29,883 nucleotides of DNA, taken from IMG/VR virus record IMGVR_UViG_3300027763_000173, positions 1 through 29,883 of that record; one strand, written 5' to 3'. Under the pieces are notes generated by a model, which was not told the origin of the DNA, did not search any database, and was given only the letters and a program-made list of their open reading frames with translations. This DNA is from a virus. The position numbers were made by a program, and so were the translations under genes. This document shows, piece by piece, positions 1 through 29,883 of the stretch. Positions within the stretch are counted from its first letter, which is position 1. Every line of letters starts with the position of its first letter.

Positions 1-492
1 CCGAACCAATCCACCTGTGCCGGTTGCTGCTGTGGCTGATTCAGATAGCGTCGTTGCGACAACCGCACCCGTAAAAGTATCCCCAGTCAGTCTCGCATGG
101 TTGTACCAAGTGCTACCAGTGTAGAACTCATGCCTACTATCTGTCGTGTTCCAGCGAATGCCTTGCGATGCTACACGTTGGGCGGTTGTGCCGCTTGGTA
201 GCTGGAGCGTGCCTGTGCCGGTGAGGGTCAGACCAGCAAACGTAGGGCTATCGGCTGTGCCTAGCCCTAGATTCGTCCTTGAAGTTGCTGCACTTGCAAG
301 ACCCGCGAGGTTGCCAGAAACTAGCAAAACATTCGACGACAATCGAGCGTCTGCTAAAGTGCCTGACACAAGCAAACTAGCGTCTGTGGTTGTTGAACCA
401 GATGGGCCGGTTGCGCCTTGTGGGCCGCGTTGGTTCGAATACTCGATTGTGTAGCTAGCACGTGGTTGGACCTGAATTGTATAGCTGCTCAT
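1..492 (-). CDS. Phage tail fibre, collagen-like (C-terminus cut by window edge)
   Basis: This frame starts at ATG 492 and stays open to base 1, so only the first 164 residues are visible. About 20 residues in there is a short collagen-like Gly-X-X stretch (GPQGATGPSG). Next come tail-fibre repeat motifs: LADARLSSN, then TRTNLGLGTADSPTFAGLTL, then a GIRWNTTDSRHEFYTGSTWY segment followed by LTGDTFTGA. These short beta-rich motifs recur in trimeric phage tail fibres and receptor-binding spikes. The start overlaps the stop of the upstream gene as ATGA, so translation is probably coupled. The likely role is host recognition at the cell surface. The receptor cannot be read from the sequence, and the distal, specificity-giving end lies outside the window. 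Confidence 0.85.
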   Translation of the reverse strand, partial: MSSYTIQVQPRASYTIEYSNQRGPQGATGPSGSTTTDASLLVSGTLADARLSSNVLLVSGNLAGLASAATSRTNLGLGTADSPTFAGLTLTGTGTLQLPSGTTAQRVASQGIRWNTTDSRHEFYTGSTWYNHARLTGDTFTGAVVATTLSESATAATGTGGLVR

Positions 493-857
493 GGTCGCGT
501 TATTTCCCGATCCATGTTGATCCGTCCTTGCTGGATGCGTTCAACCAAGCCGTTCGCTCTAGTCAACTCGTAGTCGTAGTAAAAAGTCGAGTTTGGATCC
601 GTCTTAGTTGGTCCCAAAGTTGTAATTGCCGACGTAGTTGCCCTTGGAATGGTGACGTAGATCCGGTTTTCGCCCGTGTTGATAACGAACGTAAATGAAA
701 AGGCAATTGGCGACGTTCGCAATTCTCCGGACCTAGCCACACCCGCGATAGAACAACCCGCAAGGCTTTCGACGACTCCCTCGGAATCGAGAATTTGAAA
801 ATCCTCGTTCCAGTCGGTCCCCTGTTCAATAGTAAGATGTCGAATTGCTGCTGTCAT
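489..857 (-). CDS. Small tail/baseplate accessory protein (BppU-N-like beta domain)
   Basis: This 122-aa protein starts with MTAAIRHLTIEQGTDW. It then has alternating strands ending in FYYDYELTRANGLVERIQQGRI. That pattern (tolerance of a hydrophobic core, a DYEL strand, and a final G-R-I strand) resembles the small beta-sandwich domain often encoded just before phage tail fibres, such as the N-terminal domain of BppU-type baseplate proteins. I chose ATG 857 because it forms an ATGA overlap with the upstream stop; a TTG 21 bases earlier has no ribosome site. It lies directly upstream of the tail fibre and may attach it to the tail. Family assignment is by pattern only. Confidence 0.7.
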   Translation of the reverse strand: MTAAIRHLTIEQGTDWNEDFQILDSEGVVESLAGCSIAGVARSGELRTSPIAFSFTFVINTGENRIYVTIPRATTSAITTLGPTKTDPNSTFYYDYELTRANGLVERIQQGRINMDREITRP

Positions 858-1138
858 AATCTTCCATTCGTAGAACAATTGCGTTCAACGTGCGTCTTGA
901 TTGTTTGGACGTCGCTGTGCATGGTTTGGATCGTCGACGTCAAAGCTTTCGTTGCTTCCGCGTTTGCCTTCATGGTGATATCGGTCTCTCGTAAGTGAGC
1001 GAGTGCGCTATCCTTCATCGGAACGACAACGTTCTTCCCGAACCAATCTAGTGCCCTCCATGCCCCTAAACCAATCACAATCAGCAAGCCGACTGCTAAA
1101 CCCTGATTGGTAATCCATGAAAAATCGATGTTTTGCAT
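854..1138 (-). CDS. Small single-TM protein with helical tail (holin/spanin-like candidate)
   Basis: This 94-aa protein has one strong membrane segment at about residues 14-31 (LAVGLLIVIGLGAWRAL). A polar, probably helical or coiled tail follows from about 40 to 94. N-terminal TM plus soluble helix is the layout of inner-membrane spanins and of some one-TM holins or haemolysin-like phage proteins. The start codon ATG 1138 shares a base with the upstream stop (TAATG), which rejects a much longer frame extension that only shadows the thioredoxin gene. Its place after the protease and thioredoxin genes supports a membrane role in lysis. A tail-assembly role cannot be excluded. Confidence 0.65.
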   Translation of the reverse strand: MQNIDFSWITNQGLAVGLLIVIGLGAWRALDWFGKNVVVPMKDSALAHLRETDITMKANAEATKALTSTIQTMHSDVQTIKTHVERNCSTNGRL

Positions 1139-1524
1139 TACCGAAGCGACTCCCTGATTCGCGACCGGATCCCGTCGACTGTACGCTCGAGAACATTGTA
1201 TCGCTTCCATTCGTCCGACCGGTGGTAGAGAACAATTTGGGGAACAGTCGATCGACCTGTTTGGCGGATAACTTCTCGAGCGATGCGTTCGTCGTCGTCG
1301 ACGTCGATATAGACAAGCGAAACCGACTCGAGCGAACCATCGCGCCGCATCGGATCGAGAACAGATTCCTTGAGTCGCTTGCATGGCTGACACCATTTCG
1401 CCCCAAGAACGATAAGCATTGGTCGACGTTTCTGCTCAGCTTCCGCGTATGCTGTCGCGTATGACTCTTGAGCGAAACTTGAGCCGGTAAAAAACATGAC
1501 CACCAATAACGCTAACGTTCTCAT
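1138..1524 (-). CDS. Secreted thioredoxin-like protein
   Basis: This 128-aa protein begins with a signal peptide (MRTLALLVVMFFTGSSFAQ, likely cleaved after FA or AQ). It continues as one thioredoxin-fold domain. The redox motif is W44-C45-Q-P-C48-K49, and the cis-proline is in TVPQIVLY (P95). Such proteins reduce, form or exchange disulfides outside the cytoplasm. ATG 1524 has a good GGAGGA site 7 bases upstream, while an ATG 15 bases earlier would place that site inside the gene. It sits between a cysteine protease and a small membrane protein in the putative lysis block. It could protect or activate the protease's catalytic Cys, or reduce disulfides in the host wall; both are inference. Confidence 0.85.
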   Translation of the reverse strand: MRTLALLVVMFFTGSSFAQESYATAYAEAEQKRRPMLIVLGAKWCQPCKRLKESVLDPMRRDGSLESVSLVYIDVDDDERIAREVIRQTGRSTVPQIVLYHRSDEWKRYNVLERTVDGIRSRIRESLR

Positions 1525-1557
1525 CCAACTATCCTCCATGAAACGAAACGAGATAAC

Positions 1558-2355
1558 CTAAACCGCGATGGCTTCTGGCGCTGGGAACGACATTTCATCT
1601 GGAGCGTATCCGACGAATGTCGAATTGTTGTTGCGAAGAGCTTTGTCGATCGATGCCTCGGTCCATTCGTGCATCCCGTCGCCGTTCCACTGTCCGCCCC
1701 AAGAGTTTACGTTGTTGACGTTGCCCCGTGCGGTACGCTGCCAAAACATCGTTGAATGACCCCCGCCCCCTGGTCGCCAGTTGTCGACTACTTCCCTCGA
1801 GCACGAATCATTCCAGAACACCCCGGTTTGTACTGGTAGCCCAATATCGATCCAGTCGAGCAAGTCCTTGATAGTCCGGAAAGGCTTAGTGATCTTGAGC
1901 TTAAAAACGTACTTGGCGTTTCGTGGCTCGGTTGGATCGTAGCGCGATGGGTAGGGCCAATCTTCCTCGGAACACATACCGTGTTCGGTCGCTACCTTAC
2001 GTCCCCCGTTCAGCGTACTACCATTATCTCCACGGATCCCGTCGTAACGTTGGGACAAATAATAACCCGCTGCCCTCGAGAAGCGTTTGCGTCGACCGGT
2101 CGCAAGGAAGTAGCACGACGAAAAGATGGCTGCTAGCGAGTGACCCTGGCAAGCACCTTGATTCGATTGATTGAGGATGTCGAGAACACCAAGCGGATTC
2201 GCCGCTACCTCCCACTTAGGAAACGCATCTTTGTACGCTTTAAGTACTTCCGACGGTTCCATTCCACGTAGCTCGAGCTTTGGCCGATCTTCGATGTCGA
2301 TTCGATAGCCAAGTTCTCCGAGTGGTAGAAGTCGATCGTTGTCGCCTGTGTGCAT
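1558..2355 (-). CDS. Papain-like (C1 family) cysteine peptidase
   Basis: This 265-aa protein carries the three papain-family active-site blocks in order. First is NQSNQGACQGHS, with oxyanion Gln63 and catalytic Cys69 six residues later as in papain. Then comes GGGGHSTMFW with catalytic His200, and NSWGGQWNGDG with catalytic Asn217. Length fits a mature C1 domain with little propeptide. There is no signal peptide, so release would need a holin or virion delivery. The start at 2355 has an AGGA site about 6 bases upstream. It lies between a secreted Pro-rich protein and a secreted thioredoxin. Possible roles are a lysis enzyme acting on a proteinaceous envelope, a tail-borne entry protease, or a virion-maturation protease. 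Fold confidence is high, role low. Confidence 0.85.
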   Translation of the reverse strand: MHTGDNDRLLPLGELGYRIDIEDRPKLELRGMEPSEVLKAYKDAFPKWEVAANPLGVLDILNQSNQGACQGHSLAAIFSSCYFLATGRRKRFSRAAGYYLSQRYDGIRGDNGSTLNGGRKVATEHGMCSEEDWPYPSRYDPTEPRNAKYVFKLKITKPFRTIKDLLDWIDIGLPVQTGVFWNDSCSREVVDNWRPGGGGHSTMFWQRTARGNVNNVNSWGGQWNGDGMHEWTEASIDKALRNNNSTFVGYAPDEMSFPAPEAIAV

Positions 2356-2362
2356 GATGGTC

Positions 2363-3160
2363 CTACTTTATTGCTTCGAGTGATGCGGCTATCTCAACCA
2401 TCGCAGCATACCAATCTTGCCGCGTAAAGAACTTCCGACGTGTTTGCTCAGCGATGGTAGCTTTCTCGATCGTCCCCTTCCAGCTTGACCATTCTCCGGA
2501 CGGGCTTAATCCTGAGAACTCAAGAGCTACCATCGCCTTGATTCTATCGATGTCGGCTAGCGTACCCTGCCCGAAGAGCTTCGAAGCGTTGACGCGATAG
2601 ATCGTCGCAATCTTACTCGCTGTCGCCTTATCGCTTGGCGCTGCTTTGAATGAGATTGCTCCGATGTTGTAATCGTTCGGAACGTTGGCATCGGGTTTCG
2701 GTGGATCGTCCGGTTTCGGTGGATCCGGCGTAGGATCTGGTTTCGGTGGCTCAGGTTTCGGATTCCCTATCTGAATCCTTACCGACCTATCCCATGCTGG
2801 ATTAACTCGAGAAATTGCGTCGACGTCGTACGTGCCTTCACCGACGATTAGGTAACGTTGTGTGACGATACCCGAAGTCGCATCGGTAAGCGTCGACAAT
2901 GGAACAAGCTCAGCAAATTGCCGGTAGGCTCTTTGGGCGATGATTCGAACACCATCCTTGGCCGAAACTTGCAATACCGCGACCGATGAAACCGTAACCT
3001 GCGAGTCATCCTCGACAAGTATTCGCCCCCCTGGGAGTACTTCTGGCGCAGTAGCCCCCACAATGGTTTTCGCCATAACGTAGCTTAGTTCGATCTGCCC
3101 GAAGCTTTGAGCCGGTAAGAATCCAACCACCGCAACCAATGCAAACAACCATCGAATCAT
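2363..3160 (-). CDS. Secreted protein with proline-rich hinge, function unknown
   Basis: This 265-aa protein has a signal peptide (MIRWLFALVAVVGFLPAQSFGQ). A first domain of about 130 residues has a beta pattern (residues ~23-150). A hinge made of repeated K-P-x-P-P and P-K-P-D units covers about residues 155-185. A second, helix-rich domain of about 80 residues ends the protein. The start at 3160 overlaps the holin candidate's stop as ATGA; a frame extension further upstream is a shadow of that gene. Two-domain exported proteins with a Pro hinge often span envelope layers or bind surface structures. I recognise neither domain. The location in the lysis block suggests an envelope role. Confidence 0.7.
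   Translation of the reverse strand: MIRWLFALVAVVGFLPAQSFGQIELSYVMAKTIVGATAPEVLPGGRILVEDDSQVTVSSVAVLQVSAKDGVRIIAQRAYRQFAELVPLSTLTDATSGIVTQRYLIVGEGTYDVDAISRVNPAWDRSVRIQIGNPKPEPPKPDPTPDPPKPDDPPKPDANVPNDYNIGAISFKAAPSDKATASKIATIYRVNASKLFGQGTLADIDRIKAMVALEFSGLSPSGEWSSWKGTIEKATIAEQTRRKFFTRQDWYAAMVEIAASLEAIK
2691..2761 (-). repeat. Degenerate tandem repeat encoding the K-P-x-P-P hinge
   Basis: Four copies of GGTTTCGGTGG or near copies occur on the plus strand, separated by short spacers such as ATCGTCC, ATCCGGCG and CTCA. On the minus strand they encode the Pro/Lys/Asp hinge of the secreted 265-aa protein. This looks like in-gene expansion of a linker rather than an independent element. Confidence 0.75.
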
Positions 3161-3351
3161 TTTGTCACCATTGCCTTTACTTGGTCGTACCCGCCAAGTC
3201 CGAGAAGAGTCATCGCAATCATAAGAATATCTTTGTTGTCGAATCCGTTTTTGTAGAGCACGGAACACGAAACAACCAAGATGATACCGACGACAGCAAG
3301 TCGCAGAATCTTCCAGAAAGGATGACTTGGTTCCAAAAACTTTTCCATCAT
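3157..3351 (-). CDS. Two-TM holin candidate
   Basis: This 64-aa protein has two hydrophobic stretches. The first is at about residues 14-32 (ILRLAVVGIILVVSCSVLY) and the second at about 42-56 (ILMIAMTLLGLGGY). A short polar turn (KNGFDNK) separates them, and the tail is charged. Size and two-TM layout match class II phage holins, which oligomerise and open holes in the inner membrane. An AGGAGG ribosome site lies 5 bases before ATG 3351 (an ATG at 3348 is also possible). It is the first gene after a strong terminator and heads the lysis block, so its transcript depends on read-through or on a promoter I cannot see. Confidence 0.6.
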   Translation of the reverse strand: MMEKFLEPSHPFWKILRLAVVGIILVVSCSVLYKNGFDNKDILMIAMTLLGLGGYDQVKAMVTK

Positions 3352-3369
3352 TCGCCCCTCCTAGAATTG

Positions 3370-3405
3370 AAAAATGGTCCGTTAGAGCGTTAACCCTAAC
3401 GGACC
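3370..3405 (-). terminator. Rho-independent terminator between early module and lysis block
   Basis: On the minus strand a perfect 10-bp stem, GGTCCGTTAG pairing with CTAACGGACC (3405-3396 with 3385-3376), encloses a 10-base loop. It is followed after one A by five T residues (3374-3370). It lies 31 bases after the stop of the 106-aa gene and just before the ribosome site of the holin candidate. It should end transcription from the DNA-metabolism operon unless antitermination occurs. Confidence 0.8.
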
Positions 3406-3436
3406 TTGATAATGGGCTACGCGCCCTGCGATGATG

Positions 3437-3757
3437 CTACCGGAAGAATAAGGCAATGATAGCCGGTAGATTCTTGAGGATCCAGTCTAGGATCGCTGTC
3501 AAGTTGTCTGGATTGAATGCAAGCATGGTTTGAGTATGCTCATATCCGTCGGCGTTGATTGCTTCCTTCATGGATGGCTCAACGAAATCCTCTTCACACA
3601 ATCCCGCTGCGAGTTGGTCGCAGATGTCGGCACTAAGACGCGGTCGATTCAGGAGTTGTTTCCAAGCTCTCTTCTGCATCCGCCTCATGTCCGGCATCGT
3701 GTCGATCGCTTGTTCGATCAGACTCACCATCGTCGCTTGGCTCATGGTCTCTGCCAT
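3437..3757 (-). CDS. Small protein with hydrophobic C-terminus, unknown
   Basis: This 106-aa protein (from MAETMSQATM) has a mostly helical, charged body with the stretch MRRMQKRAWKQLLNRPRL. A hydrophobic tail, ILDWILKNLPAIIALFF, could be a membrane anchor. ATG 3757 has GGAG about 10 bases upstream. The gene overlaps the end of another plausible frame by 125 bases, which is unusual in this genome. It is the last gene before the terminator at 3.38 kb. I do not recognise a family; a late-expressed membrane-associated protein is possible. Confidence 0.6.
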   Translation of the reverse strand: MAETMSQATMVSLIEQAIDTMPDMRRMQKRAWKQLLNRPRLSADICDQLAAGLCEEDFVEPSMKEAINADGYEHTQTMLAFNPDNLTAILDWILKNLPAIIALFFR

Positions 3758-3968
3758 ATAATTCGATCTCCGCAATGTCAAAAATTGGTTCGGTTTCTAC
3801 GTGTCCGGTTGGACGGTCGATCTTCTGTGTAACCCAAAAGTCCCAGAATTGCAACCAAACCGCAACTTGACAACATCGGTTTCCGATGAATTTTTCGCGA
3901 TTTCCAACTGCCATTTCGAAAGCGTCGCAAGCTTTTCGGCGGATGTCTCGGTATTCCGTAGGTGTCAT
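3633..3968 (-). CDS. Hypothetical protein with acidic C-terminus
   Basis: This 111-aa frame starts at ATG 3968 (MTPTEYRDIRRKACDAFEMA), with AGGG-rich ribosome sites (AGGGCAGGG) directly upstream. The first 70 residues look like a real small globular domain (Trp/Phe-rich CCQVAVWLQFWDFWVTQ). The last ~40 residues are Asp/Glu/Ser-rich and lie over the start of the 106-aa gene in another frame. A GTG at 4043 would extend it by 25 residues. Without this gene, the stretch between the RusA gene and base 3757 would be empty, so I keep it. Its function is unknown. Confidence 0.55.
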   Translation of the reverse strand: MTPTEYRDIRRKACDAFEMAVGNREKFIGNRCCQVAVWLQFWDFWVTQKIDRPTGHVETEPIFDIAEIELYGRDHEPSDDGESDRTSDRHDAGHEADAEESLETTPESTAS

Positions 3969-4055
3969 TGCCCTGCCCTTCCTGGTGGTTTTGGTACTTT
4001 CGCGCGCGAGTCGCAGAAACCAAGAATACCAGCGTTTTTGCACGGTCGCAAGGAT

Positions 4056-4436
4056 CTACGTTTTTGCGTTGTCGCTCCAAATTGTAATATCTACCCCAAC
4101 TTTGCCCCCTGTCGAGCCGACTCCGGACAATTGTTCAACCGAATACAAACGTAGCTCCGAGTCATTCCGGAACAAACCAGCATCGGCCATTCCATCGATC
4201 TGAGCCTTGACCCAAGCAATCAATCCATCTTCGTCTCGCTTGCGTGATAGGTAGAACTTGAGCTTGTAGACTGGTCGATCGAGTGGTTCCCAGATCCCAT
4301 GGCGAATCATCATTGCTTGCGTCACTACCCGCGATTCGGCTCGAGTCGCTTTGACTGCCCTGCCCTTTGCATGGAAATGGCATCGTGCGTTTGGATGTTC
4401 GCACTCCCTCGGTAGGGCTAGTGGTATTGTGATCAT
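4056..4436 (-). CDS. rusA: RusA-like Holliday junction resolvase
   Basis: This 126-aa protein shows the RusA metal-binding pattern: D68-E-D70-G-L, then D81-G-M-x-D-A-G, then N-D92. It corresponds to the RusA acidic triad and has the family's usual length. The enzyme is a dimeric Mg-dependent endonuclease that cuts Holliday junctions and branched DNA from recombination and replication. ATG 4436 overlaps the upstream stop as ATGA. It sits at the end of the recombination-replication operon and would act with the RecE-like nuclease and the putative annealing protein encoded upstream. An earlier in-frame ATG at 4466 is inside the upstream gene and less likely. Confidence 0.88.
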   Translation of the reverse strand: MITIPLALPRECEHPNARCHFHAKGRAVKATRAESRVVTQAMMIRHGIWEPLDRPVYKLKFYLSRKRDEDGLIAWVKAQIDGMADAGLFRNDSELRLYSVEQLSGVGSTGGKVGVDITIWSDNAKT

Positions 4437-4636
4437 GCTTCGTTGTGCTTCCTGAGCTTCGCCCATTGCTTAAACGCTTTTGTCTTCCGTAACGAGTCTT
4501 CAATCACACCGGTACCGACTTCCGAAAGATAGTCGGCTACCCCTTGGCTAACCTTAATTGACTTTGGGACCGATCGCCCATTACCATCTTGACGAGGCTT
4601 CCGCCCCGCCCCTTCCCGCTTCCCGCCTTGGTTCAC
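4433..4636 (-). CDS. Small basic protein with GGKREGAGRKP motif
   Basis: This 67-aa protein begins V/M-N-Q-G-G-K-R-E-G-A-G-R-K-P. That Gly/Arg-Lys motif is common at the N-terminus of small phage DNA-binding proteins. A short helical domain follows (ISKVSQGVADYLSE-like, then SLRKTKAFKQW). The chosen start is GTG 4636, which overlaps the preceding stop as GTGA. A longer frame from 4693 would overlap the upstream gene by 60 bases. It lies directly before rusA and is probably co-translated. A DNA-binding or regulatory role is likely but untested. Confidence 0.65.
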   Translation of the reverse strand: MNQGGKREGAGRKPRQDGNGRSVPKSIKVSQGVADYLSEVGTGVIEDSLRKTKAFKQWAKLRKHNEA

Positions 4637-4884
4637 TTGGCACCGTCGATTCCCGCGTTCTTCGCGAACGCGTTGAACACTGTCACCATCCACGTTTGTG
4701 CCCCGCCTGCGAACTCTACTCGAACACCGTACTTTGAGTTGCGATACTCGTACGCTGCTTTGAATGCTTCCAATTCGCCATCGACCAGGAAGCTAAATCC
4801 CCAGTCTTTCATAGATACCTCTCGCATTGTGATTGCTTCGGTTTCGCCCGTCCTCTTGTTTTTGCAAGTCAGTTTATCCGTCAT
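4633..4884 (-). CDS. Hypothetical protein, 83 aa
   Basis: This 83-aa protein (MTDKLTCKNKRTGETEAITM) has an alpha/beta pattern: a charged N-terminus, then a WGFSFLVDGELEAFKAAYEY segment, then VRVEFAGG and a final helix. It is the first gene after the promoter at 4.93 kb. A GGAG ribosome site lies 9 bases before ATG 4884. Its stop overlaps the next gene's GTG. I do not recognise a family. Confidence 0.75.
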   Translation of the reverse strand: MTDKLTCKNKRTGETEAITMREVSMKDWGFSFLVDGELEAFKAAYEYRNSKYGVRVEFAGGAQTWMVTVFNAFAKNAGIDGAK

Positions 4885-4926
4885 TTTCTTGTCTCCGAGT
4901 TAGGTTTCGTTCTTCCCCACACTTCC

Positions 4927-4954
4927 ATTATACCTATCGGCTTGATTGTGGAAA
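4927..4954 (-). promoter_or_regulatory. Sigma-70-type promoter
   Basis: On the minus strand a perfect -10 box TATAAT (4932-4927) follows a weak -35 TTTCCA (4954-4949) with a 16-base spacer. Transcription would start near 4920, 36 bases before ATG 4884. The 88-base gap in which it lies is the only gene-free spot in this part of the operon, which supports an internal promoter for the RusA group. Confidence 0.6.
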
Positions 4955-4972
4955 TACCTAAATCAAAAATAA

Positions 4973-5188
4973 CTACCCGCATCCATGGAACGAATCGAAG
5001 TCGTCCCCGTTCCCGTCAACCCGCTTCGGTTGCTTGGTTTCTTTGAAGTCCGAGACAGCTGACTTGAGCTGATTCAGGCAAGCAACTTCAGCGTTGCCCA
5101 ATGGCATGCCCAACTTGCTCTCGACTTGTTCCGCGACCCTGACCGCCGCGTCCATCATTCGAATTTTCGCTTGTGCGTGATCAATCAT
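4973..5188 (-). CDS. Hypothetical protein, 71 aa
   Basis: This 71-aa helical protein begins MIDHAQAKIRMMDAAVRVAEQVE. Its tail is polar and Asp/Gly-rich. ATG 5188 overlaps the upstream stop as ATGA, so the in-frame extension to 5227 is rejected. It closes the gene group upstream of the internal promoter. The family is not recognised. Confidence 0.65.
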   Translation of the reverse strand: MIDHAQAKIRMMDAAVRVAEQVESKLGMPLGNAEVACLNQLKSAVSDFKETKQPKRVDGNGDDFDSFHGCG

Positions 5189-5694
5189 GCTTTTGGTTCC
5201 CAGTGTTTGTTGTATCGTTCCCACCAAAACGTTAGATCCGACTGTGCGTCGTCGTAGTACTCGGCAACATAGTCAGACTTGAATGCTGAATGATAGTTCT
5301 CGTACATTGTTGCCGTTACGATCTTTTGATCTGGGTTGTACTTTTTGATCAACCCGACCAAATTGCGGTAGTTGCTTCCCCGAATGACACCCGCTTCAAT
5401 CAAAATAAGATTTTTGCGATACGTTACCGGCTCGCATGCTCTCAGAATCTTTCGCTCGGTTGTCCAGTCCCATACTTCATCGGGATAGGGAACGTCGACC
5501 GTGAAACCATCGCAGACTTCTCCGTTGTGGCTCAGATGATGGCGGAGAACTTGCCAAACAATCGAAGAGTAGTCCGAAGATACGGCTACTAGCGTTGAAT
5601 TGGATGCGCTGAAACCTTGCAAGTTTAGCATAATCGCCAACCGCATGATGATGGAATGCTCTTCGATCAGCCCTACCATTTTTACTTGTCTCAT
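5185..5694 (-). CDS. PRTase-fold-like protein with degenerate PRPP loop (tentative)
   Basis: This 169-aa protein has a central strand-loop-helix, NLILIEAGVIRGSNYRNLVGLI, placed like the PRPP-binding loop of type I phosphoribosyltransferases. Before it lies a strand-turn (TLVAVSSDYSSI) like the PRTase first strand. The normal Asp-Asp pair and the TGxT phosphate loop are changed (E-A and RGSNY), so it may bind a different ligand or be inactive. Three starts are possible: GTG 5727 (GTGA overlap), ATG 5709, and ATG 5694. I chose 5694 because AAAGG lies 7 bases upstream. The role is unknown; PRTase-like genes in phages are usually linked to nucleotide salvage. Confidence 0.55.
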   Translation of the reverse strand: MRQVKMVGLIEEHSIIMRLAIMLNLQGFSASNSTLVAVSSDYSSIVWQVLRHHLSHNGEVCDGFTVDVPYPDEVWDWTTERKILRACEPVTYRKNLILIEAGVIRGSNYRNLVGLIKKYNPDQKIVTATMYENYHSAFKSDYVAEYYDDAQSDLTFWWERYNKHWEPKA

Positions 5695-5723
5695 TCGTTT
5701 GCCTTTCATTCCTTTCAAGTGTG

Positions 5724-5963
5724 TCACCAGTCGTCGCCATCGGATCCCATTTCGGTAGTCCCTCGAGAACTATCAGGGTTTAGAGTCGTCCGACTACGTC
5801 GTTCGCTAATCGGGCTTTTGTCGTGCGTTTCTGTCAAATACCCCGCTGACTTCATTTCTTGGAGTATCTGCTTTTTGCAGTCGACACAATACTTTTCGTC
5901 ACGTACTGCGTAGTGACTGCATGTCTTACATACCTTCGGTGGTACTTTGTTTTTCTTCGTCAT
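5724..5963 (-). CDS. Small zinc-ribbon protein
   Basis: This 79-aa protein has two Cys pairs, C12-x2-C15 and C26-x2-C29, ten residues apart, in a Lys-rich context (KVCKTCSHYAVRDEKYCVDC). This is a likely Zn ribbon. The remaining half is polar and probably disordered, rich in Ser/Arg/Asp. The start overlaps the upstream stop as ATGA. Such proteins usually bind nucleic acid or a replication partner. Exact function is unknown. Confidence 0.7.
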   Translation of the reverse strand: MTKKNKVPPKVCKTCSHYAVRDEKYCVDCKKQILQEMKSAGYLTETHDKSPISERRSRTTLNPDSSRGTTEMGSDGDDW

Positions 5964-6463
5964 TTCTTTTCTATTAAATCCTGGTACTTGTTGGTGATCG
6001 GTTCCATCTGCTTATCCAACTCAAAGCCATCGATCAACCCATTGCGATACGCTCGGATATGGGGATCGATTTCACGCAAGTAAGGTGCCATTTCGACGTA
6101 CGCTTTTGACCGCGTCGTACGGTAGTATTCCTTTTCTTCTCGCTCGGTACGTGCTCGCTCGTATCCTTCGAGCCGCGTACGCTTCCCACGTTCGATCGCT
6201 GCATACTGTCGCAGGTTCAATGGCATCGCTTCCTTGTCTTTGTATTCGATCGGTGGACAAGCAATCATGCCAGTCTTCCAGCCGGCAAGTACTGCCATCG
6301 CATCGACGTACGCTACCGATTGAATCTGCTCAGTGATCGAGAGAAACACTCGCTCGTAGTTATCGATACCATCCCTCTTGGACACGCTCTCGAGCCATTG
6401 CGAGTAACCTGGAAAAGCAATATACACTTCCGCCATAAATGAAACGGTCTCTTGTTGGTTCAT
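5960..6463 (-). CDS. Hypothetical protein, possible helicase-loader (G39P-like) domain
   Basis: This 167-aa protein has an N-terminal helical domain of about 65 residues. It includes FMAEVYIAFPGYSQWLESV, then YERVFLSITEQI and AVLAGWKTG. The order of aromatic positions resembles the SPP1 G39P helicase-loader domain. A charged helix of about 50 residues follows (EREEKEYYRTTRSKAYVEM). Position supports the idea, because it lies two genes after a replication-initiator-like protein. The match is weak and by eye only. The start overlaps the upstream stop as ATGA. Confidence 0.6.
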   Translation of the reverse strand: MNQQETVSFMAEVYIAFPGYSQWLESVSKRDGIDNYERVFLSITEQIQSVAYVDAMAVLAGWKTGMIACPPIEYKDKEAMPLNLRQYAAIERGKRTRLEGYERARTEREEKEYYRTTRSKAYVEMAPYLREIDPHIRAYRNGLIDGFELDKQMEPITNKYQDLIEKK

Positions 6464-6681
6464 CGTCGGCTCTTCTCAGCTAGTTCGAAGTCCCCAAACT
6501 CAAAAGATGTCACTCGATCGACTCGGACGGTCCATCCAAAACACTCGAGCGACTTCTGGATTCTGTCGCTGTAGACTTTCGACGGATATGGTCCCGTCTC
6601 AGCCACTTTATGAAACGACACGACGTAGGTGCCTGTTGCCTTGCGATACGCTTGGGCCCGAAAGTAGTATGCCCTATCCAT
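6460..6681 (-). CDS. Hypothetical protein, 73 aa
   Basis: This 73-aa basic protein (MDRAYYFRAQAYRKATGTY) shows a short beta-alpha-beta pattern: TYVVSFHKV, then RIQKSLECFGW, then TVRVDRV. Its ATG lies 8 bases inside the end of the initiator-like gene and its stop overlaps the next start as ATGA. It belongs to the replication operon. The family is not recognised. Confidence 0.65.
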   Translation of the reverse strand: MDRAYYFRAQAYRKATGTYVVSFHKVAETGPYPSKVYSDRIQKSLECFGWTVRVDRVTSFEFGDFELAEKSRR

Positions 6682-7582
6682 TTTTGTTCGTCTCCATGAT
6701 TCCGTTTAGTTTTTCTTCAATGGTCCGTGCGGTTGTCTCTCGAGCCTTTTTGTGACCACCGTCCATAATCAGATTGGTGCAATTCGTTCTCGAGATACTG
6801 AAGTGAAGTATTTCCGTCGCCTCGAGCGTTGTGTATCGCTCGAGCATGTAGAGCTGTTGCTTTTGGGTAATGTCGTCCATCCGTCGACCGGTCTTCCGCT
6901 GTTGCTTCAGGATCCAGTTTTCCCAAGCTTGGCGAAATTCTTCCGATGGCGAATGCCTAGAACAACCGATTGTCTCTAAGAGAGAGTTTTCCCCCTCTTT
7001 AGGATAGGATAGACTAGGATAGGATAGGATAGGTGGAGCACTCTCAAGAACGCTCTCCTGACCGTTCTCTAGTGCGCTCTGGTGAGCGCTCTCAAGATCG
7101 CTCTCAGCTATCAAAATATCGTTCTTAGAGAGCGATTCCGTACCCTCAGTAGGTCTCTCAGCTACCTGAATCGGTCTCTTAGAGAGCTTTTCGGGTGGGT
7201 CAGTAGGTCTCTCAGCCCCGTTTTTCGGTCTCTGAGAGGGTCTCTCAGGTCCGGTCGCGAAACCCTTGCTCGTGCGGATAAGTTGAGCCTTTACCCAGTT
7301 TGGAGCATGTTCGTGCCAGTCGTGGACGACTAGCCGATAGTCCGGATGTTCGTCCAGGAATCGAGTTGACACAAGATATTCGATCAAAGCGTCGGGATTC
7401 CCGGCGTAATCAACCAGGATCGCTATCTCTTCGTTGGAGAACTTCCCGATGTCACCGGCAGGACAATTCTTCTGAGTCGCCATCCAAAGCATTTCCAAAA
7501 GACCTACGACGGAACGAATGTTCTCGCCAAGGTAGCGTTGGAGTCGCTTAAACTTAACCAAGTCGATCGTGTTGTTCTTCAT
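6674..7582 (-). CDS. Phage replication initiator-like protein
   Basis: This 302-aa protein has an N-terminal domain of ~110 residues with an initiator-type winged-helix feel (IRSVVGLLEMLWMATQ) ending in LVVHDWHEHAPNWVK. The 'DWHxHAP' signature is typical of phage replisome organisers. A polar linker of ~115 residues is rich in E-R-P-T, L-S-K and E-S-x repeats. A C-terminal domain of ~90 residues (FRQAWENWILKQQRKTGRR) resembles DnaD-like or helicase-loader-binding ends. The linker DNA holds iterons, as in lambda O and SPP1 gp38-type systems. ATG 7582 overlaps the upstream stop as ATGA. A longer in-frame extension is only a shadow. The likely role is origin binding and helicase recruitment. Confidence 0.75.
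   Translation of the reverse strand: MKNNTIDLVKFKRLQRYLGENIRSVVGLLEMLWMATQKNCPAGDIGKFSNEEIAILVDYAGNPDALIEYLVSTRFLDEHPDYRLVVHDWHEHAPNWVKAQLIRTSKGFATGPERPSQRPKNGAERPTDPPEKLSKRPIQVAERPTEGTESLSKNDILIAESDLESAHQSALENGQESVLESAPPILSYPSLSYPKEGENSLLETIGCSRHSPSEEFRQAWENWILKQQRKTGRRMDDITQKQQLYMLERYTTLEATEILHFSISRTNCTNLIMDGGHKKARETTARTIEEKLNGIMETNKNG
7001..7033. repeat. AGGAT 5-bp tandem repeat (about 6.6 units)
   Basis: The unit AGGAT occurs in tandem: two copies, one variant AGACT, three more copies, then a partial AGG. It lies inside the initiator-like gene, next to the 12-bp iterons. In protein it encodes a Leu-Ser-Tyr-Pro pattern. Confidence 0.9.
7041..7112. repeat. Six 12-bp iterons within the initiator gene (candidate replication origin)
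   Basis: Six head-to-tail 12-base units start at 7041, 7053, 7065, 7077, 7089 and 7101. Their plus-strand consensus is CTCTCAAGANCG, with CTCTCAAGAACG and CTCTCAAGATCG as the best copies. Further CTCTCA or GAGAG blocks follow to about 7245. Phage origins often lie as iterons inside the initiator gene (lambda O). Here the unit length is a whole number of codons, so the array also encodes a 4-residue repeat (LESA / HQSA / LENG / QESV). Confidence 0.65.
7146..7216. repeat. 17-bp direct repeat pair with CTCTCAG blocks
   Basis: TCAGTAGGTCTCTCAGC occurs exactly at 7146-7162 and 7200-7216, 54 bases apart. Between and after them lie the near-palindromes CTCTTAGAGAG and CTCTGAGAG. The pair forms the upstream half of the candidate origin together with the 12-bp units. 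Confidence 0.8.
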
Positions 7583-7938
7583 TCGATCTGAGCCTTCCCG
7601 GTTCGCTTCGCCCTGCCACTCATCTGCAAAAGCCTGATTTCCCGCTTGGCTTCTGCCAGCTCTTCCATAAGCGTTTTGTTCTTGGCTTTTTGTAGCTCGA
7701 GCTTTAGTTCGGTGTCTCGCTTCGTTTGATCGACATATTCGATATGCTGCTTGAGCTTGATGTCGTAGTCTCTGGCGGTCTCCTCGAGAATGTCGGTTAT
7801 GACGTTCCCCGCCATCGTCGCATCCAACTGCATGCAATTGTCTCGAACGTAGCCCCAAATCTCATTCGCTCTCAACTCGGCTATCTTCCGCTTGGCATCC
7901 GCCCATCGCTTGATCGTTGCGTCGGTCGCGTTCTGCAT
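7579..7938 (-). CDS. Coiled-coil protein, 119 aa
   Basis: This 119-aa protein is almost all helix. It has a basic N-terminal half and a strong coiled coil at about residues 55-105 (QTKRDTELKLELQKAKNKTL then EELAEAKREIRLLQ). It has a good GGAG site 6 bases before ATG 7938. It is the first gene after the terminator-like element at 7.95-8.05 kb. Its stop overlaps the start of the initiator-like gene. A helper of the initiator is possible; the family is not recognised. Confidence 0.7.
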   Translation of the reverse strand: MQNATDATIKRWADAKRKIAELRANEIWGYVRDNCMQLDATMAGNVITDILEETARDYDIKLKQHIEYVDQTKRDTELKLELQKAKNKTLMEELAEAKREIRLLQMSGRAKRTGKAQIE

Positions 7939-7948
7939 GTTTCACTCC

Positions 7949-8019
7949 AAAAAAAACAGCCCCCTACGTTGGACACCGGTTAGCCCGTAGATAGGGCTAG
8001 ATAGTCGTAGGAGGCTGTT
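7949..8019 (-). terminator. Rho-independent terminator with long loop
   Basis: On the minus strand a 14-bp stem, AACAGCCTCCTACG (8019-8006) with CGTAGGGGGCTGTT (7968-7955), is continuous if one U-G pair is allowed. Eight T residues follow (7956-7949, two of them within the stem). The 37-base loop holds its own 6-bp hairpin (TAGCCC / GGGCTA, 7981-7999). It separates the 125-aa gene from the initiator group. Confidence 0.75.
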
Positions 8020-8046
8020 TGTTGGTTCGTTTGTTCCGGTGTCCAA
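7955..8046 (-). ncRNA. Interlocked-stem RNA element (candidate attenuator or pseudoknot)
   Basis: In addition to the terminator stem, a perfect 11-bp inverted repeat pairs TTGGACACCGG and CCGGTGTCCAA (7969-7979 and 8036-8046). The order along the minus-strand RNA is A5', B5', small hairpin, A3', B3', where B is the terminator stem. A3' touches B3' directly. The two long stems therefore cross each other, so they form either a pseudoknot or two mutually exclusive folds. Stem A completes first during transcription and could block termination. Confidence 0.55.
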
Positions 8047-8068
8047 TCGGATTCAACAACAATGTATC

Positions 8069-8446
8069 TTACTCTTGGTCGTTGCCAAGGGTCTTGAACA
8101 ATTTACCCTGTTGGGGATGGTCTCTATCGGATCCCGTATCACGAACGTACATCTGTCCCGCGTCATCGACGTCGGTACCACCAATCGCAATGGACATGGA
8201 TGCTGGTCGCTTCGGTACACTTGATTTCATGCTTGTCGTGATGGTATAGGCATTAGCCTCTACGCTATGCACTTTGAGCACAATGTCGATCGACAGTTTT
8301 GCCGTTGCTCCAAGTGCCTTTTCTTTGTGTTGCCGGACGAAGTCTAGCAAAGCCTTTTGAATGGACGCAAGCTCGATATCGACATTCTGCGAAAATTCGC
8401 CTTCGTCAATCAGGCTTGATTTCAGTGGCACGTATGTCATTGCCAT
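8069..8446 (-). CDS. Hypothetical protein, 125 aa
   Basis: This 125-aa protein begins MAMTYVPLKSSLIDEGEFSQN. A helix follows (IQKALLDFVRQHKEKALGATA), then alternating strands (KLSIDIVLKVHSVEANAYTI), and the last ~30 residues are polar. ATG 8446 has AAGGA 8 bases upstream and overlaps the preceding gene by 41 bases. It is the last gene before the terminator. I do not recognise the family. Confidence 0.7.
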   Translation of the reverse strand: MAMTYVPLKSSLIDEGEFSQNVDIELASIQKALLDFVRQHKEKALGATAKLSIDIVLKVHSVEANAYTITTSMKSSVPKRPASMSIAIGGTDVDDAGQMYVRDTGSDRDHPQQGKLFKTLGNDQE

Positions 8447-8660
8447 CAGTGTTTTCCTTATTTAGTTTGAAACGCTCGATCCGTGAATCGAGAACATGAA
8501 GTAAAGATGCCATGAGACATTGTTGATCTTGCAACAGTGACAAATCCACACCCGACACAACTTGCGTCGTGTCGTTCGTGGTCAAAAATGCGTTAAGTTT
8601 TGCGAGTCGTTCGCCAAGTTGCTTGCGCTCTTCCACAACCCGTTGTTCGTGTGGTTTCAT
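8406..8660 (-). CDS. crAss001_48-related small phage protein
   Basis: This 84-aa helical protein begins MKPHEQRVVEERKQLGERLA, followed by KLNAFLTTND and LLQDQQCLMASLLHVLDSRI. It matches the recurring phage pattern 'PHQQRVVxExxxLxxKLxxLxxFL', a short helical hairpin annotated in phages as crAss001_48-related. Its function is unknown. ATG 8660 gives the 4-base ATGA overlap usual in this genome; an in-frame ATG at 8681 is less likely. It is commonly found in DNA-metabolism operons. Confidence 0.75.
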   Translation of the reverse strand: MKPHEQRVVEERKQLGERLAKLNAFLTTNDTTQVVSGVDLSLLQDQQCLMASLLHVLDSRIERFKLNKENTDGNDIRATEIKPD

Positions 8661-9487
8661 CGCTGATCGATCGTTCGCCATGGAGTCGATGCGACCTGCC
8701 CCAAACCAACCAAGATGCTTGGCGCGTCTTCCCGAAGAATCTGAACGAATTGCTCAAACGCTTCAAACTTCATCGCTTCCAAGTCTGGGCTCGTAAGGTA
8801 AACCACTACATTATCGTGCACGTCAGTGACAAGCACGTCGAAAACCATCCTGATTGGTTTCGTCCCGATAAACACTGGACATTCAATCTCGATCGAGTCT
8901 GGCAAGTCTACCATGGTATCTTGCTTGACCCCGGCGATTTCCGTGTGCACCATCACACCGTTAAGCGACTTTCGACCAACCCCGCGTTGAATCTCAACCG
9001 ACTTTGAAAGCTTGATCTGTGAAAAGATCATCGCCAACTCTTTACCATCCGGCTTTCGAATCGATCGACGATACTTCTGCGCGAAGACAGAAAAATCGAT
9101 GACGTCGGTCGCTTCGTCCAGCATTTCGTACCATGGAAGAAACATCGGATGCAACTTGGCTTCGAACGTAATCAACTCACGTCCAGCATCGACCAATTCA
9201 TCCAGTACCACCGTAATTCGTTGGCTCTCCAAATTGGCTAACCCTACTGCGCTTTCACCGGCGTGAGTTTCGCAGTACTTCGCAAAAGCTCCGATTTCGT
9301 GAAACGTGTGAGCCCGTGCAGGGTCTCGAGCAATCGGCAAATCCTCTTCGATAACCCGTCGCTCTGGCAAGAGTAGTCGCCTGTTGATTTCAACCCGCGT
9401 AACCCCGTTATCGACTGCAATGTCGAACACGGTCTCATGCCCGTCCGTAGCCTTACGCAACAGGTCGCTAATGATGTCAGATTCCAT
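8657..9487 (-). CDS. DUF2303 (YfdQ-like) family protein
   Basis: This 276-aa protein has the family's features. These are a HTFHEIGAFAKYCETHA helix near residue 60, a V-V-L-D-E-L strand, a P-W-Y-E-M-L-D segment followed by the VFAQKYRRSIRKPDG region, and C-terminal strands with PVFIGTKPIRMVFDVL. E. coli prophage protein YfdQ belongs here and its function is unknown. The family is usually near recombination or replication genes, as here. ATG 9487 has AAGGA 8 bases upstream; an ATG at 9493 is too close to that site. The leader contains a tRNA-like hairpin. Confidence 0.75.
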   Translation of the reverse strand: MESDIISDLLRKATDGHETVFDIAVDNGVTRVEINRRLLLPERRVIEEDLPIARDPARAHTFHEIGAFAKYCETHAGESAVGLANLESQRITVVLDELVDAGRELITFEAKLHPMFLPWYEMLDEATDVIDFSVFAQKYRRSIRKPDGKELAMIFSQIKLSKSVEIQRGVGRKSLNGVMVHTEIAGVKQDTMVDLPDSIEIECPVFIGTKPIRMVFDVLVTDVHDNVVVYLTSPDLEAMKFEAFEQFVQILREDAPSILVGLGQVASTPWRTIDQR

Positions 9488-9526
9488 AACCATATTCCTT
9501 TGAAAAAACGAGAAACTAGAAACCAA

Positions 9527-9568
9527 TAGTGCGTCGGGGAATTGAACCCCGACAGTACCCTCGCACTA
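9527..9568 (-). ncRNA. tRNA-like T-arm plus acceptor minihelix
   Basis: On the minus strand a 7-base arm TAGTGCG (9568-9562) is followed by an 8-base linker, then GTCGGGG, the loop TTCAATT, CCCCGAC, and a 3' arm GCACTA. The loop is a canonical tRNA T-loop (TTCAATT), and T-stem plus acceptor stem stack as in tRNA. The D and anticodon arms are missing, so it is not a complete tRNA gene. It lies in the 89-base gap ahead of the DUF2303 gene. Confidence 0.5.
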
Positions 9569-9576
9569 ATCCCTAC

Positions 9577-10791
9577 TTAGAACGGAAATTCATCCTTGGA
9601 GAACGTTTTGCAACTGTCTGCAATCACCTTCAATTGAACCTTGACCGTTGTCAAAAAGTTTTGGCAATACTGGTTTTCTGAGGCTGGAAGGTTGTTCAAG
9701 ATAAAGCTATCCAACTTCGCTCCGAATTGCTCAATCTTCAAGGCATCGGGCTTCATCGCTTCCAATTCAAGCTTTCGCTTTTCTTCCGCTGCAAGTCGAT
9801 CGACTTCCATTTGTCGCTCGATTTCCTCACGTACCTTTTGATCCTCAATCGCTTTGGCTTCGCGTTGGAGTCGTTCCGCCTCGAGTCGCTGCTTTGTTGC
9901 CTCTTGCTCGGCTTCTGCTCGCAATCGCTCCGTTTCGGCGTTTTGAGCCGCGAATTGTTTGCGTAGGATATCCTGTTGCCGTTCGTGTTCAATTCGTTGG
10001 GCTTCAAGCTTCTCATCCGCGATTCGCTTTTCCTCGAGTTGCTTCGCCATGGCTTCCTTTTCAGCTTTGGCCTTAGCTGCTCGCAATTCCTCCAGCTCTT
10101 GCCGGTCTCGATCGACTTGTTCCCGTTCCAGTCGTTCGGCTTCGCGTTTCTTAGCCTCTTCCGCTTCTCGCTTGGCCTGATCTTCCTTTCGCTTCTGCGA
10201 TATCACCGCGAAGTACTCCGCCGCTTTGGATAGCTCTTCGTCGAATTCCTCATCTGTCATCGCGGCGACAACTAGCGGATTCGTCGACCATTCAAGCTCT
10301 GCCAATTGTTTGATTCGCGATACCATGAGAGCATGCTTCGCTTCTTCTGCGACTCGCTTGGCTTCTTCCTTGCGAAACTCGATTTGTCGCTTCAGCTCAG
10401 TCGCTTTCTCTTTAATCGGAGCTACAAGCGTCTTGAGCCGATTAAAAATGACGTCCACCCGCTTCCCGTACTCGAGCGCAACAGACTTTTCGTTTTTGCG
10501 TTCCGCTTCGATCGTTGTTGAAAACGATGTTGCTCGCGACTTGATCATCGTTACAAGCTTTTCATCGTCCAAGCTCATAGACTCGGCTTGTTTAGCTAGT
10601 GCCGTTATCTGATCCTCTGTAACAGAGCACTCGATCGGCCTATCGCTGAATTTGATCAGCGTACCGCTACGGCTCTCCAAGAAGCCCTCTACCGGTTCGC
10701 CGGTCGTCTTGATTGTCACTCCCATATCCGGAATCGTTCCGCCTGATTCGACCATAGCCTCCAGTTGGTCCAATACATCATCATTCGCCAT
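9577..10791 (-). CDS. Long coiled-coil protein
   Basis: This 404-aa protein has an N-terminal domain of ~140 residues (MANDDVLDQLEAMVE start, DMGVTIKTTGEPVEG). A very long Glu/Lys/Arg/Ala coiled coil covers about residues 130-350 (ERLEREQVDRDRQELEELRA and similar). A short C-terminal domain ends KTFSKDEFPF. It lies directly after the recombinase-like gene and the hidden membrane gene, where many phages encode recombination accessory proteins with coiled coils. I do not recognise a specific family. ATG 10791 overlaps the small upstream gene by 11 bases; ATG 10812 is an alternative. Confidence 0.75.
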   Translation of the reverse strand: MANDDVLDQLEAMVESGGTIPDMGVTIKTTGEPVEGFLESRSGTLIKFSDRPIECSVTEDQITALAKQAESMSLDDEKLVTMIKSRATSFSTTIEAERKNEKSVALEYGKRVDVIFNRLKTLVAPIKEKATELKRQIEFRKEEAKRVAEEAKHALMVSRIKQLAELEWSTNPLVVAAMTDEEFDEELSKAAEYFAVISQKRKEDQAKREAEEAKKREAERLEREQVDRDRQELEELRAAKAKAEKEAMAKQLEEKRIADEKLEAQRIEHERQQDILRKQFAAQNAETERLRAEAEQEATKQRLEAERLQREAKAIEDQKVREEIERQMEVDRLAAEEKRKLELEAMKPDALKIEQFGAKLDSFILNNLPASENQYCQNFLTTVKVQLKVIADSCKTFSKDEFPF

Positions 10792-10939
10792 CGTGTTCAC
10801 TTTCGTTCTCATCTCGAGTAAAAAACAGGTAAAGATTCTCAAAAACTACCATTACAACGAGTATCGCTAGGAACGCTAACGATACTGCAACTACACCGAC
10901 AATCGACTCAGTTACGTTTAACCGGATTGCGTCTCTCAT
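10781..10939 (-). CDS. Hidden 52-aa single-TM protein
   Basis: This short frame reads MRDAIRLNVTESIV, then one strong membrane span at about residues 12-35 (GVVAVSLAFLAILVVMVVF), then a charged tail TRDENESEHDGE. It starts with ATG 10939, which overlaps the recombinase-like stop as ATGA. It ends 11 bases inside the next gene. The context fills what would otherwise be a 144-base gap with the same coupling rule as the neighbours. Function is unknown; small phage membrane proteins in early operons often affect host membrane processes or superinfection. Confidence 0.7.
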   Translation of the reverse strand: MRDAIRLNVTESIVGVVAVSLAFLAILVVMVVFENLYLFFTRDENESEHDGE

Positions 10940-11724
10940 GCCAGTGGTTCCGATCGGTTTCCGTTCGTTTCTTGCGTTGCTTGGAATTCCTTAGCCACGC
11001 TCGTAATACCATCCTTGATAGCGACGTATACCTTACCCAAGGTTGTGATATGTTGCGACGTCATTGCCGTAACATTTCGCTGAATACGAGCCTCGAGCAT
11101 TGCTGTCGTGACTCCAATCTCTGCAAACTTGGCTATAACCATTTCGATTCGCTTCACGAGTGGATCCGTGCTAGCGTTCATCGTCGCGTCACACTGAGCA
11201 ATCGCCGCGTCGATAATGTCCCCTGGTATCACCGAAAGGATGCAAGCTCGCAACCGTCTCGAGCCATTGTTGGCAATCAGTTCGTAAATGTCCCGATTGT
11301 CCGTCAATGCGTACGCGCCGTTCTTGGTTTGACGTTCGTGCTTGACTGTGAATATCTTGCTATTCCGGTTGTTTGTCTCCAGGTCGATCGCGTACGACTC
11401 AACAACCGTGTGCGTTGCTGTCGTCTCTAATTCGCGGATCCCCGAATGGACGTTACCCCAACATCGTGCTAGGGTCTCTGCCATTCGAATAGACGGACCA
11501 ACAATATCTTTGCCCCCTCGAGCGTATTGATATTGGGCTACTTCCGCCAACCCCTTTCGCTTGCATGCTGCGATAATCTTGTCTAACGCTTCCGATTCGT
11601 TCCTCGGAAAGCGTTTCGCCATCGTCATCGCCCCTTGAATCTCAGCGATTTCTCGAGAAGCGACCGCGTTAGCAAGTGCACCCCCGGTACCCTGGTTCGC
11701 TGTGGTACTCAATTCGTTACTCAT
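10936..11724 (-). CDS. Putative phage recombination protein (annealing-recombinase position)
   Basis: This 262-aa protein has the recurring phage pattern AEIQGAMTMAKRFPRNE, then a Cys-containing K-x-L-A-E stretch, YQYARGGKDIVGPSIRMAE, WGNVHSGIRELE, and GSRRLRACILSVIPGDIIDAA. Proteins of this pattern usually sit next to RecE/ExoVIII-like nucleases, as here. That suggests a single-strand annealing or related partner role. I cannot name its superfamily for certain (RecT, Erf and Rad52 are options). It starts 8 bases inside the end of the nuclease gene. Confidence 0.75.
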   Translation of the reverse strand: MSNELSTTANQGTGGALANAVASREIAEIQGAMTMAKRFPRNESEALDKIIAACKRKGLAEVAQYQYARGGKDIVGPSIRMAETLARCWGNVHSGIRELETTATHTVVESYAIDLETNNRNSKIFTVKHERQTKNGAYALTDNRDIYELIANNGSRRLRACILSVIPGDIIDAAIAQCDATMNASTDPLVKRIEMVIAKFAEIGVTTAMLEARIQRNVTAMTSQHITTLGKVYVAIKDGITSVAKEFQATQETNGNRSEPLA

Positions 11725-12568
11725 TGTCTTGCCCTTCTAATAAGTCCTTGAAAAACAAATCTTCCATTTCCGGACGTTCCAACCATTTTGGTACGGTAAT
11801 TTTCGTAGGTGCCGGTCCCTTCGAATAGTCTGGTTTCCAATTGTCAGTCAACGTTCGGATCTTCAGTTGCTCGCACAATGCTGCCGCATCTTGCATGCCC
11901 CTAAGAAGTCCGTAGTCGTCCCACTCGACAACCGACGTTTCGTACGGATACGTTGTACAAACGCATACCATTACAAACCGAAATTGCCCTCCCCAAACCT
12001 GCGAAGCCCCCTCGCAATACAATGCCCCTTGCCGATGATAGCCAAGCTTTGCAGCATGGATTGCAAAGGCTTTCGGGCTAGCGTTACGGCATGTCTTGAT
12101 GTCAATAATAAGCTTTCGCCTTGGATCGACCCAATCAAGCTTCGACCGAAAATCGAGACCGAACAAACGGTAGTACGTTACGCGCTCGATTTCGACGTCT
12201 GGTGTCTCAAGCGTCTTGCCGATCGTCTCGTTCGATCTGATTCGCTTCGCACACGCTAGAGCGTCCTGAATCGTTTCTCGTGTGATGACCGTCTTCTTGC
12301 CGGCAACATACAAAGCTTCGTCGTACGCTGCCCTACCCGCGTTGGTACGTCGATCGATGCCTTCCGGAAGAATGTAATATCTTTCCGAAAACTTACTTGA
12401 CTCGAGAACTAAGCAATGAACTAACGTCCCAAACTCCATGGCTTTCGTTACTGGTCGCTTGTATTCGCCGTTGATCATCTGCCAATACAACTCAGGAGAC
12501 TCTTTGAGCAAGCTGAGACCGGAATTAGAAACCCTCGAGTGATCGCTGAAGTAGTCTTCATCCTTCAT
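11717..12568 (-). CDS. RecE/ExoVIII-like PD-(D/E)XK exonuclease
   Basis: This 283-aa protein shows the phage exonuclease core. It has a GTLVH block with His51, KLDWV with Asp145, IIDIKT with Asp156 and Lys158, and the YHRQGALY helix with Gln180. This matches the C-terminal nuclease domain of RecE/ExoVIII and DUF3799-type proteins. It would resect double-stranded DNA 5' to 3' and hand single strands to the annealing protein encoded next. Length fits a stand-alone nuclease. It is the third gene after the promoter at 13.06 kb. Its start overlaps the RHH-like gene by 11 bases. Confidence 0.88.
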   Translation of the reverse strand: MKDEDYFSDHSRVSNSGLSLLKESPELYWQMINGEYKRPVTKAMEFGTLVHCLVLESSKFSERYYILPEGIDRRTNAGRAAYDEALYVAGKKTVITRETIQDALACAKRIRSNETIGKTLETPDVEIERVTYYRLFGLDFRSKLDWVDPRRKLIIDIKTCRNASPKAFAIHAAKLGYHRQGALYCEGASQVWGGQFRFVMVCVCTTYPYETSVVEWDDYGLLRGMQDAAALCEQLKIRTLTDNWKPDYSKGPAPTKITVPKWLERPEMEDLFFKDLLEGQDNE

Positions 12569-12737
12569 CGCTCTTGGCTTCCTTTCGCTCTAGTGCTTCG
12601 GTTTCCGCCGCGACCAACAGTCGGCTAACTGCCCACTGGGTAAACGAAAGCTCGGCAAGCTTCGCCGCTTTCTTGAGCTTGTTCCAGGTCGCAGTACCTA
12701 CGCGACCTAGTTGTCGCTGCTTCTTAATTACGCTCAT
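12558..12737 (-). CDS. Small RHH-like DNA-binding protein
   Basis: This 59-aa protein (MSVIKKQRQLGRVGTATWNK) fits the ribbon-helix-helix pattern: a short basic strand, a first helix with WNKLKKAAKLAEL, a turn, then FTQWAVSRLLVAAE. RHH proteins act as small dimeric repressors. ATG 12737 has GAGGG 4 bases upstream and lies 14 bases inside the upstream gene. A longer in-frame extension runs into that gene and is rejected. It could regulate the palindromic operator at 13.08 kb. Its relation to the 62-aa gene at 21.3 kb is notable. Confidence 0.65.
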   Translation of the reverse strand: MSVIKKQRQLGRVGTATWNKLKKAAKLAELSFTQWAVSRLLVAAETEALERKEAKSDEG

Positions 12738-13017
12738 GCGACCCTCGCAATTCATCAACCGTTTGATTGAACTTGTCAGACATGGCATCGTAGAGCATTT
12801 GAGCCCCGATTTTTCCCTCTTCTGAGCTTGGAGCGCCGATTTTGCAAGCGACGAACATTAGCGCCGAAGCTACGCATTGTCTTGCTAATCCTGCACTTAA
12901 GCGACCTGAACCCACAATAACCCGAATTGAGTCCATGCAAAGACCCTCGATTGTGGAAGCGATTAGGTTAGTCGCTTTTGCTTCGTCTTCATTTGCCTTT
13001 GGATTGCCCGTTGTCAT
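12724..13017 (-). CDS. First gene of the recombination operon, 97 aa, unknown
   Basis: This 97-aa protein (MTTGNPKANEDEAKATNLIA) is mostly helical, with a Gly/Ala-rich centre (GSGRLSAGLARQCVASALMF). It is the first gene after the 13.06-kb promoter and has a GGGGA site 5 bases before ATG 13017. No family recognised. Confidence 0.7.
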   Translation of the reverse strand: MTTGNPKANEDEAKATNLIASTIEGLCMDSIRVIVGSGRLSAGLARQCVASALMFVACKIGAPSSEEGKIGAQMLYDAMSDKFNQTVDELRGSHERN

Positions 13018-13055
13018 ACTATTCCCCGTTCGTGTAAAGAAACTGAACCGGTGGA

Positions 13056-13084
13056 AATGTACGCTGCCGTAGTGACGTTGTCAA
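13056..13084 (-). promoter_or_regulatory. Strong early promoter
   Basis: On the minus strand a perfect -35 TTGACA (13084-13079) and -10 TACATT (13061-13056, 4 of 6 matches) have an optimal 17-base spacer. Transcription would start near 13049, about 32 bases before ATG 13017. It drives the recombination-replication operon. Confidence 0.75.
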
Positions 13085-13098
13085 CACGCTGTCACTAC
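13069..13098. promoter_or_regulatory. Palindromic operator over the early promoter
   Basis: Perfect 8-bp arms GTAGTGAC (13069-13076) and GTCACTAC (13091-13098) flank a 14-base centre that contains the -35 hexamer. A bound dimer would cover the -35 box, so it is a likely repressor site. The repressor is not identified; the RHH-like protein is one candidate. Confidence 0.7.
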
Positions 13099-13119
13099 TT
13101 TTTTACAAGTATCCTAGTG

Positions 13120-14289
13120 CTAGCCGTTCCAACACGGCGAAAGCTGTCTCCATGCCATCCAGTTGCACGGTCCAAACTTGCTAACGAAGTGTTTATGACC
13201 ACGCTGACAATCTTCGTTCGTCCATGCAACTGGGTGAGCCAAATGGAAAAAATAAGGTCGCCCAATCCATTCGGTTTCACGCTTGTCTCTCCCAAGGATC
13301 CATCCTAGCCAATAGTCCCACATTGGGCGACCAACCGAAAAAACCACTTCGGGAAGCTTGGAGACTTGATCAGGCCAAACCAGAAAAGCATCAAGCCCCC
13401 AAACCTCTTGGATTGCATCGGTTGGGGAGTCTTTGAAGTTATGCCGTATGCCTATCGCTGATTTCCCGGCTTTGACGATATCGACGATGGTCGACTGGTC
13501 CCCAATGATGCGAATGTCGGAGTTGATCAGTAGTACCGGCTTTTGTTTTGCAATCGCGACGTCCAGCAATCGATTGATCGGTTGCGTCGGCTTTGCGTAG
13601 AACGTACCAAGCACGTCGTTAGCTATCCATTCGTCGACCTGGGTGAATACTTCCCGAAGCTTATCGATTTCCTCGGAAGTGTTTACCGATACGACAGTGA
13701 GCCCTAATCGCTTCCATGTCGCGACCGCTTCCAACTGCTTTTCAAAATGCTTTGGGCCGATCGATGTCACCGCGACGACACACTCGATCGAGGGTTGTTG
13801 CCGATCGGCGTTTGGAAGATACACGTAGGAAGAGTTTTTCCATCGTTCTTTCGCTTCCTCAACTGTTAGCTCTGGCTTCAGAAGCTTGCGATTGACGTGG
13901 TTATGCCCTTCACAACTGTACGCTGTCCAGTCGTCGAATCGTGGTCTATTTACTTCGATCCATCGTCGCATGTCATCCTTGCACGTCACGCAACCGGGAA
14001 TACGCTCGATCCAATCCAATAGCCAAACCCAACTTGGATTCGCGATTGTGTGCCATTCACGCCAATGCTTGTGGTACGCGCCGTAATCGACTGGTGTTAA
14101 CGAAAAGTAGTCGATACCTGGGACAAGTTGCCCCGGTCCTGTATTGTCGTCCCATGCTTGCCGATACTTTTCATCGGTTTGGCAAAGCTTTCTCCAGTGT
14201 TCTCCCTTGTTTACCTTGTGCCGGTCGCAGAAACCAGCGATAGGGCACTCGCATGGAGGGGACACACGTTTTAACTTACAAGTGCTCAT
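13120..14289 (-). CDS. Glycosyltransferase-like protein with N-terminal Cys/His module
   Basis: This 389-aa protein starts with a Cys/His cluster (CKLKRVSPPCECPIAGFCDRH, residues 4-24). More possible zinc ligands follow at C100-x2-C103 and in SCEGHNH (126-131). From about residue 168 there is a GT-A-like nucleotide-sugar fold: IECVVAVTSIGP, a second strand LTVVSVNTSEE, and a motif VLLINSDIRII at 253-262 in the DxD position. It is the last gene of the virion operon, after a Cys-rich tail protein, so it may glycosylate virion or host surface proteins. The substrate is unknown. ATG 14289 overlaps the upstream stop as ATGA. Confidence 0.65.
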   Translation of the reverse strand: MSTCKLKRVSPPCECPIAGFCDRHKVNKGEHWRKLCQTDEKYRQAWDDNTGPGQLVPGIDYFSLTPVDYGAYHKHWREWHTIANPSWVWLLDWIERIPGCVTCKDDMRRWIEVNRPRFDDWTAYSCEGHNHVNRKLLKPELTVEEAKERWKNSSYVYLPNADRQQPSIECVVAVTSIGPKHFEKQLEAVATWKRLGLTVVSVNTSEEIDKLREVFTQVDEWIANDVLGTFYAKPTQPINRLLDVAIAKQKPVLLINSDIRIIGDQSTIVDIVKAGKSAIGIRHNFKDSPTDAIQEVWGLDAFLVWPDQVSKLPEVVFSVGRPMWDYWLGWILGRDKRETEWIGRPYFFHLAHPVAWTNEDCQRGHKHFVSKFGPCNWMAWRQLSPCWNG

Positions 14290-15293
14290 GCCGTTATCGT
14301 AACTGTGTATGATCCTGCGGAAAAAATTGGACCGCAACCACACGAAAGGTCGGATCCCGCGACAGTGTACGGTCCATAAAGTATGGAGATTGGATTGCAC
14401 GTAGCAGTTGACGGAAGTCTCGACCCACCGTGAAAACCATCTGAGTTAGTACAACCGCTGTCTAATAGGAGCAAGATTGCCTCAAGCGGATCGTTGTCGA
14501 CTGCTGGACACGTCCATCGCACTCTACCGGTAAAGCATCCGCAAGCGTCCCCTTTCCAGGTGCTATCTACTCGATCGTAGACTAACTGAGTATCGCAACT
14601 CAATGCTTCCATTCTCGGACCAAACCCCTGGAAACGAGCGTTTAGCACCGGTGGAATGTATGACGTATCGCATTTACATATACACACGGGACATGTCTCG
14701 AACGTTTCGTTATGCTGGACGAAACGGATGTCGTCGAACTTGAGCCCCGCTACACTCGCTTTCATTCCGATACGATAGCCCGTCGGGAATGGCGTTGCAT
14801 CTTTTCCAACAAACGAAAGAGTCGCATTTGACACCATTCCACAAAGCTCACCTGGAGCTATTCGAACCTGCAAATCTCGAGATAAATTGCTCAAGCCAAC
14901 AATCGTTGCGCTTTTGATCGTGGTATCTACCCCGCTGGTACGCTTTCCGATGGCTAATACCGACGTGTCTCCTGCGTTTCGGGTAAAGTCACACCAGTGA
15001 TAATTACTCGCATCGACCGCGTTACAAATAACGCGATACGTCGCCCCGCTGTCAAATACTTCGTCGATCGTCTTCACGATCGCTATTCCCGATGGGTCTG
15101 GATCCGGATGAAGCGTATCGAATATCGCCGCGTCAGTTGTATCGGCAACAGCTTGATTGCTTACGATCGAGAAATTGTCTCGAGTCGCTGCTGTCCATCC
15201 CGATCCAAGGTCGGTTGAATTAGCTCGATTGAAGTCGTCTTGTGCAATGTCGCAACTTTCTTCGTCACAACAGCAATATCCAAGTCCTCCCAT
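14286..15293 (-). CDS. Cys-rich tail-associated structural protein
   Basis: This 335-aa protein begins with a C-C-C cluster (MGGLGYCCCDEE). A concanavalin-like beta-sandwich at about residues 18-195 begins DDFNRANSTDLGSGW. A second Cys-rich domain from ~200 to the end holds CPVCICKC and later CGCG and CNP. The first domain resembles LamG-like carbohydrate-binding folds in tail and surface proteins. Many Cys residues suggest metal binding or disulfides outside the cell. It follows the tail-hub-like gene, supporting a tail-tip or adhesin role. No exact family recognised. Confidence 0.65.
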   Translation of the reverse strand: MGGLGYCCCDEESCDIAQDDFNRANSTDLGSGWTAATRDNFSIVSNQAVADTTDAAIFDTLHPDPDPSGIAIVKTIDEVFDSGATYRVICNAVDASNYHWCDFTRNAGDTSVLAIGKRTSGVDTTIKSATIVGLSNLSRDLQVRIAPGELCGMVSNATLSFVGKDATPFPTGYRIGMKASVAGLKFDDIRFVQHNETFETCPVCICKCDTSYIPPVLNARFQGFGPRMEALSCDTQLVYDRVDSTWKGDACGCFTGRVRWTCPAVDNDPLEAILLLLDSGCTNSDGFHGGSRLPSTATCNPISILYGPYTVAGSDLSCGCGPIFSAGSYTVTITA

Positions 15294-16586
15294 TTAACAT
15301 ACCTCCAGCGCTAGATACGTTCTTTCACCTTCCCAAAAAGCGACAGTCTTGTCTATCGCGATGTTGGTCCCTATTGTGACTGCTTTTATGTCTTTGTTTG
15401 TTGCCGTGTAAGAGCCCGTATTGCTCTGCTTGTAGTACTCGACCAATTTGAGCGACCCGTCAACCACTTCTCGAGTTTTCCCCCGTCGTACTCCCTTTCG
15501 GCGGAACTCGGTTCTCGCTGCCCATGGTATTGGGGGAACGTAGTTGCGTAGCTTTGTGTGCGTTCCGTTCTCTTCGTGTTTAAGCATCCACGTCGTATGG
15601 TAGATTCGTGCCCCTGGTACTTGTTCCACAATGCCCCATAAGTACTCGGTGAATGTTTCGTCTTGGTACTGGTACCATGCGTCCAATGCTTGTTCGATTT
15701 CCGTCAACCGTGCGGTCTTCACGGTACGTGTGATGTCGTCGGCTAGTTGGTAGTCTCGAATGTTGATCGAAGAGCCACCATCCCCAAACGTCGCTTCATC
15801 CTCTTCCACGAATTGAACAGGGAAATAGTCAGATGGAAGTATTTTTGCCTTCCCAATATGCTGCTTCGTTGCATCATCGTCGTTAAACTGCCCTGGGTAA
15901 ACGATTCGCCCGTCGGCTGTTGCCTCTTCACGTGCGCTAACGTCGTGCGTATCCGTCAATCGGACAATGCTGACGGTACCGGCGAAAGGATCGAATATCA
16001 TGTCGAGCCCGACAGAAGCAAGCAAGCCTTGCAAGATGGTCGCACAATTGCCACGTCCGGAAATGTTCGTTATGGGAGAAACTGCGACCGACGGACAACC
16101 AGGATATTCTAGCTCAGTCTCATCGAAGATAGCTTCGACAATTTGCACAAAGGTGTGGGGAGTGTTCGAAGCTCGGCAAAACTCGTCAACGTAAAAGTTG
16201 TAGGTCGTCGTGCTTCCCCCCGGCTCGTACGCGACTAAGTTGATCGTGTTGTACTCGGTGTTCACCGTGCCACGCTCGAGCAAAACTCGCTTGTCGCGAA
16301 ACTCCACTACCACATTACCGGATTCCAGCTCTTTCAACCGCGAACATAGATAGTACCCCTGCCAAGTGAATACTTGCGGCTCATCGCCCTCTTTAGCATC
16401 CTCTTCGATAAACGTCGCCTCGAAGCTTACCGCGTCTTCTCCGATTGCGTCTGCATCCTCTTCTCGCATGATGAAAACAGCTCGACCGCTGTTGCATCCC
16501 CTTGGGCAGTCGATGAATTGCTGTTGGCTTGTTTGGTCGAAATAGACAGGCTTACCGTCTACGAGCCAATTAAATGAACCAATCAT
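15294..16586 (-). CDS. Tail hub or tail-tip-like structural protein
   Basis: This 430-aa protein starts MIGSFNWLVDGKPVYFD. Beta-rich N-terminal segments include VVEFRDKRVLLERG and a 'YVDEFCR' region. A mid part with VQIVEAIFDETELEYPG and LQGLLASVGLDMIFDPF resembles the hub modules of tail-tip proteins. The C-terminal part contains IRDYQLADDITRTVKTARLTE and an RRGKTREVVDGS region. ATG 16586 gives an ATGA overlap with the 78-aa gene; its stop touches the next ATG. Role by context: a tail assembly component. The fold is uncertain. Confidence 0.6.
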   Translation of the reverse strand: MIGSFNWLVDGKPVYFDQTSQQQFIDCPRGCNSGRAVFIMREEDADAIGEDAVSFEATFIEEDAKEGDEPQVFTWQGYYLCSRLKELESGNVVVEFRDKRVLLERGTVNTEYNTINLVAYEPGGSTTTYNFYVDEFCRASNTPHTFVQIVEAIFDETELEYPGCPSVAVSPITNISGRGNCATILQGLLASVGLDMIFDPFAGTVSIVRLTDTHDVSAREEATADGRIVYPGQFNDDDATKQHIGKAKILPSDYFPVQFVEEDEATFGDGGSSINIRDYQLADDITRTVKTARLTEIEQALDAWYQYQDETFTEYLWGIVEQVPGARIYHTTWMLKHEENGTHTKLRNYVPPIPWAARTEFRRKGVRRGKTREVVDGSLKLVEYYKQSNTGSYTATNKDIKAVTIGTNIAIDKTVAFWEGERTYLALEVC

Positions 16587-16819
16587 TTCCGTGCCTTGAT
16601 TTCCTTCCATGCTTCCAAAACTAGATCGACCCAATCCTCAAGCTCGGCTACTGGAGCTGGAACGTAGTTGGACGTCACAATGCGACCGATGGAACACAAT
16701 GGTTGCGGCTTGCCATCAAGAGCTTGCTTGAGTTGTGCGAGTACTGCGACCATTGCCGGATCCTGCGACAACTTCAAATAGGCTTCCGTGTGTTGGATCG
16801 CTTCCTGTATCTTGCTCAT
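16583..16819 (-). CDS. Small helical protein between head and tail genes
   Basis: This 78-aa protein (MSKIQEAIQHTEAYLKLSQD) is predicted to be helical at both ends, with a central hydrophobic segment. It overlaps the head-protein stop and the tail-hub start as ATGA on both sides. In this position phages often encode head-completion or tail-assembly factors. No family recognised. Confidence 0.65.
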   Translation of the reverse strand: MSKIQEAIQHTEAYLKLSQDPAMVAVLAQLKQALDGKPQPLCSIGRIVTSNYVPAPVAELEDWVDLVLEAWKEIKARK

Positions 16820-18543
16820 TTTGTAACTGGAATCCTAACTTGTGGGTGAGCAGCTACGGGAACGTACCATTGTGGACCGCCCCCCGCTACTGCTACGTGC
16901 TTTCCCGGTACCGACCATGTATCGATCGTAGGTGCCGTTACGCTCTGCAAATAACTGATTCGATCGAGCTTGGCTTTTTTGGTGTCGTAGGCTTTTTGCC
17001 TCCTGGGTAAAACCGGTTGACCTGGAAGCGTCCAAGCTGTTGCTTGTTCATAAATCCCTAACTCCTGTGGCTTCACCCCTTCAACACTAAAGTACGAACC
17101 GCGATAGCCCCCTTCCGCTTGCCACTGAACCATCTTTCTTGGTGGCGGAATCGCTGGAGGGGGACCAAGTGTAACGGGCTTGCTCAGATCGATCCCGTCT
17201 AACATGCCCTCCTGCGTGTTTGGCTTTAGCGGTACCATGGTCCCGGTCTTGTGGTCGTACGCAACAGCCATATTCGCGAAATAGTGCTTGGCGACGACCG
17301 TACGGGCTTCCCGATGTTCCGGCGAGTCGCCTTGCTCCGCTGCTTTCGCTAAAACCACCGGATGCAACTCGGCAACCTTTGCAGGTGCTTTTACCGCTTT
17401 TGCCTTGCCTGTCGCCTTTTGCCCCGTTTTGGAAGTTTCTGCCGGCGTTTTCTGTGCCCCGTCTCCGTCGCTGGTAAACTGCCCCCCGCCTTGCCCTTTT
17501 CCTTTGTGTTTGTGTCCGGCTCGATCGACTGACGACATTCGGACGATACCGCGATACCCAAACCCTGGTTCCGGTGGAAAGGGAATATGCTCTAGCCTGT
17601 GCTCCGGTTGTGCCGGTGGACGTCCCGAACGTAACCAGTCCATCGCTTCGCGTACCCCTAACCGTGCGGCTTGCTCGATCGTCAAGAGCATGGTTCCGCA
17701 TCGGCATTGATAGCCCCATGGTGGAGTATAGAAGTCCCAAAAAGGATCGTCGCGCCGATAGATCCCGGTACCGTTGAGCCCCAAACGCTCTAGGGCTCTA
17801 TGCGTCGTCCGTGTACGTGCATCGTGATTGCAAGTGTATCGCTGATAGGGAAACAATCCCGCGACGATAGGATGCGATGCCATGGTCTCCTTGCCATCGC
17901 GATACGCTGCTTGTACGTTGGTCCGATAGATGTTTTCAACGTGTGCCGGATGCAATGCCGAACCCTCGATCGACTCGGCTAGCTTTTGCTGGAAAGCTCG
18001 GATCGTTTGACCGGCTGAAACATCCTCGACAAGCACGTCGCGGATAGTCTCGATCGCCTTTTCGCCTAGATCGGCAGTAATGAAGAAAGCTTTCTTCTGC
18101 TCTTCCTCTCGAGCCAAATCCCATTGCGGTCGCGTCATCACGTTCCGACGTACGAGGTTCGAGACTGCTTTGTCGATAATCGGCAACCGAAGCGTCTTGA
18201 GCGAGTCATTGTCTCGGAAGTGTGGAAACAAATTCAGCTCAAACGGCTCTGGTTGCTTCCCTCCCCATAGTTGGTGTGTGAAGTGTTGCCATAGCCATGC
18301 TGGAAACTGCTTCGAAACTGAGTCAATTCCGCCGACCCAAGCAGCTAAATTAGTATCGGCCAAGTGATCGACCAATACCACCGACGACGATGCCCAAAGC
18401 GAACGGATTCGATTTAGGACACTCGGTATCGGAAGAGTACGATAAGAACTCGATACCGTACGAATGATGTCGTCGCGAACTTCCGCGAAAACCGCTTCCG
18501 CGCCGAATAGAGTCTTGTTGTAGATGTCGTCGGGCTCAATCAT
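16816..18543 (-). CDS. Mu gpF / SPP1 gp7-like minor head protein with C-terminal extension
   Basis: This 575-aa protein has an N-terminal helical region and a central MuF domain. Its hallmarks are the run NHDARTRTTHRALERLGL (about 239-256) and PFWDFYTPPWGYQCRC (about 267-282), the classic 'D-x-R-T-R...PP-x-G-x-C-R-C' of the family. MuF proteins are minor capsid parts near the portal that are carried into the host with DNA. The C-terminal ~250 residues are extra: a His/Lys/Gly linker (HKHKGKGQGGGQF), an Ala/Lys/Thr stretch, and an unrecognised domain. ATG 18543 overlaps the upstream stop as ATGA. Confidence 0.82.
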   Translation of the reverse strand: MIEPDDIYNKTLFGAEAVFAEVRDDIIRTVSSSYRTLPIPSVLNRIRSLWASSSVVLVDHLADTNLAAWVGGIDSVSKQFPAWLWQHFTHQLWGGKQPEPFELNLFPHFRDNDSLKTLRLPIIDKAVSNLVRRNVMTRPQWDLAREEEQKKAFFITADLGEKAIETIRDVLVEDVSAGQTIRAFQQKLAESIEGSALHPAHVENIYRTNVQAAYRDGKETMASHPIVAGLFPYQRYTCNHDARTRTTHRALERLGLNGTGIYRRDDPFWDFYTPPWGYQCRCGTMLLTIEQAARLGVREAMDWLRSGRPPAQPEHRLEHIPFPPEPGFGYRGIVRMSSVDRAGHKHKGKGQGGGQFTSDGDGAQKTPAETSKTGQKATGKAKAVKAPAKVAELHPVVLAKAAEQGDSPEHREARTVVAKHYFANMAVAYDHKTGTMVPLKPNTQEGMLDGIDLSKPVTLGPPPAIPPPRKMVQWQAEGGYRGSYFSVEGVKPQELGIYEQATAWTLPGQPVLPRRQKAYDTKKAKLDRISYLQSVTAPTIDTWSVPGKHVAVAGGGPQWYVPVAAHPQVRIPVTK

Positions 18544-18638
18544 CGCGGTTCCATTTCTTCCCACATTGATTCGGGAAACATATACTTTTCGTTTTCCCAG
18601 TATGCTAGTGCCCAATTAGGCAATTGGCTTACCGCCAT
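18540..18638 (-). CDS. Possible 32-aa head-region peptide
   Basis: This short frame (MAVSQLPNWALAYWENEKYM and 12 more residues) begins inside the end of the 126-aa gene and ends with an ATGA overlap to the MuF start. It is Trp/Glu-rich and acidic. It fills a 72-base gap that would otherwise break coupling. AAAGG lies only about 2 bases before the ATG, which is a poor spacing. It may be real or may be an untranslated coupling frame. Confidence 0.4.
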   Translation of the reverse strand: MAVSQLPNWALAYWENEKYMFPESMWEEMEPR

Positions 18639-18996
18639 TGCCTTTTCCAGCGCCATCGTCAGATCGCTCAACGTCTTCTCCAAGCATGTCTGCTTTGGCT
18701 TTGTCTTGCTTGTCCTTTGCCGCTTTTTGCTTTTGTGCCTCGGCTGCCTCAGCATCGCCCTCGATTTCAACGTCGGTCTCTGTAACTTCATCGTTGCCCC
18801 CCGTCATGTCTGGAGTCTCTTCGCTAGTTTCTTCCGCTAGTACCGCTGAATCATCCTCGTAAGGGTTTTCCGGCATACCCTGGACACCTAGTCCATTCTC
18901 GACAACAAAGTCGCCCATGGCTTCTTGTCTCGCTGATTCGTCGGTCCACCATGTCTCCATGGTTCCTGTCTCTGCTTGCGGTTGTGCGTTATCCAT
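18616..18996 (-). CDS. Acidic low-complexity protein
   Basis: This 126-aa protein is Asp/Glu/Ala-rich (DDSAVLAEETSEETPDMT, TETDVEIEGDAEAAEAQK). It has a Lys/Asp coil near residue 90 and a Gly-Lys tail. It has a GAGGA site before ATG 18996 and an 8-base overlap with the preceding gene. In head operons, acidic helical proteins often serve as scaffolding or chaperone. This is a guess from composition. Confidence 0.6.
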   Translation of the reverse strand: MDNAQPQAETGTMETWWTDESARQEAMGDFVVENGLGVQGMPENPYEDDSAVLAEETSEETPDMTGGNDEVTETDVEIEGDAEAAEAQKQKAAKDKQDKAKADMLGEDVERSDDGAGKGNGGKPIA

Positions 18997-19366
18997 TGCT
19001 TTCCTCTTCTAGTTCTCGTTTACAGACTCCATTGACCATTTCGCCACCGCAAGCTTCGCAGCGTGCGATTTCGATAATCTCATACACGGTACACTTTCGG
19101 CCCGATACCTTGCATTCCCTCGGTTCCACTTCCCTCACCCAACCAAGTCGAACACAATCAATCGCTCGTTTCCTGATTGAGTCGAAAATCGCAAATTCGC
19201 CTGGATAGACGTTACTCGCAACTTCCTTGGCTGTTGCTCTCCCTCCAAGAGCCCTCAACCCACTCATAAATTCCAACTTCCTGTCATTCAATCGTGGTTT
19301 AATGTGCTCCGCGCCATCGTGGCTCGTTTGCTTATCGTCTTTTCTTGCTAGCCCTAGAGTGTCCAT
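18989..19366 (-). CDS. Winged-helix protein with C-terminal zinc motif
   Basis: This 125-aa protein has a helical domain at residues 28-80 (DRKLEFMSGLRALGGRATAK, then VASNVYPGEFAIFDSIRKR). That is the pattern of a winged helix-turn-helix, followed by a strand (TVYEIIEI). The end has C103-x2-C106-x8-C115, likely binding zinc with C85 or C92. A DNA-binding protein among head genes is unusual; it may be a regulator or a virion DNA-associated protein. ATG 19366 sits in TAATG with the upstream stop; a TTG at 19378 is less likely. Confidence 0.65.
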   Translation of the reverse strand: MDTLGLARKDDKQTSHDGAEHIKPRLNDRKLEFMSGLRALGGRATAKEVASNVYPGEFAIFDSIRKRAIDCVRLGWVREVEPRECKVSGRKCTVYEIIEIARCEACGGEMVNGVCKRELEEESNG

Positions 19367-21258
19367 TAGTCGCCCCAAATCTTTGTACCGGCCAATGCTC
19401 CCTCTCTTACGTGTTGAGGGATGTCCGGCGAATTGTTGATCGTATCGACCGCGAACTTCGCAAGCTCATACCGGTCGATCGTTAGTGCTTCTGGTGGCAT
19501 CTGTCCGGATAATACCGGTGGATTGCCGTTTTTCAAAAAGACGCAAGTGACGTCTGAATCGGTTGCGTGTCGCTTGGCGAACTCGGCATGGTTTTTCGCT
19601 CCTAAAGCGTAAGAATCAGCAAACACCATTGCATCGACCATTCGCCCGTCAATAGGGTCTCCAGCTCGCTTGACCACACCGCGACCTGGATCCGCCCACG
19701 ATACTTTCGGATCGCTATGCACGTAAACGTACGAAACTTTGTGACCGCGTTTTCGTGCCTCCTGGAGAATCCAAGGATTTTCCGTTGCGTTTTGGTCCCC
19801 GGCTGAATCCCACACAACTGCAGCGCGTTTTTTCAGCTCCAAAGCTTGGGGAACACCCTTCAGCGCGAAACCCTTGCCAGCTCCACAACCACCGACCGTA
19901 ACCAGGATTTCCGACCCCTCCGGAAGTGTGTCCAGGTGCTTGACGAAAGCGTTCTTTGCAATCGCGTTTGCTGTTTGGTGTAGCGACGTGTTGAGCGTTG
20001 CCCGATTCTTCGACCGTTGCTCGAGGTTTTCATTCAGCTCGAGAGACTTCCAATATGGGCTCAGATTCTTGCAAGCGTCGGTTTCGAACGTTGCAGGGGA
20101 TCCAGGTTCCGCCATCGCGGTAAACATAATGACCGCATCGTTGATCAGCTTTTCCGGATCCGCTTCGAAAGCCTGAGCAAAGTGGTCTTCCGATTTCTTG
20201 GCGACTCCGGTAAGCCCTGGAATCCTCGGTATCTTTTTTGGGGGAGGGGGAACATCGAAAGCCGCAACCCCGACTCGAGCCCGATCGGTTATACCGTCGT
20301 GGTTTGGATCTTCGTCAACCCTCGGATTGTGATGACCGCCGAATATCTGCGACTTGTGCACCGGTGGCGGGGGAGTGTCGATCGGTGAGTTTGCCGGCTT
20401 GTTTGGTTGGTTTGGTTGGTTGGTTCGGCTCTTCTGTAAATCCTGAGCCTCAACGTAGCCTTGGGCATCGCTCCGACTCATTCCTTCCTTTTCCGCTGCC
20501 GACACCCTCGCTTCGTAGTCCGATGATTCGGATGGCTGTTTTGGTTTCGCCTTTCTGATCTGTTCTTGAAGATTCCACCGGCTCGGCCACTTTGCAGGAT
20601 CGATGCCAAGCTTGGTAGCCATCGCATCGACTTCGCTCTTATCCATTGCGTCCAGCTTCGCGTGAAATGCGTTTTGCTCTTTCAATGCGGCTTGTTTTTC
20701 CGATGGTGCTTTTTGCTTCGGATTGTTCAACTTGTCGACGATAACCTTGTTTTGCTTCGCCTGTGGGCTTTCGTACTTTTGCCCCGCCATCGAAGCTTTC
20801 ATTTCGTCTTGGGACAACTTCGGTCGCTGTTGTGGCGCTGCTTGGCCCCCCGCATCTTGCCGCGTCCATCGGTGATTCTCGTTGAGAACGTAGTTCACCC
20901 CGCCTTTGTTGACCGTGGTACCGACTTGAAGCGCCATTCTGCGACTTAGCGACATTCTTGCGACGTCTTCCCCCTCGATCGACAATTCCTCGGTATCGAT
21001 CCCGTCGGCTTCGTCGTCGGGTAGCAATCCCTCGAGAGCAAGTTGCATCGCTTCATCTTCCGTAGCCCCGACTTTCATATAATCCGATACCATGGTCTCG
21101 ACTTCACCGGCTTTGTTTGCGACAAATGCCTCCAGCTCATCGGAATCCATCAACTCGTTAAATAGTGGCTCGTTTGCTTCGATCGCACTACGAACCGCTT
21201 CAAGAATTTTAGGATCGCTTGATTCCGTCATCGTTTGTTTCATCCATGGGCTAGGCAT
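19366..21258 (-). CDS. Zeta-toxin-like P-loop polyvalent protein
   Basis: This 630-aa protein has an N-terminal helical domain (about 28-85) shared with the 118-aa gene. Next are an HRWTRQDAGG linker, a long polar linker with NQPNQPNKP, a calcium-loop-like DPNHDGITD (317-325), and a C-terminal P-loop kinase. The Walker A is GGCGAGKG at 456-463, in adenylate-kinase style rather than GK[ST]. The second motif VVWDSAGDQNATEN and the GRMVD region fit zeta-toxin-like kinases. Such toxins phosphorylate sugar nucleotides or related targets. In phages they occur in polyvalent proteins delivered with the virion. It starts 8 bases inside the 62-aa gene. Confidence 0.75.
   Translation of the reverse strand: MPSPWMKQTMTESSDPKILEAVRSAIEANEPLFNELMDSDELEAFVANKAGEVETMVSDYMKVGATEDEAMQLALEGLLPDDEADGIDTEELSIEGEDVARMSLSRRMALQVGTTVNKGGVNYVLNENHRWTRQDAGGQAAPQQRPKLSQDEMKASMAGQKYESPQAKQNKVIVDKLNNPKQKAPSEKQAALKEQNAFHAKLDAMDKSEVDAMATKLGIDPAKWPSRWNLQEQIRKAKPKQPSESSDYEARVSAAEKEGMSRSDAQGYVEAQDLQKSRTNQPNQPNKPANSPIDTPPPPVHKSQIFGGHHNPRVDEDPNHDGITDRARVGVAAFDVPPPPKKIPRIPGLTGVAKKSEDHFAQAFEADPEKLINDAVIMFTAMAEPGSPATFETDACKNLSPYWKSLELNENLEQRSKNRATLNTSLHQTANAIAKNAFVKHLDTLPEGSEILVTVGGCGAGKGFALKGVPQALELKKRAAVVWDSAGDQNATENPWILQEARKRGHKVSYVYVHSDPKVSWADPGRGVVKRAGDPIDGRMVDAMVFADSYALGAKNHAEFAKRHATDSDVTCVFLKNGNPPVLSGQMPPEALTIDRYELAKFAVDTINNSPDIPQHVREGALAGTKIWGD
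20399..20427. repeat. TTGGT low-complexity tract
   Basis: Irregular TTGGT / TTTGGT units repeat inside the zeta-like gene. On the minus strand they encode the NQPNQPNKP linker. It looks like slippage in a linker. Confidence 0.8.
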
Positions 21259-21439
21259 GCTTTTGTTTCCTTTTGCGTTTCAGTTTTCGAGCTTCTTTGA
21301 GTAGCAACATAATCGCCCACTGGGAGAAATTGTACCCCGAAAGCTCAGCTCCGGATTGTATTTCCGCCCATGGTTCATCGTGAACCCGAATGGACCGGCG
21401 TTTTGCCGATCCTGTTGCCGGTCGTCCCTTTTTTTTCAT
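21251..21439 (-). CDS. Small RHH-like basic protein
   Basis: This 62-aa protein (MKKKGRPATGSAKRRSIRV) has a Lys/Arg-rich N-terminus with a G-R-P-A motif. An RHH-like core follows (SIRVHDEPWAEIQSGAELSG then NFSQWAIMLLLKEARKL). Its second helix resembles that of the 59-aa protein at 12.6 kb (FTQWAVSRLLVAAE versus FSQWAIMLLLKEAR). ATG 21439 overlaps the upstream stop as ATGA. It may regulate the head operon or bind DNA. Confidence 0.65.
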   Translation of the reverse strand: MKKKGRPATGSAKRRSIRVHDEPWAEIQSGAELSGYNFSQWAIMLLLKEARKLKRKRKQKHA

Positions 21440-21672
21440 CCTTCCATGTCCCTTATCGCGTTTTCTTGACCTGGGGAAATGTCGTCTAACGTTGCTGGTC
21501 GTCCCCCAAAAAAGTTTACGTTGCAGTTTATCACGGTACCGTAGCGAAGCTCGCCGTAGCAAACCCCGCAATACTCTTTGCCGTTGAGCTTCTTGGAAGC
21601 GTCCGAATACCCGCAAGCGTCACACAACCGAACCATGCGAAGCTTTAATTCGCCTTTGTTAGTGCTAGGCAT
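21436..21672 (-). CDS. Small zinc-ribbon protein
   Basis: This 78-aa protein (MPSTNKGELKLRMVR) has C-x2-C in LCDACGY and C-x2-C in YCGVC, separated by 14 residues. This is a clear zinc-binding pair. The C-terminus is polar (TLDDISPGQENAI). It begins 8 bases inside the upstream gene and ends in an ATGA overlap. Function unknown; it could be a nucleic-acid or protein-binding factor. Confidence 0.7.
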   Translation of the reverse strand: MPSTNKGELKLRMVRLCDACGYSDASKKLNGKEYCGVCYGELRYGTVINCNVNFFGGRPATLDDISPGQENAIRDMEG

Positions 21673-22108
21673 CGTTTTCACCGTCCATTTCCATTCGATA
21701 ATCCGCCGCTGCCCCAAGCAGTTGCTCGAACGTTTCGAACGTGTAGGAGACTTCAAACATCCCCCCCTTTTCGCTCATACGATACGGCTCTTGTTCGCCC
21801 ATGTCGTATTCGAACACAACTCCAAGGGGAAACTCTTCAGAACACAAGTACTTTCCGATTTTCTTTCGGAGAGCCCTATATTCGTCGATCGAAAATCCTT
21901 CTGGTGGCGGGTTTCGTAGATCGCTCATAACCGCATCGAACGAATCATCGCATCCAAGCAGTTCCTCGAGCGTGTCACAATCCTGAGCTTCGATCGCTGG
22001 TATCATTGCCCTGTAGAGATACTCCCGAACGTGTGGAGTAAACTCGGCACAATCCATCATCGCGTGCATGATAGCTTCCGCTATCGCGTTTCCGCCGCTG
22101 AATCCCAT
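21665..22108 (-). CDS. Hypothetical protein, 147 aa
   Basis: This 147-aa acidic protein begins MGFSGGNAIAEAIMHAMMDC. A helical first half is followed by a GFSIDEYRALRKKIGKYL segment and beta strands (FPLGVVFEYDMG, MFEVSYTFETFEQLL). Its start shares one base with the upstream stop (TAATG). I do not recognise the family. Confidence 0.7.
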   Translation of the reverse strand: MGFSGGNAIAEAIMHAMMDCAEFTPHVREYLYRAMIPAIEAQDCDTLEELLGCDDSFDAVMSDLRNPPPEGFSIDEYRALRKKIGKYLCSEEFPLGVVFEYDMGEQEPYRMSEKGGMFEVSYTFETFEQLLGAAADYRMEMDGENDA

Positions 22109-22695
22109 TATGCTTTCCCTCCTTTCGCTGTCTTGCTAGGACGTCTCGACTTATCGACCGTCGCGACCTTCTTTCCAGCCTTGGGAGACACTGATTTATC
22201 AACTGCGCTAGCCTTGCTGACTACTTCGGTAATCAACACGGACAATTTCGAAAATCGCTCCAATTGCAACTCGAGCTTATCGCGTTCCGCAATCGCTGCA
22301 TCACGCTCTTTCGTAACCTTGTCGAGAACTCCACGCTTTGTGGCTTTCTCTTGATCGTTGACGAGCGCGTTGTATAGATCGACCGTGTTTTCATGGTTCT
22401 TCTTTTCGAAAGCTAAGGCTTTTCTGTGCTTCGCCTCTGCCTTTGCATGACAATCATGCAATTCAACGATATGCTTTTCCAGCTTTGCTACCTGGGCTCG
22501 AGCCTCAATTGCTTCTTTGTTCGATGTCTCAAGCCATCGTCGACAAGCGTTTAAGTCGTGTATGGTCTTGTTCAATTCTCGCTGCATGTTTTCGTTGTTT
22601 GACTCCGCCAAACGTGCCTCGATCGACTTTTGTTCGTCTCGTACTTCATTGACGATAGCCTTGACCCTCCCAATGATGTCTTTCCAGTTGTTCAT
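22108..22695 (-). CDS. Coiled-coil protein, 195 aa
   Basis: This 195-aa protein is helical almost throughout (KAIVNEVRDEQKSIEARLAE; AQVAKLEKHIVELHDCHAKA; KERDAAIAERDKLELQLERF). It ends in a Lys/Ser/Ala-rich basic tail (RRPSKTAKGGKA) that may bind DNA. It overlaps both neighbours by one base (TAATG). It might be a scaffolding or DNA-associated protein. No family recognised. Confidence 0.7.
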   Translation of the reverse strand: MNNWKDIIGRVKAIVNEVRDEQKSIEARLAESNNENMQRELNKTIHDLNACRRWLETSNKEAIEARAQVAKLEKHIVELHDCHAKAEAKHRKALAFEKKNHENTVDLYNALVNDQEKATKRGVLDKVTKERDAAIAERDKLELQLERFSKLSVLITEVVSKASAVDKSVSPKAGKKVATVDKSRRPSKTAKGGKA

Positions 22696-22949
22696 TATGC
22701 TTTGCCCCTTTGCTCAAAACCCTCGATCGTTGCTGCAAGGCTCTTGACCAAGTTGCCCGTTAGCATCGCGACGAACTTCGAACCATCTTCCGCAAAGATA
22801 TGGAAATCAACCGTCGGGTTTCCTTCGACCGTCCCCTTGCCGACAATGATGCACTTGTCGATCGTAGCTGCCCGAGTATCTAACTCATCGCGGTTGTAGT
22901 TGGGCGCTAAACTCGGATTGTCGACAATCTCAATTTTTAGAGCGTTCAT
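22695..22949 (-). CDS. Hypothetical protein, 84 aa
   Basis: This 84-aa protein (MNALKIEIVDNPSLAPNYNR) is a small alpha/beta protein with repeated strand segments (TIDKCIIVGKGTVEG, TVDFHIFAEDGSKFVAML) and a final helix. ATG 22949 shares a base with the upstream stop and has GGGAG upstream. Longer in-frame starts would lie inside the preceding gene. Its function is unknown. Confidence 0.7.
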   Translation of the reverse strand: MNALKIEIVDNPSLAPNYNRDELDTRAATIDKCIIVGKGTVEGNPTVDFHIFAEDGSKFVAMLTGNLVKSLAATIEGFEQRGKA

Positions 22950-23299
22950 TAACGTGTCTCCCATGTCTTGCATTCGCAATAAGCAGGATTTCCGCCTCGA
23001 GAGCAATGGCAATCTCTCGCTTGCTGCTCTTCGACTGGAGTCCAAACGCCATCTAGCTCTTGATGTCGATGGGACAAAACAACCAAAGGCTCTTCGAAGT
23101 GTGATGCCGCGATTTCACCGGCTTCGATTGCCGATACACCCATCAAACCCGATACGAATTGCCCATTCGTACGTTCTACGAATCCACCATTGAGGCACCG
23201 TAGTTTTAATTGCTCACACTTGGCAATATAGAAGTCCATCGTTGGATACTTGCCATTGGAAAGCTTAGGTGCTTTCCAGTACTCCGTTTCCTTAGCCAT
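22949..23299 (-). CDS. Operon-first hypothetical protein with Cys-rich C-terminus
   Basis: This 116-aa protein (MAKETEYWKAPKLSNGKYPT) is the first gene after the promoter at 23.37 kb. AGGAG precedes ATG 23299. It has an alpha/beta body and a Cys-rich end (DCHCSRGGNPAYCECKTW) that may bind metal. No family recognised. Confidence 0.7.
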   Translation of the reverse strand: MAKETEYWKAPKLSNGKYPTMDFYIAKCEQLKLRCLNGGFVERTNGQFVSGLMGVSAIEAGEIAASHFEEPLVVLSHRHQELDGVWTPVEEQQARDCHCSRGGNPAYCECKTWETR

Positions 23300-23362
23300 T
23301 ACTGTTTTCTCCTGAAGGGTAACATTTCACCCACCAAGCAAATCGCTGGTGTCCACAATGTA

Positions 23363-23390
23363 ACGATACCACTTGGCGAATAAATGTCAA
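23363..23390 (-). promoter_or_regulatory. Promoter with extended -10
   Basis: On the minus strand a perfect -35 TTGACA (23390-23385) is followed after 16 bases by TATCGT (23368-23363, 4 of 6), which has the TGn extension just upstream. The start would lie near 23356, giving a 57-base leader for the 116-aa gene. A gene-free stretch of 161 bases surrounds it. Confidence 0.65.
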
Positions 23391-23401
23391 GACGTTTATT
23401 C
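23378..23401. promoter_or_regulatory. Palindromic operator over the 23.37-kb promoter
   Basis: Perfect 7-bp arms GAATAAA (23378-23384) and TTTATTC (23395-23401) enclose TGTCAAGACG, in which GTC and GAC also pair. This gives a 24-bp palindrome with 10 of 12 half-site positions matching. It covers the -35 box, so it is a likely repressor site. Its sequence differs from the 13.08-kb operator. Confidence 0.7.
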
Positions 23402-23460
23402 TAAGGATTTTACCCAGTCAATACGTTGTCATTACCGAAAATGCCGTAGCAGCTTGAAAC

Positions 23461-23817
23461 CTAGTCCGACTCTTCGTCGGCTTCGTCGTCGGTAATCTTT
23501 GTTGGCTCAACGTTAAGATGCTGGAACAATGCGTTTACGTGCTCCTGTTGCCCGTCTTCATCCTCCCAATCTTCGGAGGATGTTTCGTCCATTCCGAGTA
23601 GCTCTGACAATGCTAGCTCTACCGCTTCAGCTTCGTTTGATCCCTCTTCCAAGTACCCTCGATAGCTTGCAAGTGCTTCATCGACTCGGCTTGTTATGAA
23701 TAGGTCTTTTGCTTCGTCGCCTTCGGCCATTAGTTCGTCCCACAACTCCGGACGATTGTCGGCTAAATACTTCGCGAAAAGCTTTCCCCACCTGCTTTGC
23801 TTGTCATCACTTGCCAT
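23461..23817 (-). CDS. Acidic protein, copy of the zeta-like N-terminal domain
   Basis: This 118-aa protein is acidic. Residues about 23-75 align by eye with residues ~30-82 of the 630-aa zeta-like protein. Shared positions include a D/N-E-L-M block, an acidic helix, a Y...G...E-A-E/D-A...L-A-L...L-L pattern, and an acidic tail. The rest is Asp/Glu-rich (ETSSEDWEDEDGQQEHVN). It overlaps the giant methyltransferase-helicase gene by 11 bases. Such a small free domain could be a virion-targeting module, an inhibitor or a decoy of the large protein. Function is not known. Confidence 0.7.
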   Translation of the reverse strand: MASDDKQSRWGKLFAKYLADNRPELWDELMAEGDEAKDLFITSRVDEALASYRGYLEEGSNEAEAVELALSELLGMDETSSEDWEDEDGQQEHVNALFQHLNVEPTKITDDEADEESD

Positions 23818-26800
23818 CTGCTTTGTACCTTATTTTGGCGATAATCGTGTCTCCGGCGTCGTGTATATTATACAAGCCGTTCCCGTCCGTGCTAATTCTT
23901 AATCCAAGTGACTTCATTCGCTCAAGGTTACTTGTCAGACTTGTCTCGGTGGTTACGAGAAGTGTTTTGGCGTCTGGAGACTCACGCAAAGCTTTCTTGT
24001 CATTGCGTTGACTCGTAAGCGTTGCAAGCTCCCTTTCGCGTTCCTCGAGCAACTGAGCTTTCTTAAACGGTTGCCCTTCGGCCTTACGCAATCGTTCCAA
24101 ATCGCGTTGAAATGCTGCTAGGTTCTCGGTGTGCGTTATCGGATGCTTTGGTATCGCGTTGATAACTTTCTCGAGAGAATCGAACGACCCACCGTACGGA
24201 ATTTTTCGATCCGATGGTGTTGTGATCGTGTGCTTACCGTCTCGACTCACGGAAAGCTCAAAGCCTTTATAGCTTCCAAGCTTGCCCGTTCCCTGATACC
24301 CCTCTCGAGCCCAAGTATTATCGGAGTACTTCTCGATCGCTTTTGCTTGTGCCTCTTCGTACGCTGCCCGTGCGTCTCTACGTGCATCGGCAAGAGCTTT
24401 CTTGGTTCCCTCTTCCGTGTGAGTAATCTCGGTACCTGTGTGCGTCTTGAATTGAAACGATGGTTGCCGTTGCAAGTGCTCAGCGTCTTGCGTTGCTTGT
24501 TTGATCGATCGAGAGTAGTTCTCGATTCTCGCTGGAGCTTCGCGAATCGCTTCACTGATCGTGCGTTGCTCGTTTTCGGCTCTTCCCTTCGAACGTCGCA
24601 ATCGTCGAACTTCGTCCTGTAGTCCGATCTGTCGCATCATTCCAGGATCCCCGGTTGCAATCGCAATCATCTGCTCAGGCGACATATCGTCGGTGGAAAT
24701 GTCTTCCATGGTCCGAAGCGTTTTGTCACCGATCATAAACTGATTGATGAAACCCGACTTGTTCGCCAATATCTGCCACGAAAGGTAATCGGCTGAACCC
24801 TCTTGGACATACTTGAACACGTCGATACCACCCGTATCTTTGTGCATGTTGCCCTGCCGATGGGCTCTACCGTCGCGTTGCTCGAGCGCCGATGGGTTGT
24901 ACGGAATGTCCAAATGATGGATCGCTTTTAGTTTCTTCTGGATGTTAGTACCGGTCCCAAGTCGCTCAGTGGATCCAAATGCGATTCGTGCGTCTCCACG
25001 TCGTAGACGTGCCTGGGCATCTTCGCGTTGGATGTCGCTCATATCCTGCGAGAAATCGATTATTTCCCCCGGTGGTATTCCCGCCGCTACTAACTTGTCT
25101 TTCATATCCTTGAACAACGAAAAATTGGTCTTGTTCGTGTCGTGGATACCCGTATCTGAGAATACTGCTTGAACGTGATCCTTGCTTTGATGGTAGACGT
25201 CAAGGATATTCTTGATCGCTGTGTTCGCCTTGGAATCTGGATGGTCCGGAAGACTCGCATCGTAGAGCCGCAAATCGATCGATGCTGCTCTCGCATCCGT
25301 GTTGATAATAAACGGGCTATCGTGAATCATTTCACCCGCAGCGCTTCGAACTAACCTTTCCGATCTTCCGCCCCGGCATGCCAATGCCCGTTCCTTTATC
25401 TCTTCCATCACGGAATCCATATCACTCGATCGAGCTACCGCGATTGCGTGTTCATGCTTGTCCGGTCGGATTAAGTTAGGGATGTCGACAGCTCGCTTAA
25501 TGTCCATCATTTCCGATGCCATGTTGCGAAGCTCGGGAAGGTTCATAAACCGCTTGAACCGTTGTGTTGCGACCGCTTCCCCCTTCAGCTTGAACTCAAA
25601 ATCGTTTGTGATTTCGCCGTAGGTATCCGCCCAATCGTCAAACCGCGATACACCGCGTTCGCGAAGCACGTCCGATTGGATGAACTTCTGCATAACGTAC
25701 AATTCCGCCATGCTGTTGGTAATCGGTGTTCCCGTCGCGAACACAACTCCCCGACCGTCGTTTTGCTCCTGTAAGTAGCGACACCGTGCAAGCATGTCCA
25801 GGGCTCGAGCACTAGCCGAAGCAAGCTTGGGAATGTTTCCCACCTTGTCGTGCTTGGTAGTGATCGGCAATCCCTTGAACTTGTGTGCCTCATCAACGAA
25901 CAATTGATCGATGCCAGTATCCTCAAAGTAGATCGCATCTTTGTCTTCCGATCGGAGTACCTTGTCGAGATAGCCTTGGATGCCCTTTTTGCGGCTCTCG
26001 ATCTTCTTGATATTGTTCTGCAATGCTTTGCTTTTGCGTTCCCGGTCTTTCTTGGTGGTCTTTTTGTACTTACCCTCATCTTCCAAATCGGTTAGCGCGT
26101 CCATGTCGGCTTGTTTCTTCTGAGCCATAACCAATGCGGCTTCTAGCTCTTGGATTTCCTCACCGATGACTCGCTTGATCGTGTCGGGCTTCATCTGCAT
26201 CTTGGCAATGTTCTCATGCGTCATAATGACCATGTCATAATCGCCGGTTGCAATGCGGTTCAACATTTCTTGGCGGTTCTCTGCCGTGAAATTCTTTCCT
26301 AGCGATAGGATTCTCGCATCTGGATAGAGTTGCTGAGCCTCTTCCGCGAATTGTTCGATGTTCGCGTTCTTTACCGCAAACGCTGGTTTTTTTGCAAGCC
26401 CCATGCGTCTCAGCTCCATTGCCGATGCGACCATGGTCGATGTCTTGCCGGTACCTACTTCGTGTGCAAGCAATCCGCGACCGGTCTGGACAATTCGCCA
26501 AGCAGCATCCTGTTGAATCTTGCGAAGCTTGAACGTGTCTACCATGCCTGGGAATGTTTGGTGACTGCCATCGTACTTGGTATCGACGTGCGTGTTTTGC
26601 GTCTCGTTATAGATCGCTGCCATTGCCTCAGTTCGCTCCGGATCCGAGTCAAACGCCCACTCCCTAAATTGCTCCTGGAGTGTCGCAATTTTCTCGGCAT
26701 ATCCGTCGGTTGCGTCTTTATCGATCGCTCCATCGCTGTCGCGTACCAAAACGGGCTTGCCGTTGACCGCTGCACTCATAACCCGTTCAAAGTCGCCCCA

Positions 26801-29800
26801 TACGGCTCGCGTCGAATGAGCGTACTCAACATGGTCGTTTAGAATCGTCATGGCGAAATTGCCACCGTCTCGAGACATTCGGAAGTCTTCCATGTCCGCC
26901 CCGAGAACGTGCGCCGCAAACTCCTGGAGTCGATCGACTGGCACCCAAGGGGAACTCATCGTCACGCCGATTTCGTCCGATGCAATTGTTTCTGGTTGGT
27001 TTTGCTCGAGCGCTCTAACGTTCGCTTCGAATGTCGGATCGAGAATTGCCGCATGTCTCGCTTCCGCAAGCTTCCGCTTGGTATTCCCCGAAAGGTACAT
27101 AGCGGCTGGCATCCAAGTGCCGTTAGGATCCTGGAATGCTAGTCCTTTCTCTCGTAGATCGTTGCCTACTTCCTCTTCCGTTTGCCCCGTCAACGTGGCA
27201 ATTCTCGAGAGAGACAATCTACCGGTCTCATGGAGCGATATTGCAAGTCCTTCCGCTGGTCCGTCTGCTGTTGTCGCTCGCTCTCCACGAACTTGCGTAT
27301 TCTTGCTAAACATATCCGCCTTGGTCGCAGTATTGTCGCTCGAGTTATACTTTTCGAGCGATAGCAAGAATGTCGCGTCCGGATCCCCCTTCATTGCCTT
27401 TCGGTTATCGGTTTTATGCAATGGTCCGTACTTCGCGTAGAAATCGTCATAGAGCTTATTCAGCTCTGTGCGGTCTGGTTCCTCCCCGCGTCTCTGAGCC
27501 TGGAGCACTTCCCGTGCTTTGTCCTTCAAAGCAATCATCGACGTAACTCGATCGACGTTTTTCTCCGGTACCGAAAACGGTTTCAAAGCACCGTTGGAGT
27601 ACTGCATGATGTTACCGTCTCGAGATACAAGTTGCCCCTCATGGAGTAGCTCATCGGTAATGACCGTTGATTCTTCCGATTTCTTTACTTGCGTTTGGAC
27701 GATGTCGGATGGAAGTCGATCGATTGCTGCTTGAAGCATGTCGTCGTACGACTCGTTGCGCTCGACATTCTTCATTCCACCCGTGTACATTGTTCCGCTT
27801 CGGTTCAAAGTCCCTAAAATCTGATCAGGATTGTCAGCAAAGTACTTATTGATCCGGATGTCTTTCCCGCCCTCCGGATCTGGTACAAGCTCTGTGTTGT
27901 TCCAGGAAGGTGCCGCAATTCGCTTACCATCTTTCCAGTGGTAAAGTCGTCCAAGGCTATCGGTTGTTATGCCCGTGAAACCTGGAGAATAGCGAGTCTC
28001 GACACTTTCCCCGTTGCGTTGACGTTCGATTTCTTCGTTCGTCATGTTCATTTCGTACGGTTGCTTTGGCATTGCCTCCGCTGGAGTTTCGTCCGTTACT
28101 GGTGGTATCGCTGGATTCTTCTTTCGCATGATCAGCATATCGGTAACGACTTCGGTACCGGCGTTCTCGCTGTGTGCATCCGATGGGAAACGAATCGCGG
28201 AAACAAACTCGGTATTCTCATCAAGCAGATTTCGAACGTCGTCGGAAATCTTATCCATGGTACCGGTCGACGTTAGTTGCATGATCAAGCCCCCTGGCTT
28301 CGTCGTGTCCATAGCTCGCAAGAAGTAGTAATCGTGGAGTTGGGCGCTAATCTTGTGCTTGGGATAGTAAATCTTTTGGTTAGCGTCAAAAGGCACGTTG
28401 GTCGCTGTCAAATCGAAGTAGTTATCAGGCGACTTGAACTCTTGAAACGGCTTGATATGCACGTCTGCACTCGGATAAAGAGCTTGCGTAATTGCTCCGG
28501 ATCCAGAATCCATTTCGACCGCTGTGACGTGTGTCTTTTCCGCCAAGTGCTCTGGCATGAATCCAAGGTAGTACCCTGACCCTACCGCTGGTTCTAGGAA
28601 TCGCCCACCTTTGAAACCAAGCTTTTCCGCCATCTTCCAATGGGCTTCGACAACACTCGGATGCGTATAGTGTCCATTGATGGTGGAAGCTCGAGCGTCG
28701 GCGTAGCCCTCGAGCCCTAGCAAGTCCTTCAGCGTTTGCCTCTCCTTGCTCCACTTCTTATAGTTGGCTTCCGTTTCGACGGATTTCGTACCGTCCGGAA
28801 GTGTGTAATCGAACAATCCCGGCATTTGTCCCCAACCTACCCACTTGGATATGGTCTCTTGCTCTTGTGGCGTTGCCGAACGTCCCTCGAGCTTAATTTC
28901 GCGTAGGGTCTGCAATGCTGCGATGTTGTCCTTAAACTTGGCTTTTACCCCACTCGAGAAAAAGTCCTTGCTCTTGTAACGGTAGTTGCCCTCGGTGAGA
29001 GACCGCTTTGGCTTGTATTTTGGCGCTGCCGGTTTTGATGGCACGGACAGTGTTGGAACAATATTCGGCTTTTGTCCGGACGCTCGTTTGCGTTGCAGTT
29101 GCTCCGCGCCAAAGTCCGATGCCTCTTTTATGGTACTGAATCGCTCAGGATAGTCCGTCTTACCATCGGCGGATTTATGCGTAACCCTATAGCCAGTATC
29201 CTTGCCGTGCGTGTCGTACTGTACTTTGATCGAATGACCATCCTTGAATTTGATGGTGCGATTCTTTTGAAGCATGTCGGAATGCTTGTCGCGAAGCCCG
29301 ACGTTTAGATTCTCGAAAGGCTCGATCGACCTGTTTGGTTTTGATACTTTCGCCTCGACTGGAGTACTCGATCGAGAGCCCGATGCAATTTCCTTTAGTT
29401 GCTCATCGGTTGCATGGTCGATCTGATCGTTCGGAATGAAGTTTCCTCCGACGTACTCATGCCCGTTGATAACGAGGGGACTATCCTTCGTGTATCCCTT
29501 TGGAGCGTGTCTAGGTCCGTTTCCCAAGCGATGGATGTTGTAACCAAGTGCCTTGCGTGCCGCTGCAATTACCGCGTGTGGGCTATTCGCCATTTGTTGC
29601 ATACTTGGCGGTCCACCCATACCACCCCCGCCCCCGCCCATGTCGCCCCCCATGCCCCCGAACGGATCCCCGCCTTGACTGTCCTGCATGCCGTTGGATT
29701 GCTTCGCCCCTTGCTGCTGGAGCATTTGCAGCGCTAACGGCTTATGTCGCAGTTTGAAGGAAACGTTTTCGCCAAAGTTGAGTTGAGCCAATGGCAAAAG

Positions 29801-29883
29801 CGTTTTGTATAAGTCGCAAAGGATCTGAGTCACCCACGTATCGAGCCCCGCGTAGAATGCTGCCATCGGGAGGGATTTACCTT
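23807..29883 (-). CDS. Giant methyltransferase-helicase polyvalent protein (5' end outside window)
   Basis: At least 2019 residues from ATG 29866, but that ATG has no ribosome site and the frame stays open to the right edge, so the gene probably starts outside. Near the visible start are a helical segment and a Gly/Met-rich run (residues ~66-86), as at the ends of some portal proteins. A methyltransferase follows, with motif I EPAVGSGYYLG (425-435) and TNVPF (489-493, the NPPF position). The SF2 helicase has Walker A HEVGTGKT (1135-1142), DEAH (1325-1328), ATGTP (1377-1381) and QRDGRAHRQG (1663-1672). The C-terminus is coiled coil. This matches DarB/COG4646-type anti-restriction proteins injected with phage DNA. 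Confidence 0.85.
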   Translation of the reverse strand, partial: GKSLPMAAFYAGLDTWVTQILCDLYKTLLPLAQLNFGENVSFKLRHKPLALQMLQQQGAKQSNGMQDSQGGDPFGGMGGDMGGGGGGMGGPPSMQQMANSPHAVIAAARKALGYNIHRLGNGPRHAPKGYTKDSPLVINGHEYVGGNFIPNDQIDHATDEQLKEIASGSRSSTPVEAKVSKPNRSIEPFENLNVGLRDKHSDMLQKNRTIKFKDGHSIKVQYDTHGKDTGYRVTHKSADGKTDYPERFSTIKEASDFGAEQLQRKRASGQKPNIVPTLSVPSKPAAPKYKPKRSLTEGNYRYKSKDFFSSGVKAKFKDNIAALQTLREIKLEGRSATPQEQETISKWVGWGQMPGLFDYTLPDGTKSVETEANYKKWSKERQTLKDLLGLEGYADARASTINGHYTHPSVVEAHWKMAEKLGFKGGRFLEPAVGSGYYLGFMPEHLAEKTHVTAVEMDSGSGAITQALYPSADVHIKPFQEFKSPDNYFDLTATNVPFDANQKIYYPKHKISAQLHDYYFLRAMDTTKPGGLIMQLTSTGTMDKISDDVRNLLDENTEFVSAIRFPSDAHSENAGTEVVTDMLIMRKKNPAIPPVTDETPAEAMPKQPYEMNMTNEEIERQRNGESVETRYSPGFTGITTDSLGRLYHWKDGKRIAAPSWNNTELVPDPEGGKDIRINKYFADNPDQILGTLNRSGTMYTGGMKNVERNESYDDMLQAAIDRLPSDIVQTQVKKSEESTVITDELLHEGQLVSRDGNIMQYSNGALKPFSVPEKNVDRVTSMIALKDKAREVLQAQRRGEEPDRTELNKLYDDFYAKYGPLHKTDNRKAMKGDPDATFLLSLEKYNSSDNTATKADMFSKNTQVRGERATTADGPAEGLAISLHETGRLSLSRIATLTGQTEEEVGNDLREKGLAFQDPNGTWMPAAMYLSGNTKRKLAEARHAAILDPTFEANVRALEQNQPETIASDEIGVTMSSPWVPVDRLQEFAAHVLGADMEDFRMSRDGGNFAMTILNDHVEYAHSTRAVWGDFERVMSAAVNGKPVLVRDSDGAIDKDATDGYAEKIATLQEQFREWAFDSDPERTEAMAAIYNETQNTHVDTKYDGSHQTFPGMVDTFKLRKIQQDAAWRIVQTGRGLLAHEVGTGKTSTMVASAMELRRMGLAKKPAFAVKNANIEQFAEEAQQLYPDARILSLGKNFTAENRQEMLNRIATGDYDMVIMTHENIAKMQMKPDTIKRVIGEEIQELEAALVMAQKKQADMDALTDLEDEGKYKKTTKKDRERKSKALQNNIKKIESRKKGIQGYLDKVLRSEDKDAIYFEDTGIDQLFVDEAHKFKGLPITTKHDKVGNIPKLASASARALDMLARCRYLQEQNDGRGVVFATGTPITNSMAELYVMQKFIQSDVLRERGVSRFDDWADTYGEITNDFEFKLKGEAVATQRFKRFMNLPELRNMASEMMDIKRAVDIPNLIRPDKHEHAIAVARSSDMDSVMEEIKERALACRGGRSERLVRSAAGEMIHDSPFIINTDARAASIDLRLYDASLPDHPDSKANTAIKNILDVYHQSKDHVQAVFSDTGIHDTNKTNFSLFKDMKDKLVAAGIPPGEIIDFSQDMSDIQREDAQARLRRGDARIAFGSTERLGTGTNIQKKLKAIHHLDIPYNPSALEQRDGRAHRQGNMHKDTGGIDVFKYVQEGSADYLSWQILANKSGFINQFMIGDKTLRTMEDISTDDMSPEQMIAIATGDPGMMRQIGLQDEVRRLRRSKGRAENEQRTISEAIREAPARIENYSRSIKQATQDAEHLQRQPSFQFKTHTGTEITHTEEGTKKALADARRDARAAYEEAQAKAIEKYSDNTWAREGYQGTGKLGSYKGFELSVSRDGKHTITTPSDRKIPYGGSFDSLEKVINAIPKHPITHTENLAAFQRDLERLRKAEGQPFKKAQLLEERERELATLTSQRNDKKALRESPDAKTLLVTTETSLTSNLERMKSLGLRISTDGNGLYNIHDAGDTIIAKIRYKADGK

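Follow-up and report, generated by a model that had tools for sequence, protein, structure and literature searches.

Does the terminator that lies just upstream of the replication genes of this phage simply end a transcript, or does a second, perfectly paired stem interlocked with it make it a conditional gate? The locus belongs to a 29,883-base stretch of viral DNA (the window), which is 100% identical across all its bases to a longer IMG/VR record of 46,320 bp, IMGVR_UViG_3300009180_000007. All main genes of the phage are encoded on the minus strand of the window, and the feature coordinates below all refer to that strand. The first-pass annotation had described the interlocked stems and proposed a candidate attenuator or pseudoknot; all the features that it named are present as described, and their location on the minus strand was absent from it.

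Gene Context of the Leader

The genes that precede the element comprise (i) an exonuclease VIII-like gene (11717-12568), (ii) the PHROG 3657 gene (10936-11724), (iii) genes for a coiled-coil protein, a DUF2303 protein and a crAss001_48-like protein, in this order, and (iv) a weak PHROG 204 match (8069-8446), the last gene upstream of the leader. The leader, which holds both the terminator and the 11-bp stem (stem A), occupies a 130-nt gap between genes (8068-7939), unusual among mostly overlapping genes and filled by the element. The first gene past the terminator, gene X (7579-7938; 119 codons), encodes an orphan, coiled-coil-like protein with no Pfam or PADLOC match, its end overlapping the gene of a replication initiation protein (6674-7594; PHROG 9474, E 6e-13). 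Overlapping genes continue after the replication initiator, and a RusA-like resolvase gene is found at 4056-4466. The terminator is thereby positioned between recombination genes and replication genes, in keeping with the earlier proposal that replication genes lie downstream, the initiator being part of the chain headed by gene X.

This arrangement appears to be restricted to a single phage among the sequences searched. IMG/VR scans with gene X, the preceding gene, the replication initiator and DUF2303 returned the same phage only, and all leader copies found are identical; gene X and the initiator have no relative in genome contigs, and searches of phage and plasmid records with the leader DNA found no match. 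The relative L008 (94-96% identity in the DNA compared) stops short of the leader, and its record contains neither the leader nor gene X at any other place, while relatives of the PHROG 3657 protein and of the 5188-5727 protein do not share the leader neighbourhood. No Rfam 15 family, HMP-PP, fluoride, ZTP and abiF included, matched the window at gathering scores, and 7900-8150 gave no match even with the limit relaxed to E = 10.

A second structured gap precedes the DUF2303 gene. It contains a tRNA-like minihelix (9577-9527) built from TAGTGCG, AGGGTACT, GTCGGGG-TTCAATT-CCCCGAC and GCACTA, which resembles an acceptor stem joined to a T-arm whose T-loop is standard and leaves no space for the remaining arms; the ARAGORN call of tRNA-Pyl(cta) at 9609-9527 looks doubtful. 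As in the leader with its U8, a TTTTTT run after this structured gap nearly meets the ribosome site (CAAAGGAATATG, 9513-9492).

Architecture of the Interlocked Element

On the minus strand the arms follow the order A5′-B5′-hairpin-A3′-B3′. The 5′ arm of the 11-bp stem, A5′ (TTGGACACCGG, 8036-8046), is connected by an A/C-rich linker (AACAAACGAACCAACAAA, 8018-8035), the final As of which extend stem B, to the terminator 5′ arm, B5′ (AACAGCCTCCTACG, 8006-8019), consisting of the core CAGCCTCCTACG (8017-8006) preceded by AA. An inner hairpin, TAGCCC-TATCTAC-GGGCTA (7981-7999; arms 7999-7994 and 7986-7981), then occupies the terminator loop, followed by the 3′ arm of the 11-bp stem, A3′ (CCGGTGTCCAA, 7969-7979), which adjoins the terminator 3′ arm, B3′ (CGTAGGGGGCTGTT, 7955-7968; core CGTAGGGGGCTG, 7968-7957). 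The last Ts of B3′ belong to a U-tract of eight (7949-7956), and directly 3′ of it stands the Shine-Dalgarno sequence of gene X, GGAG (7945-7948), as read from the sequence. From the U-tract to the gene X start (ATG, 7938-7936) the strand reads TTTTTTTTGGAG-TGAAAC-ATG.

Stem A comprises 11 perfect pairs with a mismatch bounding each end, and stem B comprises 12 core pairs, including one U-G, or 14-15 when the A-U pairs at its base are counted. The terminator loop measures 37 nt and contains both the inner hairpin and A3′; A3′ ends at 7969 and B3′ starts at 7968, so that the two are adjacent. The coordinates, the stem lengths, the single U-G pair and the zero gap between A3′ and B3′ given earlier are all correct on re-reading. 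The A5′-B5′-A3′-B3′ order is that of an H-type pseudoknot, and the A arms (8046-8036 and 7979-7969) share no nucleotide with the B arms (8019-8006 and 7968-7955).

Because the A arms form a perfect inverted repeat (11 bp, arms 56 bp apart) and lie next to the replication initiator gene, they might instead constitute a DNA element, such as a repeat bound by a protein or a site linked to an origin, for which RNA pairing would be irrelevant. This is very improbable: copies of the arms in the window do not exceed chance, no iterons are found nearby, the paired arms occur once in IMG/VR with no second copy, and their placement around a terminator with its U8 and Shine-Dalgarno sequence points to RNA.

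A Predicted Strong Terminator Ahead of the Replication Genes

The G+C-rich stem of 14-15 bp is followed directly by U8, the sequence arrangement of an intrinsic terminator. In the 46-kb record, no other coding-strand hairpin directly before a U-rich stretch comes near the terminator hairpin in strength (-33.3 kcal/mol vs -18.0 kcal/mol for the next), and no T8 besides this one occurs on the coding strand. Folded as a whole, the stretch is more stable than its own shuffles (z -3.8), although its total fold energy does not rank with the lowest values of the genome. Stem length, U8 and hairpin energy uphold the earlier view of a strong terminator, and from them we infer termination at this site; that the intrinsic terminator is genuine is, on these sequence features, very likely. 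A role as terminator of antisense, plus-strand transcripts was set aside, as that strand is without main genes. Elsewhere in the window, a conventional terminator-like hairpin lies between two genes at 3405-3376, with a 13-bp stem and TTTTT.

As in a classical attenuator, the terminator is located in the leader, with its U-tract abutting the Shine-Dalgarno sequence of gene X. Since no base separates this ribosome site from the U-tract, there is no room for a promoter between the terminator and gene X. Further downstream, from 7938 to 4954, a consensus scan, which presumes sigma-70-like sites and may therefore miss internal promoters, disclosed no minus-strand promoter-like site. Given that gene X, the initiator and the later genes overlap, with no internal promoter-like site, they probably depend on read-through, and this apparent need favours a conditional terminator, that is, an attenuator. 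Read-through gating of gene X and the replication genes is thus somewhat probable, as judged from gene layout and promoter scans. The strong intrinsic terminator would then act as a conditional gate between recombination and replication genes: transcripts arriving from upstream, or starting at a weak promoter-like site (TTGGCA-16-TACATT, 8061-8088; 9/12 consensus match) that overlaps the upstream gene's stop codon, would halt at U8 unless termination is relieved, and read-through would supply gene X, the replication initiator and the subsequent genes.

The same promoter-like site, together with a structured body and a terminator in a right-sized gap, could delimit a small RNA of ∼105 nt that runs from 8088-8061 to U8 and acts in trans as a stable pseudoknot of A and B, the expression of gene X being secondary. 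A phage leader of the same layout, RCd22-abiF, yields an abundant RNA of ∼100 nt (PMC12373285). Here, promoter-like sites in the region total no more than the chance level in the consensus scan, 7900-8150 contains no repeated motif and no Rfam match, and neither Pfam nor PADLOC finds a toxin-like or defence-like neighbour of the leader, which makes a small RNA an improbable explanation.

Chance Level of the Crossing Stem

The crossing of the two stems is not what chance would be expected to give. When the terminator was left intact and the sequence around it was shuffled (80 nt upstream plus the 37-nt loop), 11 of 100,000 trials produced a crossing stem of 11 bp or longer (∼1e-4; 3 of 20,000 in an earlier run), and 1 of 100,000 produced such a stem exactly abutting B3′ (∼1e-5, a single event and hence a rough figure). 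The statement of the first-pass annotation that chance formation of both stems is unlikely is borne out by these frequencies. As a control, ∼1 Mb of other phage DNA contributed 51 distinct terminators by the same criteria, a small set in which just 14 of the 51 have loops of at least 20 nt; the longest crossing stem reaches 10 bp, in one of the 51 and inside an ORF, and the remainder do not exceed 7 bp. This 10-bp case, L023, has a weaker U-tract and lies inside an ORF with a good Shine-Dalgarno sequence, and was taken as chance.

A count of perfect 11-12-bp inverted repeats (both arms within 120 nt) gives 3 for the window vs 0.4 expected. The other two, at 2536-2461 and 13332-13256, have arms of 12 and 11 bp separated by ∼65 nt; both sit inside listed ORFs, so that some of the excess is unrelated to terminators.

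These comparisons bear on the plainest alternative, an ordinary strong intrinsic terminator, or a leaky polarity element between gene blocks, in which the 11-bp stem is coincidental or without effect. The terminator anatomy is complete without stem A, comparable perfect inverted repeats occur twice inside window ORFs, a 10-bp crossing stem turned up once in the control phages inside an ORF, and the crossing stem here was selected for testing after the fact. On the other hand, the alternative has to accommodate the low shuffle frequencies, lower still with exact abutment, and the location of stem A in a 130-nt gap among mostly overlapping genes. It is a substantial possibility, which we nevertheless hold to be rather doubtful; the crossing stem is probably meaningful, not certainly so.

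Order of Folding and Possible Action of Stem A

In the earlier attenuator reading, the terminator in the leader stands, whereas a classical terminator/antiterminator switch does not: A and B share no nucleotide, so they are not alternative pairings of the kind that defines a classical attenuator, and any effect of stem A must be kinetic or topological.

Stepwise folding discloses a fully paired stem A at exposed lengths of 95-103, replaced by the nested terminator from 104 on. With ∼14 nt taken as hidden in the polymerase (an assumed figure), lengths 95-103 correspond to the passage of the polymerase across the U-tract, so that in this model stem A is complete before the terminator 3′ arm leaves the polymerase, as had been proposed in the statement that stem A forms first. 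A hand estimate, under assumed penalties of 15 to 7, puts A and B formed jointly at -46 to -54 kcal/mol vs -45.3 kcal/mol for the nested terminator; by this rough figure, simultaneous pairing of the two stems is allowed.

Stem A would therefore close in this model while the polymerase is in the U-tract and before the terminator 3′ arm is free, its loop trapping B5′, the terminator 5′ arm; the terminator would then have to melt A or thread through as a pseudoknot. In this manner stem A could slow the terminator, an antitermination effect, or become part of a terminator that is itself pseudoknotted. The direction and strength of such an effect, and any signal that would set the gate, we infer rather than observe. 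A functional stem A is plausible at somewhat under an even chance. The more specific proposal that an early long helix controls the terminator by topology alone, its 5′ arm locked in the stem A loop with no shared base and termination needing pseudoknot threading or the melting of A, seems unlikely. The reading taken as a whole, a conditional gate that stem A modulates by timing, is accordingly put forward as tentative, falling slightly short of the balance of probability.

A leader ORF of 21 codons with a TTG start (8062-7997), which spans A5′ and B5′, ends just past B5′ and has no strong ribosome site, was set aside because of its weak start and the lack of a run of one regulatory codon.

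Comparison with Known Leader Elements

The G+C-rich stem, the immediate U8 and the ribosome site that comes next are those of an intrinsic (Rho-independent) leader terminator; in the present one, unlike such a terminator, the 37-nt loop contains the inner hairpin as well as A3′, whose partner arm A5′ lies upstream of the terminator. The closest precedent found for a pseudoknot-capable structure largely within an intrinsic terminator is the HMP-PP (thiS motif) riboswitch, a terminator-embedded aptamer in which the ON structure breaks up the terminator stem close to the U-tract (PMC6478431). Its pairings compete for bases, however, whereas stem A leaves all terminator-stem bases free; its gene context is thiamin rather than phage replication, and the leader has no Rfam match.

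In the fluoride (crcB) and ZTP (pfl) riboswitches, a pseudoknot folds co-transcriptionally before the terminator and decides read-through, the persisting earlier structure blocking or delaying the terminator (PMC10687018), and the leader may be likened to them in this respect. Their terminators must disrupt overlapping aptamer pairs, in contrast to the leader, where there is no overlap and no known aptamer sequence.

Among phage elements, the put RNA of HK022 binds the polymerase, with a general action on pausing and termination (PMC9378689). The leader is a candidate for the same broad kind of phage RNA, one that acts in cis on termination for phage genes, but its structure surrounds one terminator and put-like evidence is lacking. 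The RCd22-abiF phage leader is similar in length and layout, with a promoter, a structured RNA and a terminator, followed by a gene expressed via read-through (PMC12373285); here, by contrast, the repeated abiF motif and an AbiF-like protein are both absent, and the genes downstream are replication genes. The features of a type III toxin-antitoxin or abiF-like system are likewise not found, gene X having no match in Pfam or PADLOC and 7900-8150 no tandem motif.

If stem A alters termination, the leader would be an attenuator without shared bases, acting via the order of folding and topology. Such a mode, if true, escapes the usual search for alternative pairings, and an effect of stem A would suggest how the phage gates its replication genes.

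What the first reader, a model, noticed from the sequence alone, without database searches (positions are those of the whole stretch)
23807..29883. Giant methyltransferase-helicase, possibly fused to a portal-like part
The protein has an N6-MTase-like core and a full SF2 helicase set, as in DarB-type anti-restriction proteins. The visible N-terminus is helical then Gly/Met-rich (as at ends of portal proteins), and the frame is open at the window edge. A single gene joining a head component to an anti-restriction enzyme would be unusual. The fusion is a hypothesis only.
Basis: partly seen in the sequence, partly recalled or inferred. Interest (0 to 1): 0.62.

Follow-up and report, generated by a model that had tools for sequence, protein, structure and literature searches.

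The report
Phage portal welded to anti-restriction enzyme
A phage gene joins the ring through which DNA enters and leaves the virus head to a giant DNA-methylating motor enzyme thought to shield the DNA from bacterial defences, and related phages carry other exchangeable enzymes at the same spot, which suggests the portal serves as a carrier for swappable weapons.

Summary
The window is a whole virus record that stops inside the gene. A near-identical 46-kb contig (L009) continues the frame without a stop for 342 further codons, giving one 2366-aa ORF: Mu-type portal (about 1-411), Gly/Met-rich linker, a ~50-aa junction module ("Link"), then a DarB-like N6-methyltransferase plus SNF2-type helicase. 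The portal fold is supported by structure prediction (all 50 Foldseek rows shown are portals) and by Portal_Mu hits over the Pfam cut-off in relatives; no second portal gene was found. Both halves are under purifying selection.

In 24 clusters of this portal family the C-terminal cargo is polymorphic: DarB-like (6), ParB-like (12), zeta (4), 2H (2), or none recognised. Near-identical phages differ in cargo, with breaks at codon ~520-560 by the Link; one relative carries the same Link-DarB module on its MuF protein instead. Hosts are probably planctomycetes.

Small portal-effector fusions and MuF toxins are in print; a full DarB on the portal, and portal cargo switching, I did not find in nine searches. 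Delivery, release and enzymatic activity are inferred. New variant of a known kind.

The parts
23807..29881 (-). 3' part (2024 of 2366 codons) of the portal-DarB fusion gene; the 5' 342 codons lie beyond the window edge and are read on L009:8960-16060
   Evidence: window identical to L009 over 16,074 bases
29675..29881 (-). C-terminal end of the portal domain (full-length residues 343-411), the part aligned to the C-terminal region of solved portals
   Evidence: A2 alignment, AlphaFold2 model, Foldseek/VIA portal matches; local portal HMM hits window residues 1-77, 122 bits
29528..29674 (-). Gly/Met-rich flexible linker after the portal domain (residues 412-460)
   Evidence: read directly in the translation; similar Gly/Met/Gln/Pro/Asp-rich runs near residues 390-442 in 9 of 24 clusters
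29360..29518 (-). 'Link' junction module (APKGYTKxxPLVIxGxEYxGGxFIP...; residues 464-516); cargo-swap breaks in relatives lie at its end or just after it; also found before DarB on a MuF protein (L025)
28112..28951 (-). N6-adenine-methyltransferase-like domain of the DarB-like cargo (motif I at 28574-28600, NVPF at 28388-28399)
24725..26557 (-). SF2/SNF2-type helicase domain of the DarB-like cargo (Walker A 26441-26455, DEAH 25883-25894, ATGTP 25724-25738, motif VI 24857-24880)
16816..18615 (-). MuF-type minor head protein with C-terminal Ntox46 toxin domain; the other effector-bearing head protein of the same phage
   Evidence: Pfam Phage_Mu_F E 7.9e-11 and Ntox46 E 3.7e-11; PHROG 220 E 6.5e-32
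19366..21258 (-). 630-aa zeta-kinase-like protein between portal and MuF genes, bearing the short 'HRW' tag at 20854-20943
   Evidence: weak Pfam Zeta_toxin E 0.0018, below cut-off; homologues in relatives; tag

Best explanation
The gene encodes a portal protein with a C-terminal DarB-like DNA methyltransferase-translocase. Shown: one continuous, conserved frame; a portal-family domain; an intact DarB-type enzyme; a junction at which cargo has been exchanged. Inferred: twelve subunits form the portal ring at one capsid vertex. In solved portals the C-terminal domain is the crown, on the capsid side, so the roughly 218-kDa cargo of each subunit would be built into the head at fixed number, without needing its own capsid-targeting signal as P1 DarB does. 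After packaging the enzyme sits beside the incoming or outgoing DNA. It enters the next cell with the DNA, intact or after release by proteolysis in the linker, or acts on the DNA as it passes the portal, and methylates or remodels it so that restriction enzymes do not cut. The portal (and MuF) thus act as carriers for exchangeable anti-defence or host-takeover enzymes.
For: Frame: L009 2366 aa, L010 2370 aa. Complete portal-DarB ORFs in 5 of 24 portal clusters, plus one cut by its contig end. Portal: Portal_Mu over cut-off in 11 of 14 records, once each; Foldseek, 50 of 50 rows shown are portals; VIA Z 20.0 with P74-26, 16.5 with JBD30, 14.9 with Mu. DarB: PHROG 10089 E=0. Selection L009/L010: dN/dS 0.033 portal, 0.021 MTase, 0.022 helicase. 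No second portal ORF: 51 of 51 loci with a portal-HMM hit had exactly one such ORF. Modularity: L044/L046 97.2% identical over 11.5 kb up to codon ~520, then DarB alleles diverge; L005 and L038 portals 96.0% identical with ParB versus DarB cargo; L027 versus L028, 99.3% identical over 4,599 nt, differ by an in-frame ParB cargo; L025 has MuF-Link-DarB. Precedent: P1 DarB is a head protein believed to enter the cell (PMC9024508, PMC5512222, passages); crown as C-terminal domain of the P1 portal (PMC12810830, passage).
Against: The L009/L010 portal on its own is only a sub-threshold Portal_Mu match (L009 E 0.013); no match in either record; the profile-to-PDB sequence search gave only a weak portal row (E 0.68). 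Identification therefore rests on homologues and fold. The model has pLDDT 74 and pTM 0.63, and the alignments have large rmsd (about 10 A). No proteomics; release route unknown (no Peptidase_S78 or Mu-like protease family match). A portal normally stays in the virion, so injection needs cleavage or threading. A weak PHROG 'portal' match (E 0.0018) exists in a 435-aa ORF near TerL on the L009 contig. No methylation or protection data.
Confidence: 0.7

Rival explanations
1. The polyprotein is cut during head maturation: the portal assembles with its tail, a prohead protease cleaves in the linker (the Gly/Met run, or the hypervariable stretch at residues ~600-645), and free DarB remains in the head and is ejected like P1 DarB. 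(A sub-version of the best explanation.)
For: Linker is low-complexity and the 600-645 stretch is hypervariable (dN/dS 0.67). A conserved 435-aa ORF between TerL and the head genes looks, by eye, like a protease-scaffold protein.
Against: No protease family matched (A8 versus PDB). No cleavage-site consensus was found.
Confidence: 0.45
2. The cargo acts while tethered: the methylase-translocase sits at the inner mouth of the portal and works on DNA threading through during packaging or ejection, which would explain protection of the packaged molecule only.
For: Geometry follows from the fusion; the DarB class pairs a methylase with a SNF2-type dsDNA translocase and P1 DarB protects in cis (PMC5512222, passage).
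Against: L025 carries the same module on MuF and P1 DarB is a separate, ~40-copy protein (PMC9024508), so tethering to the portal is not required. Cargo-free alleles exist for the ParB type.
Confidence: 0.2
3. The fusion is an assembly or annotation artefact, or a decaying gene fusion.
For: Metagenomic contigs only. L040 has a stop at codon 392 by one base against L035, at the portal's end.
Against: Six portal-DarB clusters, several seen in more than one contig; purifying selection in both halves; no frame break in the cargo of L009 or L010.
Confidence: 0.03
4. Another portal builds the vertex and the fused portal domain is only an anchor or relic.
For: A 435-aa ORF downstream of TerL on the L009 contig matches PHROG 27974 'portal' weakly (E 0.0018, residues 245-343).
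Against: hhalign of its family with the portal alignment: probability 0.1%; no portal-HMM hit in L141 and never two portal ORFs in one locus; relatives have a bare portal of the same family next to MuF (L028, L033).
Confidence: 0.05

Closest known systems
Phage P1 DarB (Dar system)
   Same: DarB-class methylase plus SNF2-type helicase; head-borne; linked to protection from type I restriction; in P1 the darB gene (ORF 10) lies next to the portal gene prt (ORF 11) (PMC9024508, passages)
   Different: P1 DarB is a separate protein of about 40 copies sent to the head by an N-terminal signal within its first 30 residues; here the enzyme is the C-terminal part of the portal polypeptide
Portal-effector fusions among polyvalent proteins (Iyer et al. 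2017; 2022 follow-up)
   Same: Effector domain fused to a portal domain: PBECR, 2H phosphoesterase, InPase (BcepF1.124), Nudix, ART (PMC5512222, PMC9503650, passages)
   Different: Those named in the passages are single enzymatic domains; here ~1,950 residues with a full DarB, in a family whose members switch cargo
MuF polymorphic toxins (Zhang 2012; Jamet 2017)
   Same: Head protein with variable C-terminal toxin or effector; the window phage has one too (MuF-Ntox46)
   Different: [quoted passage not shown] cargo here is mainly anti-defence or DNA-acting by family
Fused portal-MuF genes in Microbacterium phages
   Same: Portal gene with an extra domain in frame (PMC7302621, passages)
   Different: Joins two head proteins, no effector enzyme mentioned
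T7-like cyanophage giant internal proteins (e.g. P-SCSP1k 2563-aa protein)
   Same: Relatives of the ParB-like cargo module occur there
   Different: Not on a portal; annotated hypothetical, an ejected role is my inference from gene order

Membership tests
Tailed-phage portal protein, Mu type (PF06074) | Sequence match to Portal_Mu over the curated cut-off | tested here: inconclusive
   Window phage (L009) E 0.013, under cut-off, no match; 11 of 14 related records over cut-off; L009 portal is 40-63% identical to its relatives in A2 other than the near-copy L010
Tailed-phage portal protein, Mu type (PF06074) | Portal fold | tested here: met
   Foldseek 50 of 50 rows shown are portals; VIA Z 20.0, 322 residues, rmsd 10.4 with P74-26; 16.5 JBD30; 14.9 Mu
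Tailed-phage portal protein, Mu type (PF06074) | Dodecameric ring in the virion | not testable with these tools
   needs cryo-EM or proteomics
DarB-like antirestriction protein | N6-MTase core followed by SNF2-type SF2 helicase in one chain, with motifs | tested here: met
   PHROG 10089 E=0; motifs
DarB-like antirestriction protein | Head-borne and protects DNA from restriction | not testable with these tools
   virion location inferred from the portal fusion
Polyvalent protein (Iyer et al.) | Several effector domains in one polypeptide linked to packaging genes | tested here: met
   Portal-DarB (MTase plus helicase) here; Portal-DarB-Zeta (L007), Portal-ParB-DarB (L039), Portal-LPD1-2H-ParB (L015) in relatives
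Polymorphic-toxin-like carrier system | Conserved N-terminal carrier with switched C-terminal modules | tested here: met
   24 clusters; DarB label needs 4 changes on the portal tree, at least 3 forced by starred branches; swaps
Polymorphic-toxin-like carrier system | Cognate immunity gene beside the toxin module | not tested
   not searched

The most novel reading that the evidence does not exclude
The portal ring is a general, evolvable 'tool turret': phages of this planctomycete-associated family plug interchangeable anti-defence engines (DarB, ParB-like, zeta, 2H/Acb1-like) into the portal C-terminus through a conserved junction, in fixed 12-fold number, and the DarB version treats each DNA molecule in cis as it threads the portal, so that modification is coupled to packaging or ejection.
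Probability: 0.2. Interest if true: 0.9.

Novelty: new variant of a known kind. Interest (0 to 1): 0.72.

Why it matters
How DarB protects only the DNA it travels with is, to my knowledge, not settled. A natural portal-DarB fusion fixes the enzyme's place and number in the virion and makes that question testable. More widely, it shows the portal, a conserved and constrained head part, tolerating about 2,000 to 2,500 extra residues and behaving as a carrier whose cargo is swapped between near-identical phages, parallel to MuF polymorphic toxins. It is also a natural lead for loading enzymes into phage heads.

Tried and rejected
Portal domain against cultured phages by tblastn: no match for L009 or L007 queries, so no record of that collection carries a member detectable that way. 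Portal alignment against PDB sequences: only a weak portal row, E 0.68.

Terminase: PHROG 2 missed the L009 record; the TerL found is PHROG 979, E 4.7e-95, on L141:548-2209. I first took L009:6672-8453 (593 aa) for TerL; no family matched it and I dropped that.

Junction fold: model pLDDT 69.5, pTM 0.40, no Foldseek match at E<=0.001, best E 0.02; not interpreted.

Internal starts: methionines precede several tags, but I saw no Shine-Dalgarno-like stretch upstream when reading; internal initiation is not excluded, since no score was computed.

HRW tag as a family-specific packaging signal: weakened, because the same motif occurs inside giant DarB-like and polyvalent proteins of other phages. 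Six weak rows in portal-ParB ORFs look like the ParB 'NGHHR' stretch and I do not count them.

'DdrB-like' for the ParB module: not claimed. The Pfam scans of ParB-bearing cargo (the L004 and L005 full-length proteins) showed no ParB family.

The L025 region was one of two seeds of my MuF HMM, so that hit is circular; Pfam confirmed it independently. Seeds of the other module HMMs also match their own HMMs by construction.

The 31 other DarB-like loci were tested only with this family's portal and MuF HMMs; other portal types fused there could be missed.
Full report
Observation. The minus-strand frame 23807-29881 is open to the window edge (2024 aa). The window is a complete IMG/VR record, so the edge is a contig end. 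The protein matches PHROG 10089 'DarB-like antirestriction' with E=0 and Pfam SNF2-related, Helicase_C and ResIII. MTase and helicase motifs are intact (motif names recalled).

Beyond the edge. Scans of viral contigs with the N-terminal 205 residues and with the 2019-residue ORF found the same phage on longer contigs. The reverse complement of the window equals L009 from 9984 on, 0 mismatches in 16,074 bases. The frame continues 342 codons upstream: 2366 aa in L009, 2370 aa in L010.

The added part is a portal. Portal_Mu scores E 0.013 for L009 (below cut-off), 5.1e-6 for L005 and 3.2e-8 for L007. Over 14 records the family is found in 12 at E<=0.1, in 11 over the cut-off, once per record and always in the portal-cargo ORF; the L009 and L010 records give none. 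An AlphaFold2 model of residues 1-411 on a 24-row alignment (pLDDT 74.4, pTM 0.63) matches portals in all 50 Foldseek rows shown, best E 1.3e-11, and VIA gives Z 20.0 (P74-26), 16.5 (JBD30), 14.9 (Mu), with rmsd near 10-12 A. Against this, the profile search of PDB sequences gave only a weak portal row (E 0.68).

No second portal. In the loci scanned (L001-L052 and L141-L143), 51 had a portal-HMM ORF at E<=1 and none had two. The L009 contig has, upstream: TerL (L141:548-2209, PHROG 979 E 4.7e-95), a 435-aa ORF (3813-5120), a decoration protein and a weakly matched major head protein. The 435-aa ORF has a weak PHROG 'portal' match (E 0.0018), but its 10-row family against the portal alignment gives hhalign probability 0.1% and it has no portal-HMM hit. 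By eye it resembles a protease-scaffold protein; no family search confirmed that.

Conservation. L009 against L010: dN/dS 0.033 portal, 0.021 MTase, 0.022 helicase, 0.067 overall; only residues 600-645 are strongly relaxed (0.67). So one frame is maintained across portal and enzyme.

A family with switching cargo. A scan with five portal domains found 39 viral loci, and two in planctomycete MAGs. Their ORFs fall into 24 clusters at 93% identity. Module HMMs, after Pfam and PHROG scans, give: DarB-like in 6 of 24 (one cut by its contig end), ParB-like in 12, zeta in 4, 2H in 2 (one with an Acb1 match over the Pfam cut-off), nothing recognised in 6 (of which 3 are nearly bare), and 1 cut off. 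Some carry two or more: Portal-ParB-Link-DarB (L039), Portal-Link-DarB-Zeta (L007), Portal-LPD1-2H-ParB (L015). On the portal tree the DarB label needs 4 changes, at least 3 forced by starred branches.

Swaps between near-identical phages. L044 and L046 are 97.2% identical over 11.5 kb up to codon ~520, after which their DarB parts align only in pieces at about 72% or less. L046 and L038 go from ~76% to ~98% identity at codon ~515-570. L005 and L038 have portals 96.0% identical but ParB against DarB cargo; the L035/L038 alignment (L035 is the same contig as L005) stops near codon 521. L027 and L028 are 99.3% identical over 4,599 nt; L027 has an in-frame ParB cargo, L028 does not; L029, 99.0% identical to L027 over 9,866 nt, lacks it by another junction. 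In the DarB and L005 cases the break falls at, or within ~50 codons of, the end of the Link module.

The same module on another head protein. In L025 the portal carries ParB, and a MuF protein (Pfam Phage_Mu_F E 3.9e-9) carries Link plus DarB. In L007 the MuF protein carries ART-PolyVal. In the window itself MuF carries Ntox46.

Reverse view. A scan with the MTase alignment gave 45 loci: 13 on contigs with the portal-DarB fusion (one of them, L050, lacks its 5' end), 1 with MuF-DarB, 31 giant ORFs without a match to this family's portal or MuF HMMs (the first 14 classed by contig identity or directly). The fusion thus marks this portal family; other portal types were not tested.

Host. Two MAG loci are titled Planctomycetaceae and Pirellulaceae; 11 of 396 genomes of the order of the second hold the portal at E<=1e-5. 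The ORFs there are 169-663 aa, and none of the 12 loci shows a recognised cargo.

Mechanism. Shown: encoded fusion, portal fold, intact enzyme motifs, constraint, cargo exchange. Inferred: 12 copies inside the head. A volume estimate puts twelve 218-kDa cargos at 3-5% of the inner volume of a 55-65 nm capsid (capsid sizes assumed). [quoted passage not shown] Iyer et al. state that DarB protects in cis and suggest methylation plus translocation (PMC5512222, passages). The fusion would replace a targeting signal with a covalent bond. How the cargo leaves the portal, if it does, is open.

Literature. Seen as passages: PMC5512222, PMC3482391, PMC9503650, PMC7824862, PMC12810830, PMC9024508, PMC5576092, PMC7302621. 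They report portals or MuF joined to small effectors and portal-MuF fusions. I did not find portal-DarB, portal-ParB, or cargo switching on a portal in nine searches; figures and supplements were not read. PHROG 21, named 'portal protein', matches the ParB-like cargo with its C-terminal part, so portal-ParB fusions may already sit unremarked in databases.

Noticed in passing
window 20854-20943 (-), also L007:16604-16696, L007:18068-18157, L023, L035: A ~30-residue motif (consensus MxLQPGTTKxxNGKTYxLNENHRWT) recurs in otherwise unlike effector proteins, often at the start of a module: 19 strong rows in 10 of 20 records. It also occurs in giant DarB-like and polyvalent proteins of other phages. 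Possibly a shared packaging, processing or spacer element.
   Followed up: partly
window 16816-18615 (-): MuF head protein with C-terminal Ntox46 toxin domain; immunity gene not looked for.
   Followed up: no
L040 codon 392 versus L035: One base (TTA to TAA) puts a stop right at the end of the portal domain in an otherwise near-identical contig; natural cargo-off allele or sequencing error.
   Followed up: partly
L015 and L034: 2H phosphoesterase cargo on the portal; in L015 it also matches the anti-CBASS family Acb1 over the Pfam cut-off (E 1.2e-6), in L034 below it.
   Followed up: no
L031:11054-13990: 978-aa portal extension with no Pfam match and only one PHROG match, of unknown function (E 2.3e-6).
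   Followed up: no
window 13120-14400 (-): 426-aa protein with an Erv1/Alr sulfhydryl-oxidase match (E 2.2e-7, over cut-off), unusual in a phage to my knowledge.
   Followed up: no
L009 residues 600-645 (window about 28973-29110): Hypervariable stretch just before the MTase: dN/dS 0.67 between L009 and L010 while portal, MTase and helicase are near 0.02-0.03.
   Followed up: no
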